DNA of 64,000 nt. Source: a virus. The notes beneath the pieces are model-generated. The model did no database searches, was not told where the DNA came from, and saw only the letters and a list, made by a program, of their open reading frames with translations. The translations under genes and the position numbers were made by a program. Where the stretch lies: positions 25,267-89,266 of the IMG/VR virus record IMGVR_UViG_3300042863_000147; one strand, 5' to 3'. How positions within the stretch are numbered: the stretch's first letter is position 1; each line of letters starts with the position of its first letter. Shown piece after piece: positions 1-64,000 of the stretch.

Positions 1-140
1 ACGTCAGCTTCTGCTTCTTCAGCAATTAAATTCTCATAGATATCTCTTGACTTCTCAACAACGATTTCATGGAATAGCTCGTTAGCTTTATCCATTTCTT
101 CATTGACGATTAAGTCTAATAGTTGTTCAAACTTAGACAT
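1..140 (-). CDS. 67: Prohead core protein gp67-like (partial, cut by window edge)
   Basis: Only the N-terminal 46 codons are in the window; the rest lies beyond position 1. They begin MSKFEQLLDLIV and continue with an acidic, helical stretch containing ELFHEIVVEKSRDIYE. This resembles the start of T4 gp67 (PIP), a small acidic internal scaffold component of the prohead that is cleaved by gp21. The location just downstream of portal gp20 on the same strand matches T4 order 20-67. The ATG at 138-140 has a strong AGGAG ribosome site, and a late-type motif lies about 45 bases upstream. Identity rests on short-range similarity and synteny. Confidence 0.7.
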   Translation of the reverse strand, partial: MSKFEQLLDLIVNEEMDKANELFHEIVVEKSRDIYENLIAEEAEAD

Positions 141-184
141 GCGGTTATCTCCTATATTAGTTTAGCGGCAAGGCTTTGTGTTGT

Positions 185-192
185 TATTTACA
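185..192 (-). promoter_or_regulatory. Late promoter motif (TGTAAATA) for gp67
   Basis: The minus strand reads TGTAAATA, one base off the T4 late consensus TATAAATA. The predicted +1 near 179 leaves a leader of about 38 bases that contains AGGAG before the gp67 ATG. Confidence 0.5.
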
Positions 193-212
193 TGAGATTG
201 TAGATAGGCATA

Positions 213-240
213 CGAAATAGGCCTAAAATAGGCTATTTCG
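213..240 (-). terminator. Stem-loop between the 81-aa gene and gp67
   Basis: CGAAATAG and CTATTTCG pair (8 bp), continued by CCT/AGG after a single bulged G, with a five-base loop. A second A/T hairpin (AAAATC/GATTTT) follows at about 245-260. It lies upstream of the gp67 promoter, so it could end transcripts from the portal side, but there is no clean U-tract on the minus strand. Termination is inferred. Confidence 0.35.
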
Positions 241-316
241 AACAAAATCAGAAAGATTTTTTGCAAATGTGTTAAAAATATTTAAACTTTTTATAATAAA
301 TTTAAATTATGAGTTA

Positions 317-562
317 TTATACTGCTGCGGCATCAGGGGGAGGAGCAGCGTACATTTTTCGAACTAATGCCAATTCTTCTTTTTGTTCTAACTCTCGTGC
401 ATCACCTGCTTTGCGCAAATCATTTAACATTCGGAGAGTTAATCGAGTTTTTCTAGTGTCGCCAGATTTTAAAACGCTAGTATCATTGTGCGAGTTATAT
501 CGATTGTCGTCAGCCATTTCAGCTTGATTCTTATCAAAATAAATAAATTCTCTTAAAAACAT
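317..562 (-). CDS. Small conserved protein of the portal/prohead cluster, unknown function
   Basis: An 81-residue protein between portal and gp67. It is rich in charged residues (DTRKTRLTLRMLNDLRK, then ELEQKEELALVRKMY) and ends in a short Pro/Ala tail. Proteins of this size and composition occur at this place in aquatic T4-like phages, and a prohead or head-assembly role is inferred only from position. An alternative start is the Met at residue 16 (position 517). A late motif ends 6 bases before the upstream ATG, so its predicted +1 is that ATG: either the mRNA is leaderless or the inner Met is used. Confidence 0.75.
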   Translation of the reverse strand: MFLREFIYFDKNQAEMADDNRYNSHNDTSVLKSGDTRKTRLTLRMLNDLRKAGDARELEQKEELALVRKMYAAPPPDAAAV

Positions 563-567
563 AGTAG

Positions 568-575
568 TATTTATG
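568..575 (-). promoter_or_regulatory. Late promoter motif (CATAAATA) overlapping the gp20 stop
   Basis: Minus-strand CATAAATA matches the late consensus at 7 of 8 bases and includes the gp20 stop codon. With T4 spacing the +1 would be 562, the A of the next gene's ATG. Confidence 0.55.
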
Positions 576-2286
576 CTGGAGGCGGAGTTGCGCTTGGTTG
601 TGCTTCAGCACTACCTTCTTCACCCGGTAACGGTGCAGAAGTTGCACCCGATATTGCACTAAGGTCTGCTCCCATTCCGTTTGCTGTAATACCTACACTG
701 CGTAGTTCAGCAGTAGCAGGCAGCTCAGTATCGGCATCTATATTTTCTTCTTTCCACATATTTTCGTTTTCTGCCATTTCTTCTGCTGTTAAGCCTAAGA
801 AACGTTTCAATGCAAATCGCTTACTTAAATGAGGAATTGCAGCAACTGCGCCGTATGTTCCTACTCTTGCAGTGTCCATTTCAGTCTGACGATATGCTGC
901 AAAGTTCTGCGGAGGATTAAATTTAACATCGAAAATATTGCTATCAACGTTAATGCCTTTATTGTGTAGATACAATTTAAATTCTGTATCAAAGTGCTCA
1001 TTCATTAGACTTTGTAGTCGCTCGCAGTATTTGTTGAATCGCAATTCTTGGATGTAGGCTGTTCCAACTCGACCATCATTGAAGCTAGATCCTCCGTCGT
1101 CAGCGCCGGTCGGAAGATAACTGCTAGGTATGCGTAAAGCCCTAAACAACTTATTAGTAAAATATCTAAGATCATCAATTTCTCCTAGGTTAGTACCGCC
1201 TGGTAAGACTTCAACTTTACTGCCACGGCCTTCTGCTGTTTGTGGAAAAAAGTAATCTTCATTGATGCTTAACGGATTGTATCCAGCATCGATTACTGTT
1301 TGACCACCGCCCGTTACACTTGGAATACGGCGTTGATTAACTTCGTTTTTAACACGTTCGACAAAACCCATTGCCAAGTGACTTGGCATGTTACCTACGT
1401 CAATATAGAATACACGACGTTCTGGCGCACGTTGAATACGATAGATAATGATAGCATCTTCTAGCAATTCTTTTTGCTTATATACTTTAAAGATAGACTC
1501 TAATAAACTAGTTCCGAACGGAAAATTATTGTCTAATCCTTCACTTAGGCTAATATGAATAACGTGTCTTGCATCGATATTGTATTGATTTTCTGTTTTA
1601 GAAAATCTATTTCCGTTTAAATTTGTAGGAAATGCGCCAGTCATTCCTCTTGATCCGCCTGCACCGCCTTGGCCAGCAGCGTAACTACTGGCATATTGAC
1701 TTCCGCCACCTGTAACATTACTAGGACTAATAGCAGTAGTTGCAAGTGTTTCTAAATTAGGATTAAAATCACGAATGACATATTGCTCAGGTTTCTTTCC
1801 TTCGCTTTCATTAACAATAATTCTATCAACTTTTTGCGGATCTACGTACATCCATGATTGTGTTTCGGGGTCACGAACGAAAAATACGTCACCATATTTG
1901 AATACATTGCGTACAACTTTGAAAATTCGTTTGTCAAATTTATTAAGTTTAGTCCATTGTTGCATGAACTTTTTAATAATTTTTACTTCGGTAGAAGTTG
2001 CTTGTTCTTTAAAAAATATCCGAAACGGGGTCCCATTTTCGTCATTAGTCTGACTGCAAAATTCAGCCAATATGTCAAGTGCGGCATTTACTTCACTGTC
2101 TGCATCCATAGTGTCGTACTGCCCGTAACGTTCTAATCGGTTAGGATGACCTGAATAGACATCTGGAAGGTAACTAGAATAATTTCGATGTGTGGGATTA
2201 GCTCGGCTATCTGCATTAACAGACCCGCTTACAGGACTTAATTGTCCTGAAGTATCAACTAAAGTGAAGTATTTTTTCCATGCCAT
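571..2286 (-). CDS. 20: Portal vertex protein gp20
   Basis: At 571 residues it is somewhat longer than T4 gp20. The dodecameric portal sits at one capsid vertex, nucleates head assembly and is the channel for DNA packaging and ejection. Typical parts include the N-terminal ERYGQYDTMDADSEVNAALDI region, the FKYGDVFFVRD segment, the IYRIQRAPERRVFYIDVGN motif and GSSFNDGRVGTAYIQELRF near the C-terminal third. A Gly/Ser-rich insertion lies at about residues 190-225, and the C-terminus is an Ala/Pro-rich tail. The gene begins 3 bases after the stop of the tape-measure-like gene, so the two are probably co-transcribed from the late promoter at 4464-4471. Confidence 0.95.
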   Translation of the reverse strand: MAWKKYFTLVDTSGQLSPVSGSVNADSRANPTHRNYSSYLPDVYSGHPNRLERYGQYDTMDADSEVNAALDILAEFCSQTNDENGTPFRIFFKEQATSTEVKIIKKFMQQWTKLNKFDKRIFKVVRNVFKYGDVFFVRDPETQSWMYVDPQKVDRIIVNESEGKKPEQYVIRDFNPNLETLATTAISPSNVTGGGSQYASSYAAGQGGAGGSRGMTGAFPTNLNGNRFSKTENQYNIDARHVIHISLSEGLDNNFPFGTSLLESIFKVYKQKELLEDAIIIYRIQRAPERRVFYIDVGNMPSHLAMGFVERVKNEVNQRRIPSVTGGGQTVIDAGYNPLSINEDYFFPQTAEGRGSKVEVLPGGTNLGEIDDLRYFTNKLFRALRIPSSYLPTGADDGGSSFNDGRVGTAYIQELRFNKYCERLQSLMNEHFDTEFKLYLHNKGINVDSNIFDVKFNPPQNFAAYRQTEMDTARVGTYGAVAAIPHLSKRFALKRFLGLTAEEMAENENMWKEENIDADTELPATAELRSVGITANGMGADLSAISGATSAPLPGEEGSAEAQPSATPPPA

Positions 2287-2289
2287 AAT

Positions 2290-4410
2290 TTAAAATTTGA
2301 ATAAGTCCCCGCTCAAAGATCTTGTAGCATCGTAGTTTCTTCTACTAAACTCTGCTGTCTCTTTCAAGTACGTTATTACATCCGCTGTTTGTTTATTTAA
2401 TGTCTGTAGCTCAGTCTTTAAACTTTCTAAATGATACAATGGTATAATAGCTTCAGATCCTGCTTCACCTGCTTCGACTATTGTTGGTTGTGTAACAACG
2501 CCGCCACTGGCCATCTTTTGCGGGCCCGCAATTGCTTCACCGCCCATTCTTCCGGCAGTTCCTCCACCGTAGCCACCAATTAAGCCACCAATTAACGCAC
2601 CAATTGGTCCAAACATTGCTCCAGCTGCTGCACCTGCAACTGCACCGGCTAGTCCGCCTGCGGTTTCTCCAACTGCGCCGCCTCTCTGTTTTGATGCTTC
2701 TTCTTTAGATATAGATCCTGCTTTTTCTTGTTCAGATACATTGCTTAATTCACCAGCTAACATTAGTCCGCCTAGTACAGTACCTGCAAGTCCTAGCTTT
2801 TTAACAAGACTACCTGCTCCTTTTCTGCCCCCGCCACCGCCTGCTCCTCCGGCAGCATCTTTTAGAGCTTCAGCTGTCTTGGCAGCGGTAAATTGCTTAA
2901 TAGCAAGGACGGCTGCACCTAATGCAATTGCTAATCCACCAAATCCAAAAGTTAATGTATCAAATCCTTTAACTACTTTAGACAGTGCTGTTGCTAACCC
3001 ATTAACAACAGGAGTTAATAATGATACAATAGGACCGAGTAAATTGTTAATTGCTTGTCCAAATTCTTGCATTGATTTTTGAGAAGCTACTGCTCGGGCA
3101 GCTTCGCTTGCTGCAAGTTCTTTCTTCTTTGCTTCAGTATCTAATGCTCTAGCATATGATTCATCGTCTTGCTTTGCAGATCTGTTGGCTCGACCTTGGC
3201 TTTCCTGAATTTGTTTTGCAGTCTCACTGCCCATTGCACCCATAGCGTATTGCATTGCTAACGGGAATTTCTTGACATCTTGCTCGTTTGCTCGTATTCC
3301 TTTTACTAACTCTTTATTTTGATCTTGTACTGTCTTTGTACTATCTGTAACGTTCTTTGCAGATCGCATCACAGACTCGTTAGTCTTTCCCATAGTAGCA
3401 GTAAATGCTTGAGCTTCTTTTGTTATAGGAGGAACGCCCATAACTTTAGATTGGAAAGCATCTGCTGCACCTTTACCGCCCACTGCTAATGCATTTGCTA
3501 GGCCCGCAATTGCTTTTTTCTTTTCTTCCTCACTCATGCCTGCTAGTTTAGCTTCCCATGCAGAGTTCTTGGCTTTTTCTTTTAATTCGTTTTCAGCTTC
3601 TGTTCTACTTTTTCCAGTTATTTCAGCTAGCATATCTAACTGAGTTAAGTATTCTCCAGAACTTTTAATAATTGCAGCTGAATTTTGTAGCTCTGCTTTA
3701 CTGCGACCACCAGTCATCGAAATGTAGTTTGCCATTCCTTGATTGACTTGTTCGGTAGTATAACCCAAGTTTCGCAGATCATTACCTAACTGACTCTTGT
3801 TTAACGTATTAGACAATGCTACAAATGCCTTAGCTCCGTCATTTGTAGTACCACCCATTCTTGCAAATGTATCACTATTAGTCTTCATTAGATTTTGAAA
3901 TTGATCTAATGTCAAATAAGTGTTAAGTGCTGCTTGACGCATCTGAGTCAAACTTCCGCCAAAATTTACTCCTGCAGAAGTAATATCCTGATACATTGAC
4001 AAGTTCTTTTCTTGGAACTCAGCAAGGCGTCTTAGACCGGTAGCTACTACACCTAATATTCCAGGCAGCTGTTCAAATGCACTAAAAACGTTGCTTACTT
4101 GTGCAGTACCGTCTGTTAAACTTTTAATCAGCGGGCTAATACTACCATCTAGTACTCTGATCTTAATTGCAGTTTCTGTACCAGCTGTTGCTAACTTACT
4201 GAATACACTAGTCGATTGCTTTACATTTGTATTCATTGCAGCAACTGCCGCTGGATCTAACCCGGCCTTAGTTGCTAATTCTTTGATTGCATCTTTTTGT
4301 GCTTTAGTAGTTGATAACGTAGCCTGGAGAATTAACCGTAAGGTTGCTTCTGTAGCTGCGTTGTTTAACTCTACATAGTCATTACCAATCGATCCGGTGA
4401 CGTCTGCCAT
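2290..4410 (-). CDS. Tail tape-measure-like protein
   Basis: From the ATG at 4410 the product has 706 residues. It starts with helical Ala/Thr-rich sequence and has a long charged central helix region. A Gly/Ala-rich glycine-zipper-like hydrophobic segment follows at about residues 600-650 (LAGAVAGAAAGAMFGPIGA). Near the end is the tape-measure hallmark VEAGEAGSEAIIPL. Tape measures set tail length and thread through the tube; in T4 this is gp29, to which I see no clear direct similarity. The reading frame is open to a GTG at 4479, but the late motif at 4464-4471 would start RNA near 4458, so the inner ATG is preferred. It is divergent from gp26, a typical tape-measure/chaperone pairing. Confidence 0.75.
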   Translation of the reverse strand: MADVTGSIGNDYVELNNAATEATLRLILQATLSTTKAQKDAIKELATKAGLDPAAVAAMNTNVKQSTSVFSKLATAGTETAIKIRVLDGSISPLIKSLTDGTAQVSNVFSAFEQLPGILGVVATGLRRLAEFQEKNLSMYQDITSAGVNFGGSLTQMRQAALNTYLTLDQFQNLMKTNSDTFARMGGTTNDGAKAFVALSNTLNKSQLGNDLRNLGYTTEQVNQGMANYISMTGGRSKAELQNSAAIIKSSGEYLTQLDMLAEITGKSRTEAENELKEKAKNSAWEAKLAGMSEEEKKKAIAGLANALAVGGKGAADAFQSKVMGVPPITKEAQAFTATMGKTNESVMRSAKNVTDSTKTVQDQNKELVKGIRANEQDVKKFPLAMQYAMGAMGSETAKQIQESQGRANRSAKQDDESYARALDTEAKKKELAASEAARAVASQKSMQEFGQAINNLLGPIVSLLTPVVNGLATALSKVVKGFDTLTFGFGGLAIALGAAVLAIKQFTAAKTAEALKDAAGGAGGGGGRKGAGSLVKKLGLAGTVLGGLMLAGELSNVSEQEKAGSISKEEASKQRGGAVGETAGGLAGAVAGAAAGAMFGPIGALIGGLIGGYGGGTAGRMGGEAIAGPQKMASGGVVTQPTIVEAGEAGSEAIIPLYHLESLKTELQTLNKQTADVITYLKETAEFSRRNYDATRSLSGDLFKF

Positions 4411-4434
4411 TGTATATTCGGGGTTATCTGCGTA

Positions 4435-4442
4435 GATAAATA
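4435..4442 (+). promoter_or_regulatory. Late promoter motif (GATAAATA) for gp26
   Basis: GATAAATA on the plus strand, predicted +1 near 4448, gives a leader of about 34 bases carrying CGGAG before the gp26 ATG at 4482. Confidence 0.65.
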
Positions 4443-4463
4443 AGTCATCTATTCCACAATGTT

Positions 4464-4471
4464 TATTTATC
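4464..4471 (-). promoter_or_regulatory. Late promoter motif (GATAAATA) for tape-measure/portal transcript
   Basis: The minus strand reads GATAAATA, with predicted +1 near 4458. It points toward the plus-strand motif at 4435-4442, so the two transcripts would share about ten base pairs at their 5' ends. Confidence 0.65.
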
Positions 4472-4481
4472 GGAGACACAA

Positions 4482-5354
4482 ATGGTTCCTTCTACACCGT
4501 CAAATCAATCAAATCCACTTGTTGGATTTATGCGCCAGCCAAAAATTTATATTCGGTTGCCTAGCGGCGGAGAGTTTTGGCCAGCTGGTAGCATAGTGCC
4601 GTCTGAGACTGGTGATATTCCAGTTTATTCAATGACTGCCAAAGACGAACTAATGTTAAAAATTCCAGACGCTGTGATGAGCGGACAGGCAGTAGTAGAT
4701 GTTATACAACATTGCATCCCAAATATTAAAAACGCTTGGGACATTCCTAGTATCGACCTGGATGTTATCCTAATCGCTATTCGATTAGCAACCTACGGTG
4801 AAAAAATGACAACTCCTATTACATTCGGAGAAGATCTCGAAATGGAATACACCGTTGATCTACGACAAGTAATGGATACTCTAATGTATCAAATTAAATG
4901 GGATCCAGTAGTACCTATTAATGAAGATTTAACTGTATTCGTTCAACCGATGAATTATAAACAACTTAGTGAAAGTGCTGTTAAAACATTTGAGACTCAG
5001 AAAATTTTACAAATTGCCAATGATTCAGCAATGAGTGAAAATGATAAAGTTGCAGCATTTAAGGAAAGTTTTACAAAATTAACAGATGTTACAATAGGTA
5101 TTGTTGAAAAAAGTATCTACAAAATTGACAGCGCCAACGGCAGCACTGATAACCCACGACATATTAAGGAATTTATCGAGAACGCCGATAAGGATCTCTT
5201 TAATATTATTCAATCACACATTGATTCTCTCAAAGAAAACAATTCATTAAAACCAATAACTATAACCGTTACAGATGAAATGAGAGAAAAGGGTATCACT
5301 GGAGATACCGTTGATGTACCGCTAGTGTTTGATCCTTCAACTTTTTTCGTATAA
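4482..5354 (+). CDS. 26: Baseplate hub / tail-assembly protein gp26
   Basis: A 290-residue protein of the T4 gp26 family, longer than the 208-residue T4 protein. The RQPKIYIRLPSGGEFWP start and the MTAKDELMLKIPDAVMSG block are typical. In T4 gp26 belongs to the baseplate hub assembly pathway. The start ATG has CGGAG upstream and a late promoter at 4435-4442. The last codons before the stop are ACT TTT TTC GTA TAA, which contain a canonical -1 slippery heptamer. The -1 frame is closed by a TGA at 5330-5332 and is then open through 5575, giving a predicted 365-residue longer form. The adjacent divergent gene is the tape measure, so a chaperone role like lambda G/GT is plausible. Confidence 0.85.
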   Translation: MVPSTPSNQSNPLVGFMRQPKIYIRLPSGGEFWPAGSIVPSETGDIPVYSMTAKDELMLKIPDAVMSGQAVVDVIQHCIPNIKNAWDIPSIDLDVILIAIRLATYGEKMTTPITFGEDLEMEYTVDLRQVMDTLMYQIKWDPVVPINEDLTVFVQPMNYKQLSESAVKTFETQKILQIANDSAMSENDKVAAFKESFTKLTDVTIGIVEKSIYKIDSANGSTDNPRHIKEFIENADKDLFNIIQSHIDSLKENNSLKPITITVTDEMREKGITGDTVDVPLVFDPSTFFV

Positions 5355-5425
5355 GGCTTTTGTATCTTGATACTGACGGTATCAACAAGCTAGTAACTGA
5401 GTACGAAGTCGATACAAAAGCCTTA
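5342..5425 (+). promoter_or_regulatory. Predicted programmed -1 frameshift signal in gp26
   Basis: The heptamer T TTT TTC is at 5342-5348, in register with the gp26 frame. After three bases a perfect 15-bp stem begins: 5352-5366 pairs with 5411-5425, core GGCTTTTGTATC/GATACAAAAGCC. Immediately inside is a second hairpin, TTGATAC/GTATCAA (5367-5373 with 5379-5385), so the helices could stack. If the weak A/T base opens, the spacer is about 6 bases, within the usual range. The arrangement matches known -1 frameshift signals; use of the site is inferred. Confidence 0.75.
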
Positions 5426-5578
5426 AGAGAAGAATTGTTTAAATTTAGTTGGTATATGAGAGGTGGTCTATCATTCTCAGAAGCATTTTTACTCACTCCA
5501 GAAGACCGAGACTTGTTGAATAAGATTATTGAAAGTAACTTAGAGATAACAAAAGAATCTCAATTACCGTTCTTTTAA
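5348..5578 (+). CDS. -1 frame extension of gp26 (gp26-T-like product)
   Basis: A 76-codon open segment in the -1 frame relative to gp26, starting at 5348 after the slip. Conserved-looking sequence includes FSWYMRGGLSFSEAFLLTPEDRD and ends in SQLPFF. As an independent gene it would have to use a TTG at 5360, which has only a poor ribosome site and lies inside the 15-bp stem, so separate translation is unlikely. The fusion would add a small helical domain to the C-terminus of gp26. A stand-alone small protein remains possible. The stop overlaps the convergent gene's stop by 4 bases. Confidence 0.7.
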   Translation, partial: RIRLLYLDTDGINKLVTEYEVDTKALREELFKFSWYMRGGLSFSEAFLLTPEDRDLLNKIIESNLEITKESQLPFF

Positions 5579-6114
5579 ATTTCTATTCCTAAGAAATTAC
5601 TCTGTAATCCTACTTTAGTTTCTTTGATTGCACCTAATTTTTGCAGACCGTATGCAACAACTTGGGGTCTACGATCTCCACGAACTGCGTTGATGGTAGC
5701 TACTGCCTTATCAATTGCCTGACGACCTGCTGGAATCCCTAACCTGCCTTCGGGTGCAGCAGGAGCAGTAGCAGGTGTAGTGCCTGTTGGGGGAGTAACA
5801 GGAGCAGTAGCAGGTGTAGTGCCTGTTGGGGGAGTAACAGGAGCAGTAGCAGGTGTAGTGCCTGTTGGGGGAGTAACAGGAGCAGTAGCAGGTGTAGGTT
5901 GTGGTGCTTTATATCCGCCTGCTCTTTGAACATTCCGTTGTGCAACATTGGCAACTCTACCTGCTTGCTGATTATATACATCTTTAGCACCTGCCCATGC
6001 GCCTTTAGCACCTCCAACAACATTTGCAGCACCTTTTGCTGCTGAACCTAGAGCCCCGGCTAGGCTTAACTCATCTATTTGTTGAGATTCAACGATTAAT
6101 TCATTTATACGCAT
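5575..6114 (-). CDS. Virion-cluster protein with three exact 13-residue repeats, unknown function
   Basis: A 179-residue protein. It starts MRINELIVESQQIDELS, then an Ala/Gly-rich helical part. A Pro/Thr/Ala-rich linker follows, made of three identical 13-residue repeats (ATAPVTPPTGTTP) plus a partial fourth. The C-terminal domain runs from about residue 123. The start is well supported by AGGA 10 bases upstream and a perfect TATAAATA late promoter at 6143-6150, which implies late, virion-associated expression. The N-terminal LIVE and IDEL stretches could be prohead-protease sites (LXE/IXE type), but this is a guess. I do not recognise the family. Confidence 0.75.
   Translation of the reverse strand: MRINELIVESQQIDELSLAGALGSAAKGAANVVGGAKGAWAGAKDVYNQQAGRVANVAQRNVQRAGGYKAPQPTPATAPVTPPTGTTPATAPVTPPTGTTPATAPVTPPTGTTPATAPAAPEGRLGIPAGRQAIDKAVATINAVRGDRRPQVVAYGLQKLGAIKETKVGLQSNFLGIEI
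5762..5897. repeat. 39-base tandem repeats (3 exact copies plus partial)
   Basis: Identical 39-base units lie at 5762-5800, 5801-5839 and 5840-5878, followed by a 19-base partial copy at 5879-5897. Each unit codes 13 residues of the Pro/Thr linker of the gene on the minus strand. Perfect identity, even at third codon positions, suggests recent expansion by slippage or recombination. Confidence 0.95.
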
Positions 6115-6142
6115 AACAGGAAAGTCCTAAAAGTATTTCTTT

Positions 6143-6150
6143 TATTTATA
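6143..6150 (-). promoter_or_regulatory. Late promoter motif, perfect TATAAATA
   Basis: Exact T4 late consensus on the minus strand. The predicted +1 near 6137 gives a leader of about 23 bases with AGGA before the ATG at 6114. Confidence 0.8.
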
Positions 6151-6629
6151 ATGAGCTGACGCTCATTTGCTTCTTCGTAATCGCTAACGCTCTTACTTGA
6201 AGCAATGTTTCGTCAAAGACGAGAATAATATTATCTAGATTAATCGGTCACACTTAGCCCAGACTAGGGCTAAGAAAAAACTGCATTATCTGAGTAGCAC
6301 AGTCACATAGTGTTAGAACTACAAGCATTTCTGCTAGCGTAGGCGGTTGACCGATACCTACTCATTCTGTCTTAACAACGGCGGCTTACAAATATACACT
6401 ATCATATTTGTAAAGCGTGGAGTTTCTGTTATTACTCCATCCTTGGGCCTATTTTTTAACTCTATTCAAACAATCAAACCGCAGGCATTTTGCGATCGTG
6501 GTCCGGTTAGGATACTGATTGAGTGCTCACTTCAGCGGTGAGTCTTCGGATCCCTGCGATGTTAGTCCAGGTTTCTACTGTTCGGCACACGATATTAGCC
6601 TGTGCGAGCTTTAACTGAATTAAGTTGCC
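6151..6629. ncRNA. Structured intergenic region; candidate non-coding RNA or terminator array
   Basis: About 480 bases without a convincing gene, dense in inverted repeats. They include ATGAGC/GCTCAT (6151-6166), TTGCTTC/GAAGCAA (6167-6173 with 6199-6205), TCGTC/GACGA (6210-6222) and CTTAGCCC/GGGCTAAG (6253-6274). Others are a 12-bp stem with one bulge (6384-6416), TGGAGT/ACTCCA (6418-6439) and CTCAC/GTGAG with a seven-base loop (6526-6542). Two longer pairings enclose some of these: ATCGGTCA 6243-6250 with TGACCGAT 6348-6355, and CGCAGG 6480-6485 with CCTGCG 6553-6558. Strand, length and function are not determined. It lies between the 3' end of the GIY-YIG gene and a late promoter. Confidence 0.45.
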
Positions 6630-7061
6630 TTAAAGTTTGGATTTAATGTGTGAGCCATGTACACGGACTTGTATGTGTCCGTTATAGTATTCATCGGATT
6701 CTAATACTTTGCGGTCGAATTGTTCGCGGGCCTCAACGTAAGATGTTTCTGCTTTAGATTTACAGTAATATAATATTTCGCGGGAGAAGTTTTCTTTGCC
6801 TAGGGTGTCTATGTCTTTTGTCAGCTCAACACTGGAGCCGTAATATTCTTGCCAGTCGCTATCTATTTTGCTTCTGATCTTCTTTTTCTTTTTTGTGCCG
6901 TTCTTTAACTTTACAGTCTTGTAGGTCGTTTTACTAAATTTTGCTAATTTTTTGCCAATATACTTGCGACCCGAGACTGTATTGGTAATGCAATATACAA
7001 AACCAATACAGTCATCGGGTAGCTCTTCAACTACTGAACCTTGATAAGTCCAGTTAGTCAA
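6630..7061 (-). CDS. GIY-YIG family endonuclease
   Basis: A 143-residue protein with a GIY-YIG-type N-terminal core: GFVYCITN at residues 20-27 (degenerate GIY) and KYIGKKL at 33-39 (YIG). A Lys-rich loop (KNGTKKKKKIRSK) follows, then WQEYYGSS and EQFDRKVLESDEYYNG. These nucleases make single- or double-strand cuts and are often free-standing homing enzymes (T4 Seg type) or repair nucleases. The coding frame begins at TTG 7061, directly after the stop of the upstream gene (TAATTG), suggesting coupled translation. A structured non-coding stretch follows the stop. Confidence 0.8.
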   Translation of the reverse strand: MTNWTYQGSVVEELPDDCIGFVYCITNTVSGRKYIGKKLAKFSKTTYKTVKLKNGTKKKKKIRSKIDSDWQEYYGSSVELTKDIDTLGKENFSREILYYCKSKAETSYVEAREQFDRKVLESDEYYNGHIQVRVHGSHIKSKL

Positions 7062-7259
7062 TTATTTTGCTGCCTTGGCTTCTTTGCGAGCGTTCTTTTC
7101 TGCTGTAATTTCATTGCGTCTTGCTTTTACTAGCTTACTTAACTCTCCAAGAGCCTTGCGACTGCGAGTTCCGGCTGCACTATTGCCGCCCGTAAATTTT
7201 GCATCCTCTGCTAGAAATTCTGCAAATTGTGCTTGTAATTGTTCATTGGTTGTTGTCAT
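7062..7259 (-). CDS. Small basic histone H1-like (Hc1-type) DNA-binding protein
   Basis: A 65-residue product from ATG 7259, which has AAAGGAAATAAA just upstream. The frame is open further but without a better start. The sequence has GGNSAAGTRSRKALGEL then KLVKARRNEI, the pattern of chlamydial Hc1-type histone-like proteins, followed by a Lys/Ala-rich tail. It probably binds DNA in the infected cell. The start overlaps the end of the previous gene, and the GIY-YIG gene follows at once. Family assignment is by motif only. Confidence 0.65.
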   Translation of the reverse strand: MTTTNEQLQAQFAEFLAEDAKFTGGNSAAGTRSRKALGELSKLVKARRNEITAEKNARKEAKAAK

Positions 7260-7560
7260 TTTTATTTCCTTTTGGTTTCGGTCCCCGTTTTTTAGGGATT
7301 GCTTTGAGTCTTGCTTTCTCTGCCTTTGCATTTTTTAGCTCTGCTCTTTTATTTTCCATACTTTCTTTGCAAACTTTTTGTCCCTGACGTTTCATCTCGT
7401 TTGCAATGTTAGCAATGGCTCTTAGGTGCCTCCTAGTATCCCAGCCTGAATCTCTGCCTACATATTTGATAAATTTCAAATGTGTATTATGCAGTCCCAC
7501 AAGCTCAGCTACTAGCTGTGAATACAGTTCCTTATATTTGTTTATCTCTTCATTCGACAT
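7243..7560 (-). CDS. Small basic protein with AT-hook-like tail, unknown function
   Basis: A 105-residue protein with a helical N-terminal half (RRHLRAIANIANEMKRQG) and a strongly basic C-terminal part. The tail contains KKRGPKPKG, which resembles an AT-hook but lacks the exact GRP core. It is translationally nested: the start overlaps the end of gp46 by 11 bases and the stop overlaps the next gene by 17. DNA or RNA binding is inferred from charge and from the neighbouring Hc1-like gene. Confidence 0.65.
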   Translation of the reverse strand: MSNEEINKYKELYSQLVAELVGLHNTHLKFIKYVGRDSGWDTRRHLRAIANIANEMKRQGQKVCKESMENKRAELKNAKAEKARLKAIPKKRGPKPKGNKNDNNQ

Positions 7561-9328
7561 AATCTACATCGTTTGAGTAAGAAGTAAAACCGTTCTCTTT
7601 AACAACTCTGAGTACGTTATTAACACGACCTACTAATTCGTCCTTATGACTTATTAAGTATATATTCTTATTGCGTTCCCGTGCCATCTTTTTTAGGACC
7701 GCAAGTCCTGCTTCAACGCCTGCTGCATCCATACCTGCATCCATAAGTTCATCGACAAATAGTAAGTTAATATTCTGATACAGTCCTTCCCATACATCAC
7801 GGAATGCAAAGCTCATAGAAAGAATTAATCGATTGCGCTCACCTCTAGATAAGTTGTCAAAGTCTAGATCCTGCCCTAGCTGAGTAATCTCAATAGTAAG
7901 ATCATTTAAGAATACAACCTTATGAGGCAACCCTAACTTGTCAATATAGTAAGTCAGCCTCTTGTTTAAGTAGGTTAAATTCTGATCAATAATCTTCTTA
8001 CGAACAAAACTGTCCTTGTTTGTTAGCAATTTGTAAAGGAATTCTTGATGATCTCTGACCTTAGCAAGAGCATTTACTTGATCCCAATTGATTTCTTGAA
8101 TCGCAGTGTTCTTTAAGTCTTCAATTTGCTCTTCATAAGGATTAGCTTCGTCGATCTTTTGTGTCAATGTACGCTCTAAGCTGGCAAGATTGTTTTTATG
8201 ACCTAGTGCTTCTGCTTCTGTATCATAATATGTGTTGGGCCTATGCGGTTGCTCACCAATTCCTATCTCTTCTACAATTTTAGTGTAGTCAGCACTTACT
8301 TTATCAAAGTAAGTTTGTGCATCTAATAGGTTGTTAGCAGCAGTTGCTAGCATTTCGTCATGCTTGTGATCATGTAGATCCTGTTCACAAGCGGGGCACT
8401 TCTTATCATCGAGTGATTTAATCTCTTTGATGTATTTGTTTAAAGCACGTTCTGCTTGAATTACTGCTGACTCTAGAGTAGCACGTTGTTTGTTAAGACT
8501 GCGAATACGAGCATCCTCCTCGTCCCATGCTTTTAATGCAACATGAGCGGCTAGTTCTGCTTCTATATCAACTGATTCTAGATTAACAATGGCTTTACCT
8601 AGCCCTTCTATTTCAGTTTCTTTCTTAGATTCCCAGGCACTGCTCTTGAGTTGTAGGCTGTTAATGCTCTTTTGAACGTTTTCGTTAGCACTCTTAATAC
8701 CTTCAATTTTAAACTGTGCAGCAGTGATGCTGTCTTTAGTTTCTTTAATCAATAGCTTTAGTGCTTCTGCCTTTTCACTCAGTTGTGTGATGCCCAGTAA
8801 CTGTTCGATAACTTCTCGTTGTTCAGCCGCCTTCATACTTAAGAAGGGTTCTGTGTAGGTATTGAGTGCAACTAGGTGTTTGAACATAGTATGAGACATT
8901 GCCAGCATCTGCTCAATGCTCTTCTGCGTCTCGCGACTGTCACCTTGTGCTTCATCTTCGTCTTTGCTCTTTAATTCTTGGTCATTGACGAACAATTTCA
9001 GTACATTAGGCTTACGACCTCGTTCAATACGATACTTGACACTAGATTTTTCAAACTCAACAGTAACCAACATGCCCTTGCCGTTAGTCTTGTTGATTAA
9101 GTTCTCTTTCTTAATGTTGGTCAGTGCTTGCCCGTACAGTGCGTAGCTCAATGCATTAACAATAGTAGTCTTGCCTGTACCGTTTCTTGATCCAGTATCG
9201 TCACCGCCTAGATCCTGATTTGAACCTAGTACAAGAGTTAAGTGTTCTTTATCGAAATCAACTGCTTGAGTCTGGTTGCCCACACTCATAAAATTTTTAA
9301 CGGTTATATTTTTTAACTTAAATGTCAT
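7550..9328 (-). CDS. 46: Recombination endonuclease subunit gp46 (SbcC/Rad50-like)
   Basis: A 592-residue ABC-type ATPase that forms the gp46/gp47 nuclease, which resects DNA ends for recombination-dependent replication and degrades host DNA. Walker A is at residues 46-55 (GSRNGTGKTT). Long coiled coils flank the zinc hook CPAC at 311-314. The signature LSRGERNRLILSMSF and Walker B LLFVDELMD are near the C-terminus. Its ATG overlaps the gp47 stop by 4 bases (ATGA), typical of coupled translation and T4 order 47-46. Confidence 0.96.
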   Translation of the reverse strand: MTFKLKNITVKNFMSVGNQTQAVDFDKEHLTLVLGSNQDLGGDDTGSRNGTGKTTIVNALSYALYGQALTNIKKENLINKTNGKGMLVTVEFEKSSVKYRIERGRKPNVLKLFVNDQELKSKDEDEAQGDSRETQKSIEQMLAMSHTMFKHLVALNTYTEPFLSMKAAEQREVIEQLLGITQLSEKAEALKLLIKETKDSITAAQFKIEGIKSANENVQKSINSLQLKSSAWESKKETEIEGLGKAIVNLESVDIEAELAAHVALKAWDEEDARIRSLNKQRATLESAVIQAERALNKYIKEIKSLDDKKCPACEQDLHDHKHDEMLATAANNLLDAQTYFDKVSADYTKIVEEIGIGEQPHRPNTYYDTEAEALGHKNNLASLERTLTQKIDEANPYEEQIEDLKNTAIQEINWDQVNALAKVRDHQEFLYKLLTNKDSFVRKKIIDQNLTYLNKRLTYYIDKLGLPHKVVFLNDLTIEITQLGQDLDFDNLSRGERNRLILSMSFAFRDVWEGLYQNINLLFVDELMDAGMDAAGVEAGLAVLKKMARERNKNIYLISHKDELVGRVNNVLRVVKENGFTSYSNDVDYVE

Positions 9329-10338
9329 AGATTATTATAGATGTCCAACAGGACTTTTTTATCAAACTGTTCTGATTCGATATTGATCAGCTGTTCGGAA
9401 ACAATTTGATCGACACTTTCAAACTTTGTGTCAGGATTGTCTTCATAAGTTCCTTCAAGATTAATTTTATCTTGTATAAGACTAATTTCTCTAATGTCGT
9501 AATCATTAGTAAAAGTCTCCTTGATAAAGTTAGCCTCTTCAAAGCTGATATCGATGTCTAAATTGACCTTTAGATGCATCTTTGACTGCATAATCGTGTC
9601 TTTTTTATCGATTAGGTCGCTTAGTTTAACATGTCTATACTTAGGGCAGTTGTCCCAGTTAATGTATTGGGGCTCACTGCCCCAATCCATAATCATCATG
9701 CCTCGCTCGTCGTCCCACGAGTCTGCAAAGTTATGTGGGAAAGCATTTCCAATGTAGTGGATCTTACCTCGGTTCTGTCTCTTGTGGAAATGCCCACTGA
9801 ATACATAGTCTTGGTGTGTAAAGTGATTAGCCTGTAACTCACCGTGATCAGGCATCTGTACCATGGCGTTCATGTAGAACAAGGGCAATTCAAAGTGCCC
9901 AAACATGTATTTGCTCTTAACTTGACTGATAGTTTTCCACTCATCACCTACAAGCCAAGGGACTAAGGTAACATCGCCTATAGTGGTCACACCTTCAACG
10001 ACAGTTACTCCGGGAATATGTTTTCCAAATGCGCTGCTATGGATGTCACGCTTGTCTTTGTAGAACAGATCATGATTGCCCGGAAACCAAAAGAATTGCT
10101 CAAAAGCAGCACCTAGTTTTTCCAAGCATCGGATACTGGTATCCAGCGTGATCAAGTTGAGACTGTTTCGATTATGCGACCAGTCACCTAAAAATATTCC
10201 AGTATCGCAACCTTGTTTTTTAGCGTTTTCAATATACCAATCTACAAATTCTTCGCAATCTCTTAAATGGGTGCCACTGTTAGATTTAAGTCCAAAATGA
10301 ATATCAGTGAAGCAGGCTACCTTTTTAAAAAGGTTCAT
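9325..10338 (-). CDS. 47: Recombination endonuclease subunit gp47 (SbcD/Mre11-like)
   Basis: A 337-residue calcineurin-like metallophosphoesterase that pairs with gp46. Metal-binding motifs are in order: FTDIHFG (residues 10-16), FLGDWSHNRNS, WFPGNHDLF, and later GHFELP and SGHFHKRQNRG. The start has AGGAG 9-13 bases upstream. The 46-base gap to gp55 contains a TTGACT and a TATACA separated by 15 bases, a marginal host-type promoter. Confidence 0.96.
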   Translation of the reverse strand: MNLFKKVACFTDIHFGLKSNSGTHLRDCEEFVDWYIENAKKQGCDTGIFLGDWSHNRNSLNLITLDTSIRCLEKLGAAFEQFFWFPGNHDLFYKDKRDIHSSAFGKHIPGVTVVEGVTTIGDVTLVPWLVGDEWKTISQVKSKYMFGHFELPLFYMNAMVQMPDHGELQANHFTHQDYVFSGHFHKRQNRGKIHYIGNAFPHNFADSWDDERGMMIMDWGSEPQYINWDNCPKYRHVKLSDLIDKKDTIMQSKMHLKVNLDIDISFEEANFIKETFTNDYDIREISLIQDKINLEGTYEDNPDTKFESVDQIVSEQLINIESEQFDKKVLLDIYNNL

Positions 10339-10384
10339 ATTATTGTTCTCCTAACTAACAGTGTATAGATCTGTTTAAGCAAAG

Positions 10385-11299
10385 TCAAACATCAGTTTCT
10401 TCAGATTCGTCCTCGATAGGATCTTCTTCGCTCTTGGGCATCCTAAAGTTTTTATACAATTCTGCTTGCCGCGCATTTTCTTCTGCGTATTCTTGTTGAT
10501 TCTGTCTAGTTAAACTAGGAGTTAGTCCGTGTGACTCTAACATGTCGTCTCTAATATTTTGATTTTTCTTTTCGATATTGAGCACACGAGTAAAGCTGTT
10601 GGTCACTGCGGCTGTATAGTAAGCAAATGGATTTTCAGATTTTGATTCATCAAACTGTAATCCAATTTGACTTAGCTGTAGTACCGCTTGCCCGCGCATT
10701 TCTTCAACGTAGGTATAACCGCGCCAATTGCTACGTTGTGCATAACGTTCGCTTAGTTTGATAAACATTTTACCGAGATTTTCAGTAATACGTCCGTGGT
10801 CCTTGCTAAATTTACCAGTGTCAATTGGACCTTTCCAGTGACTCTTGCCTACGCAAATTAATTCGTTATTGTCGTCAAATTTCCAATGTTGAAAAGGAGG
10901 AAAATTAACTTTGTCGTGGCTATCGGCAGTTGTTTTGGTTGTCTTCTTACGACCTGGTGCAAGTGGAATATGATCAAACGTCATGATCCTAAATACTACA
11001 TCCGTCTTAGCAATAGTGGTATAGTCCGGAGTACATTCGATAAGTCTAGTTTTCTTGTCTCCTGCTAATCTAGCAGCAGCAAATGCCGCAATTCCGATCC
11101 TTTTTGCCTGTGCCCTTTTTGCGTCTGCAATTGTTCTAATATTAATTTTGTCTAAATTAGTCAATATTATATCGTGCTGACTATATTCAGGTTTGTTAAA
11201 ACTTGAAAACGAACATTTACTCTTGTGTATTTCTGCTAGTAAATCTCTATTATTTAGGTATTTTACTTTTCTTCCTGTGGGAATTAAACTTACGGTCAT
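10385..11299 (-). CDS. 55: RNA polymerase sigma factor for late transcription, gp55
   Basis: At 304 residues it is well above the roughly 185 of T4 gp55. The sigma-like core lies in the C-terminal half: KLSERYAQRSNWRGYTYVEEM, then GLQFDESKSENPFAYYTAAVTNSFTRVLN. It redirects host RNA polymerase to TATAAATA promoters together with the sliding clamp. The N-terminal 150 or so residues are extra: basic, including KRAQAKRIGIAAFAAARLAG and a LAPGRKKTTKTT stretch, and they could add DNA or clamp contacts. A near-consensus host promoter upstream (11323-11352) fits early or middle expression, and a late motif at 11370-11377 could sustain it. Confidence 0.93.
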   Translation of the reverse strand: MTVSLIPTGRKVKYLNNRDLLAEIHKSKCSFSSFNKPEYSQHDIILTNLDKINIRTIADAKRAQAKRIGIAAFAAARLAGDKKTRLIECTPDYTTIAKTDVVFRIMTFDHIPLAPGRKKTTKTTADSHDKVNFPPFQHWKFDDNNELICVGKSHWKGPIDTGKFSKDHGRITENLGKMFIKLSERYAQRSNWRGYTYVEEMRGQAVLQLSQIGLQFDESKSENPFAYYTAAVTNSFTRVLNIEKKNQNIRDDMLESHGLTPSLTRQNQQEYAEENARQAELYKNFRMPKSEEDPIEDESEETDV

Positions 11300-11322
11300 T
11301 ATTGTTATTGTCCTTTAATGAC

Positions 11323-11352
11323 ATTGTAGCAGGGTGGAAATGGCAATGTCAA
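11323..11352 (-). promoter_or_regulatory. Host-type promoter for gp55 (TTGACA-18-TACAAT)
   Basis: On the minus strand a perfect -35 TTGACA (11347-11352) is 18 bases from TACAAT (11323-11328). It precedes the gp55 ATG at 11299. Confidence 0.75.
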
Positions 11353-11369
11353 CCATTATAAGAGCGTTT

Positions 11370-11377
11370 TATTTATT
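11370..11377 (-). promoter_or_regulatory. Late promoter motif (AATAAATA) toward gp55
   Basis: Minus-strand AATAAATA, 7 of 8 with the late consensus, lies upstream of the host-type promoter. It suggests continued late expression of gp55. Confidence 0.45.
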
Positions 11378-11378
11378 G

Positions 11379-11386
11379 GTTAAATA
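11379..11386 (+). promoter_or_regulatory. Weak late-like motif (GTTAAATA) for gp48
   Basis: A 6 of 8 match to the late consensus on the plus strand. The predicted +1 near 11392 would leave AGGAA just before the ATG at 11404. It is the only candidate for the long plus-strand baseplate block. Confidence 0.35.
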
Positions 11387-11403
11387 CACTATAGGAAAAT
11401 AAC

Positions 11404-12471
11404 ATGGCTCTCTCATATACCGAATACCAAATGGCTCAGCAGGACTTGATGACTTTGCAAAGCAGAGAAGCAAGCCAACAGATCTCTATTATACAGGCAT
11501 ATAAGGAACGAGATGCTGCTCTTGCAGCAGGAGATCAAGCTGCGGCTGATAGAGCAATTGCAAAAGCAGCCACCCGAGAAGAAAATTTAGAATTTACTAG
11601 GCAAGACATTGCTAAAACTCAAGCTACAATTAATGAATTCAATGGAACTCCTACAGTTAAACCGGCATCAACGGTTGCAACTGAACAGAAGTATGCTAAT
11701 CCAGCAAACATTGTGAGTAACAGTGGTCCTGTAGAAGACGATAGCGAAGCACCTAAAGTTACAATGGATCCTCTAGGAGAGAGATCAGTTCCAGGAGTAC
11801 CGCCTGGCGCAGAGAAAGTTAGTCAGCAAAAAGCACAGGTTATTTTTCAAGACGCAAATGGAAATTCAGAGCCGGAAGATATGCGTGTTCGAATCTTAGT
11901 ACCTCCAAAGTACATAACACCTGAATTATCTGGACCTAATGATGAATTGGCCAAAGCAGGCGGGATTATTTTTCCATATACACCTACTATCAGCTTTGAT
12001 GCAAAGTCTGATTATGCAGCCTCGCAGCCACTACACTCTAACTTTGCAATAAATTTTTATCAACGTAGTAGTATAGGTTCTATATCTATTTCTGGAAAAT
12101 TTTCAGTAGCTAGTGCAGACGATGCAGACATATACATTTGTACAATGCACCTTTTAAAATCTCTTACACGGATGCGAAGCGGAGGTTTGGGCGGAGACCC
12201 TGACAGTGGAGCACCACCTCCGGTGTGTAGATTATATGGTCATGGTGATATGATGCTTAGTAATGTACCTGTGGCAATTAGTAATTTTCGACTAGAGCTA
12301 CCTGATAATGTAGATTATTTTACGTTAAAGTCTAAAATTTTTGGAACAACTGCGGTTCCGACCTTATCTACTTTTTCTATAACTTGCATACCAATGTACA
12401 GCAGAGCAGAAATGTTACGATTCTCTGTAACAGACTACAATAGCAATTTCAATAAAAAGGGGTATATCTAA
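11404..12471 (+). CDS. 48: Baseplate tail-tube cap/initiator protein gp48 (gp54-like)
   Basis: A 355-residue protein. The N-terminal 75 residues are helical and likely coiled coil, then a Pro-rich linker. The C-terminal domain has IIFPYTPTISFDAKSDY, HSNFAINFYQRSSIGSISISG and PVCRLYGHGDMMLSNVPVAISNF, the pattern of the gp48/gp54 family in aquatic T4-like phages. These proteins cap the baseplate hub and start tube polymerisation. gp48 and gp54 are paralogous, so which one is meant is uncertain; only one copy lies in this window. It is followed immediately by gp53, as part of one long baseplate transcript. Confidence 0.75.
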   Translation: MALSYTEYQMAQQDLMTLQSREASQQISIIQAYKERDAALAAGDQAAADRAIAKAATREENLEFTRQDIAKTQATINEFNGTPTVKPASTVATEQKYANPANIVSNSGPVEDDSEAPKVTMDPLGERSVPGVPPGAEKVSQQKAQVIFQDANGNSEPEDMRVRILVPPKYITPELSGPNDELAKAGGIIFPYTPTISFDAKSDYAASQPLHSNFAINFYQRSSIGSISISGKFSVASADDADIYICTMHLLKSLTRMRSGGLGGDPDSGAPPPVCRLYGHGDMMLSNVPVAISNFRLELPDNVDYFTLKSKIFGTTAVPTLSTFSITCIPMYSRAEMLRFSVTDYNSNFNKKGYI

Positions 12472-12768
12472 ATGACAGTTTATAGTAAATCGAGCCCGTA
12501 TTACAACACTGAAATTGTAAACAATTATCTTGATGTTATTAATTTTAGAGACATTCCAAAAGAACGAGATGATATTTTGTTTGAAGTCACTGCTACTTAT
12601 GAACATCGTCCAGATTTGTTAGCCTATGATTTATACAAAGATCATAAGTTATGGTGGGTATTTGCAGTAAGAAATAGATCAGTTATTAAAGATCCTGTAT
12701 ATGATTTAATTACCGGTGTTAAAATATACCTACCTAAAGCATCTACACTACAAAGAGTATTGAGTTAA
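12472..12768 (+). CDS. 53: Baseplate wedge protein gp53
   Basis: A 98-residue protein, shorter than T4 gp53 (about 196). The Y.VTATYEHRPDLLAYDLYKD and KLWWVFAVRNRS motifs are characteristic. It ends in a short basic segment resembling the start of the LysM-like part, so it may keep only the wedge-binding domain. gp53 joins wedges to the central hub. Its ATG directly follows the gp48 stop (TAAATG), suggesting coupled translation. Confidence 0.88.
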   Translation: MTVYSKSSPYYNTEIVNNYLDVINFRDIPKERDDILFEVTATYEHRPDLLAYDLYKDHKLWWVFAVRNRSVIKDPVYDLITGVKIYLPKASTLQRVLS

Positions 12769-12769
12769 T

Positions 12770-15700
12770 ATGAACGAACGGCAAATGGATGCGGTGCTTC
12801 GAAAGAATTACCCTTTTACGGATTCTTCTAAAGCAGATAATGATGCTAAATTAAAAATTAAAAGTTTAGGGCAGGCTAATGCCTTGAATTCTTATAGGTC
12901 AGTAACTTATAATTTCACATTAGCTGCACTTAAAAAGAACTATTTAGATGATCCTACTGCATACAGAACTAGTGAATTAGATTTAATTATCTTAAAGTCT
13001 GGCGGAAAAGGAAATGCTACTCTAACAACCAGTGGTGGTGCAAATACTGACGGGATATATAAACAGGCTCGGTCTGATTTTGCAGCTAGTGATCCTAGAA
13101 GATCAGATTTAACGCCCGAACAAAAGAATGTACCATTGCGCGATTATGGCGGAGAATTAATAAACGGATTTAACACTGAGAGTCCTGGTCGATTTGACAT
13201 GTTTATTGAAAACGTTGAAGTTGATACGTTGATGTCTTTTACTGAGTCGAGCGGCGCAACATTACCTACACAGATTAAGTTTGAAGTTATCGAACCTTAC
13301 AGTGTTAATGGTTTTATCGAAGCCCTGCATGTCTCGGCAATTGCAGCAGGTTATCCTACTTACTTAGAAGCTAGCTTTGTTTTAAAAATGGAATTTTGGG
13401 GATACCCTGATAACGATCTTACTTCTTTTAAGGATCCTGAAAAGATTGAAAAGACAGAAAGATTTTTTCCTATTGGATTAACCGGAATAGAAGTAGATAT
13501 AAGTGAGAAAGGTACTCGATATCGATGCACTGCGGTTCCGTACAATGAGCGTGCGTTTGGAGAACCAAATGTAATTAAAAAGCCAATTAAAATGTCAGGT
13601 TTAACAATTAAAGAAATTTTAACTGACTTAATTAAAAATGTTAACGAACAAGTTAAGACATCTAACAAGGAAGGAAAAGTAGTTTCTCTTGGGAACAAGC
13701 ATAATACATATGCTATTAAATTTCCTTCTCGAGATGACACAGTTGGCTGGAAAGACACTCCTGAAAATAATATTGCTAGTTCGAAATTAGTAGAAATTCT
13801 AAAAGATAATGTGCTATATAAGATGGCCGATCCTGCTACTACTGAAAAAGCCACTGCTTATAAGAAAGACGGCAAAGCTCAGCCTAGCGCGAATCAACAA
13901 GCTAAAGAACCAGAAGCAATCAAATATACTCCGGGAAAGACTGTTGTTCAATTTTCAGAAAATATGAATATTCACGATGCAATTACATCAGTAATTCGAG
14001 ACAGTGAATATTGTAGAAACATTTTAAAAGATGTAAAAAAGAACATTGACGAATTTGGAATGATAGACTATTTCATGGTGAGGATTGAAACTAAAAATCT
14101 AAATGAAATGGACGAAACTACTAAGAAGCCTTTTCAGAATTTTACGTTTATTGTAAGTCCTTATAAATTGCACTACACAAGAATTCCTACCTATGGTCAA
14201 GAACAAATAGATGATACGCGATTGACAAAACTTTGCAATCGAGAATACAACTACATGTATACTGGTAATAATATCGATATAACAAGTTTTAAATTAAATT
14301 TTAATCATCTATATTTTGAAGCTGTTCCATCTTCGTTTGGAAATCAAGATACTCCGTCGGCAAAGACCGGTGCCGGACCAAACAACGGAGCAGCACCTAA
14401 GCAATCTGCAACTCCTACAGAAGTAGTTGAAAAACAGCAAGTTCCTACTTCTCCCACAAAAGTAGAACCAACACCGGTGCAATCTAATATTTCTAATGCC
14501 GGCCAACCACCTAACGATGCCTACAGTGTATTAGCAAGAAAGATGCACGATGCAATTGTTGATTCTAAAGCTAGCATGATTACCGGAGACATGGAGATTT
14601 TAGGAGACCCGTTTTATATAGCAACAGGGGGCGTGGGAAATTTTAACCCTAAACCAGACGGAAGAGGAAAAACAATAACAGGTGAAGTTGATCACCTAAC
14701 TGGTGAAGTATTAATAAGAATAAATTTTAGAAATCCTATAGATATAAATTCAGCTACCGGCATGATGGACTTTAGTCCTAAACTTGTACCGTTCAGTGGA
14801 GTGTATAGGATTATTAAAGCAACTAGTACATTTAAGAACGGTGAATTTAAACAACGATTAGAAATTTTAAGATTGCCTGGACAAATTTTAGATCTAAATG
14901 CTCAGGAAAGTGATCCTGCTGATAGAGTCATAACGGTACCTAACTCACTTAATCGTGTTTCCCCAGATACAACTAGAGCATTTAATCCTAGTCAAAGATT
15001 GGACTCTTCAACTGCATTGGAACAACTCAATCGAGGTCTTCCTAGTCCAGGATTACCAGGAGCACTAAGTAATTTTACAGCAGCTACAGGCGGTCTAGGC
15101 GGACAAGCTGGTGCATTGCTTATGCAGAATCCTGGGCGAGTTTTAAAAACAGGAGCATTAGCAGCGGGCTCATCTGTTATTGGACAAGCCCTTCCTACTG
15201 ATATATCTTCTAACATTAGGTTAAATTCTTCTGGACTTGCTAACATAAATCAAACAGGGTTAGGTTCAGCTGCTCTAATTGCTGTTGCGACAAACGTATT
15301 GACAGGAAACATTCCTGCCAAACGAGCAGTTACTACCGTTGCAGGGACGATTGCAGGAGCTGCTTTAGTAAATGCACTTAAAAAACCTAATGTTGGATCG
15401 GGCATAGGTGAAGGTGCAACTAATGTTCTGTCTAAAGCAGTAACTGATTCTCCTACTGCACAGGATATTAAATTTGGTACCACTATTAATCCATCTAAAA
15501 TTGCATCAGACACGGTTAATAGTGTAGTTGGCGCAACTAAAGAATTAGGTACCGCTGCAATAGGTGCAGTTAATAGCTTAGGAAAAGAAGTATCAGGTTT
15601 TGTTAAAGGTGTCGGAGAAAAAATATCTTCGTTCAACAGCAGCCCTGCTGATCCCAAAGCTATCGGAGCTCAGGTTGGCTTAGACGTTTCTAAGCTATCC

Positions 15701-16321
15701 GGGTTGTCTCCTGATTTTCAAAGTAAAGCATTAAATCAGATTGCAAGTTTTAGCAAAAATTTACCTCCGGATGTTAATCTTAACCAAGCTGCTAGTGCTG
15801 GGGTAGTTTTGGATTACCTATCACCAAGCAAAATTAAAAATATTCCTCCGACTGCACCGTACTCTACTGCGCCTGCTGCACCAGTTGATGTAGCATACCT
15901 GACTCAAGTTGCTGCAAAAGGAGGAGCAACTGCGGTTGCAAATCTCTATGGAGTTACTAGTATTAAAGATCTGTCTGGAAATTTAGTACCAAGTGATGTG
16001 CTCTCTTCAACATTGAAAAGTCTTCCGCCCGGTCAAGTTAATCCTTTTGCAAATTTATCAGGACAATTTAATGCAATTGATGCAAACGTATTAAAAGACA
16101 AATTTGGTACAGCTGGTTCTCAGCTTTCTCAATTAACAGGTAAAGTTCCTGTATTAGATAAGAATATTGCAGGAGCAGTATCTTCTAAGTATGGAAGTTC
16201 CGCTGGTCCGAGTCCGTTGGATAAATTAGTTAACAATTTGGGGGATCCGAACGCTCCTCCCTATACTGGCAACGACCCTATAGTTAGGGCAAGACTAGGT
16301 TTGCCGCCAGCCACTGTTTAG
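12770..16321 (+). CDS. Large baseplate hub-type structural protein (gp27 position)
   Basis: A 1183-residue protein between gp53 and gp5. The N-terminal half (to about residue 520) is a mixed domain with FDMFIENVEVDTLMSFTES and LKMEFWGYPDND. It then has a Pro/Thr-rich linker (about 525-580) and a folded stretch with GDMEILGDPFYIATGG and PVPFSGVYRIIKA-like sequence (about 600-720). A long Ala/Gly/Ser-rich C-terminal region follows, with glycine-zipper-like segments. Placement beside the gp5 spike suggests it is the hub to which the spike attaches, a role played by gp27 in T4. This is inferred from position; I see no clear T4 gp27 signature. Confidence 0.6.
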   Translation: MNERQMDAVLRKNYPFTDSSKADNDAKLKIKSLGQANALNSYRSVTYNFTLAALKKNYLDDPTAYRTSELDLIILKSGGKGNATLTTSGGANTDGIYKQARSDFAASDPRRSDLTPEQKNVPLRDYGGELINGFNTESPGRFDMFIENVEVDTLMSFTESSGATLPTQIKFEVIEPYSVNGFIEALHVSAIAAGYPTYLEASFVLKMEFWGYPDNDLTSFKDPEKIEKTERFFPIGLTGIEVDISEKGTRYRCTAVPYNERAFGEPNVIKKPIKMSGLTIKEILTDLIKNVNEQVKTSNKEGKVVSLGNKHNTYAIKFPSRDDTVGWKDTPENNIASSKLVEILKDNVLYKMADPATTEKATAYKKDGKAQPSANQQAKEPEAIKYTPGKTVVQFSENMNIHDAITSVIRDSEYCRNILKDVKKNIDEFGMIDYFMVRIETKNLNEMDETTKKPFQNFTFIVSPYKLHYTRIPTYGQEQIDDTRLTKLCNREYNYMYTGNNIDITSFKLNFNHLYFEAVPSSFGNQDTPSAKTGAGPNNGAAPKQSATPTEVVEKQQVPTSPTKVEPTPVQSNISNAGQPPNDAYSVLARKMHDAIVDSKASMITGDMEILGDPFYIATGGVGNFNPKPDGRGKTITGEVDHLTGEVLIRINFRNPIDINSATGMMDFSPKLVPFSGVYRIIKATSTFKNGEFKQRLEILRLPGQILDLNAQESDPADRVITVPNSLNRVSPDTTRAFNPSQRLDSSTALEQLNRGLPSPGLPGALSNFTAATGGLGGQAGALLMQNPGRVLKTGALAAGSSVIGQALPTDISSNIRLNSSGLANINQTGLGSAALIAVATNVLTGNIPAKRAVTTVAGTIAGAALVNALKKPNVGSGIGEGATNVLSKAVTDSPTAQDIKFGTTINPSKIASDTVNSVVGATKELGTAAIGAVNSLGKEVSGFVKGVGEKISSFNSSPADPKAIGAQVGLDVSKLSGLSPDFQSKALNQIASFSKNLPPDVNLNQAASAGVVLDYLSPSKIKNIPPTAPYSTAPAAPVDVAYLTQVAAKGGATAVANLYGVTSIKDLSGNLVPSDVLSSTLKSLPPGQVNPFANLSGQFNAIDANVLKDKFGTAGSQLSQLTGKVPVLDKNIAGAVSSKYGSSAGPSPLDKLVNNLGDPNAPPYTGNDPIVRARLGLPPATV

Positions 16322-16332
16322 GATTATATCAT

Positions 16333-18627
16333 ATGGCATTTGAAACAAGAAAACGATCAGTACTCCCATCTCCTGGACCATTTCTTGCGGAAGTAACTAA
16401 CCATCTAGACCCAACTTACATGGGCAGTTTAGAAGTTGCATTAATGAAAGGTATTGCTAATTCTACAAAAACTCAAGGCGAGACTTATGTAGTTCGATAC
16501 CTAAGTCCGTTTGCAGGAAATACTTCAATTCGTCACGAAGGTACGAACAGTAGTTCTTTCAACGATGTACAAAAGAGTTACGGATTTTGGGCAATTCCTC
16601 CCGATGTCGGTACAACAGTTATGGTCATTTTTATTGATGGTGATCCTAATCAGGGATACTGGATGGGATGCGTTAGCGATTCGTTTCAAAATCATATGAT
16701 ACCTGGTATCGCGGCTAGTAAGCAAGTAGCAGTAACGGAAGAACAGAGAAGAAAATACGGCACTGATTATCTGCCAGTTGCGGAGTTTCATAAGGGGTCT
16801 AAAAAATTAGACTCTCCCAACGTCGATCGATATGCAAAACCAGTACATCCATTTGCTGACAGACTAGTTCAACAAGGTCTGCTCCTCGACACAGTTCGAG
16901 GAGTCACGTCGAGCGGTGCAAGACGAGAAGTCCCTAGTCAAGTGTTTGGTATCAGTACCCCTGGACCTCTTGATGACAGTCCTGGCGCAAAGCGAGGAAA
17001 ATTGGGATACGAGGAGAATGCTCGAGCACCTGTGAGCCGATTAGGCGGTAGCACATTTGTAATGGACGACGGTGATGTAAATGGCCAGAACGAATTAGTA
17101 AGACTTCGTACTAGGACAGGTCATCAGATCCTAATGCACAACAGTCAAGATCTTATCTATATTGCTAATAGTAAAGGCACAGCTTGGATTGAGATGACAA
17201 GCAACGGCAAGATTGATATCTATGCAGCAGATAGTGTTAGTATCCACAGCGAACAAGATTTTAACTTCCGTGCAGACCGTGATATTAACTTTGAAGCAGG
17301 AAGAAACATTCATGTTCGAGCAGGAAAGAACATGGAAACAAATATTACAGGGTACAATTATCTTACTGTTGATCAAGATCAGAAAATTTTTGTACGTGGC
17401 ACACATGACGAAACTATAGGAGGAGTAACAAAAGTAAGTGTTGCTAATACCTATCATTTAAATGTGTCAAATGATATTAAACAGTCAGCAGGTGCAACTA
17501 TAAACTTTGCATCTGAAGGAAATATTAATTTAGGAACTGCCTCACAAATAAACTTAGGTGCAAATGGAAATGTATTAGTATCTGGTGCAGCAATACATCT
17601 AAACGGGCCTGCCGCGCTTGCACCTTCAGCTGCTGAAAATGCAGAACAACCACCTGATTTACCTTTGTTCAGCTTACCTGATAAGCAAGTGTCCTACGGT
17701 TGGAGTGACGGTAAATTTTATAATACCGGTACTATTAAGACAATCATGCAACGTGTGCCAACACATGAACCTTGGCCACAACATGAGAATGTTAATCCTA
17801 CAAAATTTAGCGCACAGGCTACTGATGTGACTCTTGCAAATGCTCCAGGCTCTGCTCGCACCGCTGCAGGAGTTCCGCCAAACGAAGCTGCCGGAACACA
17901 GGAACCTGCAAATCAAGAAGAAGTAGTTGCAGGTACATGTAGTCCAGAGTATGCTAAAGATGTTAATGCAAGCTCGGCAGCTCCGGGCATTGCTGCATTA
18001 AAAGCAGCTTGTGCCAAATACGGATTAACAAGTCCCTATGCCGTTGCTGCCTTGTTAGGTATTGCTGGTGGCGAATGCCGCTGGAAGTTAGTAGAAGAAG
18101 GATTTAAATATTCAGCAGACAGATTGTTGCAAGTTTTCCCTAGCGTATTCAAAGGGGATAAAGAACTTGCCAACAAGTATGCAGGCAACCCTAATAACAG
18201 CTTGCCAGAATTGCTGTACGGTTATAATACTCCTAAAGGAAAAGGTCTAGGAAATACACAACCCGGAGACGGTAGTAAGTATATTGGCCGAGGCTATATT
18301 CAATTAACTGGTCGGGGTAACTATGCCAAGTATGGGCAAATGGTTGGCAAAGACCTGTTAGGTAATCCAGATTTATTGTCAGACCCTGCTACTGCGGCAG
18401 AAGTTAGTGTTAAGTATCTTCTTGATAGATGTAAGGTTGCACAGACTGACGCGGCCTACTTTGAAGCGGCTTGCAAGTCTATCGGATTTAACACACCTGA
18501 TATTAAAGCTAAGAAAAAAGGATATTATGAATGTTTCTTAGGCCAGCTACAGGGTAAAACTGTAAGTACTGGATCGGGCGGAATTTTATCAGACAGCAGC
18601 GGTAACCCTGTAAAAACTGGTTCTTAA
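16333..18627 (+). CDS. 5: Baseplate hub spike gp5 with C-terminal GH19 glycosidase domain
   Basis: A 764-residue protein. The N-terminal OB-fold-like region (about 1-130) includes RYLSPFAGNTSIRH and VMVIFIDGDPNQGYWMG. A repetitive beta-helix spike (about 285-430) has SVSIHSEQDFNFRADRDINF-type repeats. A Pro/Ala linker leads to a GH19 chitinase/lysozyme-like domain (about 550-745) with catalytic-type Glu581 in GGECRWK and the signature IGRGYIQLTGRGNY at about 650-663. T4 gp5 instead carries a GH24 lysozyme between OB fold and helix. Here the wall-degrading domain is of another family and sits after the spike. It should cut peptidoglycan during injection. Confidence 0.92.
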   Translation: MAFETRKRSVLPSPGPFLAEVTNHLDPTYMGSLEVALMKGIANSTKTQGETYVVRYLSPFAGNTSIRHEGTNSSSFNDVQKSYGFWAIPPDVGTTVMVIFIDGDPNQGYWMGCVSDSFQNHMIPGIAASKQVAVTEEQRRKYGTDYLPVAEFHKGSKKLDSPNVDRYAKPVHPFADRLVQQGLLLDTVRGVTSSGARREVPSQVFGISTPGPLDDSPGAKRGKLGYEENARAPVSRLGGSTFVMDDGDVNGQNELVRLRTRTGHQILMHNSQDLIYIANSKGTAWIEMTSNGKIDIYAADSVSIHSEQDFNFRADRDINFEAGRNIHVRAGKNMETNITGYNYLTVDQDQKIFVRGTHDETIGGVTKVSVANTYHLNVSNDIKQSAGATINFASEGNINLGTASQINLGANGNVLVSGAAIHLNGPAALAPSAAENAEQPPDLPLFSLPDKQVSYGWSDGKFYNTGTIKTIMQRVPTHEPWPQHENVNPTKFSAQATDVTLANAPGSARTAAGVPPNEAAGTQEPANQEEVVAGTCSPEYAKDVNASSAAPGIAALKAACAKYGLTSPYAVAALLGIAGGECRWKLVEEGFKYSADRLLQVFPSVFKGDKELANKYAGNPNNSLPELLYGYNTPKGKGLGNTQPGDGSKYIGRGYIQLTGRGNYAKYGQMVGKDLLGNPDLLSDPATAAEVSVKYLLDRCKVAQTDAAYFEAACKSIGFNTPDIKAKKKGYYECFLGQLQGKTVSTGSGGILSDSSGNPVKTGS

Positions 18628-18633
18628 GCGTGT

Positions 18634-18641
18634 AATAAATA
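18634..18641 (+). promoter_or_regulatory. Late promoter motif (AATAAATA) at gp25
   Basis: 7 of 8 match. The predicted +1 is 18647, one base into the gp25 ATG at 18646, so gp25 mRNA from this site would be essentially leaderless. Confidence 0.5.
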
Positions 18642-18645
18642 CATC

Positions 18646-19083
18646 ATGCCATATAAGAATCTAGAAATCAATGTTTCAAATTATAATAGTCAGCACACTA
18701 ATGTACTGACTCATTATTACAGAGGATTTAGCACTGTTAATCCAGATAACACTAGTGCCAAGTTATACGATTTTGATATAATCAAACAGAACATCCTTAA
18801 TCATTTTAACACCCGCAAAGGGCAGCGAGTAATGAATCCTAACTTTGGGACTATTATCTGGGATGTCCTAATGGAACCATTGACGCCACAAATTAAATTA
18901 GCATTAACTAAAGATATTGAAGAAATTTGTAATTTTGATCCCAGAGTATATCCTACACAGATAAACATCAATGAATACGAAAGAGGATTCCTAATTGATG
19001 TAGCATTGTCTTTAAAAGACACGGATCAATCTTCAACACTTCGTTTAGCATTCGATCAAAAAGTTGGATTAGTGCTGCAATAA
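18646..19083 (+). CDS. 25: Baseplate wedge protein gp25
   Basis: A 145-residue member of the conserved gp25 family, part of the contractile-tail wedge core that seeds the sheath. It has the typical block FDIIKQNILNHFNTRKGQR, NPNFGTIIWDVLMEPLT and a final strand LSLKDTDQSSTLRLAFD. T4 gp25 is 132 residues. No good ribosome site precedes the ATG, and a late motif ends 4 bases before it. It is followed by gp6, in the order 5-25-6 common in marine T4-like phages. Confidence 0.95.
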   Translation: MPYKNLEINVSNYNSQHTNVLTHYYRGFSTVNPDNTSAKLYDFDIIKQNILNHFNTRKGQRVMNPNFGTIIWDVLMEPLTPQIKLALTKDIEEICNFDPRVYPTQININEYERGFLIDVALSLKDTDQSSTLRLAFDQKVGLVLQ

Positions 19084-19103
19084 TATACGCAGTTAATTTT
19101 TTC

Positions 19104-19111
19104 AATAAATA
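19104..19111 (+). promoter_or_regulatory. Late promoter motif (AATAAATA) for gp6
   Basis: 7 of 8 match. The predicted +1 at 19117 leaves a 13-base leader with no recognisable ribosome site before the gp6 ATG. Confidence 0.6.
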
Positions 19112-19129
19112 TGGTATAAACATAAAATT

Positions 19130-22100
19130 ATGATACCTTCAACCAATACCCAATTACTAGTCGGCGAAGACTGGAAAAAGATTTATCAATCTTTTCGAAA
19201 TGCTGACTTCAAAAGTTACGACTTTGAAACATTAAAAAGAACAATGATTGCGTACCTTCAGGAAAACTATCCTGAAGACTTTAACGATTTTATTGATAGC
19301 AGTGAATATATTGCTCTTATTGATATCATTGCGTATCTGGGACAAAATTTAAGTTTTCGTGTCGATCTTAATGCTCGTGAGAATTTTTTAGAAACTGCAC
19401 AACGTCGTGATAGCATCCTTCGATTGGCACAATTAATTAGTTACCGACCAAGACGCAACACGCCAGCAAACGGGCTTTTAAAAGTTACTGCAATATCAAC
19501 CACAGACAGTGTAATTGATTCTAATGGTGTTAATCTAGCAAATACTACCATTGCATGGAATGATTCTACGAATCCAAATTGGTATCAACAATTTATTAAT
19601 ATTATGAATTCTGCTATGAGTTCAGCATTTGGAATACCTGCTGCTAGGACTACAATTAGCGGAGTATTAACTGAGCAATACAATTTCAATAGTGTAACAG
19701 CAGATGTTCCATTGTTTAATTACAATAAAAGTATTGACGGTATTAACATGGGCTTTGAAGTAGCACCTTGTACCTTTGAAGGTAAAGATGTTATATACGA
19801 AGCGCCACCGAAGCCTGCTAGAAATTTTAGTATCGTTTATAAAAATGATAATCAAGGATCTGGAAGTGCTGAAACAGGATTCTTCACTCTGTTCAAGCAA
19901 GGCGCTATTAGCATGGTGCAATTCTCGTTAGATAATCCAGTACCTAACGAAATTGTTGGTATTAACACTCCGGAGATTAATGACACCGATGTGTGGCTAT
20001 GGCAGTTGGATAAGAACGGTAACTTTTCGACCTTATGGACAGATGTTCCTTCTGTAACTGGAAATAATAACGTTATCTACAATAGTCTGAATAAAAATTT
20101 AAGAACGATATATGCAGTTACTCCTAGAGAAGACGACCAGATTGATTTAAATTTTGCTGATGGAGTATTTGGAGATTTGCCAAAAGGTAACTTCAGATTA
20201 TTTTATAGACAAAGCAATGGAAAGAATTATGTAATTAAGCCTGAACAAATGAGTGGTATTGTAATTCAGATTCCATATACTAATTCTTCTAATCAAGAAC
20301 ACACGCTACAATTAACGTTAAGCCTACAATATACAGTTAGCAACAGTTCTGGTCCTGAAACTAACGCTAGTATTCAGCAAAAAGCACCACAAACATACTA
20401 TACACAAAATAGGATGATTACAGGTGAAGATTACAATATTGCACCGTTAAATGCTGGTGCAGACATTCTTAAAATTAAAAGCATTAACAGATCTAGTAGT
20501 GGTCTAAGTAAGTATTTTGATATTTCAGATGTTACTGGTAGTTATAGTAAAACTAACATTTTTGCAAACGACGGAATATTGTATCAGGAAGATGTTGAAG
20601 AATACTTCGAGTTTGAATTTACTAGCAGGAATCAAGTACTTGCGGTTATTAAAAATAAACTTGCACCGGTAGTTCTATCAAATTCAGTAAAGTCGTTTTA
20701 TATTGACAAATATAGCAAACCTGATCTTACATCGATGTCTCTAACATGGAACGAAGTCAATAAGACTCCCGGTCAGAGCAGGGGATATTTTTCTAGTACT
20801 TCGGGTGTTATGCCAGTTGGACCGTATTCGGAGCACAATTTACGATATGTAGCCCCCGGTGCCCTTGTTAAATTTAATCCTACTTCTGGAAAATATTTTG
20901 ACAAAAATAACAACTTAGTACCAATACAATCTTCTGGTGTTATACCAGACGGTGGAAAGGATTACCTATGGGCCATGGTATATCAGGTTATTGGAGATGG
21001 AGGAAATGGTGGTAGTGGTGCCCTTGATGATGGGACAGGACCGATTATCTTTGCTGCTACAGTACCTCAAGGTGCGGTTGCAGTTGAAGTAGTTCCTGCA
21101 TATGTACATTCATTGCCGTACTCGATTGAGAACGAGATTGCTAATCTCTGTATGAGTCAAAGAAATTTTGGTCTAACTGTATCTGCAGATTTTAGAAATT
21201 GGGATTTAATTTTAAATTCTAATTTAGATTTAACTAGCGCCTTTAGCCTCGATAACCAAGGTAACGTAGAAGATGCAGGACTTGATGCTAGTTGGGTAAT
21301 TGCGTTTATTTGGACAGGAAAGAACTATAAAGTTAGATACAGGAACTTGAATTTTATTTTTGAAAGTGAATCAGAAACAGGATTCTTTATCGATTCATCA
21401 GCAGTTAATTACGATTTTACCACGAACTCAGTTATAAAAGATAAAATTGACATTTTGGCAGTTAATGCAGAGCCAGAATCTAATAGGCAGTGGTTTGTTG
21501 GAGCAGGAGCGCCTGGTGCTATTACTACTGCTACTAACGGAGATTACTATCTTAACACTACTTCTAAGGTAGTATTTAGAAGAGTATCAAACACTTGGTT
21601 ACAAGGCAATAACTTCACAGGGAAGTTAGTAGCTGACCATTCTTGGCAAATTGACGGTCCCGTAATTGAATCAGACGGGTATGTTGAACCTAAAAAAATA
21701 AAAGTTAGTTTCTACGATTACAATAATACAGGACAAATACAAGACCCTGATTCATTCGCAACTGTTGTATATCCTAATTATATAGATCCTACTACAGGGT
21801 TTAGGAAGAATTTTGTTTATTTCAAAAGATCGGCAGACGGATTACGATATACTCTTACTACGGGTATAACACCATTGGCAACAGAAGCTGATTTTTTTGC
21901 TACTAAGTTTAGCACAGTTAGCGACGGCGACTTATTTTATTTTTACGATAAGTCCGTTAATGTTGTAAAATTTTGGGACAGTGCAAACAATCGTCTAACA
22001 TATACTGACGAATACTTTGCTAGAGTAGGAAGATCTGGTTTGAAATTTCAATATACTCATAACAGTGGAAGCAATAGAAGGATTGATCCTAGTAAATCTA

Positions 22101-22678
22101 ACTTTATTGATATCTATGTATTAACTACTGGGTATGATAATGATATTAGAAGCTGGTTATCGGGAAGTGCTACTACAGAACCGCTTGCTCCTACTAGTTT
22201 TAATTTAGAGCAAAACTATTTTAGTTACTTAGAACCTATTAAAGCAATTAGTGATGAAATTATTTTCCACCCTATAAAATATAAAATACTGTTTGGTAGC
22301 AAAGCACATACAAGTCTTCAGGCAAAATTTAAAGCAGTTAAAAACTCAAATAAGATTACAAGTGACAATGATTTAAAGACAAGAATATTAATTGCAATCA
22401 ATGAATTTTTTGCTTTACAAAATTGGGATTTTGGGCAATCTTTCTATTTTAGTGAGTTGTCAACTTATGTTATGAATCAACTAAGTCCCGACATAACTAA
22501 CTTTGTTATTACTCCTAAAAGCACTGGCAGTTTTGGCAGCTTATATGAAATAGCATGTCAGCCGAACGAAATTTTTATTAGCGGCACTGAAATTGCAGAC
22601 ATAGAAATAATTGATGCTATTACTGCATCACAGTTAAAAACAGCATCGTCAATCGTAACAACAACTAGCGGAACCTAA
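19130..22678 (+). CDS. 6: Baseplate wedge protein gp6
   Basis: At 1182 residues it is nearly twice T4 gp6 (660). The N-terminal core is clearly gp6-like: DFETLKRTMIAYLQENYPED, IALIDIIAYLGQNLSFRVDL and RRDSILRLAQLISYRPRRN. The C-terminal end has LKTRILIAINEFFALQNWDFGQ, the usual dimerisation end. The centre holds extra beta-rich insertions, including a PGAITTATNGDYYLNT-type segment seen in fibre proteins. gp6 forms the iris ring of the baseplate that changes shape at sheath contraction. It ends one base before the giant gene. Confidence 0.93.
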   Translation: MIPSTNTQLLVGEDWKKIYQSFRNADFKSYDFETLKRTMIAYLQENYPEDFNDFIDSSEYIALIDIIAYLGQNLSFRVDLNARENFLETAQRRDSILRLAQLISYRPRRNTPANGLLKVTAISTTDSVIDSNGVNLANTTIAWNDSTNPNWYQQFINIMNSAMSSAFGIPAARTTISGVLTEQYNFNSVTADVPLFNYNKSIDGINMGFEVAPCTFEGKDVIYEAPPKPARNFSIVYKNDNQGSGSAETGFFTLFKQGAISMVQFSLDNPVPNEIVGINTPEINDTDVWLWQLDKNGNFSTLWTDVPSVTGNNNVIYNSLNKNLRTIYAVTPREDDQIDLNFADGVFGDLPKGNFRLFYRQSNGKNYVIKPEQMSGIVIQIPYTNSSNQEHTLQLTLSLQYTVSNSSGPETNASIQQKAPQTYYTQNRMITGEDYNIAPLNAGADILKIKSINRSSSGLSKYFDISDVTGSYSKTNIFANDGILYQEDVEEYFEFEFTSRNQVLAVIKNKLAPVVLSNSVKSFYIDKYSKPDLTSMSLTWNEVNKTPGQSRGYFSSTSGVMPVGPYSEHNLRYVAPGALVKFNPTSGKYFDKNNNLVPIQSSGVIPDGGKDYLWAMVYQVIGDGGNGGSGALDDGTGPIIFAATVPQGAVAVEVVPAYVHSLPYSIENEIANLCMSQRNFGLTVSADFRNWDLILNSNLDLTSAFSLDNQGNVEDAGLDASWVIAFIWTGKNYKVRYRNLNFIFESESETGFFIDSSAVNYDFTTNSVIKDKIDILAVNAEPESNRQWFVGAGAPGAITTATNGDYYLNTTSKVVFRRVSNTWLQGNNFTGKLVADHSWQIDGPVIESDGYVEPKKIKVSFYDYNNTGQIQDPDSFATVVYPNYIDPTTGFRKNFVYFKRSADGLRYTLTTGITPLATEADFFATKFSTVSDGDLFYFYDKSVNVVKFWDSANNRLTYTDEYFARVGRSGLKFQYTHNSGSNRRIDPSKSNFIDIYVLTTGYDNDIRSWLSGSATTEPLAPTSFNLEQNYFSYLEPIKAISDEIIFHPIKYKILFGSKAHTSLQAKFKAVKNSNKITSDNDLKTRILIAINEFFALQNWDFGQSFYFSELSTYVMNQLSPDITNFVITPKSTGSFGSLYEIACQPNEIFISGTEIADIEIIDAITASQLKTASSIVTTTSGT

Positions 22679-22679
22679 C

Positions 22680-25600
22680 ATGGCGGATATTAAAAAATCA
22701 GTTAATCTATTACCCGAGTATCTAAGAACTAGTAAGAATTCTAAATTTTTATCTAGTACAATTGATCAGCTTATTCAAACTCCGAGAGTTGAAAGAGTTG
22801 ATGGGTATGTTGGATCTAAACTAACGCCTAACTATAATCCTTCTACAGATTTTTATATTAAACAAGCGTCACTATTAAGACAAAATTATAGTTTAGAACC
22901 TGCCGCCATATTCAATGATCAAGCAGGCAACGTGACTGATGTAGTGTCGTATGACGATTTAATTAACGAGCTGTCAATTCAAGGAGCAAAGACTGACAAT
23001 TTAGATACTTTACTTAGATCAAAGTTCTATGCCTACGACCCATTAATTGACTGGGACAAAATAGTTAATTACACGGACTACTATTGGGTTCCGTTAGGAC
23101 CCGATGCTATTATTTTATTTGATGAAAATTTAGATGTCACCGATATTATAGGTAACCAGACTTACACAATGAGTAATGGTTATCCATTGTCTAATGGAAT
23201 GAAGATTGCATTTTTTGATAATACAATTCAAGCCGAATATAGGAGAAAAGAATTTATAGTAGAAGGAGTCGGTTCATCGATTAAATTACTTGATTTTTCA
23301 TTGTTGAGTTCAAATGACAGAATATCTCGAGTGTTTGATGAAGAGTTCGATTCGACTATTTTTGATAGTTACCCATTTGATAGTGATAGAAAGTTTCCTA
23401 TCACTCCAGATTACATCACTATTAATAGGTCAAGTAATGATTTAAACCCATGGTCGAAGTATAATAGATGGTTTCATAGAGATGTAATTCAAGCCACTGC
23501 AGAAATTAATAAAGTTCCAGTGATTTATCCGTTAGCGGCTAGAGCTCGACGACCTATTATTGAATTTAAGCCTAACATTCAGTTATTCAATTTTGGAAAA
23601 GTAGGCATCAGAGATGTCGATGTTATTGATGTGACTACTAAAGATGCCTTTAATGAAGTTGATGGCACGTATGGGTATTATGTTGATGGGGTGTTATTGC
23701 AAAAAGGACATCGTGTAATTTTTAATGCAGATTCTAATAACGATGTTAGAGGTCGCATATACGAAGTTAATTTTGATGTTACCGGCCCTGTTCCTGTACT
23801 AAGATTAGTCGTTCCTTCCGACAATCTTCCGTCTGAGCTAGATTCAGTGGGAGTAAATTTTGGTACAGATTATTACGGAACAAATTGGTTCTTTGACTCG
23901 TCGATAAATCAATGGAAATATGCACAACAACACAATGCAGTGAATCAGCCTCCGCTGTTTGATCTGTTCACGAATGACGGAATTAGTATTTCTAAGATCA
24001 CAGATGCTAGTAATTTTACAGGAAATCAAATTTTTGGTTATGAGGTAGGCACCGGAGTAGTTGATGAAGTTTTAGGATTTCCATTAAAATATAAAAACAA
24101 TATTAAAGTAGGAACAGGAAGTTTTCCTTTTAGAACATATTTTTTAACTGATGTTATTTCGATTATTTCTAATAATCAAAGTAGCAGTCTGTCTGCTTCT
24201 ACTACCTTTTTAAAATTAAATGATTCGTTAGTTAATATTTGGGTAGAGGCAGAAGATTATCAAATTCCTATAATTGAAGTTCAGACTATATCAGAATCTA
24301 CGTCTTCTCTAGTACTGACTTGTTTAGATAAACCTATTAACACTAATATTTCAGTTACTGCATCTGTTAATGATGTAATAGTTCCTGTGACAATCACTGC
24401 AACTCCATCTAGCGTTACAGTGAATACAGAAGATATTCTGCCAGCAGGCTCTACAATACAGTTAAAAATTGAAACAGATCAGTTGCCTAACAGCAACGGG
24501 TTTTATGAAAGTCCAGTGGGCCTTACAAAGAATCCACTAAATGAAATTATATCATCTATAACTCTTAGTGAGTTAGGTGATCATTTGTCTTCAATGACAG
24601 GAAAATTAACTGGATTTACAGGAAAGAATTTAAGGGATTTATCTAACTATACCAAATATGGATCTAGGCTAGTAGCTAACGCTAATCCTATTGTATTTTC
24701 ACAGATATTTTTAGGAAAGAAAGAACATAATGTAATTGATGCAATTAGACAAGCAGGTACGTTCTATGATCAATTTAAGATGAACTTTCTAAGATTACTT
24801 ACTACAGTGGATGATCAATTGTCCGCTGCGGATGCATTAGATGAAGTTTTAAAAACTATTAACAAAGCCAGAGATGTTAAGTCGCCGTATCAGAGATCTG
24901 ATATGTTAGGTTACGGTGATGATAAAATAGTAAGAACATTTACGGTTACGAGTAGAGGCAATGTAGAGTATCCTACTGGAATTGAATTTGATTTAACTAG
25001 ATTGAGTTTTAACTCTGTGTTAGTTTATCTAAACAGTGTGCAATTAATTGCCAATCGAGATTATACATTTGACTACATTAACGGTTCAGTTACACTACTG
25101 ACTGCATTAAACATAGATGATGTTATTTCTATTAATTATTATCCTAACACCCTAGGAACATATATACCTCCTACTCCTAGTAAATTAGGATTGTATCCAG
25201 CATATGTACCTGAGTTATTTACAGATACTTCTTATGTAACACCTTCGTTGTCTATTAGAGGACACGACGGAAGTATTATAAAGGCATACGGTGACTACCG
25301 AGATGCGATAATTCTTGAATATGAAACTAGAGTCTATAACAATATTAAAACACAGTATCGAAAAGAAGTATTCGACATCATCGGAATTCAACCTTCGGCA
25401 TTTAGAATGTCAAAGTATGATATTGATGACTTGAATAATATTCTAGTTAATGACTTTTCTAGGTGGTCTGGTATTAACAATATTGATGCATCTGCCAATA
25501 CAGTTTTTGATGAAGGAAATCCTTTTACTTGGAACTATAAAGGTAGCGTCGATAATGTATTAGATTCCGTTGTATCTGGGTACTGGAGAAGTTTGTTTAA

Positions 25601-28600
25601 GTATTTCTATGACACTGATTGTCCCAACACCAGACCTTGGGAAATGTTAGGGTATTCTATCAGACCTGAATGGTGGATCGATACTTACGGAACCGCTCCT
25701 TATGCATCTACTAATACATTATTATGGAATGATTTAAAGAATGGATATTCGAGAGGAGAAAATGCAGTATTCTCTAAATATGTGCGTCCTGACTTATTAT
25801 CAATTATTCCTGTAGATTCGACTGGTAATCTAAAGAGTCCAAACTTGTTCTTAGTGTCCCCTAACGGATACCAAGATAAAATTGCAAAATGGACATTTGG
25901 CGATCAGTCACCTGCAGAAACCGCATGGCGCAGAAGTAGTAACTGGCCTTTTGCAATTAACGCAGCCGCTGCTTTATTAGATCCTTGCGGGTACTGTTCT
26001 GCATTATATGATGTTAGTAGAACTTCTGTAAATGCACTAAATCAAATTACATATCAAACAGATGGTCTCTATTTAAATCCTAAAAATCTATTGATAGAAG
26101 GCGAGGATAATACTCAAGTTGCAGGATTCGGAACGTATCTTGTTGAAAAGGGAAAACAAAAAGATCAAAATTATGTCAATACACTACGGCAAGATTTAAC
26201 AAATCTTAAAGTAAGTCTGTTTCATAAATTAGGCGGATTTGCTAGCAAGGAAAAATTGCAAATTATTATTGATTCAATTGATCCTACATCGACTAGTCCA
26301 GGGGTTGTCTTACCACCAGAAGACTATTCATTGATTTTAAACGTAAGTAACCCTATTAAGGTTGCAAGAGTTTCTGGAATTATAGTACAAAAATCAGAAG
26401 GAAAGTTTATAATCAAAGGTTACGATGTTGCTAATCCTTATTTTGAAATACTACGTCCTTTAAAAACTGCAATTTCAGGAGTAGTTAAAGTAGGAGGTGT
26501 GTCAGAGCAATTCAGCGACTGGTCTAATGTCGTTAATAACGGCAACAAAGGTCTAAGTTCAGTAGATACAACTTCTGCCAATTCAACAACTAGTCGGTAT
26601 TATAAGCAAGGTCAGTTAGTAAGATATAACAGCCGATTTTATAGAGTTAAAGTAGGACACGAAGCACAATCAACATTTGATTCTTCGTTGTATCAGGCTC
26701 TTCCTGAATTGCCAATAGTTGGCGGTGCAGTTGCACAACTACCTGCAAGATATGAAACTGAAGTTACTAAAGTTCCCTATGGCACTGAAATGACATCAGT
26801 TCAAGAAGTGTATGATCTGATTGTTGGATACGGTGCATTTCTTGAAAAAGAAGGATTTGTGTTTGATGAATTTAGTACTGAGCTAAATGAAATATTAAAT
26901 TGGAAATTCACAGGTAAAGAATTTTTGTACTGGACAACTCAGAACTGGGCTGATAATAGTCTAATTACATTGAGCCCTTTTGCGAATTATTTAAAATATA
27001 GTTTCCCTAATTCTGTTACTGACAACATTACTTCTAGCAAATACGAATACAGTCTGTTGAAGGCTGATGGAAAACCTTATCCTATTGAACGAGTGACAAC
27101 AGATAGAGAGGATACTGTATGTACAATTAGAACAAATGATCCTAATGAAGGATTATTTTTCGCAACATTAAATTCTGTGCAAAAAGAACATGGCATGGTG
27201 TTTAATAATTTTACAATTTTTAACGACACAATTTATGACACCCCGACTGGGTATAAACAACGAAGAATTAAACTTTCTGGATTTAGAACTAAAGACTGGA
27301 ACGGTGATTTGTTTAGTCCAGGGTTTGTTTTTGACAACGTCAAAATCACTGACTGGAAGTCGTACGAAAATTATTTGCCAGGTGCAGTAGTAAGATACAA
27401 TGGAAAATATTATGAATCATTAGTAAGGATTACTGCCGATTCAACATTTGATTTTACTAAGTGGAGCCAGTTGGCCGATAAACCTGAATCACAACTTCTT
27501 CCAAACTTCGATTACAAAATAAATCAATTTGAAGATTTTTACAGTTTAGACATTGATAATTTTGATTACGGACAGCAACAACTAGCCCAACGCTTGACAG
27601 GATATACTCCTAGAACATATCTAAATAATATTTTTACAAACCCTATTAGTCAGTATAAATTTTATCAAGGACTGATCAAAGATAAGGGTACTAAGAATGC
27701 AGTTGATAAATTATCAAAGGCTAGTGAATTTACTAACAAAGGTGATATTACTTTTAAAGAAGAGTGGGCATTTAGAATAGGTCACTATGGAAGTTATGAA
27801 ACATTTAAAGAAATTGAATTTCCTTTAACAGAAGGTTCTTCTTTAGAAAATCCTTATATAGTTAAGTTTGACAACACTAGTCCTTTCGATGCTAATCCTT
27901 TAATTAACTATGTGACTCCTGCAGATCTGTTAATAACATCAACGGACTATAATCCAGCATCTACATTTTCGTCGTATCCTAGCACTTGGTTAGATAATAA
28001 CATAAAATTATCCACGGCTGGATATGTACGCCCTGATGATATAACTTCTACGGCATACAATAAAAATAGCTTATTAGACATTGCTAATAATTCCATTATA
28101 AAAAATGGAGATACCATTTGGCTCGGGTTCCAAGAAAATGGCGATTGGACAGTTTATAGGTATATTAATCAGTTAGCAAAGATTACTGGAGTATTTGTTA
28201 GTGCGCCTGGTAGTGAAATTACATTTGTATCAGACAGTCATCACGGTCTACAAATTGGAGATATTATTTCTATAGTCCGATTTAATGAACAAGTCGATGG
28301 TGTATATGTTGTTAATAATGTAACTGAATTAAATCAATTTACAGTTTCTTCGGAACTTGCAAGTATAGAAAATGCCGAACTATTAAATTACGGATCTTTA
28401 TACAAGTTTGAAAATGCCAGGTACAGTAATTTAACAGAACTGTCTCAGGTCACTGATTTATTAAAATTAAATGCAGGCGACAAAGTTTGGATTGACGAAG
28501 GCCTTGCAGGCAAGTGGCAAGTATATGAGAAAGTTAAAAATTATCTCACAACGGCCATTGAGCCTGCTAACTTTCCAATGGGTCAAAAATTTGGATACAC

Positions 28601-31600
28601 TATTTTTGCAACCGATGATAGCCTTGTAATGTTAGTGTCTTCTCCTAGTTGGAGAATCGACGGAGCATTTAGCCAAGGTCGAGTTAAAGTTTTAAATAAA
28701 GTTAATAATAAGTGGGTTAATCGATACGACTACATGTTAAACAATAGTCGAGATGTCTATTGTAGCCCAACTAGCTCAACTCAGTTCGGATATTCTCTAA
28801 ACTATGATTTAAATAAAAAATTATATTTTACAGGTGCTCCTGAAGCAACATACGTTCGTGCTCCTTTGACTACTGGAACAGTTATTTTAAGTACTGGTTC
28901 CGGAGTGGCAAAAACATTCATTAACGAAGGCTTGGTTAAAATTAACAGCAGGTCTGAGGACTTTGGTATTATTAACGTTGATCTAGTATTAGTTAATCCT
29001 AATGCCGGAACCGAATTGACTGCAAATAATTCTAGATTTGGTCACTCGATATATATTGATCAGGTTGAAAAAACTTCTGCTACTACTGTCCTGGTGAGCG
29101 CCCCCGGTACCTCTACTTTTGCAGGAGTGGGATCAGTATATGCATATAGATTGACACCGGACACCGTGGATAGTATTACAACTGCAACACTTAGCGTACA
29201 TCCTTCCGGATTAAGTGTTGAATCTACTTCTTCAATTGTGTTATCTAATGGATCACAATGGGGTTATAAAATTGCAGGATCTAATGACGGGTTGTTAATT
29301 GCAATTAGCGCACCTGGATATTCTACAGCTACTGGTGTAGTTCAATTATTTGATAGTAATTTGCAGCATGTGCAAACGATCCTCTCACCGTTCGGTGAAA
29401 AAGGAAAATTTGGGTACGATATTACTGTATCATCTTCAAAACAATATTTGATTATCTCTGCACCTGAAGTTAAAAGTTCAAATGTGCCATTTGGAAAAGT
29501 TGTAATATATACATTAACTGATGACGGTACATATGAGTTGTACCAAATGATTAATAATCCCTTACCCGGAGTAGATTTAAAATTTGGATATTCTATCTCG
29601 ATTAGCGATGATGAATCAACTATTGCAATCGGGTCGTTAGGTAAGAGCCGTTCAAAAGAACAAGTATATGACAGTAACAGCAACATACCTAGTACTGTAT
29701 TTGACAGCGGCTCGACTACATTCTTTGAATCACTACCTGATGCTGGTACAGTTTATGTCTATAATAAATTAGGAGACTATTTTGTTCAGGCAGATGAACT
29801 AAACGATGTTCTGATTGTACCGGGCAGCAGATACGGTAGTGCGGTTATTGCAACAAATGACGAAATTTTTGTAGGATCCCCTACGTCTCAAAATAATGTT
29901 GGATCTACAGAAGACCAATCTAATTTATTCATATTTGGTAAAAAAGATAAAGACTCGTTGAGTTGGAAACTGTTAAGAGAGCAAACAGATACTACTGAAA
30001 TATCTAATATAACTCGAGTCGCATTAATTGACACGTTAAATGAGGAAGTAATTGATTACTTAGATGTAATCGATCCACTGAAGGGTAAGATTGCCGGCAT
30101 TGCAGAACAAGAATTAAAATTTAAAGCAGCATTTGATCCTGCAGTATATTCTATTGGTTTAGCAGGTGTAATAGTTAATACTACTATTAACTGGATGGAC
30201 GAACACGTAGGGGAACTATGGTGGGATCTAAGCACAGCCAAGTACATGTGGTATGAGCAAGGTGATGAAATTTATAGAAAAAATAACTGGGGTCGAATGT
30301 TCCCTGGTGCAAGTATTGATGTCTATGAATGGGTTAAATCGGATCTATTACCGAATGAATGGGCTGCACAAGCCGATACTACTGAAGGACTAGTGAATAG
30401 TATAAGCGGACAGCCAAAGTACCCTGACAATAGTGTTATTTCTGTTAAGCAATTGTTTAACAACGTAACCGGCTCATTTGAAAATGTATATTATTACTGG
30501 GTAAAGAATAAAGTTACCTTGCCAGCAGCAAAAAATAGAAGATTGAGCGGATCTCAAGTTACAAGTTACATTGCTGATCCTGTAGCATCGGGGTTAAAGT
30601 TCATTGAAGTACTATCTACTAATGCCGTTGCATTTGCTAACGTTCAGCCTTCTTTAATTAGTGACAGAATTAACGCAAACATTGCCATTGACTTAAATTC
30701 AGTTGTGCCCAAGCACACTGAGTGGTTGCTGTTAAATGAAGGTGATCATACTAGTGTTCCTAATACTCTGTTAGAGAAAAAACTATTTGATAGTTTAATT
30801 GGTCAAGATTCACTTGGTAACGCAGTACCAGCAGACGAGCTCACTTCGAGGAATAGGTACGGCATTGGTATCCGCCCTCAGCAGACCTTATTTAAAGATC
30901 GGCTTGGTGCTCTAAGAAATGCACTAACTTTTGTAAATTCTGTCCTAGCATCTAATCAAATTGTTGGCATATATTCTTTTGAAACGCTCAACAAGAGAGA
31001 AGAAATTCCTAATTTACAATTGTATGAGTATGATTTAATTGTCGAAGACTTGGACGTACTTCAGGAAATTTCTACAATAAATTATGTCAGAGCCGAAGTA
31101 ACCTGTCATGCATTGAATGGAAAATTAAGAAATATAGTTATTGATAATCCTGGATTTGGTTATCTTATCGCTCCTAAGCTGACAATACTTTCTTCAAGCC
31201 GAACACCTGCTGAAGTAGTTACTGAAATAGATGCACAGGGCAGAGTAATCTCTGCTAGCATTGTATCAGCTGGGGCCGGGTATGATGATGGAATATTATC
31301 ATCATTAATCCGTCCGCATTCTGCTATTGTTGAAGTTAATAACTTAGCAGGTAATCGTTGGACTAAACACAGTTTTGATTATGATTTGAAAGCATGGACT
31401 ACTGCACAAACGCAGAAATATAACACGCCACTTTATTGGTCAAAGATTGACTGGGTAAGTAAAGATTACGATTCTTACAGGCTAGTTGCATACACGATAT
31501 CTGATTTATTTGAATTAGGATCTTTGTCATCTGTTGAGGCAGGTGAGTATGTAAAAGTTAAAAATATCGGTGATGGCAACTACGCAATACTTAAAAAAGT

Positions 31601-34600
31601 AGAAGACGGCGGAAATTACATTCCGTCTTATGATATTATATATCGTGAGCAAGGTACTATTCAGATATCTGACTTATTATGGAATTATAATTCTGGAAAA
31701 GTGGCATATGATGCTGCAACAATTGAAGAAACACTATATGATCAAATTCCTAGTCAAGAATTGCTGTACATATTAACTGCTTTAAAGAATGATATCTTTG
31801 TAAATAATTTAAAAGTAAATTGGAATTTATTTTTCTTCAATGCAGTAAAATATGCCCTAACGGAACAGAAATTATTAGACTGGGCATTCAAAACATCGTT
31901 CATTAATGTAAAAAATAAAATAGGCACATTAAATCAGCGTTCTGTTTATAACTTAAACAACGAGCAATATTTTGAACAGTACATTAATGAGATTAAACCA
32001 TATCATACAAAAATAAGAAGTTATACATCTGCCTACGACAAAACTGAGCAAGCCGATGTATATACTACCGATTTTGACTTGCCCTCTTATTACAATACCT
32101 TAACTGATACGCTTGATGTGGTTCAGTTAGGAGATTCATTAATATCTACTGCACCGTGGAAATCTTGGAATGAGAATTACAAGTTGTACGTCGGTGCGAT
32201 CGAAGTTGGATATACTGGATCAGGTTATACTCAGCGTCCAACTGTTACTATTACAACTATACCAGGAGATACAGGAACAGGTGCCGCGGCTGAGGCCTAT
32301 ATTAGAAATGGATCAGTATATAAAGTTCTTGTGACTAATCCAGGAAGTGGATACACTATGCCGCCTACAGTTACTATTACAGGCGGTGGCCAAGTTACTG
32401 ATGTTGCTAGGGTATCGGTAGTTATGGCTAACAATAATGTTAGAAAAAATATTATAGGAATGAAATTTGACAGGACTTCAGTAGAAGGAGATTTAATTGA
32501 TTTAACTGTGACTGACGAATTCATTTGCGACGGGACACTAGATAAATTTACATTAACTTGGCTAGCAAGTCCGGATAAAAAAACTATAACACCTTTATTG
32601 GACGGTAAGTTAATATATGGAACAGATTATACCATAGAGTATTATCAAACTAAAGTCTCTGATCGGTATGTAGATGTTGATAAGTCTTTTCCAAAAGGTT
32701 CGTGGGAAGGTGAAACGATGGTCGACCATCGTTATAGATACTTCGTGAATACTAATAGTACCGATGATGTTGTTGGATCAATTAGACATTATGCTAAATT
32801 TGTATTCTTAAAACAAGTCCCTAACGACGGTCAGGTGTTTAAGATTACATATAAAAAGAGTCTAGATTTATACAATGCAATTGATAGAATTAACAGTTTG
32901 TATAATCCTACAGATGACATGCCTGGGAAAGAATTACCGTTGCTAATGTCTGGTGCAGAATATCCTGGTACAAGTTTGCAAGGACTAATGTTTAATCAAA
33001 CACCGCAATGGGATAGTACGGGCACACAGTATGACACAGCACCTTGGGGCGATTACATTAGCAGTTATACTACTAAGAAGTTGAAAAGCGATTTGTACAT
33101 TGGGACACAAAATTTTACCGTTGATTCAACTGATGGTATTGCTGTAGGACAAACTGTAAAAGTAGTCGGCACATCGACAGTCGCTCACTTTAAACCAGGC
33201 ACAGTAGTTACTGATGTCCTTTCCGGATCTAACCAAGTTATTATAGGTACATTAAGTACTGAAAAAACAATGATCACACATGCAGTATCTACCAATACAG
33301 CTATCGGATCCGTTGTTACTTTAGAAACTTCTAAATTGTTCCATACTGCAATTAATAAGGATGACTTTATACAGATTAATGGCATTGAAAGTTTATTGGG
33401 TCGAGGAATTTCTTTATATGTAAATGTAATATCACCTCCGGCGGTATCAACTTCGACTGCAATACCTTCAGTGACTGTAACATTTAGTCCTCCTGATTTC
33501 CCAGGAGGAATTCAAGCAACTGGTATTCCAGTATTTGACCAAAATACAGCAACTGCGGTTCTAGTCACTAATCCTGGAATGGGATATCGTAATGCACCAA
33601 CGGTAACATACACAGGTACTAATATGCTATCTACTGGATTTGCAGTAGCGTATCTAGATCCAGGTTATAATCAATTTGCACAAGTTACAACTTGTACATC
33701 TAATACTTTACAATTTAGAACAGCATTTACTTTAAGCAGTACTGCAACAATCTTAGAACCCGGAGCAGGATTTTATCTAGCTAGCCAAATTGTGAATGAA
33801 ATCGGATCGGCTGATAAACTGATAGATCATGTTACACTAGTCTCGAGTGGAACTACATCTATTTCAGTTAATACATTTGCACCTCGAAATAATGTTGTTC
33901 GTGCAGAAGTTACTTTAAATTCGACGCAAATTAATTCAACTAGCACTGACACACTTTGGTACAGTATTTCAAATTCAGTCGATGGATATAATCGAGCAGT
34001 CGTAACAATTCAAGATACATTAACTAATACAATCATTAACGGTGATGTTGATGTTAAATTGTATGATAACACTGAACTTGAATTTTATACATACGATACT
34101 GATTATAATTTAGATAGTATTGTTGATGGATCCAACTTAGTTGACACTTCTGTAGGATACAAACCAGAAGATATCGTTATAGACGGAAATACATTCTTAA
34201 ATGCTTTTGATTCTTATGCACCTGAAGAATGTGTGCCCGGCCATGTAAGAGATTCAGTGGGTATAAATGTTTATACTGTTTCTGAACCATCAGCTCCTTT
34301 GGTAATTTCTGGAGCATTTGCAGCAATTGATTCTGGAATATCTGCAGCAAAATTAAGTTTTGTGCCAGATACTCCTCTAGGATTCTTAGTATATGCAAAT
34401 GGAAAATCATTTACACGAGTAGCAAACCAAGCAGCGTTTAGTTCTTCTACACAATATTGTTTCTATGAAGGCAGCATCGTAGTTCCTGCACAACCAGCAA
34501 ACACTAGAGTAGGATACACCTATGTTACCGCAGGTGCAGATGTATTATTTGATAGCAGTTACGTATCTACTGATACTGAACAGTCGGGTAACACAGGTAC

Positions 34601-36395
34601 TGCAATGGCGTCTAGTTTGCTGTTAATTGACGATGTTAGAAGTGTGTATGTATTAGTTGATGGACAAGAGATTCCTGAATCAGTATCTCCTAACTTAGCT
34701 GAATTTGGTTATAAACTAGTCCCAACTGGATCTAACAATAATCGAGCAGGAGTATTTGTCCAAGGACTTACTACAGGCCAACATGACATAGAAGCTTGGT
34801 TCTTTACCAGTCCTTATCCTACTTTTAATAGAGTTAATGATCAATTCTTTACAATTGAAACTACTGCAACTTCCAGTGTAACACTTCCACTTGCTCCGTC
34901 ATTAATTGAACCTGCAAGCGAGCAAGTTATTGTTGAAAAAATAACTTCAACTAGTAGATATAGAATGCTTCCGCCTTGGGCAAGTTATTACAAAGTTCAA
35001 AACGGACAGACAACATTTGCAATTGATCCTAAAAATTCTAGACCTGCAACATATAGTCTAGATAATGTTAGGGTCTATATGAACGGTAACGAACTTCGTC
35101 CAGGATACGACTTCACAGTTAGTGGAATTAACGAAACAGTAACATTGACCTATCCGTTACTTGCAACGGGCGATGCGATAGCAATTATATCATTAGTTGA
35201 TTATGATTACATAGTACAAGGCAATACATTAACATTTGCAACACCTGTAGCAAATGCAACTATTAAAGTAACATCATTTACTAATCATGATAACATGATG
35301 ATTAGAACTGAACGATTTGAAGGTAATTATGGCAGAAGATTTGAATTAACATTCCCTGCAATAAGCGATACATATGTATGGGTAACTGTTAATAGCAAAC
35401 CTTTAATTGCTGGGTATGATTATAAATTATTTGAAGACTTAAAGACAATTGAACTTTCTGAATTCGTTGATGTTGGCGACAACGACGACATTGTAGTAGT
35501 TGTTGTTAATCCTATATCTTACGGAGATACTGTTCTTGGATATCGTGTCTTTAAGGATATGTTTGATAGACACCATTTCCATCGACTATCCCGCGAATTT
35601 ACTACACGACTAAGCCAACCTGTAGAATTTACAAGTGACAAAATTTTAGTCGAGCAAGGTGACAATCTACTACAACCTAATCCAGGATTAAACATTCCCG
35701 GAGTAGTTATTATAGACGGTGAAAGAATTGAATACGGTGCAAGGGACGGCAATCAATTAAGTCAATTAAGAAGAAGTACATTAGGAACTGGTCCAGCACG
35801 ATTCTCCGACGAGGGTACCAAAGTAATTGATGTAAGTCTTCGTCAAAAAATTGCAACAGTTGATTACAGTTTAATTCAACATATTGCTAGTTCGAATACT
35901 ACTACTTACATAATAAACACATCATCGAACAATTCTGTTTTTACAATTAATACAACATCGAACGTGGGTGATGGTATTACTTTATCAACGGGTGTTAATG
36001 CAGTTGATCAAGTAGACGTATATTTTGGAGGCCGCCGACTACGGAAGACTCCTCTAGCAGTTCATGATAAAAACTTAGCATATTATGATTCTGCTGATAC
36101 AGTGGTAATACACCCACCAGAGTTTAGTATAACTACATCTACACAAGAGATTATATTAAATATTGCTGACGAGATTTCTACAGGTACTAGAATAACCATT
36201 GTGAAAAAAGTTGGCAAATTATGGACCGGAACAGAAGCCACATCATTGCTGTCAAGTACCGCAACACAAGCGGGATTCTTAAGGGCACGACCTGCAGAGT
36301 TACCGGACATTTATTACTACGGCGGAGACAAAGTATTAGTAGAAAACAGCAATGCACTAACAGACGAAACTGGAGAACCTCTAGAAGGATATTAA
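22680..36395 (+). CDS. Giant baseplate/adhesion protein, gp7-position, with FG-GAP propeller
   Basis: A 4571-residue protein taking up over a fifth of the window. The N-terminus (SVNLLPEYLRTSKNSKF) is of the kind seen in large wedge proteins after gp6; T4 has gp7 (1032 residues) there, so a wedge role is inferred. At residues about 1966-2421 are seven FG-GAP-like repeats (KFGY, QFGY, RFGH, QWGY, KFGY, KFGY, RYGS, each followed by a SAP or GSP turn), which fit a seven-bladed propeller. Several GSGYTMPPTVTI-like repeats occur at about 2820, 3180, 3220 and 3630. Further fibre-like beta modules (RDYTFDYINGSVTLL, RPGYDFTVSGINETVTLTY) also repeat. Receptor or surface contact is inferred. Confidence 0.8.
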   Translation: MADIKKSVNLLPEYLRTSKNSKFLSSTIDQLIQTPRVERVDGYVGSKLTPNYNPSTDFYIKQASLLRQNYSLEPAAIFNDQAGNVTDVVSYDDLINELSIQGAKTDNLDTLLRSKFYAYDPLIDWDKIVNYTDYYWVPLGPDAIILFDENLDVTDIIGNQTYTMSNGYPLSNGMKIAFFDNTIQAEYRRKEFIVEGVGSSIKLLDFSLLSSNDRISRVFDEEFDSTIFDSYPFDSDRKFPITPDYITINRSSNDLNPWSKYNRWFHRDVIQATAEINKVPVIYPLAARARRPIIEFKPNIQLFNFGKVGIRDVDVIDVTTKDAFNEVDGTYGYYVDGVLLQKGHRVIFNADSNNDVRGRIYEVNFDVTGPVPVLRLVVPSDNLPSELDSVGVNFGTDYYGTNWFFDSSINQWKYAQQHNAVNQPPLFDLFTNDGISISKITDASNFTGNQIFGYEVGTGVVDEVLGFPLKYKNNIKVGTGSFPFRTYFLTDVISIISNNQSSSLSASTTFLKLNDSLVNIWVEAEDYQIPIIEVQTISESTSSLVLTCLDKPINTNISVTASVNDVIVPVTITATPSSVTVNTEDILPAGSTIQLKIETDQLPNSNGFYESPVGLTKNPLNEIISSITLSELGDHLSSMTGKLTGFTGKNLRDLSNYTKYGSRLVANANPIVFSQIFLGKKEHNVIDAIRQAGTFYDQFKMNFLRLLTTVDDQLSAADALDEVLKTINKARDVKSPYQRSDMLGYGDDKIVRTFTVTSRGNVEYPTGIEFDLTRLSFNSVLVYLNSVQLIANRDYTFDYINGSVTLLTALNIDDVISINYYPNTLGTYIPPTPSKLGLYPAYVPELFTDTSYVTPSLSIRGHDGSIIKAYGDYRDAIILEYETRVYNNIKTQYRKEVFDIIGIQPSAFRMSKYDIDDLNNILVNDFSRWSGINNIDASANTVFDEGNPFTWNYKGSVDNVLDSVVSGYWRSLFKYFYDTDCPNTRPWEMLGYSIRPEWWIDTYGTAPYASTNTLLWNDLKNGYSRGENAVFSKYVRPDLLSIIPVDSTGNLKSPNLFLVSPNGYQDKIAKWTFGDQSPAETAWRRSSNWPFAINAAAALLDPCGYCSALYDVSRTSVNALNQITYQTDGLYLNPKNLLIEGEDNTQVAGFGTYLVEKGKQKDQNYVNTLRQDLTNLKVSLFHKLGGFASKEKLQIIIDSIDPTSTSPGVVLPPEDYSLILNVSNPIKVARVSGIIVQKSEGKFIIKGYDVANPYFEILRPLKTAISGVVKVGGVSEQFSDWSNVVNNGNKGLSSVDTTSANSTTSRYYKQGQLVRYNSRFYRVKVGHEAQSTFDSSLYQALPELPIVGGAVAQLPARYETEVTKVPYGTEMTSVQEVYDLIVGYGAFLEKEGFVFDEFSTELNEILNWKFTGKEFLYWTTQNWADNSLITLSPFANYLKYSFPNSVTDNITSSKYEYSLLKADGKPYPIERVTTDREDTVCTIRTNDPNEGLFFATLNSVQKEHGMVFNNFTIFNDTIYDTPTGYKQRRIKLSGFRTKDWNGDLFSPGFVFDNVKITDWKSYENYLPGAVVRYNGKYYESLVRITADSTFDFTKWSQLADKPESQLLPNFDYKINQFEDFYSLDIDNFDYGQQQLAQRLTGYTPRTYLNNIFTNPISQYKFYQGLIKDKGTKNAVDKLSKASEFTNKGDITFKEEWAFRIGHYGSYETFKEIEFPLTEGSSLENPYIVKFDNTSPFDANPLINYVTPADLLITSTDYNPASTFSSYPSTWLDNNIKLSTAGYVRPDDITSTAYNKNSLLDIANNSIIKNGDTIWLGFQENGDWTVYRYINQLAKITGVFVSAPGSEITFVSDSHHGLQIGDIISIVRFNEQVDGVYVVNNVTELNQFTVSSELASIENAELLNYGSLYKFENARYSNLTELSQVTDLLKLNAGDKVWIDEGLAGKWQVYEKVKNYLTTAIEPANFPMGQKFGYTIFATDDSLVMLVSSPSWRIDGAFSQGRVKVLNKVNNKWVNRYDYMLNNSRDVYCSPTSSTQFGYSLNYDLNKKLYFTGAPEATYVRAPLTTGTVILSTGSGVAKTFINEGLVKINSRSEDFGIINVDLVLVNPNAGTELTANNSRFGHSIYIDQVEKTSATTVLVSAPGTSTFAGVGSVYAYRLTPDTVDSITTATLSVHPSGLSVESTSSIVLSNGSQWGYKIAGSNDGLLIAISAPGYSTATGVVQLFDSNLQHVQTILSPFGEKGKFGYDITVSSSKQYLIISAPEVKSSNVPFGKVVIYTLTDDGTYELYQMINNPLPGVDLKFGYSISISDDESTIAIGSLGKSRSKEQVYDSNSNIPSTVFDSGSTTFFESLPDAGTVYVYNKLGDYFVQADELNDVLIVPGSRYGSAVIATNDEIFVGSPTSQNNVGSTEDQSNLFIFGKKDKDSLSWKLLREQTDTTEISNITRVALIDTLNEEVIDYLDVIDPLKGKIAGIAEQELKFKAAFDPAVYSIGLAGVIVNTTINWMDEHVGELWWDLSTAKYMWYEQGDEIYRKNNWGRMFPGASIDVYEWVKSDLLPNEWAAQADTTEGLVNSISGQPKYPDNSVISVKQLFNNVTGSFENVYYYWVKNKVTLPAAKNRRLSGSQVTSYIADPVASGLKFIEVLSTNAVAFANVQPSLISDRINANIAIDLNSVVPKHTEWLLLNEGDHTSVPNTLLEKKLFDSLIGQDSLGNAVPADELTSRNRYGIGIRPQQTLFKDRLGALRNALTFVNSVLASNQIVGIYSFETLNKREEIPNLQLYEYDLIVEDLDVLQEISTINYVRAEVTCHALNGKLRNIVIDNPGFGYLIAPKLTILSSSRTPAEVVTEIDAQGRVISASIVSAGAGYDDGILSSLIRPHSAIVEVNNLAGNRWTKHSFDYDLKAWTTAQTQKYNTPLYWSKIDWVSKDYDSYRLVAYTISDLFELGSLSSVEAGEYVKVKNIGDGNYAILKKVEDGGNYIPSYDIIYREQGTIQISDLLWNYNSGKVAYDAATIEETLYDQIPSQELLYILTALKNDIFVNNLKVNWNLFFFNAVKYALTEQKLLDWAFKTSFINVKNKIGTLNQRSVYNLNNEQYFEQYINEIKPYHTKIRSYTSAYDKTEQADVYTTDFDLPSYYNTLTDTLDVVQLGDSLISTAPWKSWNENYKLYVGAIEVGYTGSGYTQRPTVTITTIPGDTGTGAAAEAYIRNGSVYKVLVTNPGSGYTMPPTVTITGGGQVTDVARVSVVMANNNVRKNIIGMKFDRTSVEGDLIDLTVTDEFICDGTLDKFTLTWLASPDKKTITPLLDGKLIYGTDYTIEYYQTKVSDRYVDVDKSFPKGSWEGETMVDHRYRYFVNTNSTDDVVGSIRHYAKFVFLKQVPNDGQVFKITYKKSLDLYNAIDRINSLYNPTDDMPGKELPLLMSGAEYPGTSLQGLMFNQTPQWDSTGTQYDTAPWGDYISSYTTKKLKSDLYIGTQNFTVDSTDGIAVGQTVKVVGTSTVAHFKPGTVVTDVLSGSNQVIIGTLSTEKTMITHAVSTNTAIGSVVTLETSKLFHTAINKDDFIQINGIESLLGRGISLYVNVISPPAVSTSTAIPSVTVTFSPPDFPGGIQATGIPVFDQNTATAVLVTNPGMGYRNAPTVTYTGTNMLSTGFAVAYLDPGYNQFAQVTTCTSNTLQFRTAFTLSSTATILEPGAGFYLASQIVNEIGSADKLIDHVTLVSSGTTSISVNTFAPRNNVVRAEVTLNSTQINSTSTDTLWYSISNSVDGYNRAVVTIQDTLTNTIINGDVDVKLYDNTELEFYTYDTDYNLDSIVDGSNLVDTSVGYKPEDIVIDGNTFLNAFDSYAPEECVPGHVRDSVGINVYTVSEPSAPLVISGAFAAIDSGISAAKLSFVPDTPLGFLVYANGKSFTRVANQAAFSSSTQYCFYEGSIVVPAQPANTRVGYTYVTAGADVLFDSSYVSTDTEQSGNTGTAMASSLLLIDDVRSVYVLVDGQEIPESVSPNLAEFGYKLVPTGSNNNRAGVFVQGLTTGQHDIEAWFFTSPYPTFNRVNDQFFTIETTATSSVTLPLAPSLIEPASEQVIVEKITSTSRYRMLPPWASYYKVQNGQTTFAIDPKNSRPATYSLDNVRVYMNGNELRPGYDFTVSGINETVTLTYPLLATGDAIAIISLVDYDYIVQGNTLTFATPVANATIKVTSFTNHDNMMIRTERFEGNYGRRFELTFPAISDTYVWVTVNSKPLIAGYDYKLFEDLKTIELSEFVDVGDNDDIVVVVVNPISYGDTVLGYRVFKDMFDRHHFHRLSREFTTRLSQPVEFTSDKILVEQGDNLLQPNPGLNIPGVVIIDGERIEYGARDGNQLSQLRRSTLGTGPARFSDEGTKVIDVSLRQKIATVDYSLIQHIASSNTTTYIINTSSNNSVFTINTTSNVGDGITLSTGVNAVDQVDVYFGGRRLRKTPLAVHDKNLAYYDSADTVVIHPPEFSITTSTQEIILNIADEISTGTRITIVKKVGKLWTGTEATSLLSSTATQAGFLRARPAELPDIYYYGGDKVLVENSNALTDETGEPLEGY

Positions 36396-36396
36396 A

Positions 36397-37248
36397 ATGC
36401 CAAATATTACAATACTACCCACTATTACTACAGCATCAAATGAAACAACATTTGTTATTGTTGATAATAGACTCACTAGGAGAATGAGTTATTCAAACTT
36501 AAAGATACAAATATCTAGAGATCTTAAAGCTGAAGGATTTCAGGGCCCAACTGGATCAACTGGTACTAGCGGCACCAATGGTATTAATGGAATCGGTGTT
36601 CCGAGTGGCGGAAATACTGGACAAGTTCTTGCTAAGGCAAGTCAGGCTAATTTCACTACTACCTGGATAACATTAGCAGCGGTATCAACTACCGGAAACT
36701 ATTCTTCTCTTATTGGGATACCAGCAGCATACACTGCCACTAGCATTGATTCTTTCATCGATGTGGATACATCAACAGTTCCGCCGACTAACGGTCAAGC
36801 TCTATTATGGAGTTCTGGGAATAATAAATGGCAACCGGCATCGGTTGGAGCCGGCATAGGGTTATCCACTAGGACAACGGCAGTTGGTAGTTCTGTATTA
36901 AGCCTATCTCCTGGCCAAACTTCAAATGGTCAAATAGTAGGGTTTAAGTCTTATCTATTATCTAAAGTGACTACAGATTATCCTGCATGGGTTAGAATTT
37001 ATACAGATGCTGCAAGTAGAACAAATGATTCAACTAGGACAGAAGGTAACGATCCCCTTCCGGGTAGTGGAGTAATTGCAGAAGTGATTACTACAGCTGG
37101 ATATTTAACTCAATTAATAACTCCGGGTGTGATAGGATTTAATAATGACACAGTGACTACTTCTACCATTTATGTTGCAGTTACAAATAAAGACTCAACT
37201 AGCAGAACTATTTCAACCACCTTGAGCATATTGCAATTGGAAGCCTAA
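36397..37248 (+). CDS. Fibre-type structural protein with short collagen-like segment
   Basis: A 283-residue protein. The N-terminus (about 1-45) is compact. A Gly-X-Y stretch (GFQGPTGSTGTSGTNGING, about 46-68) is typical of trimeric fibre shafts. It leads to beta-rich sequence with NTGQVLAKASQANFTTTWITL, a module common in phage fibres. The C-terminal domain has ISTTLSILQLEA at its end. It starts one base after the giant gene and ends one base before the protease gene, so it is co-translated with both. It is probably a trimeric fibre or connector. Confidence 0.7.
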   Translation: MPNITILPTITTASNETTFVIVDNRLTRRMSYSNLKIQISRDLKAEGFQGPTGSTGTSGTNGINGIGVPSGGNTGQVLAKASQANFTTTWITLAAVSTTGNYSSLIGIPAAYTATSIDSFIDVDTSTVPPTNGQALLWSSGNNKWQPASVGAGIGLSTRTTAVGSSVLSLSPGQTSNGQIVGFKSYLLSKVTTDYPAWVRIYTDAASRTNDSTRTEGNDPLPGSGVIAEVITTAGYLTQLITPGVIGFNNDTVTTSTIYVAVTNKDSTSRTISTTLSILQLEA

Positions 37249-37249
37249 A

Positions 37250-38908
37250 ATGCAAGAACACGAATATATCATAACATTACATAGATTTGAAGATTTAGAT
37301 TCTTTCTATGAAGATATGGAAACTCCTGGCGGAAATTTATATATTCCTAACAGAGCTATTGACGTTTCTGAGAGGAGACCGGTAAGTAGAAATACTCATT
37401 ATCGACTAACAGACGAGGAAGCAGAATCTATTAGGATGGATCCTCGGGTAATGGCAGTTGAACTAACACTCGATGCACAAGGTATTATAATAGAACCGTC
37501 ATGGACGCAGTCGGACACTGATTGGAACAAATCAGCATCAGTCTCCTCGTCTTATAAAAATTGGGGACTGCTGAGATGTGTTGAGGGACAGCAGAGGCCT
37601 AGTTGGGGTCTAAATGGTGTTACTGAGGTATCGGGAGAAATTAATGTAACTGCAAGCGGCAAAAATGTAGATATTGTAATAGTTGATGGACATATGAATC
37701 CTGGTCATCCGGAGTTTGCGGCAAATGTTGATGGTTCTGGGGGCACTAGAATTAAAGAGTTCAACTGGTTTTCCCTTAATCCTTTAGTAAGAGGTAGCGC
37801 ACCGGGGACATATGTTTACACTCCGTATATTGATGCTACGTATCCGGACGACAACGGTGACGGGTACTCTGATAGAACAATAGACAACGACCATGGCACA
37901 CATGTTGCAGGGATAGCAGCTGGCAATACACAGGGCTGGGCACACGATTCTAACATATATAATATAAGTCCTTACAGTAATTCCCCGAGCACTACTCCGT
38001 TTTTTTTAGATTATATAAAAGGTTGGCATCAAACTAAAGAAGTTAATCCGCTTACTGGAGTTAAGAATCCTACAATAACCAATCATAGTTACGCAATTGT
38101 TAGGGAAGTCTCGATAAGCACTATTGCTAGAGTTAGATATAGAGGTGCAATAATTGACGGACCATTTACATCTTCTCAATTATTAGGGTACGGAATTTAT
38201 AACACTGGAGGAATTGCAAAAATAGCTGCACGGAACACTGCGGTTGAGCAAGATCTAATTGACCTAATGAATGCAGGGATCATAGTTATAGGTGCTGCCG
38301 GCAATTTGTATTCTAAGATCAGCACTGAAACAGCACTAGTAAATGATGACTATAATAATTACATCGAAACAACTGGCTTAGATTATTATTTCTATCTTAG
38401 AGGTACTATTACCGCAGTAACTGGCTCAATTTGCGTTGGTGCAATTGGAGCATCAATTGATGATTCTAAACTTGATTTTAGTAATTGCGGCCCGCGAGTT
38501 GATGTTTATGCACCTGGAAGACACGTCATGAGTGCTGTAAATTCTGCAATTGGAGTATTCTCAAATGACGCTCGTGACACGTTATACAGGGTATCTAAAA
38601 AAACTGGAACATCGATGGCCTCCCCTCAAGTAGCCGGAATTGTTGCATGTTTGGCAGAAACTTGGCCTACTATGAAACAGTCTCAAGTACTGACGTATGT
38701 GCAGTCTCGTGCAAAAACAAATCAAATTACAGCAGGAAGATTAGGTCCTCGAGATTATACAGATTTACAGGGATCTTCAAATAGATTTTTATATTTTTAT
38801 AAAGAACGTTTGGATTCTGGCCAAGTGGGCCCTAAGTTAAATCTAGGAAATAGACCTACTTCTGGGCAGACTTGGCCTCGTCCTAAAATCTATAGATATG
38901 GAAGATAA
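37250..38908 (+). CDS. Subtilisin-like serine protease (S8) in the fibre operon
   Basis: A 552-residue subtilase. The complete catalytic set is visible: Asp146 in IVIVDGH, His215 in DNDHGTHVAG, oxyanion Asn352 in GAAGN and Ser455 in GTSMASPQVAG. Residues 1-72 look like an I9-type inhibitor propeptide (LTDEEAESIRMDPRVMAVEL), implying autoprocessing. There is no signal peptide, as expected for a protein packed into or acting on virions. Placement inside the baseplate/fibre transcript, with one-base gaps, suggests a structural or maturation protease that processes fibres, or a virion enzyme that degrades host surface protein. Which one cannot be told from sequence. Confidence 0.9.
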   Translation: MQEHEYIITLHRFEDLDSFYEDMETPGGNLYIPNRAIDVSERRPVSRNTHYRLTDEEAESIRMDPRVMAVELTLDAQGIIIEPSWTQSDTDWNKSASVSSSYKNWGLLRCVEGQQRPSWGLNGVTEVSGEINVTASGKNVDIVIVDGHMNPGHPEFAANVDGSGGTRIKEFNWFSLNPLVRGSAPGTYVYTPYIDATYPDDNGDGYSDRTIDNDHGTHVAGIAAGNTQGWAHDSNIYNISPYSNSPSTTPFFLDYIKGWHQTKEVNPLTGVKNPTITNHSYAIVREVSISTIARVRYRGAIIDGPFTSSQLLGYGIYNTGGIAKIAARNTAVEQDLIDLMNAGIIVIGAAGNLYSKISTETALVNDDYNNYIETTGLDYYFYLRGTITAVTGSICVGAIGASIDDSKLDFSNCGPRVDVYAPGRHVMSAVNSAIGVFSNDARDTLYRVSKKTGTSMASPQVAGIVACLAETWPTMKQSQVLTYVQSRAKTNQITAGRLGPRDYTDLQGSSNRFLYFYKERLDSGQVGPKLNLGNRPTSGQTWPRPKIYRYGR

Positions 38909-38927
38909 ACCGCTAATAAATTATATG

Positions 38928-38935
38928 GATAAATA
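38928..38935 (+). promoter_or_regulatory. Late promoter motif (GATAAATA)
   Basis: 7 of 8 match. The predicted +1 is 38941, exactly the A of an upstream ATG. The leader then carries GGAAG before the second ATG at 38956. Confidence 0.6.
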
Positions 38936-38955
38936 TCATCATGGAAGATAAAAAT

Positions 38956-39573
38956 ATGAGCAATTTAGTAAACGAATCTGGTGGAGTTGGAATACAAGGT
39001 CACATTAAGATTTTTGATCCAGTATCTAATGAAGTATTTGTTAATAAAAGAAATGCGATTCATTATGAAAATTTTAGTATTGCATTGGCCCAAAGTATTG
39101 CAAATCAGGGAGAGGGTACTATTGCAGAAATGGTATTCGGAAATGGTGGTAGCAGAATTGATCAAACCGGTATAATTACATATCTAACACCTAATAGTAC
39201 TGGCAATATTGCTGCACTATATAATCAAACCTACTATAAAACTGTAGATGCAAGGCAATCTTATTCATTGGATCCTGCTAGAAATTTTATGGAAACTAGA
39301 CACATTGCAGGGGTAGCCTATACCGATGTATTAGTCAGTTGTTTATTAGATTTTGGCGAGCCGAGCGATCAAGCAGCATTTGACAATGCTACTAATTCAG
39401 ATGGAAGTTATGTATTTGATGAATTAGGTCTAAAGGCATTTAGTGCAGAAGGTCCTAACACAGGAATGCTATTAACTCATGTTATTTTCCATCCTGTACA
39501 AAAAAGTTTGAACAGATTGATTCAAATTGATTATACAATAAGAATTCAGAGCTTGAGTAATATTGGGAACTAA
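38956..39573 (+). CDS. Conserved virion structural protein, unknown role
   Basis: 205 residues from ATG 38956, chosen because GGAAG lies 8 bases upstream and because the late promoter's +1 coincides with the alternative ATG at 38941 (five codons longer). Features include GHIKIFDPVSNEVFVNKRN at the start and a central NFSIALAQSIANQGEGTIAEMVFGNGG. A C-terminal beta segment RLIQIDYTIRIQSLS ends it. Proteins of this type sit in fibre operons of aquatic T4-like phages. It precedes the fibre paralogues by two bases. A connector role is a guess. Confidence 0.75.
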   Translation: MSNLVNESGGVGIQGHIKIFDPVSNEVFVNKRNAIHYENFSIALAQSIANQGEGTIAEMVFGNGGSRIDQTGIITYLTPNSTGNIAALYNQTYYKTVDARQSYSLDPARNFMETRHIAGVAYTDVLVSCLLDFGEPSDQAAFDNATNSDGSYVFDELGLKAFSAEGPNTGMLLTHVIFHPVQKSLNRLIQIDYTIRIQSLSNIGN

Positions 39574-39575
39574 TC

Positions 39576-41309
39576 ATGGCTACGCAATATATACTAAATT
39601 TTTCAGACCCGAGTAAAACTGCCACTATATCGGTGCAGGGTTCTACTAGAAATAATTACGATACCAGTTTAGATCTTGTCGGGCCCGGGTACGTTAGTTA
39701 CGGACAAGCTATTGCACAAGATTTCCTAAAACTTTTAGAAAATTTCTCAAGTCCTAATGCTCCTATAAATCCGATTGAAGGGCAGCTATGGTACGACACT
39801 AGTAACCCTAATAGAAAAATATTGAGAGTTAATAATGGGGATACTAATAGTGCTAGATGGCCAAGTGCAAACGGTATATACCAGCAAGCAAATGATCCCA
39901 GCATAGAATATAGTCAAAATTTAGTTGATGGTGATGTTTGGGTTGATACCGGAAATACACAGCTTAAAATTAGATACGGCGACTCTTGGACATTAGTTGG
40001 ACCAAATGTATCAACTGGGAATGCAAAAACAGGAAATGAAACTGTTCAGTTAATAAGCAATACAGGGGATACTTATCCAGTAATCTTAAATTGGGTCAAT
40101 GGTAAGGTTGTAGAAATTATATCCTACAATAGTTTTACTCCTAGAACAGTTATTGACGGATTTGGAACAATTGCAGCAGGCACAAATTTAACAAATAAAG
40201 CATCTGCAAAGTATAACGGTCTAACTGATCGAGCTAAATCATTAGAAATCTCCCCTGGCGTAGTTGTGTTGGCCAGTGAAGTATTAAAGAATAGAATTCC
40301 TGCCGCTACTCGGCAAACTCACCAGGGTACCCTTGTTGTTGAATCTCCTCAAGGATTAATTGTTAAACGTCAGGCAGGTTTTGAATTACAAGTTTATACT
40401 ACGTCATCCGGTGCTGTTATTAATTACGAAAATAGTAACTCTGCGTTAAAAGTTGGTATTTACGATAGAGCTTACATAAAGTTTAATGGCACCAATGGCA
40501 ACATAGGAATTAACACTTCTACAGTAGGAAGTGAAGCACTATCAGTTAACGGGGCCGCTACATTTAAAGATTACGTAACTATAACATCTGCAAACTCAAC
40601 TACAGTTGGTCTTTCTGTCAATAGTCGTACATCTATTGCAGGAGACATTACAGCATCTGGAAATTTATTAGTATCAGGTCTAACTACGGTATCTAATACA
40701 TTAACCGTTAAAGATGTTATTCCTAGCACATTAACAGCATCTCTAGGATCAGCAACCAATCCGTTTGAAAGTGTGTATGTTAAGAACATCGGCAGTTCGA
40801 CTACCTATGTTAGAATTTTTGGTAGTGTAACTACTGCAACATCATTAGAAACTGCTAGGAACTTTAGCATTGAAGGTGTAATAGAAGCCGATGCAGGAAC
40901 TTTCAACGGATACAAAAATGTTGTTTTTACAGCAACTGCTCATAAAAGTTTAATAACTGGTTTAGCTACTACAGCATCGACTAACTTAACACAGACGTTA
41001 ATGGTAATTGATACTTCTACAGTAGGAAGCTCTTTACAAAGTATTGCAAAACGAGATTTCTTGTCAGATGTTTATCCTAATCTGATTCAAACTGGTATGA
41101 TCATGCCGTTTGTAACATCATCAACATACTCTGGTTGGTTGTTCTGTAATGGGGCAGAATACTTCGGAACAGATTACACTGCTTTATCTGTACTACTTGG
41201 CACAAGTTATGGTACTGCATCTGCTGGATATTTTAGAATTCCTGATTTAACCACTGCTACAATTTCTGGGACAAACGGGTATCCTATCTTTTATCATATA
41301 AAAACATAA
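39576..41309 (+). CDS. Tail fibre protein with C-terminal tail-collar domain (paralogue 1)
   Basis: A 577-residue protein. The N-terminal module (about 1-135) has TSLDLVGPGYVSYGQAIAQD, LLENFSS and EGQLWYDT, shared with the next two genes. The middle is beta-rich shaft sequence with repeated ALSVNGAATF and ASGNLLVSGL motifs. The C-terminal 80 residues form a phage tail-collar fold: IQTGMIMPFVTSSTYSGWLFCNGAEY, TALSVLLGTSYG and GYFRIPDL. This is the fold of T4 gp12-type short fibres, so a receptor-binding or fibre-tip role is likely. Confidence 0.85.
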   Translation: MATQYILNFSDPSKTATISVQGSTRNNYDTSLDLVGPGYVSYGQAIAQDFLKLLENFSSPNAPINPIEGQLWYDTSNPNRKILRVNNGDTNSARWPSANGIYQQANDPSIEYSQNLVDGDVWVDTGNTQLKIRYGDSWTLVGPNVSTGNAKTGNETVQLISNTGDTYPVILNWVNGKVVEIISYNSFTPRTVIDGFGTIAAGTNLTNKASAKYNGLTDRAKSLEISPGVVVLASEVLKNRIPAATRQTHQGTLVVESPQGLIVKRQAGFELQVYTTSSGAVINYENSNSALKVGIYDRAYIKFNGTNGNIGINTSTVGSEALSVNGAATFKDYVTITSANSTTVGLSVNSRTSIAGDITASGNLLVSGLTTVSNTLTVKDVIPSTLTASLGSATNPFESVYVKNIGSSTTYVRIFGSVTTATSLETARNFSIEGVIEADAGTFNGYKNVVFTATAHKSLITGLATTASTNLTQTLMVIDTSTVGSSLQSIAKRDFLSDVYPNLIQTGMIMPFVTSSTYSGWLFCNGAEYFGTDYTALSVLLGTSYGTASAGYFRIPDLTTATISGTNGYPIFYHIKT

Positions 41310-41310
41310 A

Positions 41311-42678
41311 ATGGCCTACACAATTTACAACACCGACGGAACCGTATTATCAACTATTGCAGTAGGAGAAGTTGATAATTTTTCTACCAGCTTAGACTTG
41401 ATAGGAAAAAATGTTAATAACTACGGTGAATATTACAACAATAATTTAGTAAAGTTATTGACTAATTTTGCATCAGTTGAATCTGAAGAACCTAGCCAGC
41501 CTCAGACTGGACAGCTTTGGTATAACAAAACAGAGAAACAGTTAAAGATATTTGATAACGGTTTTCGGTCAGTAGGTGGAGCATCTGTTTCAGGAACTCC
41601 GCCGGTTAGTGCAACAACTGGCACAACTGGTACAATATGGTTTAACACCATCGACGGGCAATTAGAAATATGGGATGGCAGACAATTTAATCTAATTGGT
41701 CCGGCAACTTCAAAGTTGTTGGGAAAATTTGGCATACTTCCTGCGGCATCTCCAATTCGAGATAACGAAACTAAACTCGCTCAGAAGGCAAGTTTAATAC
41801 ACTCTTACGGTAGTTATGTAGGTCTTATTACTACTGCATCGTTCATCATGGAAACTTCATCTGCGACGCTCTATCTCAATCGTGGGGAACCGCAGTATAT
41901 CAAGAACGGTATTACAGTATTCAATGATTTAGAAGTTAAAGGCAATTTGTATATTGATGGGTGGGATGTAAAAAATCATCCAAATATTGATCTTAGTGCA
42001 TTTTATAATATAACACCTTTTGGTACATTTACTGCAACTATGACTACGAGTAGTTTTAGTTTAACCAATACTAACTTGCTGGCGTACAATGCTGCAAATT
42101 ATGCAATTTCCCAAGACCTGGCAAGGATGTTTGACATTACTAGATATGCAGTAGGTTCAAGGGTGTCTGTTGTTTGCACATATAACACATCGACATCTGT
42201 AAGAAGATTTGAGCTTATGCGTACTTTCCTTCAACAGAACTACGGATGGTGGGAACCGCTAAATGACTATAGATACACTTTTACAGCTACATCTACATCT
42301 ACAGTTGGCCATGTTAATTGGTTATGGACTAACACTACATTTACTAATATTGTTCATCCAGCATGGAATGAAATAATAAGAACAGACAGTACTGCTTCTA
42401 CAAGTAATACATTTATAGATCCTATTCCTGTAGATACTCCTTTCTATATTAAAATAACAGGCGGAGTTCCTGATAGTAAATTTACGTTAGCTGCATTAGC
42501 ACCACTTGATACAACTGTTCTAAATGGAACGTTAGATACTAATGGCGCATTTACTACAGCTTCGATTGTGACTTCGTCGATTCAGCCTGTGACTACATCT
42601 GTGGTATATACATATAATGCTACATTTGCAGCAACTAACCATGTTAGACAGATGCAATTTACAATTGTACGACCATAA
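41311..42678 (+). CDS. Tail fibre protein, paralogue 2
   Basis: A 455-residue protein that repeats the paralogous N-terminal module: TSLDLIGKNVNNYGEYYNNN, LLTNFASVE, TGQLWYNKTEKQLKIFD, then GTIWFNTIDGQLEIWDG. The C-terminal half is Thr/Ser-rich beta sequence without a tail-collar domain; it includes many TSTS and TTSS runs and a WWEPLNDYRYTFTAT segment. It begins one base after paralogue 1. The distinct C-terminus on a shared base suggests different tips mounted on similar attachment domains. Confidence 0.8.
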   Translation: MAYTIYNTDGTVLSTIAVGEVDNFSTSLDLIGKNVNNYGEYYNNNLVKLLTNFASVESEEPSQPQTGQLWYNKTEKQLKIFDNGFRSVGGASVSGTPPVSATTGTTGTIWFNTIDGQLEIWDGRQFNLIGPATSKLLGKFGILPAASPIRDNETKLAQKASLIHSYGSYVGLITTASFIMETSSATLYLNRGEPQYIKNGITVFNDLEVKGNLYIDGWDVKNHPNIDLSAFYNITPFGTFTATMTTSSFSLTNTNLLAYNAANYAISQDLARMFDITRYAVGSRVSVVCTYNTSTSVRRFELMRTFLQQNYGWWEPLNDYRYTFTATSTSTVGHVNWLWTNTTFTNIVHPAWNEIIRTDSTASTSNTFIDPIPVDTPFYIKITGGVPDSKFTLAALAPLDTTVLNGTLDTNGAFTTASIVTSSIQPVTTSVVYTYNATFAATNHVRQMQFTIVRP

Positions 42679-42687
42679 GGACATTTG

Positions 42688-43962
42688 ATGCCATATACTC
42701 TTAATAAAACAAACGGTACTCCGATTGCTGTGGTGCAAGATGCATCATTAGATCAAACTACAAGTCTTACTTTTTTAGGAAGAAATTATTCGGGCTATGG
42801 GGAAATCCAGAATGAAAATTTTTTAAAACTATTAGAAAATTTTGCTAATACAAATCCGCCTAATAAAATTAACTTAGAAGGACAGTTGTGGTATGACACT
42901 GCGTCTAAATCATTAAATGTGTATGACAACACAAATTGGAAATCTATTGCAAATATAGAAGTCACAAATTCTGATCCTTCGGTATTAAAAGGACCGGTAA
43001 CTGGGAATCTATGGTACGATACACTAAATGACCAATTAAATGTTTGGTCCGGCTCAGAATATATACTTGTGGGGCCACAGTCTGGCTCTAGGATAAAGGC
43101 CCAATGGAAAGGTGACTTTGAATACGATGCCCTGGCACCTGGCCTTCCTGTATATAACGCTAAGGCAGTAATTGGAGCAGATAACGAGGTAATTGCAATA
43201 GTATCTGCAGAAACCTACGATATGCCAGAGTACGATCTAGTAACTGAGTTTCCAGAATATAAAAGTCGAACTGAAACATTTACTAGAATCTCAAAAGGGA
43301 TAACACTAGCAGGTGCTGATCCTGTAACTGGTTCGAGTAGAAAAGAAGTAACTGGGCTAACTACTAGCAGCTATTTCTGGGGAACTGCCGCCGAAGCACT
43401 TGTTGCTGTGTCTGCGCAAACAGCCGATACGGCAAACGGAATAACACCTACAGTTAATTCTGAAAATAGATCATTTAAGTTACCGTTCTTTGATGTTGCA
43501 AACGGTCTTGCCTATTACGATGCAAATAGCCTAAGTTATAATCCATCAACTAATATACTTACTACAATTGCATCTTCAGCACTATATGCCGATATTGCAG
43601 AACGTTACGAAGCAGATGCAGTGTATGAACCCGGCACTGTTTTAATGCACGGTGGTGAAAAAGAAGTAACTATTGCCTGTTATGCTGCTACGACCGCAGT
43701 AGCTGGCATTGTCTCTACAAAACCGGCATATATGATGAATTCTGAGGCAGGAACCGATGAAACACACCCCTATATTGCCTTAAAAGGCCGTGTTCCGTGC
43801 AAGATTTGTGGCTCTGTTAAGAAAGGTGACCTACTAGTTGCCAGCGGATATAAACCAGGATATGCTGTTAAAAAACAAGACCATGACAGTTCGGACGCTG
43901 TAATAGGAAAAGCCCTACAAGATTTTGCAGGGCCCTTTGGAGTCATCGAAGTTAAAGTTTAA
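42688..43962 (+). CDS. Tail fibre protein, paralogue 3
   Basis: A 424-residue protein. The start is ATG 42688 with AAGGA upstream; a TTG directly before it is disregarded. The N-terminal module is again present: TSLTFLGRNYSGYGEIQNEN, LLENFANTN, EGQLWYDTASKSLNVYD, GNLWYDTLNDQLNVWSG. The C-terminal 130 residues (ADIAERYEADAVYEPGTVLMHGG then AGIVSTKPAYMMN and CKICGSVKKGDLLVASG) form a domain frequent at fibre ends in aquatic T4-like phages. The stop overlaps the convergent thyA stop by 4 bases with no terminator between. Confidence 0.82.
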   Translation: MPYTLNKTNGTPIAVVQDASLDQTTSLTFLGRNYSGYGEIQNENFLKLLENFANTNPPNKINLEGQLWYDTASKSLNVYDNTNWKSIANIEVTNSDPSVLKGPVTGNLWYDTLNDQLNVWSGSEYILVGPQSGSRIKAQWKGDFEYDALAPGLPVYNAKAVIGADNEVIAIVSAETYDMPEYDLVTEFPEYKSRTETFTRISKGITLAGADPVTGSSRKEVTGLTTSSYFWGTAAEALVAVSAQTADTANGITPTVNSENRSFKLPFFDVANGLAYYDANSLSYNPSTNILTTIASSALYADIAERYEADAVYEPGTVLMHGGEKEVTIACYAATTAVAGIVSTKPAYMMNSEAGTDETHPYIALKGRVPCKICGSVKKGDLLVASGYKPGYAVKKQDHDSSDAVIGKALQDFAGPFGVIEVKV

Positions 43963-44840
43963 ACAGCCATCGGTGCTTTGATAGTATCGTGGCTTGAATA
44001 ACCTTCTAGCCAAATATCTTCCATAGTGAATTTATTAATGTCTGCAACAACTGGATTTATTTGCAACACAGGTAACGGTAAAGGTTCTCGACTGAGTTGT
44101 TCCTTTACCTGATCAATATGATTTTCATATATGTGTGCATCACCTAGCACAATAACTAGCTCACCGACTTCTAAGTTACACACTTGTGCTAGCAAACTAG
44201 TGAATAGTGCATAGGATGCAATGTTAAACGGAACCCCGAGAAACATGTCTGCACTCCGTTGATACATTTGACAACTTAATTTTTTATCTTGGCTAACATA
44301 AAATTGTGCCATCATATGACACGGTGGTAGCGCCATTAATTCTAATTCGCCGGGATTCCATGCACTAATAACATGTCTTCGACTGTATGGATCATTTACG
44401 AGACCGTTAATCAAATTTTGTAATTGATCGATATGTTTGACGCCCATTCGATTTGCACCGAAGACGGGCGCCCGCCATGTTCGCCATTGTACTCCATATA
44501 CTCGTCCCAGATCTCCTTTGAATTTTGACCTAGGTTGCCAGTATTTTGCATCTGCATTATCTGACCAAATAGTCTTCTTGTCGCTATTGGGATCTCCGTG
44601 CAATAATTCTTTCAATTTACGTTCATCACCGCTGCCTTGTATAAACCAAAGAAGTTCTGAGAGCATAGATTTCCATGCTAGTTTTTTGGTAGTAATCGCT
44701 GGAAATCCCTGTTGCAGATTAAATCTCATCTGAACTCCGAACTTGCTGATAGTTCCAACACCTGTTCTATCGGGTCTGTGCTCCCCGGTTTCTAAAATAT
44801 CTTTAAGTGCGTTAAGATATGCGTGTTCTGAATGTCTCAT
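43959..44840 (-). CDS. thyA: Thymidylate synthase ThyA
   Basis: A 293-residue folate-dependent thymidylate synthase making dTMP from dUMP. Catalytic Cys174 lies in LPPCHMMAQF. The dUMP-selective Asn206 in GVPFNIASY distinguishes it from dCMP hydroxymethylase (Asp there), so this is not a T4 gp42-type enzyme. RTGVGTISKFG and RSADMFLG phosphate-binding parts are intact. Its ATG overlaps the folA stop by 4 bases. ThyA consumes methylene-tetrahydrofolate and yields dihydrofolate, which the folA product recycles. Confidence 0.96.
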   Translation of the reverse strand: MRHSEHAYLNALKDILETGEHRPDRTGVGTISKFGVQMRFNLQQGFPAITTKKLAWKSMLSELLWFIQGSGDERKLKELLHGDPNSDKKTIWSDNADAKYWQPRSKFKGDLGRVYGVQWRTWRAPVFGANRMGVKHIDQLQNLINGLVNDPYSRRHVISAWNPGELELMALPPCHMMAQFYVSQDKKLSCQMYQRSADMFLGVPFNIASYALFTSLLAQVCNLEVGELVIVLGDAHIYENHIDQVKEQLSREPLPLPVLQINPVVADINKFTMEDIWLEGYSSHDTIKAPMAV

Positions 44841-45313
44841 ATGTTGTACTCTTTTATTGTATATTTTATTGGATCATTAAGTATAGCGTGTTCCTTGACC
44901 TTTGTAAAGTTTTCTTTTACATATGTGAGATTGAAGAATTTATCGCACTCGTAGTCTGCATCAATTTCAGTAATGTAAAATCTATCAACGATATCAAGAT
45001 ATGCCTCATAAACGGCACTTCCGCCAATAATGAATATTTCCTTGTCGGGATATTCTACAGCACAAAAATCTAGTGCAGCACCGCAGTCATTGAAGGTATG
45101 ATCGCCTAGCTCTCTTTTCCTGCTTATTACTACATTAATTCTATTAGGTAAAGACTTTCCTAAACTGTCATATGTAGTTGAGCCCATAATGACAATTTGA
45201 TTAGTTGTCATTTTTTTAAACCACGACATATCACCTTTAAGGTGAGGCCAGGGCATTTGACCATTAAATCCTATGCCCTGGTTGCGTTCAACTGCAACTA
45301 AACAGTTAATCAT
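44837..45313 (-). CDS. folA: Dihydrofolate reductase
   Basis: A 158-residue DHFR reducing dihydrofolate with NADPH. Visible motifs are GIGFNGQMPWPHLKGDMSWFKK (Met20-type loop and substrate Asp), IVIMGSTTYDSLGK (cofactor site) and IFIIGGSAVYEAYL. T4 frd is 193 residues; this one is closer to bacterial length. It overlaps thyA (ATGA) and the upstream gene (TAATG), so the three are translationally coupled in one nucleotide-metabolism block. Confidence 0.95.
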   Translation of the reverse strand: MINCLVAVERNQGIGFNGQMPWPHLKGDMSWFKKMTTNQIVIMGSTTYDSLGKSLPNRINVVISRKRELGDHTFNDCGAALDFCAVEYPDKEIFIIGGSAVYEAYLDIVDRFYITEIDADYECDKFFNLTYVKENFTKVKEHAILNDPIKYTIKEYNI

Positions 45314-45915
45314 TAAGCCTCGGCTTTTGTTGCCTTAGCAGCCTTCTTAACAGGCGGCTCAATTTCATCTGCTTTCTTGCGAAGATTCTGCGCTTCTTTG
45401 AACAACTTATCTGCCATGGACCGTAAGTCAGATGCAGTAACCGGTGCTTCTGCAACCTTCGGACTAGTATCAACAACGATCTCATCAACAATAATTTCTT
45501 CCTTGGGCTTAGTCTTTGCAACCTTCCGCTGACCTTCTTCAGTAACAGCAAGATCTTCGACACTTACGCCTTTTTGTTCAGCAATCATAACATTCAATTC
45601 ATTTAGCGGAATAGATTGTTGATTGTTCGGAGTCATTAATACAAGAGTCGTTGGAACTTTCTTTAAGTGTCCCCCTGCATGTAACCATTGTAACATTACG
45701 GTACCATCTGGGAATCTACGAGTAGCTAGGACGTCTGCTAGTTCGTTTGCTTGCTGACCAGTGTCGCTTTGGATAAGATCCATGAGGGCATCGTGATATG
45801 CGTCTCCGAGACCATTAGTACCAATTACTAACGCACTATTTGCATCGTCCGGTATTGTTCTGTATGCTACTGCAATTCTTGCAGAGTTATTTTTCATTTT
45901 TCCCACATGTTTCAT
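45313..45915 (-). CDS. Conserved phage protein with acidic/basic tail, unknown function
   Basis: A 200-residue protein. The N-terminal domain (about 1-115) has RIAVAYRTIPDDANSALVIG, GDAYHDALMDLIQS and TRRFPDGTVMLQWLH, a compact pattern recurring in aquatic T4-like phages. The C-terminal part is a coiled-coil-prone tail rich in Lys, Glu and Ala. The start has AAGGAG upstream. It is coupled to folA by TAATG. No function can be assigned. A late promoter sits upstream of the cluster at 46453-46460. Confidence 0.8.
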   Translation of the reverse strand: MKHVGKMKNNSARIAVAYRTIPDDANSALVIGTNGLGDAYHDALMDLIQSDTGQQANELADVLATRRFPDGTVMLQWLHAGGHLKKVPTTLVLMTPNNQQSIPLNELNVMIAEQKGVSVEDLAVTEEGQRKVAKTKPKEEIIVDEIVVDTSPKVAEAPVTASDLRSMADKLFKEAQNLRKKADEIEPPVKKAAKATKAEA

Positions 45916-45925
45916 GTGATTCTCC

Positions 45926-46147
45926 TTATTGTGCCGGTGTATCGGTCTTTGGCGGATTTACAGCATTTAAGAACGTGTTCAATCTATCAAACGCCGCACC
46001 GACAGCTGATACTTCCGATGCACCGAATGCACCTCGGCGGACTGCAACATCTAAGATTGATCGAAGATTTACTAAATCTGTGATTGTTAATTCTGGTGCA
46101 GCACTTTGGGTAGATTCAGGTGCTTGGGTCTGTTCAGTATTTTCCAT
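45926..46147 (-). CDS. Small conserved phage protein, unknown function
   Basis: A 73-residue acidic protein. The N-terminus is Gln/Thr/Ser-rich and flexible. The helical core is ITDLVNLRSILDVAVRRGAF followed by SEVSAVGAAFDRLNTFLNAV. Similar short proteins are common in T4-like phages of aquatic bacteria. A good ribosome site (AAGGAA) precedes it. It lies between a 96-residue unknown and the 200-residue unknown in the same transcript. Confidence 0.8.
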   Translation of the reverse strand: MENTEQTQAPESTQSAAPELTITDLVNLRSILDVAVRRGAFGASEVSAVGAAFDRLNTFLNAVNPPKTDTPAQ

Positions 46148-46148
46148 T

Positions 46149-46439
46149 TTAAAATTCCTTTTTTGTATGTAAGTAATGACACCCTAATGATAACATGGTT
46201 AATTCCTTTGGATCTTCTAAACCTATTTCTATAGATTCGACAATTTTTCTAGATCCGTTTAGACTGTATCCCATCTTAATTGAATATCGACTGTTTAAGT
46301 TATATTCTATCCAATGTTCTATAGCTTTGACATCTACCTTGTAATCAATAGAGAGTTTGGAAAAATGTTCTGGGATAAATGGTAATTTTCTAAACCCCAA
46401 AACATTTAACGCATTAACTGTCCCTCTATTTAGCGACAT
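46149..46439 (-). CDS. Unknown 96-residue protein
   Basis: Not recognised. The sequence is mixed alpha/beta, with FRKLPFIPEHFSKLSIDY and a C-terminal half that resembles a small beta sheet (SRYSIKMGYSLNGSRKIVESIEIGL). No membrane segment or metal motif is seen. A perfect late motif upstream would give a leader of only about 8 bases (GGTATATA), with a reduced ribosome site. Confidence 0.65.
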   Translation of the reverse strand: MSLNRGTVNALNVLGFRKLPFIPEHFSKLSIDYKVDVKAIEHWIEYNLNSRYSIKMGYSLNGSRKIVESIEIGLEDPKELTMLSLGCHYLHTKKEF

Positions 46440-46451
46440 TATATACCTACT

Positions 46452-47711
46452 TTATTTATAATAGGCAGTCTGGCCGAACGGAGAAACGATTGCTTCTGTG
46501 CCGTGAATAACAAACAAAGTGTCGCAATAGTCTTCATCGCCCCAGGAACCGCAAGGATATCCGTCTGTGAACATAATAAACTTCTTAGGCTGAATGTCAT
46601 TTTCCTTCATGAATTCCCAGTTTGCATCAAAGTCAGTACCGCCGCCACCTTTAACATCGTAGCTCATAATATCGTCGGCACTATCACCTGTAAATTGTGC
46701 ATAGTTATACACTTGAGTGTCGAAGCACCACAGGTCCAATTTAAAGTCCTGATACTCGTCCATAATACCCTTAACTTCGCTCAGGAAGTCTTTAGCCATA
46801 GCATCACTAATAGATCCGCTCATGTCAATTGCGACAGAAACGTCAATGGTATCTTGGTTCATCATGCCGGGCAAAATAGCACCGCATTGTTGGCTCTTAC
46901 GGTTTGGGCGAGCAAAGCTGTAATTGCTTTTTAGAATACTTTGGATATTCATACGCAACAGTTGGCGCCAGTCCATCTTTGGCTCAGTGAAGTCCTTGAT
47001 CATTCGAGCAATGGCACCTGGCATTTTACCAGCACCTGCTGATTGTGCAGCCGCTACCATAGCTTCTTTAATCTCATCACGGATCTGCTTCCTTTCCTCA
47101 GCAGTCAGTCTAGGGCGACCCTTACCACTGCCGTCTTGATCACCATCTTCGCCTTCTCCGTCACCATCGCCTTCTCCGTCCAAGTGCTCGTCTAACAGTT
47201 CGCCAAGTTGGCTCAGATCAATCTTGTCGGCCTTTTCGTACAGATCGTTATAAATTTCTTCGTAGCTCTTTCCACGATACTTGTCGTCCTGGAAGATCTT
47301 AATAAGACTAGGCACTGTACCGATTCGTTCGTCTTTAAGGATTTGGTTAGTAGCAAAGTCTGCCGCAATGTTAGACAGTTGAGGATCGCGACCTTCACGA
47401 CGACCCATGTGATCAAACACATTATGGAGGACTTCGTGTGCGAACCCGAATTCGCACTCTTTAGGGTTCAGCTTATTAACAAATCCAAGATTGTAATAAA
47501 AATTACGACCGTCAGTTGCAAGAGTCTGACACCAGTCTCCTGCTTCAATCATTTTCATCCGTGTTGCAAGGTTACCAAAGAATGGATGACGCAACAGAAG
47601 ACCAACACGGGCAGTAATCAGTTTGTCCAGAATCTTAGCTTTCTCAGACGGACTAAATTCTTGCTTGGCCCAATCTTGCTTTTTAACTTTTTCAGTCTTC
47701 ATTACTGTCAT
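46452..47711 (-). CDS. VWA-domain protein with HExxH motif, partner of MoxR ATPase
   Basis: A 419-residue protein. The N-terminal domain contains HEVLH at residues 92-96 within a FAHEVLHNVFDH context, the layout of VWA-like metallopeptidase (DUF2201-type) proteins. An acidic Asp/Gly/Glu linker lies at about 177-197. The C-terminal von Willebrand A-like domain has a MIDAS DMSGS at 296-300 and GGGTDFDANW and FTDGYP. MoxR/VWA pairs act as chaperone-like or metal-insertion systems. Here the pair is phage-encoded, with MoxR next upstream. Whether it aids virion assembly or counters host systems is unknown. The ATG at 47711 has AAGGAA. Confidence 0.88.
   Translation of the reverse strand: MTVMKTEKVKKQDWAKQEFSPSEKAKILDKLITARVGLLLRHPFFGNLATRMKMIEAGDWCQTLATDGRNFYYNLGFVNKLNPKECEFGFAHEVLHNVFDHMGRREGRDPQLSNIAADFATNQILKDERIGTVPSLIKIFQDDKYRGKSYEEIYNDLYEKADKIDLSQLGELLDEHLDGEGDGDGEGEDGDQDGSGKGRPRLTAEERKQIRDEIKEAMVAAAQSAGAGKMPGAIARMIKDFTEPKMDWRQLLRMNIQSILKSNYSFARPNRKSQQCGAILPGMMNQDTIDVSVAIDMSGSISDAMAKDFLSEVKGIMDEYQDFKLDLWCFDTQVYNYAQFTGDSADDIMSYDVKGGGGTDFDANWEFMKENDIQPKKFIMFTDGYPCGSWGDEDYCDTLFVIHGTEAIVSPFGQTAYYK
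46453..46460 (-). promoter_or_regulatory. Late promoter motif, perfect TATAAATA, at the VWA stop
   Basis: Exact late consensus on the minus strand, built over the last codons and stop of the VWA gene. The predicted +1 at 46447 would drive the downstream block ending in folA and thyA late in infection. Confidence 0.7.
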
Positions 47712-47735
47712 AATAGTTCCTTGTTAATACATACA

Positions 47736-47764
47736 ATTATATATTCATTTTGCTCAAAGAGCAA
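47736..47764 (-). promoter_or_regulatory. Host-type promoter for the VWA gene (TTGCTC-17-TATAAT)
   Basis: A perfect -10 TATAAT (47736-47741), 17 bases from a weak -35 TTGCTC (47759-47764). It lies immediately after the intrinsic terminator, so the VWA gene can be expressed separately from MoxR. Confidence 0.55.
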
Positions 47765-47766
47765 GC

Positions 47767-47790
47767 AAAAAGGGCCCCGAAGGGCCCAAT
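47767..47790 (-). terminator. Intrinsic terminator with UUCG loop after MoxR
   Basis: On the minus strand GGGCCC-TTCG-GGGCCC forms a six-bp G/C stem with a stable UUCG tetraloop, followed by five T residues. It begins a few bases after the MoxR stop. Confidence 0.92.
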
Positions 47791-47791
47791 T

Positions 47792-48874
47792 TTAACCTTC
47801 CATTGCTTGGATAATGTACTTGCCATACTTATCATGGAATTTGTCAAAGTTCTTCAACTTAGATGCATCGAACGGCAATTGATAGTTAGTCAATGCAACT
47901 TTAGCACCCATAACAACTAACTCAGTTGGGAAATTATCCATCATAAAGCCAAAGAAATTGTCTGCCATTGCATCCCAATCTTTGATCTTCTTGCGGTCAG
48001 CTTCTTGAAGCTCGTAGCACAGGCTAATAGTAAGTGAATACATCGCAGAGATTTCTTTGATATCACACTTCTTAACCTTACCTGCCAGAATGTCTTCTGG
48101 CTTAGGCATTTGTTTTGCCACCTTACGGTGTGCCATAAACTTAACAGCAAGACCTTCACCGACAGCACCTGCAACCAAATCAGTCAAAGTGCTTTCGCTA
48201 ACGTCATCTTCTTCCAACAGCTCGGACACAAAGGACCAGCTACGTGGAGTAGCAAACGAGCGCGAACTAGACTTAGGGTCAAAGTCGTAGAGATCTTGCT
48301 TGGCAAAACCCACATAACCGACAACTTGTTCATGCACCTTGTTAGCAGTCGCCCATTGCATCCAGTCTTCGAAATCACAGCGGAGTTCCAAGTGCAAGAA
48401 ACGGTTAGCTAAAGGACTTGGCATACGATAAGTAACACCCTTATCTGCTTCACGGTTACCTGCGGCAACAATACTAACGCCTTTTGGAAGAATGTAAGTA
48501 CCAACACGGCGGTTCAGCACCAACTGGAAAGCAGCCGCTTGGGTAGCAGGAGCCGCAGAGTTCAGTTCGTCCAAGAACAAGATAGCAGTAGATTCTGGAT
48601 CAGTAGGCAATTCTGCAGGAGGTGCCCAAGTCATTGTGTTAGAGGTTGAGTTGTAATACGGGATACCTTTGATGTCGGTAGGTTCCCAAAGTGACAGACG
48701 CACGTCAATCACTTCACGCTCGGTTTCAGAACCGATCTGTTTAATAATATCGGACTTACCAATACCTGGAGGCCCCCACATGAATACAGGGCGTTGCTTC
48801 TTAAGACATTTACGAATAGCCGATTTAGCTTCGTTGGGGCTAACGGTACGATTGACTGTCATCTCTTTGGACAT
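47792..48874 (-). CDS. MoxR-family AAA+ ATPase
   Basis: A 360-residue AAA+ protein of MoxR type. Walker A GPPGIGKS is at 34-41, Walker B ILFLDE at 98-103 with the DELN extension, sensor-type VAAGNREAD follows, then MPSPLANRFLHLEL (arginine-finger region). The C-terminal helical lid is complete. MoxR ATPases usually drive VWA partners in protein maturation or metal insertion, and the VWA gene lies directly downstream. It has its own near-perfect host promoter, so early or middle expression is expected. Confidence 0.92.
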   Translation of the reverse strand: MSKEMTVNRTVSPNEAKSAIRKCLKKQRPVFMWGPPGIGKSDIIKQIGSETEREVIDVRLSLWEPTDIKGIPYYNSTSNTMTWAPPAELPTDPESTAILFLDELNSAAPATQAAAFQLVLNRRVGTYILPKGVSIVAAGNREADKGVTYRMPSPLANRFLHLELRCDFEDWMQWATANKVHEQVVGYVGFAKQDLYDFDPKSSSRSFATPRSWSFVSELLEEDDVSESTLTDLVAGAVGEGLAVKFMAHRKVAKQMPKPEDILAGKVKKCDIKEISAMYSLTISLCYELQEADRKKIKDWDAMADNFFGFMMDNFPTELVVMGAKVALTNYQLPFDASKLKNFDKFHDKYGKYIIQAMEG

Positions 48875-48925
48875 AGTGCGCTTTCTTTAAAAACTGTTAG
48901 GATACTGTTGTTTTACAGTGTTACT

Positions 48926-48954
48926 ATTGTAGCAAAGATCTACGGTTGTGTCAA
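48926..48954 (-). promoter_or_regulatory. Host-type promoter for MoxR (TTGACA-17-TACAAT)
   Basis: A perfect -35 TTGACA (48949-48954), an ideal 17-base spacer, and TACAAT (48926-48931). The -35 overlaps the stop codon of the upstream gene. Confidence 0.85.
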
Positions 48955-49340
48955 GAGTTTTTCTGTTTTTCTGCGAATCTTTTTTGGGCTCTATGGAATT
49001 TTGCAATGTTGCCGGAAAACAACACTAATTGTACCGCTAATTTTTCTCCAAAGACATGAATTGATCGTTTGGTTATGTAAAATGGGAATTCTATATTTTG
49101 ATCAATCCAAATTGCCAATTGATTAGTGTAGATAATTGGCTCTTCAAATTTAATTTCGTAACATTTAATATCAGCTTTTACTAAACATTCGAACCCTTGA
49201 TCAGTAAGCCTTAATCCACCTTTTTCTTTGTTTCGTGGATTTACCCACCAGGTTGGAATTGTTTGCTTAATTCGTTTTTCGTCAGCAGTTAATCCTAGCG
49301 ATTCTAAAACAACTTTGGTAATTTCATACTTCGGATTCAT
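48951..49340 (-). CDS. Conserved phage protein, unknown function
   Basis: A 129-residue protein. TWWVNPRNKEKGGLRLTDQGF suggests a small winged-helix-like start. It continues with IYTNQLAIWIDQNIEFPFYI and HVFGEKLAVQLVLFSG. Proteins with the WWVNPR..GGLRLT pattern recur in cyanophage-type genomes without assigned role. It overlaps the upstream gene by 17 bases and contains the -35 box of the MoxR promoter at its end. Confidence 0.75.
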   Translation of the reverse strand: MNPKYEITKVVLESLGLTADEKRIKQTIPTWWVNPRNKEKGGLRLTDQGFECLVKADIKCYEIKFEEPIIYTNQLAIWIDQNIEFPFYITKRSIHVFGEKLAVQLVLFSGNIAKFHRAQKRFAEKQKNS

Positions 49341-49623
49341 CTACAACTTTTTCGCCTGTGGTTAATTTATAAACGGCAAAGTCTGTGCTATTAAAAAGTT
49401 TGTTTAGTTTTTCTGCCAAGTTAAATGCATGGCCGCTATTTGAAAAACTAACTTTTTTGTATTTAGGACCTAACTGTTGCGCAACTATACTAGATGTTTT
49501 TAGATTAATAGGCTTATCCTGATAAAATACTGCCCATATAGCATCAGACTCTAAAACCTGATCAGTCTTATAAGATTTTTTATTTGTGATTTCTAACAGT
49601 ACTTTAGGTTTTGGTCTGCTCAT
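49324..49623 (-). CDS. Unknown 99-residue protein
   Basis: Not recognised. Basic at the start (MSRPKPKVLLEITNKK) with a middle beta/alpha pattern (AIWAVFYQDKPINLKT, KYKKVSFSNSGHAFNLAEKLN) and an acidic C-terminus. The start ATG is preceded by CGGAG with 10-base spacing. It is part of a run of small overlapping genes between RNase H and MoxR. Confidence 0.65.
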   Translation of the reverse strand: MSRPKPKVLLEITNKKSYKTDQVLESDAIWAVFYQDKPINLKTSSIVAQQLGPKYKKVSFSNSGHAFNLAEKLNKLFNSTDFAVYKLTTGEKVVDESEV

Positions 49624-49665
49624 TTATACGTTCTCCGAAAAGTGCGTATATATTTAGCAGCATAG

Positions 49666-49890
49666 TTAGAATTTTCCGCCGTCTACTTTTATTTCAATCT
49701 TATCAGGAAACTTGGTATCGTTCACTATTTGATCCAAATTCCCTGATAATCTAGTCATTACTACACTAAGACTATCGTGTAAATCAGTTACTTCTTTAAT
49801 AGATAATGTAATTGACTTTTGTCCGCTTTTTCTAGCAACTCTGGCTTTATCTAGAAAATCTTCGATAGGTAATGTATTAAGTTGTTTCAT
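49666..49890 (-). CDS. Small conserved phage protein, unknown function
   Basis: A 74-residue protein with helical character: LPIEDFLDKARVARKSGQKS, then LSIKEVTDLHDSLSVVMTRLSG and a beta end IEIKVDGGKF. It recurs in aquatic T4-like genomes. It overlaps the upstream gene by 14 bases. No enzymatic motif is seen. Confidence 0.7.
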   Translation of the reverse strand: MKQLNTLPIEDFLDKARVARKSGQKSITLSIKEVTDLHDSLSVVMTRLSGNLDQIVNDTKFPDKIEIKVDGGKF

Positions 49891-50362
49891 TTTTGTTAAT
49901 GCTAGTTAATACAGATTTCATTTCTGCTTCTGTTTTGAACGGGCCTTCGAATGGGTACCGCTCCAATGTTATTAGTTTTGGGCAAAAACTTTTTACCCAA
50001 CCTTTTCTAAATTTGATAACGTAGTACCCGGCACAATATTGGCTTTTACTTTTTGCACTCTTGGCAAAAAGTGGTAATTTTTTCTTAACATTATACACAG
50101 CTTCAAATGGTTTTGCACCGCATGGAAAATCATAAATTCGATGTACTAACGGCTCGACTTTAAATTTGATCGTCTTTTTTTCTTCAAATAAAGCATCCCC
50201 AAATTCTTTAGTAAGATCTTTTAGGTCTTTGAAATTTATTTTATGTCCATGTCTAAAAAATTCGTATCCCTTTTTTATTTTAGCAATGGATCCTATTTTT
50301 TCACCTTGATTTTCAATAATCCATTCTTTATTTGGAATCAATACTTTAGAAACAACATTCAT
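49877..50362 (-). CDS. Conserved phage protein, unknown function
   Basis: A 161-residue, basic protein. The C-terminal half has a highly patterned block: RIYDFPCGAKPFEAVYNVKK, SKSQYCAGYYVIKFRKGW and SFCPKLITLERYPFEGPFKT, with three cysteines. This block is typical of a family shared by cyanophage-type T4-likes without known role. Nucleic-acid binding is possible from charge. It overlaps the RNase H stop by one base. Confidence 0.75.
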   Translation of the reverse strand: MNVVSKVLIPNKEWIIENQGEKIGSIAKIKKGYEFFRHGHKINFKDLKDLTKEFGDALFEEKKTIKFKVEPLVHRIYDFPCGAKPFEAVYNVKKKLPLFAKSAKSKSQYCAGYYVIKFRKGWVKSFCPKLITLERYPFEGPFKTEAEMKSVLTSINKNETT

Positions 50363-51351
50363 TATGCGTACCTCGAATTAAGTGGCTCAGCGTAGCTAGT
50401 TACTTGTTCGCTAATCTTTTGTAAATCGTATTCTGCACAGAATTTCAACAGTCTAATACCGACCTGTGAAATATTCTTTGTCTTATGTTCTTCTGAGTTA
50501 ATGCAGTCTAACATAATTTGCTTAATATGATCGGGCTGTGCAGTTAAATCACATAACTGACAATTTCTATTGTAGTCGTCTAATACCCTGTGTTCAACAC
50601 CTTCGTGATCTGTCCATTTTTGCAACATGAGGTTATTCCACGCCCAGCCCTTAGCATTGCGATCGGCAAATGCATCACGCAGACCTACTTTGTTTTTAGT
50701 ACCTTTTTCGCGCACTCCGGGGTATGCACTAAAAATATTATCGCTAGTATCACCTCGCATACATTTCTCAAACAGTAACCATTCTGGCTCCGGTGCGGGC
50801 TTAGGCAAATTAGTTTTCTTATCAATTACACGCTTGCCTTTTTCATCAAAGTAACCTTCGTGCGTAGTTGTAATCTGCATTACACCGTTGTATTGTTTTA
50901 CATTGGGTGCAATAAGTTGTGCGAAGTCTCCGTCTGTGCTAATAATGACGTGAGTGTCATTAGGATGATTTGCAATCCATCCAGCAATGAGATCATCTGC
51001 TTCTAGTTGGGGATGTTGTAGCACTGTAGAGTTTGTTTTGTCGGTAACAAAGTCTTTAAAGTTGTCAAACGTTTCCCAGAATGCTTTATCTTCTTCAGCT
51101 TCACGCGGACTTTGAGCAGCCCGGGCTTCTGTACGCTGACGCTTATAAGGAGCATAAAAGTCCTTTCTCCACGATCGACCTTCTAAAAAGAAGATAACAT
51201 GATCACCTTTAAAGTCACGCCACGCTTTACGAACACTCATAAGAACAGTAGCTAAACTCATACCCACTTTATCTTCTAGACTGCCACGAATTACATGTCG
51301 TGCTCGAAAAAAGGTATTTGCAGTATCGACTAAAATATATGTTTTTGACAT
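50362..51351 (-). CDS. rnh: RNase H / 5'-3' exonuclease (T4 Rnh-like)
   Basis: A 329-residue FEN-family nuclease that removes RNA primers from lagging-strand fragments. Acidic metal-ligand motifs are in order: VDTANTFFRARH at the start, LEADDLIAGW, ISTDGDFAQL and RGDTSDNI. The middle has the expected arch and a helix-hairpin-helix-like region follows. T4 Rnh has 305 residues. It lies in a run of minus-strand replication-associated genes with one-base overlaps on both sides. Confidence 0.92.
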   Translation of the reverse strand: MSKTYILVDTANTFFRARHVIRGSLEDKVGMSLATVLMSVRKAWRDFKGDHVIFFLEGRSWRKDFYAPYKRQRTEARAAQSPREAEEDKAFWETFDNFKDFVTDKTNSTVLQHPQLEADDLIAGWIANHPNDTHVIISTDGDFAQLIAPNVKQYNGVMQITTTHEGYFDEKGKRVIDKKTNLPKPAPEPEWLLFEKCMRGDTSDNIFSAYPGVREKGTKNKVGLRDAFADRNAKGWAWNNLMLQKWTDHEGVEHRVLDDYNRNCQLCDLTAQPDHIKQIMLDCINSEEHKTKNISQVGIRLLKFCAEYDLQKISEQVTSYAEPLNSRYA

Positions 51352-51797
51352 TAAGACACTTCGGTTCTTCCACCGCCCAAATTATTTACATTGATATATC
51401 CGGCCCCTCTTTGATTCATATTAACTCCTGAATCAGATCCAACGTTTCTACAAAGTTCGGCAAACCATTGATCAACAACAGCTTCTTCTGTATCTCCTTT
51501 GTATCCGGACTCTCTCAACTGTAACACAAAGTATTCGTTCCAGTCAAGTTCGAAAAAACCATTTCGTATGTTATCTTTATTAACATGGGTATCTAGTACT
51601 GCAACCCAGGGTTCTTTTTTCTCAGTTGCTATTTCTTTTGGTGTTAATTTTGCAAGACGTTCTGCTTCTTTTGTGCGTTCTACTCGCTCAGCTGCTTCTT
51701 TAGCGATTCTTGTAGAATGTTCAGCATCTTCAATTGCACGCCTTGTTTCTTCTTCAATTTTATCAATACCAAATAATTTTTTAATAAACTTGTTCAT
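51351..51797 (-). CDS. Conserved phage protein with N-terminal coiled coil, unknown function
   Basis: A 148-residue protein. Residues about 12-50 are a strongly charged coiled coil (EEETRRAIEDAEHSTRIAKE). The C-terminal domain has PWVAVLDTHVNKDNIRNGFF and LDWNEYFVLQLRESGYKGDTEEAVVDQWF, a pattern recurring in cyanophage-type genomes, and a Gly/Asn-rich end. It overlaps RNase H by 1 base and the upstream gene by 4. Confidence 0.75.
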   Translation of the reverse strand: MNKFIKKLFGIDKIEEETRRAIEDAEHSTRIAKEAAERVERTKEAERLAKLTPKEIATEKKEPWVAVLDTHVNKDNIRNGFFELDWNEYFVLQLRESGYKGDTEEAVVDQWFAELCRNVGSDSGVNMNQRGAGYINVNNLGGGRTEVS

Positions 51798-51991
51798 TTA
51801 ATTTGCTCCAAATCTACACCCCTTATTGCTGCCTTTCCGTAGGACACTGCTCTTTTTATTTCTGCAATTGTTGGCGGTTTTGCTCCGGAGTTGAGCCCGG
51901 ATGCATTAATAAGAAATTGCACAGCTCTAGTTAGCAACTTTACTCTAAGTTCAAGAGTTTCAATTCTCTTAGATGTCTGATCATCTGCCAT
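51794..51991 (-). CDS. Small coiled-coil protein, unknown function
   Basis: 65 residues from ATG 51991, chosen because it overlaps the QueE stop as TGATG and has GGGG nearby upstream; four codons earlier another Met is possible. The protein begins MADDQTSKRIETLELRVKLL, a short leucine-patterned helix, then PPTIAEIKRAVSYGKAAIRG. Function unknown. Confidence 0.65.
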   Translation of the reverse strand: MADDQTSKRIETLELRVKLLTRAVQFLINASGLNSGAKPPTIAEIKRAVSYGKAAIRGVDLEQIK

Positions 51992-52854
51992 CAAGTACCC
52001 CACTCATTTTTAAATAACGGCACTTGCAATCTATCACTGTATCGCAATCCGGCTTTCATTGCCATGTCTGCTACAGTGCGATTGTTTAGTGCATAAACAC
52101 TTTCAACGCCGCCAACTGGCATTAGATAAACATGTCCTTTAAATCCTGACGCCCGATATTCGGCAACAGCACGTTCTGCATCGGCAAAGTCTTCCGGTGT
52201 AGCAATAACAAACTTTAAATATGTGTGTCCTATGTCCTCGTATGCTACAACAACTTCTGGTTTAATAGCATCTTCCCACGGCTCACCTGAGCAAGGTAGT
52301 TTAGCACTTACACTAAATGTTAGAGCGTTGTATCCTCGATCTTTTCTTCCTAGAGACCAGTTCAACAGGTATTGTCTAAACTCTTTTGTCAGACGCATTG
52401 TGCCATTAGTTTCAAAAGTAATTTCTTTGAGATCCTTCATGCAAGGCTGATTTAGGAGATCTGGATAAGCACGTTGCCAACCTAGTAAAGGTTCTCCACC
52501 TGTGATAACAAGGTGTTCATCACGCCATTCTTTAAACGGCAATGTATCGACTACTGCTTTAGCAAGGCCTTCAGTTTCGATCATTGGGCTTAGATCTTTA
52601 AATGCAGGATGCCAACTAGCATAACTGTCACAGCCTGTTCCAACTAAAGGCAGATCTTTGTAATCTTTATACGGAATGTGTTCGTGGATTATTGCAATAG
52701 ATTCTGCTTCCTTGCTTAGTTCGCCACGGGACATGCCAAATCCTTGGCAGGTAAAATTGCAACCGTAGGTGCGTAGAAAAACAGACGGGACGCCCATGTA
52801 GCGTCCTTCACCTTGTATGCTGTAAAACAGCTCTGATACTTTAATTTTGCTCAT
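51991..52854 (-). CDS. queE: QueE, 7-carboxy-7-deazaguanine synthase (radical SAM)
   Basis: 287 residues from ATG 52854, which has AGGA at ideal spacing. Diagnostic parts: ELFYSIQGEGRYMGVPSVFLR, LVITGGEPLL and the ETNGT motif. QueE makes the 7-deazaguanine core from 6-carboxy-tetrahydropterin. The cluster cysteines are unusual: Cys32 and Cys36 (CNFTC) are followed by an insertion, and the next candidate is Cys75 in GTGCDSYASW, not the compact CxxC. A near-perfect host promoter lies upstream. Together with the DpdA-like protein at 57.3-59.0 kb it points to 7-deazaguanine in phage DNA; cutting down host tRNA queuosine is an alternative. Confidence 0.93.
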   Translation of the reverse strand: MSKIKVSELFYSIQGEGRYMGVPSVFLRTYGCNFTCQGFGMSRGELSKEAESIAIIHEHIPYKDYKDLPLVGTGCDSYASWHPAFKDLSPMIETEGLAKAVVDTLPFKEWRDEHLVITGGEPLLGWQRAYPDLLNQPCMKDLKEITFETNGTMRLTKEFRQYLLNWSLGRKDRGYNALTFSVSAKLPCSGEPWEDAIKPEVVVAYEDIGHTYLKFVIATPEDFADAERAVAEYRASGFKGHVYLMPVGGVESVYALNNRTVADMAMKAGLRYSDRLQVPLFKNEWGT

Positions 52855-52881
52855 ATTGTTCCTAGGAAAGATCTTAAATAT

Positions 52882-52909
52882 ATTATACACATGTATTTAG
52901 AATTGTCAA
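52882..52909 (-). promoter_or_regulatory. Host-type promoter for queE (TTGACA-16-TATAAT)
   Basis: Both hexamers match consensus perfectly: TTGACA (52904-52909) and TATAAT (52882-52887), spacer 16. It lies in the 70-base gap shared with the divergent radical SAM gene. Confidence 0.88.
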
Positions 52910-52924
52910 CTTAAAAAGGTAAAA

Positions 52925-53788
52925 ATGAATAATTTGAGAACACAAATTATCTGGATGCTCAACGACTACTGTACAGCCGAGTGTTCCTATTGTCCGATAA
53001 AATTTCGTGGTGGAGAATTACCTAGAGGGATATTAGATTATATGTCTGTAACAGGAAAACTTATTGATCATTACGAGTCCATTGGTAGAAAAATTGATTG
53101 GTCATTTAATGGGGGAGAACCACTTGACATGTTTGATTTTCCTATGATGCTAAAGTTATGTAAGGAACGAGGCGGCACAATTGATCTACACACAAATGGA
53201 GGAAAGTTATGGTTAGATTGGTGGGCAATTGAGCCACATGTTGATTCGTTACATTTAACGTACCACTATTGGCAAAATCCTAGTCTTGTACGATTTATTT
53301 TACAGGCATTTACCAAAGCTAACAAGTGTGTAGATATTATGGTTCCTATTAGACCAGATTATTTCGATGACGATTTAAAACGAGCATTGGATATAGAAAC
53401 AGAATTTGGCATAGTAGTTTCTAAAACTGTACTATATCGAGAAGCTGAACAATCATTGGGGATGTACAATTATACTGATCAACAACTAAGAATCATGCGA
53501 GGAGAAGAACTTGTACAGGAAAATGTACATCATCAAGAGACTACATTTGCAGAACGTTTCGAAGAAAAAATTATTGCAAGTCCTTCATTTACTGGAATGA
53601 AATGTAACGTAGGAATTGAAAAATTAGTAATTACTCATCTAGGGTGGGTAAGGGGAAGCAATTGTAATATTGGACAGTTTGGAAATATTTGGGACGGTAG
53701 CTTAGAATATCCAACAAGCCCGCTTACTTGTAATATGCTGGCTTGTATAGATGGTTCCGACCAACAAATTACTAAATTTAGTCAATAA
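52925..53788 (+). CDS. Radical SAM protein with SPASM-like C-terminal cysteines
   Basis: A 287-residue protein, the only plus-strand gene between 44 and 64 kb. The [4Fe-4S] motif CX3CX2C is at Cys16, Cys20 and Cys23. GGEP follows in WSFNGGEPLD. The C-terminal region has extra cysteines (MKCNVG, SNCNIG, LTCNMLAC) spaced like an auxiliary-cluster SPASM domain. Such enzymes modify peptides, proteins or cofactors. It is divergent from queE and overlaps the mazG-like gene convergently by 11 bases. The substrate is unknown; a link with the neighbouring modification genes is only suggested by position. Confidence 0.85.
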   Translation: MNNLRTQIIWMLNDYCTAECSYCPIKFRGGELPRGILDYMSVTGKLIDHYESIGRKIDWSFNGGEPLDMFDFPMMLKLCKERGGTIDLHTNGGKLWLDWWAIEPHVDSLHLTYHYWQNPSLVRFILQAFTKANKCVDIMVPIRPDYFDDDLKRALDIETEFGIVVSKTVLYREAEQSLGMYNYTDQQLRIMRGEELVQENVHHQETTFAERFEEKIIASPSFTGMKCNVGIEKLVITHLGWVRGSNCNIGQFGNIWDGSLEYPTSPLTCNMLACIDGSDQQITKFSQ

Positions 53789-54053
53789 AGATATTTGACC
53801 AACGTTTTAGTTTTTCGATCTTAGCAGCCTTTGCAGCTTCTAAGTGTTCTAACAATATTACATTCTTTTCCAGCATGATGTCAATCATTGCCAACATATC
53901 GCCTAATTCTTCTTCGAGGTGTTCTCGATTAGTTTTGGGCTTACCTGGCTTGAAGTTGTCAATGCCAAATCGACTGATCTTACTTACTGCTTGAATTACT
54001 TCTGCACATTCTTCTTGTAGAATGTCCATTACTTCTTTTGTTTTACTATCCAT
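53778..54053 (-). CDS. mazG: MazG-like nucleotide pyrophosphohydrolase
   Basis: A 91-residue protein of the MazG-like all-alpha NTP-PPase fold: EECAEVIQAVSKISRFG carries the EExxE-type metal motif, and LEEELGDMLAMID the second ExxD motif. Family members hydrolyse (d)NTPs to monophosphates and are frequent in marine T4-like phages. It could remodel nucleotide pools or clear unwanted dNTPs. Its start overlaps the cupin gene stop by 8 bases. Confidence 0.85.
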   Translation of the reverse strand: MDSKTKEVMDILQEECAEVIQAVSKISRFGIDNFKPGKPKTNREHLEEELGDMLAMIDIMLEKNVILLEHLEAAKAAKIEKLKRWSNIFID

Positions 54054-54507
54054 TATTTGCTCTATCAGTTAGGTATTTGTCGTTGTGGATCCATTTGTTA
54101 TCAACAAGGAATCCCCATTCTCTACGTTGCGGACCAGGCATGAACATTGTCCAGCAGTCTGTTCCGGCTTCAAGCTCGACACGGTGATAGCTATTAGCAC
54201 TGCAAATACGGAAGTGCCCAGGACCACGCCAATGCTGTGTCTCACCGATATTGGCACCTTGTGAATCAAAGTTAGGAGTCCATTCATAATAACCACCTTT
54301 AAGTATTAGAGTAGCGTAAGACCATGGATGATCATGCACATCATCGGGATCTGATTTAAGGAACTTGTGAAGAAACACATTGAAGGGGAAACGCTTTCTA
54401 TCTTTAAGAAACAGGTAGTAGCGTTCGAGATAAGGTTCATCATTTTGTCTGTCCATTACGATTCGTTTGCGGCCTACACGTTCTAGAAAGTTTAGAAACC
54501 ATTTCAC
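54046..54507 (-). CDS. Cupin-fold protein
   Basis: A 153-residue protein with a small cupin-like core: PDDVHDHPWSYATLILKGGYYEW supplies a HxH-type metal site and the first cupin strand motif. GPGHFRICSANSYHRVEL resembles motif 2 (PxxxxH). Cupins of this kind occur in aquatic phages near sugar or DNA-modification genes. It lies directly after the glycosyltransferase with a 4-base overlap, suggesting a related job; the reaction is unknown. Confidence 0.7.
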   Translation of the reverse strand: MKWFLNFLERVGRKRIVMDRQNDEPYLERYYLFLKDRKRFPFNVFLHKFLKSDPDDVHDHPWSYATLILKGGYYEWTPNFDSQGANIGETQHWRGPGHFRICSANSYHRVELEAGTDCWTMFMPGPQRREWGFLVDNKWIHNDKYLTDRANNG

Positions 54508-55580
54508 TTAATCATCTCCAATAGTTTATCTGCACTAAAGAATTGCTCTGTTAGATCCTTTGCCTGCTTGCGAACCTGCGGCAAACGTTTTTCATAATGT
54601 GTCATAGTAACAATAATGTGATGACACAATTCTTGTCTATGTTTCAAATAACTATTCCAGTCTTTGGTCCATTCGCTAGGATACTTAAATCCTTCGTAAT
54701 ACATTTCACTGTACGACAAACGATCCGGTACCATGGGGATAGCATCTACTAATGCACCTTCGTAGCAACTAATGCCCAATGTTTCTTGCAAGTTTGCACT
54801 AAACACAATCTTTGATTGACTCAGTAGAGTATGATATTCTTGTTTTGTTAATCGAGTATCCTGACATACTACAAATTCGTATTGCGGCAGATACTGCTTT
54901 AAATCACGGAATATCTCAACTTGCTTTTCTGGAGCAATACGATGTGGAAACAAGATAAGATCACGTTTAGGCATACCCTTATACATAGTTAATGTATCGT
55001 CCATATACTCCATAGGCCAACCTGTGCGTACAATCTTACCTTGCTCGATCATGGTAATTTTCCACTCATCGTCTACTGTTTCACTAAATGATTCAGCAAA
55101 CAACTCGATGTGAAAATCTGTGGCAAAGTAGTTGTGATCGATAGCATGAAAGAAGCTTTGTTCAGCATGTCTGACCCACGGAGCATCTCCAATAAGACGT
55201 CCTAGAAAGTCTTGAGGATCATAACTACCGGCATGCCATAGTGCATGAATAGTTACAGGAATGCCGAGAAGCCCGGCCATGTATTTGAGATTGATGATAC
55301 CAGGATGCCAAGCATCAGTAGCGATAAAGTGATCACCTGCGCGAATGGTTCCGTCGCAAAATAACCTACTGATCTGCTGAACCTGTGCTGACTTATAAAT
55401 GTTGGTACCACCAAAATTAAGGAAAGCACCAGGAGTAGTGGCATCAGGAATATCTTTAGGCCCAGAAATAACTTGAACATTGTGTCCTGCCTTTTTGAGT
55501 AGTTGAGGAACGTGTGATTTCCACTCGCCTGTGTAGCGAGTGGAAACAGCCTCTAAATCAATTAGAAAAACGTTCGCCAT
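54504..55580 (-). CDS. GT-B-type glycosyltransferase
   Basis: 358 residues from ATG 55580 (an upstream GTG at 55637 is less convincing). MANVFLIDLEAVSTRYTGEW begins the first Rossmann-like domain. The second has LILFPHRIAPEKQVEIFRDLK, VVCQDTRLTKQEYHTLLSQSKIVFSAN and ETLGISCYEGALVDAIPMVPD, the usual donor-binding pattern of GT-B enzymes. Targets could be phage DNA (as in T4), a virion protein or host surface. It lies in the same transcript as the DpdA-like gene, so glycosylation of a modified base is worth testing. Confidence 0.8.
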   Translation of the reverse strand: MANVFLIDLEAVSTRYTGEWKSHVPQLLKKAGHNVQVISGPKDIPDATTPGAFLNFGGTNIYKSAQVQQISRLFCDGTIRAGDHFIATDAWHPGIINLKYMAGLLGIPVTIHALWHAGSYDPQDFLGRLIGDAPWVRHAEQSFFHAIDHNYFATDFHIELFAESFSETVDDEWKITMIEQGKIVRTGWPMEYMDDTLTMYKGMPKRDLILFPHRIAPEKQVEIFRDLKQYLPQYEFVVCQDTRLTKQEYHTLLSQSKIVFSANLQETLGISCYEGALVDAIPMVPDRLSYSEMYYEGFKYPSEWTKDWNSYLKHRQELCHHIIVTMTHYEKRLPQVRKQAKDLTEQFFSADKLLEMIK

Positions 55581-55800
55581 TGTTTCGATTTTCGTAACGT
55601 GGGTTTTTTCCCTTGTATCCTTCACGTGGCTTTCCACGATTTGCGAAGTATCGGTACTCTTGAGTACGATACAGGTCCGCAGGGTTAAACTCTAAAAGAT
55701 TGAAGCGGCAGTGATCGAGCCACGCTTCCAAATCGTCGAAGATTTTAGAAACTTCCGGTTTCATGAAAAGAGTTTTTTGAATGTATTTTGGCTGTGCCAT
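55558..55800 (-). CDS. Small conserved phage protein, unknown function
   Basis: An 80-residue protein: MAQPKYIQKTLFMKPEVSKI, then FDDLEAWLDHCRFNLLEFNP and LYRTQEYRYFANRGKPREG, ending in a basic Asn/Arg-rich tail. The pattern recurs in aquatic T4-like phages. The glycosyltransferase start lies inside its last 23 bases. It could bind nucleic acid through the tail. Confidence 0.75.
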   Translation of the reverse strand: MAQPKYIQKTLFMKPEVSKIFDDLEAWLDHCRFNLLEFNPADLYRTQEYRYFANRGKPREGYKGKNPRYENRNNGERFSN

Positions 55801-55815
55801 TTTTGATTTACCTAA

Positions 55816-56202
55816 TTATAGGGTTGATGGAAATTTAATGAAGCAGCCATTCTCGCCGTCTTCACTTACGTCGATCCAGATCTCACGACCTGGATATCTT
55901 GCCGAAATGGTTCCGTGGAGATCACGGCTTATCATTTCGCAGGATTTGTGGTTGAGTTCGAGTGTGCCATCTGCGTAGCAATGCTCTAACCAACGCTTAA
56001 ACTGAATAAACTCAATATCACGATCATCGTGAAATACTTGAATATAGACTTTAAAATGGAAAATGTGACGGTGTGGAGTACCAAGGAAACTAACGTCATA
56101 CATGTCACCTGTAGCAAGTTTAGGATCTGTAGCCGCAGCCGGATACATATGAACACCTTCTTTACGAAAGGTTACCCAGATCATATTTAATTCGTTATTC
56201 AT
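55816..56202 (-). CDS. Possible T-fold (QueD/pterin synthase-like) protein
   Basis: A 128-residue protein. GTPHRHIFHFKVYIQV resembles the HxH metal site and following strand of 6-carboxy-tetrahydropterin synthase (QueD) and related T-fold enzymes. IEFIQFKRWLEH matches the position of their DfxxLK segment, and WIDVSEDGENG aligns with the Glu near the pterin site. The usual Cys before HGH is not seen, so activity is uncertain. If real, it would supply the QueE substrate. It may instead be only a conserved aquatic-phage protein of unknown role. Confidence 0.55.
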   Translation of the reverse strand: MNNELNMIWVTFRKEGVHMYPAAATDPKLATGDMYDVSFLGTPHRHIFHFKVYIQVFHDDRDIEFIQFKRWLEHCYADGTLELNHKSCEMISRDLHGTISARYPGREIWIDVSEDGENGCFIKFPSTL

Positions 56203-56372
56203 TCTTCTGCCTTAGGTTTTGCTGTTTTCTTTGCAGTTGGTTTTTCGGGCAAGTTGTCTTTCATCATATTATAGATTTCCCACAACTTCCAGTCAATGCT
56301 TTCGAGCAACTTGAATAACTTTTCTTCTGAACTCTGTTGATTTGCTTGTTTTGTAATTTTAGAATTGATCAT
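56199..56372 (-). CDS. 57-residue protein, unknown function
   Basis: A short gene starting at ATG 56372 and ending in a TGA that overlaps the next ATG (ATGA). Its own start overlaps the previous stop the same way. The protein starts MINSKITKQANQQSSEEKLF, continues LLESIDWKLWEIYNMM and has a Lys/Ala/Pro tail. The nested overlaps on both sides and the absence of any gap argue that it is translated. Confidence 0.75.
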   Translation of the reverse strand: MINSKITKQANQQSSEEKLFKLLESIDWKLWEIYNMMKDNLPEKPTAKKTAKPKAEE

Positions 56373-56881
56373 TTAATCACCGTGTCGTTTTTATATTGGT
56401 TCCAGTCTGTAAAGTTTTTACGATCCATTAGTGCGTGTAGACTGTGCGACCACACACCGGGATTAGTTGCTTTAAAATCTTTGTCGTCGATTTTAATCAT
56501 CGTATTATAGTTCCAAAGGCGAACATATGGAATTGGGACTCTTATCTGTGGAATAAAATTATCGTACTCGTTCAGTCCGCCTTCGTTGAATTCTTCAACT
56601 TCTTCCATAGGGATATCAAGACTGCAAAGATAGCCTTTGTCTAGGAAGAACATGATCATGTCTTCCCATTGTTTCCAAAGACTGCCTGCGCCGGGCTTGT
56701 AACTGTGATTTGCACCGAAGAAAATGTGCTCGCAACCTTGCAAGTTTAATGCGATATGTTCGACTGGTTGTAGTCCTGTAACAAACAGTGTTTTCATACC
56801 GTATGCAGGAGTATGCTCAACTTCAACACCAGTGAAGAAAATTACATCATCACTGACGCCTGTATCGTAATCACGCTTCAT
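56369..56881 (-). CDS. Conserved phage protein, unknown function
   Basis: 170 residues from ATG 56881 (open further upstream with a Leu-rich start that is probably not translated). Distinct motifs are DVIFFTGVEVEHTPAYGMKT, LFVTGLQPVEHI, CEHIFFGANHSYKPG and YVRLWNYNTMIKIDDKDF then NPGVWSHSLHAL. It is strongly patterned, so likely an enzyme or a well-folded protein, and recurs in aquatic T4-like phages. It is embedded in the DpdA-like operon with 4-base overlaps. I could not place it in a family. Confidence 0.75.
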   Translation of the reverse strand: MKRDYDTGVSDDVIFFTGVEVEHTPAYGMKTLFVTGLQPVEHIALNLQGCEHIFFGANHSYKPGAGSLWKQWEDMIMFFLDKGYLCSLDIPMEEVEEFNEGGLNEYDNFIPQIRVPIPYVRLWNYNTMIKIDDKDFKATNPGVWSHSLHALMDRKNFTDWNQYKNDTVIK

Positions 56882-57107
56882 CTTTTTTCTTACGTTTAGT
56901 TTTAGTAGTAGTAACTTTAACAGAATTTTCATACTCTGTCAATGCCTTTTGGACATCTTCGAGCAATGCTGCATCGTCCCAAACTAATTCGGTTTTTCCA
57001 TCTTCAAATGTTTTAACAATTAAATGACTTCCTTGTTGTATTTTGGGCCAACCTCCACTTTCTACATTTGGAGATAATTCTTCAGTTTTCTTTTTACGTG
57101 TTGCCAT
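56871..57107 (-). CDS. Small conserved phage protein, unknown function
   Basis: A 78-residue protein, basic at both ends (MATRKKKTEEL and TTTKTKRKKKDEA), with a compact core GSHLIVKTFEDGKTELVWDD then ALLEDVQKALTEYE. A strong AAGGAGT ribosome site precedes it. It overlaps the following gene by 11 bases. Nucleic-acid binding is possible from composition. Confidence 0.75.
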   Translation of the reverse strand: MATRKKKTEELSPNVESGGWPKIQQGSHLIVKTFEDGKTELVWDDAALLEDVQKALTEYENSVKVTTTKTKRKKKDEA

Positions 57108-57110
57108 TTC

Positions 57111-57314
57111 TTACTCCTTGAAGTATGTGTCTATGACTTCTAATTTGTCATGATACTCGGAAATTAACGCGATTTCTTTTTCAATAGCATCCATTAGATC
57201 TGTGTGATCATGAATGGCCATTGGATTAGATAGCATAATATCCACATTCATTTTATGTTTAAGAATGTGTGCTGCGAAGTGTTGCTTAAGAACACCAATC
57301 ATTTCTTTTCTCAT
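57111..57314 (-). CDS. Small conserved phage protein, unknown function
   Basis: 67 residues from ATG 57314, preferred over the GTG at 57323 because GGTGA sits just before it. All-helical: KEMIGVLKQHFAAHILKHKM, NVDIMLSNPMAIHDHTDLMD, EYHDKLEVIDTYF. It directly follows the DpdA-like gene and recurs in cyanophage-type genomes. No function known. Confidence 0.75.
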   Translation of the reverse strand: MRKEMIGVLKQHFAAHILKHKMNVDIMLSNPMAIHDHTDLMDAIEKEIALISEYHDKLEVIDTYFKE

Positions 57315-57315
57315 A

Positions 57316-58950
57316 TTATTCACCTAAATTACCTTCTTCGAGCTCTCTTAGCTTGTCGTCATCTGGATTTTCTAAATCTACTTCTTCTGATTTAGATACC
57401 TCTTCGAACGCAAACAATCCGTTGAATGTATTTTGAGCAGGCCCGCCTTGCAAACGAGCACCTTCTAAACTACGCAAGAATGGGCCTGCTTGCTCAATCA
57501 TAGCAAATGCTTCTGCTTTAGTTGTGGTATTAAACAAGTCTTCAATAAACGAACTAAAATAAAGGATGTTACGAGGAACCCAATCTGAATACTCGTCACT
57601 CATGTCTGAGCCTTTAACTTTCTTCCATTGTTTCCAAGTTAACTTACCTGCAACTTTAGCAATCTCGATATCCATTAACTGTTGGGCACGTTGAACAGCA
57701 ACAATATGGCATTCAACATTATGTCCCATCATTAATGCATAGGCAAAGCTGTCCCAACTTGTTCTGTTAGGAATCTTACCTAGTTTGTTTAGTCTAGGAA
57801 CAACTTGATAGTGATCTGGATTCAAATGATCAAACTTGGCACCGTTTAATTCTGCATCAGTTTTACGCTCGCCTAAGTCATAGTAGGCAATGTCGGCCAT
57901 TGTTAATCTGCGACCGATTGACGATTCGAATGGGAACGGGATGTCTGATCCTGATAGTGCTTTGTTATCTGGTGCCTTGTCCATAATAACACTCCACCTT
58001 TTTGGCGTGTGGACTGCGTTTGTGTAGACAAGTCCGTGCGCGGTTGCGATGAACGGTGAGGCGCAGTCAAAAGATACGGTAAGCTCTTCATTGATATGTT
58101 TCCTAATTTGTCGTTGAATTAAAGTCAAGTAACAACTCCAGTCAAGTTGTGCTGTACCCAAGAAGTGGATCCAGTTTTTGCCCTTCAGCAAACCATCTTC
58201 TCTCAAGGTCATTAGACGCTTGAGAGTAATATCCATCTTGCACATGTTAGCACCACCAAAGGCCCAACCTTCTGCTTCACGCCCTGCATACTTGCCTGCT
58301 GGATCGCTAAATTCCTTTACACCGTCATACCACTTTTCAGCAGTGTCCCAGTCCCCGCCCTGTAGAACATTAAGCCATTTAGTTTGACCCAATCTGTTCA
58401 TTAAGAAGTAATCGTTGTTGTATCGAGTCTTATCTAAACAGTCATCGAATGTCTTCAATCCAGTTTTGGGGCTGTGAATATGATCACATGCCCATGTCGG
58501 AACGTCTAACATCATTGACCAGTCGGCAGTTACTTCCAACCACTCGAGAATCTTCTGACGAGTCTTAGTGGCTTCCTTGCCTTCAAAGTCTAGCCAATCA
58601 AACTTAAGAACACCCTTACCAATCTGGTATCCACCGGAGTCGCCTAGAATCATTGTATTGTTACGATCACGTTGTTGGATCATAGACTCTTGTGTAAGAC
58701 TCTTTTGTAGATCTAATTGTGCATGACCTGCTGAATACAAACCATACTTGTAGGTAAAGTAGCCTTGTTCCGGATTTAGAAAATTCATTCCTTCAATACC
58801 ACGATCAAATCCTGCAGGAATACGATCTGTTGGTACGAATTCACCTAATCGCTGTTTAGCAACATAGGTGCTGTAGAACGAACTAATAGCTGGCAAATAT
58901 ACCGCATAGTCCTTCTGTAGTGGTGTTAAATTAACTTGTTGTTTGCTCAT
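57316..58950 (-). CDS. dpdA: DpdA-like DNA guanine transglycosylase (TGT fold)
   Basis: A 544-residue protein carrying the tRNA-guanine transglycosylase active-site order: GDSGGYQIG (Asp104), a MMLDVPTW segment (Asp149), NVLQGGDWD (about 194-201), WAFGGANM (229-236), HFLGTAQLDW (262-271) and SFDCASPFIATAHG with nucleophile-position Asp295. Phage TGT relatives called DpdA exchange guanine in DNA for 7-deazaguanine bases, protecting against restriction. The QueE gene at 52 kb supports this. It follows gp45 by 12 bases and heads a tightly overlapped run of genes. A tRNA-specific TGT is possible but less likely, since this protein is large and lacks a recognisable zinc-site set. Confidence 0.85.
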   Translation of the reverse strand: MSKQQVNLTPLQKDYAVYLPAISSFYSTYVAKQRLGEFVPTDRIPAGFDRGIEGMNFLNPEQGYFTYKYGLYSAGHAQLDLQKSLTQESMIQQRDRNNTMILGDSGGYQIGKGVLKFDWLDFEGKEATKTRQKILEWLEVTADWSMMLDVPTWACDHIHSPKTGLKTFDDCLDKTRYNNDYFLMNRLGQTKWLNVLQGGDWDTAEKWYDGVKEFSDPAGKYAGREAEGWAFGGANMCKMDITLKRLMTLREDGLLKGKNWIHFLGTAQLDWSCYLTLIQRQIRKHINEELTVSFDCASPFIATAHGLVYTNAVHTPKRWSVIMDKAPDNKALSGSDIPFPFESSIGRRLTMADIAYYDLGERKTDAELNGAKFDHLNPDHYQVVPRLNKLGKIPNRTSWDSFAYALMMGHNVECHIVAVQRAQQLMDIEIAKVAGKLTWKQWKKVKGSDMSDEYSDWVPRNILYFSSFIEDLFNTTTKAEAFAMIEQAGPFLRSLEGARLQGGPAQNTFNGLFAFEEVSKSEEVDLENPDDDKLRELEEGNLGE

Positions 58951-58962
58951 CTTTGCTCAATA

Positions 58963-59697
58963 TTATGTCTGTGCAGGAATGATGTACTTGTAAGTAGCAA
59001 GACCGCTGTCAAGTGTAATCTGTAGAGCACCTTCGTTACTTAAACTCATCATAGTATTGTTAACATCTGATGCTTTAAGAATCGCAAGCACTGGGGCAAC
59101 AGGCCATGTCCATCCTTTATTTAGGTTACCAGTGACACCGGTGGCAAAAATAAATTCACCACCGTGACTTGCTTGGTCACCGAATGTAAATTTCAACTTG
59201 TCACCGTCTGTCTTGGCCAAGAATGTTGTGTGCTCATTGTTAGCGGCTGCTTGAAAAGCAAAACGCTGAACACTGGCTAGACTTGGAGCAACTTCAACAT
59301 CCCACTTAACACCACGGAACTTAACAGTCTTTAACTTTTCGTTAATAATCTCAGTGTTCATAAAGCGGTAATCGTTCTTAAAGTCGCCACCTTTGTTTTC
59401 AAAGTGCAAACCTGTTGGAATTTCTTCACCGTTGCGATCTTGTTTAACAACTTCGATCTTTGCATCTTCTTTGTATTCTGGGCAATCTAACAAATACTTT
59501 AATTTGTTCATTTGCGGCATACCAAAAATGCCAGTCATGTCTGCCTGCGGGCTAGCAGTTTCACCATACATAATAACTGTGCGGTCATCAGCCATACTGT
59601 CAATGGTTGTCTTTTTGTCGTCGCCTGTAATTTTAACGATGTTCAGGAAGCCCAGGCTATGTGTGTGGCTAACGATATCTTGTAGAATGTCTTTCAT
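58963..59697 (-). CDS. 45: Sliding clamp gp45
   Basis: A 244-residue DNA polymerase processivity clamp (T4: 228). Typical parts include HTHSLGFLNIVKITGDD, MYGETASPQADMTGIFGMP and the final GLATYKYIIPAQ. As a trimer it tethers gp43 and also activates gp55-dependent late transcription. A host-type promoter at 59715-59743 and AAAAGGAA ribosome site precede it. Unlike T4, genes 44, 62 and regA do not lie between 45 and 43. Confidence 0.93.
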   Translation of the reverse strand: MKDILQDIVSHTHSLGFLNIVKITGDDKKTTIDSMADDRTVIMYGETASPQADMTGIFGMPQMNKLKYLLDCPEYKEDAKIEVVKQDRNGEEIPTGLHFENKGGDFKNDYRFMNTEIINEKLKTVKFRGVKWDVEVAPSLASVQRFAFQAAANNEHTTFLAKTDGDKLKFTFGDQASHGGEFIFATGVTGNLNKGWTWPVAPVLAILKASDVNNTMMSLSNEGALQITLDSGLATYKYIIPAQT

Positions 59698-59714
59698 AAT
59701 AATTCCTTTTGTTT

Positions 59715-59743
59715 AGTTTATTTAGATTTGCGAGTAAAGTCAA
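59715..59743 (-). promoter_or_regulatory. Host-type promoter for gp45 (TTGACT-17-TAAACT)
   Basis: TTGACT (59738-59743), 17-base spacer and TAAACT (59715-59720), in the 55-base gap after gp43. It would drive gp45 and the DpdA-like operon. Confidence 0.5.
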
Positions 59744-59752
59744 TGATTATTT

Positions 59753-62425
59753 TCAATCAAAGGAAAATAATTTGCCAAAGGTGTTGTCTTGGGTAGTGGA
59801 TTCTAAATCCCAGTCCAGCACACCGATAAGGTTGTCTAGTTTGTTGTTAATGATAGCAGTTTCCATCTCACTGTGATCAAATGGAAGGTCTTGGAACCAT
59901 TTAGGTAATCTCATCTCATCAACTGGATAAGCAATAGATGTGTAACCTAGTGGATTATCTCTAACCTTGCAGACAATAACCTTCATACCATCAACAATGC
60001 CCATTGAGTATTTGTCACCGTTCATACGCTTTAGCGTGTTCCAGTTGATAGCAGCACGGACATGTCCTGGCATATTTGCCTTACCTTGTTTAGCTTCCTT
60101 AGCTTGATACTCGGTAATGTTGTTAGCACGTTTCGGACTGCCCTTTTCCCAACCTGGTCTGGCTTTGAATTCAGTCCGGAACGCACTGATCATTTCAAGA
60201 ATCTCTTGTTCCTCTGCACCATTTAGTACTTTGGTAAGAACTTCTTCTAGAAACTTTTGCATAAATTCCGGAGTATCACTACGCTTGAGATCCAGGCCCA
60301 TGGCCTTAATCTTACCTGGCTTACCGTCTGTGTCCTGTCTCTTACCGTCTTTATCGTAATACAATACTGCATAACGCTTCTTGGTAATGAACAGGCCTTT
60401 AACAGCAACAATTTCTCGACCACCTTTGATAACTTCGCCTCGACTCTTTGGGCAGTGAAATGCATCCAACATGAACTGCGGGAATGTTGCATTTACGCCT
60501 TCGGCAATTTGATCATACAGCTGAATAACAACATCTCTATCCCAAGGGATCAGCTTCTTGTTAATGTCAGTCTTTAGCGTATTGTAAGCTGAGAAGTAGC
60601 ACGAATCAGTATCACCATAGATAATGCTTTTACCTACGTGGTCAAACTCGCCGGTAATCATTTCATTGACTTTACCAGCCATGTGCTTGGCAATCTGGCG
60701 ACCTACTAGAGTAGTTGATTGTCCGATACGCTTGTCAAAGAATCTGCAACCTGCATTAAGAATAGCACCATACAAACTGTTCAAGTTAATCTTCTTAACC
60801 AACTGTCGCTTGTCCCAGTACTCTTCTTCAATCTTGTTACCTGCTTCAATAGCTGCCTTGAGCTTCTTTTGCATATCTTTACGTTCAGCATACCAACGCT
60901 TTAACAGTCCGGGGATAATACCTTCATGTTCATAGGTAAAGATAGTGCCGTTTGCGCTCAACATCCAAGGTTGATTACTGTCAAAGATTAACTTATATGC
61001 TTCGGCTGCACTCATGATATCACTTTGATTGTTTTCCCAGTCGACAATTATTTCAAATGCTTTATCCTGTCGCATAACTGCTTCGTATTCTAGACTACCA
61101 AACATACCTTCCCATGATGCTGCAAATGATTTCTTATGCACTAGCATTTGTTCATTAATATGTTGATCAGTTCGGTCTTGACGCAACTGTCCGACGATAG
61201 TTTCCGGACCCATATTTAACGCACGAATAGCTGAAGGATACAGTGAGTTAATGTCAATAGATCCAATCCAGTCATGCAACCCTTTTTTAGGATATGCAAC
61301 ATAGGCACCTGCTGCCTGATTGTTAGCATCTTCGTCACGCTTTGCACGATTGGGCACAATGAGACCACGGTGGTGGGCTTCATTTACAATAGCCTGTTCA
61401 GTTACAGCAACAGCGCCCATTGTGGTCTGTAATAGCACTGTGCATTCATGCGCCAGTGTGTTAGCAAGGTCAATAAACTTTAGTTTCTTATCTAGCTTGT
61501 CCAACAGTGCAGTATCCTGTCTGTTGTATTCAATGAACTTACGGAAGTCATTGTTGTACAATTGATCAAGTGTGCCTTCATAATGAGTCTTGCTCTCGCC
61601 TACTTCCATTTCTCCAATGGCATCCAATCGGTAAGTGTGTCTCTCTTCATATGTGTATTTGCGGTACAGCTCGAGACTGTCCAGATGAACACGACCAACC
61701 AGATCATAAGTAACAGCCGCTTTTCCATATTTCTCGTACTCTCTCTTCTTGGGAAATTGACCCCACAGACAGAATCTACGAGTGTCTTCTTTGCTCAGTG
61801 CTTTAATTACTCGATTGACAGTGTAGGGAATATCATAACCTTCACTGTTCCAACCGCTAAGAATGTCAGCATCTTGAATAAGATCCAAGAACGCATCTAA
61901 CATTTCTGCTTCAGTTTCAAATAAGTGTGTGTTAGGGAAGTCCTTGACCAGTTCCGTTGCCTGCTCCATTGTCAGGGTCTTTGGAGGAACAGCAAAGCAG
62001 ACCAGTGTATCTAACCATTGTAGGTGAACAGCAATCGATGTAATTGGCATAAACGCATCCTCTGGGGTGCTGTAGCCTCTTTCAGGATCGAAGTCCACCT
62101 CGATGTCGAAAAACGCCACATTAAGTTTAGGCGGTTCGTGATTGAGATAATTTTCTTCTAGTGTTTTGAATACTGTATTGATATCAGATTCGTATAGCTT
62201 GTGACTGCTGTGAATCCGTTGTTCTTTCTGAAAATCCTTATAGGATCTAGTAACAACTTTGCTTAGGTTTTCACCGTAAATTGACTTGTATTTGCCCCTT
62301 TGATCGGGGTAATAAAATGTGTATCTTGCAGGAAACTCCTGGAAGATTCTGCCTTTCTTTGGATCACGCTCAACGACATGCACGATGTCCTTGTCGCGAT
62401 CCCACATGGCATCGACGTAGCTCAT
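59753..62425 (-). CDS. 43: DNA polymerase gp43 (family B)
   Basis: 890 residues from ATG 62425, chosen for its AAGGAG ribosome site; T4 gp43 has 898. Exonuclease motif FFDIEVD has Asp107 and Glu109. Polymerase motif A is SIDINSLYPSAIRALNM, motif B KINLNSLYGAILNAG and motif C YGDTDSCYF. The 3'-5' exonuclease and palm are complete, so it is an active proofreading replicase. It lies downstream of the SpeD and membrane-protein genes and just upstream of gp45. Confidence 0.97.
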   Translation of the reverse strand: MSYVDAMWDRDKDIVHVVERDPKKGRIFQEFPARYTFYYPDQRGKYKSIYGENLSKVVTRSYKDFQKEQRIHSSHKLYESDINTVFKTLEENYLNHEPPKLNVAFFDIEVDFDPERGYSTPEDAFMPITSIAVHLQWLDTLVCFAVPPKTLTMEQATELVKDFPNTHLFETEAEMLDAFLDLIQDADILSGWNSEGYDIPYTVNRVIKALSKEDTRRFCLWGQFPKKREYEKYGKAAVTYDLVGRVHLDSLELYRKYTYEERHTYRLDAIGEMEVGESKTHYEGTLDQLYNNDFRKFIEYNRQDTALLDKLDKKLKFIDLANTLAHECTVLLQTTMGAVAVTEQAIVNEAHHRGLIVPNRAKRDEDANNQAAGAYVAYPKKGLHDWIGSIDINSLYPSAIRALNMGPETIVGQLRQDRTDQHINEQMLVHKKSFAASWEGMFGSLEYEAVMRQDKAFEIIVDWENNQSDIMSAAEAYKLIFDSNQPWMLSANGTIFTYEHEGIIPGLLKRWYAERKDMQKKLKAAIEAGNKIEEEYWDKRQLVKKINLNSLYGAILNAGCRFFDKRIGQSTTLVGRQIAKHMAGKVNEMITGEFDHVGKSIIYGDTDSCYFSAYNTLKTDINKKLIPWDRDVVIQLYDQIAEGVNATFPQFMLDAFHCPKSRGEVIKGGREIVAVKGLFITKKRYAVLYYDKDGKRQDTDGKPGKIKAMGLDLKRSDTPEFMQKFLEEVLTKVLNGAEEQEILEMISAFRTEFKARPGWEKGSPKRANNITEYQAKEAKQGKANMPGHVRAAINWNTLKRMNGDKYSMGIVDGMKVIVCKVRDNPLGYTSIAYPVDEMRLPKWFQDLPFDHSEMETAIINNKLDNLIGVLDWDLESTTQDNTFGKLFSFD

Positions 62426-62461
62426 ATAGTTCTCCTTACCGCTTATGGCCGGCAACCTTCT

Positions 62462-62479
62462 TTGTGATCAATTATGGCT
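62462..62479 (-). promoter_or_regulatory. Small hairpin in the gp43 leader
   Basis: GATCA and TGATC can pair around an eight-base loop, about 40 bases before the gp43 start. T4 gp43 represses its own mRNA by binding a leader hairpin; this one is further upstream and not similar in sequence, so the link is weak. Confidence 0.25.
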
Positions 62480-62494
62480 GATCGAACCTTTCTC

Positions 62495-62797
62495 TTACAT
62501 ATTTAACAATCTAATGTAGCCAATGACATCTATAGTGACTAACAGTAGATAGTTAGCCACCATACCTGTACTTTTACGAGTCCATGAAGCCCATGCAAAT
62601 ATTGCACACTGCAAAATGAATATTGGATACAAATAGAAAAACAGCGGATCAGTTGCACCTGCTGCTAAAGTTAGAGAGCAGCCTAAACTCATCAACCATG
62701 CTGAGATTTCTAATGAAAATCTAGTAGGCCATTCTCGATAATCGTTTCTAGCCCAGTTATATACGTTTGCAAGTACGGTTGTAAGTCTGGTCATCAA
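62495..62797 (-). CDS. Small membrane protein, unknown function
   Basis: A 100-residue protein with three likely membrane helices (about 28-47, 52-70 and 80-98), including FSLEISAWLMSLGCSLTLAA and FFYLYPIFILQCAIFAWASW. Similar proteins occur in marine T4-like phages. It overlaps the SpeD stop by 4 bases and precedes gp43. A role in host membrane remodelling or signalling is a guess. Confidence 0.75.
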   Translation of the reverse strand: MMTRLTTVLANVYNWARNDYREWPTRFSLEISAWLMSLGCSLTLAAGATDPLFFYLYPIFILQCAIFAWASWTRKSTGMVANYLLLVTIDVIGYIRLLNM

Positions 62798-63147
62798 TCC
62801 GCCTGTCTTGTAATAAAATTCACCCTAATTTTTTTAGGATTAAAATATTTTGTTACTACATTCTGTGCAGTTAGCAAATCAAACTTTTTACAACTAAAAA
62901 TATCAAAGTATGCAGTTCCGTCGAGCTCCATAAAATGACCACAAATATTACTTGTAGTTATTAGCTGCATTAAGCTGTAACCTTGTTTTGGATCTCCAGG
63001 TAACAGATATTCAATTACAGGTTCTCCGTGCGCGACCATGTCGATCTTGTCAACAAGGTCTTTTACAAAATTATAAATGTTATCCTTGCAGTGGATTTGT
63101 TCACACCCGCTGCAATCTAACATTAAATGATATCCCCAGTGACTCAT
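62794..63147 (-). CDS. speD: S-adenosylmethionine decarboxylase-like protein SpeD
   Basis: A 117-residue protein with the SpeD pattern GYHLMLDCSGCEQIHCKDNI, then LITTSNICGHFMELDGTAYFDIFSCKKFD. SpeD self-cleaves before a Ser that becomes a pyruvoyl group; the TSN Ser takes that place here, as in cyanophage versions. Decarboxylated SAM feeds spermidine synthesis, which can help package DNA or keep host polyamines. Its start overlaps the DsbA stop as TGATG. Confidence 0.87.
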   Translation of the reverse strand: MSHWGYHLMLDCSGCEQIHCKDNIYNFVKDLVDKIDMVAHGEPVIEYLLPGDPKQGYSLMQLITTSNICGHFMELDGTAYFDIFSCKKFDLLTAQNVVTKYFNPKKIRVNFITRQAD

Positions 63148-63416
63148 CAGTCTTCGCGACGATTAGCGTGGCCTGCAATATCGACAATAGTTTCGAGATC
63201 GTCAAACTCACGGAACACTTGATCCCATTGATCTTTCTGTGCAATTTTGATTGCCTTGCGGATAACACTGGGTTTTACTTCCAGCTCTTCTGCTACTGCT
63301 TTGATAGTTTCATTCAATCCTTCGGTGAGGTCTTGAATTTCCTGCATAACAGTCATACCTTCGGATACGATCTGTTTGATTTTTGCCTGTTCTGGTGCGC
63401 CAAATGCTTTGCCCAT
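63147..63416 (-). CDS. dsbA: DsbA-like double-stranded DNA-binding late transcription regulator
   Basis: An 89-residue protein with the DsbA-type helical layout seen in T4 (also 89 residues): MTVMQEIQDLTEGLNETIKA, AVAEELEVKPSVIRKAIKIA, then WDQVFREFDDLETIVDIA. T4 DsbA binds late promoter regions and enhances transcription. The ATG has AGGAG, and a host promoter lies just upstream. Confidence 0.7.
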   Translation of the reverse strand: MGKAFGAPEQAKIKQIVSEGMTVMQEIQDLTEGLNETIKAVAEELEVKPSVIRKAIKIAQKDQWDQVFREFDDLETIVDIAGHANRRED

Positions 63417-63436
63417 AATATCTCCTATAAGTGTAT

Positions 63437-63465
63437 AGTATATAGGTTTAGTCTTACAAGGTCAA
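63437..63465 (-). promoter_or_regulatory. Host-type promoter for dsbA-speD-gp43 (TTGACC-17-TATACT)
   Basis: TTGACC (63460-63465) with an ideal 17-base spacer to TATACT (63437-63442). It overlaps the end of the upstream gene and probably starts the transcript running through gp43. Confidence 0.8.
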
Positions 63466-64000
63466 ACTTTTTTCTGTATATTCTGCTCGGTTCCACCCTA
63501 ACAAGAAATTAGCTTTCCAATCATTTTGGGCAAAGCCTTTGAGATGGTACCACTCTTCTTGTTTAGCTAAAACCTGTTTTGCAGCATCTCTCCAATCGGT
63601 ATGTCTCACTTTGAAGTCGAATACGTGCATGGCTTTTAAGAATGCATCAAAATCATAGTTGTCGTACTCTACATGTAGCACTTCGTAAATGTTACCAGCG
63701 TCATCTACAGCATCTAGTGCAAAATCAAAACCCCATTTCTGCGGAGTTTTCAATAACCACTCGGCTTCAGGGATTGTTGCTTTGATTTTCTTTAGTTGAT
63801 GTTCTGCATATCCCTCGTACCTGCAACGATGAAGGATCAGTGAGTGATCTAGTATTAGTCCTAGGTCGTTATCTTCTAGAGCAAACCAAGGTTCTTGCCA
63901 GCAGCGATGATTAAGTATAGGATGGTCTATAGGATGGTGCATCATCCCGTAATATTTCTGTTCTGCTTGATTTAATTCAAATCCGTCTTTGTCATAGAAT
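63454..64000 (-). CDS. Conserved phage protein, unknown function (partial, N-terminus outside window)
   Basis: The frame stays open to the window end, so the Met at 63945 is probably internal. In-frame codons upstream read FYDKDGFELNQAEQKYYG before that Met. The visible part has HPILNHRCWQEPWFALEDND, ILDHSLILHRCRYEGYAEHQ, EWLLKTPQKWGFDFALD and VLHVEYDNYDFDAF. His and Trp residues are frequent. Not recognised as a known enzyme; similar proteins are seen in aquatic T4-like phages. Confidence 0.75.
   Translation of the reverse strand, partial: FYDKDGFELNQAEQKYYGMMHHPIDHPILNHRCWQEPWFALEDNDLGLILDHSLILHRCRYEGYAEHQLKKIKATIPEAEWLLKTPQKWGFDFALDAVDDAGNIYEVLHVEYDNYDFDAFLKAMHVFDFKVRHTDWRDAAKQVLAKQEEWYHLKGFAQNDWKANFLLGWNRAEYTEKSLTL

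Follow-up and report, generated by a model that had tools for sequence, protein, structure and literature searches.

A conserved phage gene cassette may place a glycosylated 7-deazaguanine in DNA

Why does a phage keep a glycosyltransferase (GT) and a cupin next to a DpdA-like gene, and could a 7-deazaguanine in its DNA be further decorated? The first-pass annotation raised this question for the window, the whole stretch of 64,000 nt of viral DNA analysed here, and offered a sugar on a modified G and a virion or surface glycan as two options. T4 DNA alpha- and beta-glucosyltransferases are GT-B enzymes which decorate hydroxymethylcytosine and hide it from host enzymes, and to our knowledge the glycosylated phage bases are all built on pyrimidines. 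Our best reading is that the GT sugars a 7-deazaguanine destined for, or already within, phage DNA. The genes and sites of the locus are as follows.

57316..58950 (-), DpdA-like DNA guanine transglycosylase (base exchange), from predicted fold and motifs
56369..56932 (-), x56369, conserved cassette gene, in 37/37 deduplicated window-type loci
56268..56296 (-), promoter-like site ahead of the T-fold/GT half, TTGACT-17-TATAAT, 11/12
55816..56202 (-), T-fold (QueD-related) protein, phrog_17812
55558..55800 (-), x55558, conserved 80-aa ORF, in 35/37 window-type and 0/14 DpdA2-type loci (deduplicated)
54504..55580 (-), GT4-type GT-B glycosyltransferase (GT), from predicted model and motifs
54046..54507 (-), cupin, accessory, phrog_4786 'cysteine dioxygenase', E 1.5e-39
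53778..54053 (-), MazG-like pyrophosphohydrolase, accessory, PF03819 at 28.9 bits, above cut-off
52925..53788 (+), radical SAM protein, accessory, opposite strand, PF04055 at 3.9e-5, under cut-off
51991..52857 (-), QueE, 7-carboxy-7-deazaguanine synthase, phrog_2076 E 2e-50

The GT ORF was called at 54504-55637 (-), and its homologues begin at the internal ATG 55580, so the gene is probably 54504-55580. The cupin ORF overlaps its stop by 4 nt, as the first-pass annotation had described. The interval 54504-56202, where both genes had been placed, contains the GT, the 80-aa ORF and the T-fold gene, and the cupin lies outside it. A single transcript had been proposed for the GT, cupin, T-fold and TGT-like genes. 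All four lie on the (-) strand, but the promoter-like site at 56296-56268 separates the DpdA half from the T-fold/GT half. This pattern scored at least 11 in 19/127 window-type upstream regions versus 13/486 random windows, and recurs only in some close relatives. The cassette adjoins PolB and a clamp-like gene. ThyA, which had been called a true dTMP synthase, is indeed a thymidylate synthase (NF002497, E 1.4e-107, above cut-off).

Pfam and NCBIfam gave no curated match for the window GT, DpdA, T-fold protein, cupin or x56369, and PDB sequence-profile searches gave no significant match for the GT, T-fold protein, DpdA, DpdA2-type TGT or cupin. The folds were therefore taken from structure prediction. 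The top Foldseek matches of the window DpdA AlphaFold model (pLDDT 81.4) were all bacterial TGT (E 4e-8), and VIA-align gave Z 19.6 to T. maritima TGT, with rmsd 4.7 over 303 residues. DSGG (D104), HFLG and the nucleophile-like motif at D295 were invariant in 37 sequences, and the two catalytic Asp motifs (DSGG; SFD) are also present in the PA5oct, ACP17, X1 and BUCT proteins. The predicted TGT barrel and the intact Asp motifs uphold the earlier naming of a TGT-like gene, and according to the model the window DpdA has a true transglycosylase fold.

None of the phage DpdA/TGT genes used here scored above the cut-off of PF01702 (TGT). CxCxxC...H is the zinc site of the TGT superfamily; it was absent from the window DpdA sequence, where the sole invariant Cys is C296 (37 sequences), and can be seen in the DpdA-like protein of PhiXhv, which was assigned from a weak match (E 0.005) and an IADSGGFQ motif. 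Between the window DpdA and the DpdA2-like TGTs there is only a remote relationship (hhalign P 95, E 2.6e-8), and nt-1 was absent from the tblastn match list of the window DpdA, which we do not assign to DpdA2. The TGT of ACP17 has a homologue in nt-1, YP_008125322 (35.7% identity), which is named DpdA2 in the part of the source available to us, where nt-1 DNA is stated to contain dPreQ0 (Hutinet 2019, PMC6884629). Among the 70 phage records with a DpdA2-like gene, the GT is known here from 4 (ACP17 twice, BUCT, X1), so DpdA2 function does not need a sugar.

With such a TGT fold the transglycosylase might instead modify tRNA, and the GT might make a glycosylated queuosine-like base as in eukaryotes. 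Animal tRNA has glycosylated queuosine, where the sugar is likewise on a 7-deazaguanine but in tRNA, not DNA. We consider this quite unlikely, because the zinc motif of tRNA-TGT was not seen in the window DpdA, the cassette lies beside PolB and the clamp-like gene, and the second GT-linked transglycosylase family is related to the nt-1 DpdA2, for which that partly available source gives dPreQ0 in DNA.

The possible T-fold gene of the first-pass annotation is real: it matched phrog_17812 and kept the HxH motif. Profile-profile comparison with phage QueD gave P 77 and E 2e-5 across the 44 C-terminal columns; H44-R-H46 was invariant, and no conserved Cys lies ahead of it. In QueD (6-carboxytetrahydropterin synthase) a catalytic Cys precedes the HxH zinc motif. 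Because that position is not kept, we do not call the protein QueD, and ACP17 and BUCT each encode QueD plus this T-fold protein. Five NCBIfam QueE models matched the window QueE with E values no higher than 5e-10, every one under cut-off. FolE is present in relatives, and the ACP17 homologue of x56369 (blastp E 2.5e-10) is immediately before its TGT. At the gene level, a transglycosylase is thus joined with 7-deazaguanine synthesis genes, as in phage DNA 7-deazaguanine systems. QueC was not found in the window record (89 kb, possibly incomplete) nor in PA5oct, Phosso, ACP17 and BUCT, four complete phages that carry the GT, and therefore the handle for the sugar would depend on the host or be the 7-carboxy group. 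The 'GlmS' of PhiXhv was rejected as such, since the gene is GAT-QueC, and the 'PAPS reductase' of X1 was rejected as QueC.

The predicted window GT model (pLDDT 85.6, pTM 0.85) has a GT-B fold, with Z 23.1 to 6kih and 23.0 to 3mbo BshA (rmsd 3.1-3.2 across 300-315 residues); Z was about 23 to BshA and to sucrose-phosphate synthase alike. E266-x7-E274, R214 and K219 showed no variation in 46 sequences. Six distant homologues kept R214 and K219 in 6/6, and E266 and E274 were each replaced by Asp in one. We take E-x7-E as the retaining-enzyme motif and the Arg/Lys pair as the diphosphate clamp. No Pfam glycosyltransferase family matched the window GT at E 1, while the X1 homologue passes PF00534 and the BUCT homologue passes PF00534 and PF13692. 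From this model, the window GT is a GT4-type GT-B enzyme with a complete retaining-enzyme motif.

The closest GT4 folds (Z 22-23) belong to the BshA/BshB and MshA/MshB systems, in which GlcNAc transfer is followed by deacetylation, and PhiXhv likewise has the GT with a PIG-L deacetylase. BshA and MshA differ in having 10-12% identity to the window GT, and their acceptors are small molecules (malate, inositol phosphate). The proposed enzyme resembles the T4 glucosyltransferases as a phage GT-B acting on a modified base, but their acceptor is a pyrimidine. Pfam, phrog and PDB profile searches gave no sequence match of the window GT to the T4 enzymes, and in the viral fold search a cyanophage 'DNA alpha-GT' came no higher than rank 49.

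With FolE and the PTPS-like T-fold protein on its flanks, the GT might instead glycosylate a pterin made by these two. This idea is modelled on the cyanobacterial UDP-glucose:tetrahydrobiopterin glucosyltransferase, and a Synechococcus pterin GT of known structure (5zer) is at rank 24 of the GT fold matches. It is very unlikely in our view: 5zer is one unremarkable GT4 fold among others, neither QueE nor DpdA is a pterin enzyme, and the T-fold protein and FolE were found without a GT homologue in RHph_I1_18, Ahp1, D479 and Bakedbeans.

Relatives keep the order DpdA, unknown gene, T-fold, small gene, GT, QueE almost without variation; they were taken from IMG/VR as the best 80 of 91, the best 80 of at least 594 and the best 80 of at least 598. 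GT clusters were deduplicated at 90% GT identity, and loci with too little flank were dropped. Among the matches listed, 37/37 GT clusters with 5 kb or more of upstream sequence carried DpdA or a DpdA2-type TGT, and 26/26 with at least 8 kb downstream carried QueE; both counts come from GT-seeded loci alone. The per-gene deduplicated counts (/37, /14) include DpdA- and TGT-seeded loci and are unfit to test linkage. Before deduplication, and again among the matches listed, the 55 GT-seeded loci with 4 kb or more of upstream sequence had DpdA in 54 cases and a DpdA2-type TGT in 1. In the reverse direction, the GT was found in 51/51 DpdA-seeded loci (at least 3 kb downstream), in 29/29 (at least 8 kb), 38/39 (5 kb) and 47/52 (3 kb) loci seeded with distant DpdA, and in 55/55 loci seeded with the DpdA2-type TGT (at least 2 kb), all among the matches listed; loci of separate seedings overlap on the same contigs, and the deduplicated counts are preferable. 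As background, window-like QueE is present in 174/50,697 phage records. Sequence comparison thus confirmed that the whole cassette is conserved far above chance.

Much of the IMG/VR count comes from one phage group by shared descent, and the linkage could be simply the inheritance of one operon with an unrelated role of the GT. This is highly improbable, because at least six phage lineages have the GT, with transglycosylases of different families, and different families of sugar-nucleotide genes joined different cassettes. Median GT identity to the window was 70.0% where DpdA was <60% identical (69 loci) versus 70.6% at >=60% (77 loci), and in L024 and L253-255 a window-type GT is paired with a DpdA2-type TGT. 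As judged from these sequences, the GT is retained when the transglycosylase is exchanged.

The GT was found in 19 phage records, and its separate lineages are PA5oct, Phosso, ACP17, X1, BUCT-ZZ01 and PhiXhv. Neighbourhoods were read in PA5oct, Phosso, ACP17, X1, PhiXhv-15 and Ep032; 10 PA5oct relatives and a second ACP17 record were assigned by matching coordinates, and PhiXhv-12 and PhiXhv-16 were left out. In PA5oct/Paride, ACP17, Xanthomonas X1 and cyanophage-like contigs the family lies beside other transglycosylases that are only distant relatives, and in Xanthomonas PhiXhv beside GAT-QueC. The GT and DpdA genes have one overlapping base in PA5oct, and in Phosso DpdA is about 170 kb away from the GT. 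No new GTs came from viral contigs with the X1, PA5oct and ACP17 queries, or from genome contigs scanned with the window GT.

GT4 enzymes use very many acceptors, and the fold matches of the window GT include cell-wall GTs besides BshA and glycogen synthase. The GT might then act on a virion protein or on the host surface and merely share an operon with DNA-modification genes. We regard this as unlikely, since its neighbours in every lineage opened are replication and 7-deazaguanine genes and not structural ones, it persists through DpdA exchange, and in PA5oct it shares a base with the DpdA gene. Of the two options offered at the outset, the modified G is much better supported, because every lineage examined links the GT to 7-deazaguanine genes, it is kept through exchanges of the transglycosylase, and sugar-nucleotide genes join it in several lineages; the acceptor itself we infer.

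Many cassettes carry sugar-nucleotide genes: GalE-like epimerase, UDP-glucose dehydrogenase, Gfo/Idh, alcohol dehydrogenases and PIG-L deacetylase. Pfam confirmed the epimerase (1.2e-49), UDP-glucose dehydrogenase (3.4e-24), Gfo/Idh, ADH_N and PIG-L. Such genes were present in 18/37 window-type and 11/14 DpdA2-type deduplicated loci, a tally that excludes the second GT. That second GT is found in many cassettes, including an extra GT in cyanophage-like operons. GTb was with GalE in 11/11 deduplicated loci, and the window-type GT was without GalE in 3/3. The single epimerase of BUCT-ZZ01 does not adjoin the GT but lies about 42 kb away. The window ORFs, read through, contained no sugar-nucleotide gene.

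The cupin, which had been considered together with the GT as part of the sugar system, does not belong to its core. H58, H60 and H108 are invariant, and the gene is in 28/37 deduplicated window-type loci versus only 2/14 DpdA2-type loci. Its family is common in phages, and 3 neighbourhoods read from 83 records (BcepNazgul, Cr30, Aziz) had no named 7-deazaguanine genes, many genes there carrying no name. We therefore rejected the cupin as a core part; from these sequences it is an accessory gene, possibly a putative sugar isomerase. Cysteine dioxygenase appeared at E 0.99 in its chance-level PDB profile list. The radical SAM gene is in 9/37 deduplicated window-type loci, with weak viperin and QueE model matches.

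The mechanism that we propose is based directly on folds, motifs and linkage, from which we infer the action of the GT on the deazaguanine (before or after insertion), the sugar identity and the protective role. FolE (in relatives), QueE and host enzymes would make the 7-deazaguanine base, and DpdA, aided by the T-fold protein, would insert it into phage DNA in place of guanine. From an NDP-sugar, the GT4 enzyme would move a sugar to the 7-substituent of the base, for which carboxy, cyano, amide and aminomethyl are candidates. The glycosylated base might escape recognition by restriction and other DNA-targeting defences, and relatives might vary the sugar with added epimerase, dehydrogenase or deacetylase genes. 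We think it probable that the locus is such a DNA hypermodification cassette, putting glycosylated 7-deazaguanine in phage DNA against defences.

Further derivatives reportedly described by Cui in 2023 are methyl, formyl, carboxy and unsubstituted, none with a sugar. Known phage 7-deazaguanine systems (PMC6884629) are alike in the TGT-fold DpdA, the QueE/FolE/QueD genes and the replication neighbourhood, and the DpdA2-type relatives found here are homologous to nt-1 DpdA2; they differ in that here the GT and sugar-nucleotide genes are fixed cassette parts. The available part of Hutinet 2019 (PMC6884629) gives dG+, dADG, dPreQ0 and dPreQ1 in phages, without sugar, and does not contain the word stem 'glycos'. 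The portions seen of the Paride paper, the PA5oct paper and a jumbo-phage review report no glycosylated base. The literature searched, with most subscription journals outside its reach, held no report of glycosylated 7-deazaguanine in DNA and no modified-base measurement for these phages.

We lean towards a widespread, unreported hypermodification class, glycosylated 7-deazaguanine whose sugars are interchangeable (uronic, epimerised, oxidised, amino), in phages of six host genera and metagenomic phages. The hosts in this reading are Pseudomonas, Sinorhizobium, Acidovorax, Xanthomonas, Erwinia and Synechococcus, plus metagenomic phages like that of the window. Cyanophage-like operons would perhaps add a second sugar by the extra GT, and for PhiXhv we propose an amino sugar, further acylated.

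The cassette suggests that phages carrying it coat their DNA with sugar-bearing guanine. It can be tested now, as Paride and PA5oct (P. aeruginosa PAO1), ACP17, X1 and BUCT-ZZ01 are in culture. If true, a sugar on 7-deazaguanine would be a new base chemistry and would account for a conserved cassette of unknown genes. It would be relevant to restriction and CRISPR evasion, and to why some phage DNA resists cutting, editing and sequencing.

All genes of this finding were present as open reading frames in the window. In reading order, they are as follows.

59753-62455, minus strand: PolB-like gene, the first
58963-59697, minus strand: clamp-like gene, after the PolB-like gene
57316-58950, minus strand: TGT-like gene (DpdA), after the clamp-like gene
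between the TGT-like gene and x56369, minus strand: two small ORFs
56369-56932, minus strand: x56369, gene of unknown function
55816-56202, minus strand: T-fold gene
55558-55800, minus strand: x55558, an 80-aa ORF between the T-fold gene and the glycosyltransferase gene (GT)
54504-55580, minus strand: GT, probably with this extent because its homologues start at the same internal ATG
54046-54507, minus strand: cupin gene, after GT
53778-54053, minus strand: MazG-like gene, after the cupin gene
52925-53788, plus strand: radical SAM gene, between the MazG-like gene and QueE
51991-52857 by its likely ATG, minus strand: QueE

The overlap of GT and cupin reported by the first-pass annotation is real (4 nt shared by the two ORFs), and the interval it assigned contains GT and the T-fold gene, but not the cupin gene. 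Its single transcript is no more than possible: a good promoter-like site, kept in some close relatives only, lies just 5' of the T-fold gene. QueE is directly preceded by a perfect sigma-70-type consensus (TTGACA-16-TATAAT, window 52909-52882, minus strand). The radical SAM gene carries CX3CX2C and resembled viperin and QueE models weakly, with scores under the cut-off. The virus record containing the window has 89,266 bases and is perhaps a fragment.

Structure prediction indicates that the TGT-like protein is a real transglycosylase. Since Pfam and NCBIfam scans gave no match for it, its structure was predicted from 37 relatives (pLDDT 81.4, pTM 0.81). All 50 Foldseek matches listed were bacterial tRNA-guanine transglycosylases (best E 4.2e-8), and VIA-align against T. 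maritima TGT gave Z 19.6 with rmsd 4.7 over 303 residues. The DSGG motif and the Asp at the TGT-nucleophile position (SFD) were invariant among the relatives. The zinc motif of tRNA TGT was absent from the window protein, and tRNA is the less likely target. Vibrio phage 2.275.O has a DpdA relative with about 30% identity, in a cluster annotated with QueF, FolE, a queuosine biosynthesis protein and a COG1738 transporter (the YhhQ family); the QueE profile also matched there, and the queuosine biosynthesis gene matched the GAT-QueC profile. Between its DpdA and QueF-annotated genes, L171 (MG592671.1) 13741-14853 matched amidoligase_2 just under cut-off (E 1.8e-4), and the product is possibly a ligase acting on a 7-deazaguanine.

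The modelled GT is a GT4-type enzyme. The window protein had no curated family match. Its model from 46 sequences (pLDDT 85.6) compared at Z 23 with sucrose-phosphate synthase and BshA. The E-x7-E motif, Arg and Lys were invariant in these 46 close sequences; Arg and Lys, which hold the donor diphosphate in GT4 enzymes, were also kept in six of six distant homologues. The phage X1 homologue matched PF00534 over cut-off (8e-12), and the closest viral structure to the model was the ACP17 homologue (TM 0.87).

GT is tightly linked with the cassette. The GT-seeded IMG/VR search kept the best 80 of 91 relatives, and 55 of these loci extended 4 kb or more upstream: 54 had window-type DpdA and one a different TGT. 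Clustered at 90% GT identity, the best 80 of 91 gave 45 clusters; DpdA or TGT, plus the T-fold gene, occurred in 37/37 clusters with at least 5 kb upstream, and QueE in 26/26 with at least 8 kb downstream. With window DpdA as the seed, the best 80 of 594 or more relatives were kept, and GT was present in each of the 51 loci that reached 3 kb or further downstream. A search seeded with one distant DpdA (best 80 of at least 598) found it in 29/29 at 8 kb or more, 38/39 at 5 kb or more and 47/52 at 3 kb or more, and the loci without GT end soon after DpdA. From the other TGT family (61 loci), GT family and T-fold genes appeared in 55/55 with at least 2 kb downstream. For scale, window-like QueE was found in 174 of 50,697 phage records.

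Co-inheritance alone could produce such linkage, but it is the less likely explanation. The median GT identity to window GT was 70.0% in 69 loci with DpdA less than 60% identical to the window's and 70.6% in 77 loci with similar DpdA; from this equal closeness we infer that the transglycosylase was exchanged while GT stayed, and sequence comparison thus indicates that the linkage is not wholly due to shared descent. Window-type GT is paired with the other TGT family in four loci (L024 and L253-255). This family, found in ACP17, X1 and BUCT-ZZ01, is related (35.7%) to nt-1 protein YP_008125322, named DpdA2 by Hutinet et al. 2019 (PMC6884629), who give dPreQ0 in nt-1 DNA. Named phages with GT form at least six lineages (PA5oct/Paride, Phosso, ACP17, X1, BUCT-ZZ01, PhiXhv/Ep032). 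In PA5oct/Paride the DpdA gene shares one base with the GT gene, and T-fold and QueE follow; DpdA lies about 170 kb from GT in Phosso; GT is two genes after GAT-QueC in PhiXhv/Ep032, and PhiXhv-15 has a DpdA-like gene elsewhere in the genome. After deduplication, x56369 was present in 37/37 and x55558 in 35/37 window-type cassettes; x56369 also precedes the ACP17 TGT and is present in locus L313.

ORFs of 251 loci were clustered into families, and Pfam scans of representatives of recurring families identified the following.

GalE-like epimerase, recurring in cassettes: PF01370, 1.2e-49
UDP-glucose dehydrogenase family protein, directly after GT: PF00984, 3.4e-24
Gfo/Idh (3.2e-8) and zinc alcohol dehydrogenase (5.8e-9) pair, after distant DpdA
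phosphoribosyltransferase, recurring in cassettes: 6.7e-14
second GT4-like protein, immediately 5' of the DpdA2-type gene (L269:8634-10001 and relatives, L009:9376-10719): 6e-4 to 3e-5, below cut-off

Sugar-nucleotide genes, excluding the second GT, occurred in 18/37 window-type and 11/14 DpdA2-type deduplicated cassettes. The second GT4-like protein, in 13/14 of the latter, might add a second sugar. In DpdA2-type cassettes the variant GTb came with GalE in 11/11 and window-type GT without it in 3/3, as if GTs and sugar donors were matched. The one epimerase gene of PA5oct is inside this cassette (E 6e-7). The PhiXhv cluster (PV764602.1 93838-118560, about 4.5-13.8 kb) includes GAT-QueC and has PIG-L deacetylase and Gfo/Idh genes beside GT; a double GNAT protein and one homologous to Leu/Phe-tRNA transferase are encoded nearby. 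This gene content suggests a 7-deazaguanine that bears an amino sugar, with acylation or aminoacylation as a later step. The GAT-QueC gene there is annotated as 'GlmS'. A sugar on modified G, one option of the first-pass annotation, is favoured, with GT persisting across transglycosylase exchange and sugar genes joining the cassette; a surface or virion glycan, or a pterin glycoside, is less likely as the GT product.

The cupin, also suggested there, is not favoured as a core part: it was in 28/37 window-type versus 2/14 DpdA2-type deduplicated loci, and its family is in 83 phage records, of which three cupin neighbourhoods were examined and had no named 7-deazaguanine genes. The T-fold gene occurs without this GT in RHph_I1_18, Ahp1, D479 and Bakedbeans. 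By sequence, the product of the next larger gene in Ahp1 and in D479 reads as TGT-like, with PHROG matches to unnamed families only. The T-fold protein therefore probably serves base insertion, with GT as an added step. In Vibrio phage Bakedbeans (L007:11227-12378) it is part of a fusion protein, attached C-terminally to an unknown domain of 260 aa.

In the most likely mechanism, QueE together with host enzymes would supply a 7-deazaguanine, DpdA and the T-fold protein would swap it into DNA, and GT would put a sugar onto its 7-substituent before or after insertion. The phosphoribosyltransferase, in 20/37 window-type loci, might salvage the released guanine. QueC was absent from the window record, PA5oct, Phosso, ACP17 and BUCT-ZZ01, so the acceptor handle would be either 7-carboxy or a cyano/aminomethyl group made by the host.

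The literature searched for glycosylated 7-deazaguanine contained no such combination with sugar in DNA. The cassette resembles DpdA-based 7-deazaguanine DNA systems on the base side and glycosylated pyrimidine systems on the sugar side. It is very probably a 7-deazaguanine DNA modification system, and there is a good chance that its GT acts on that base.
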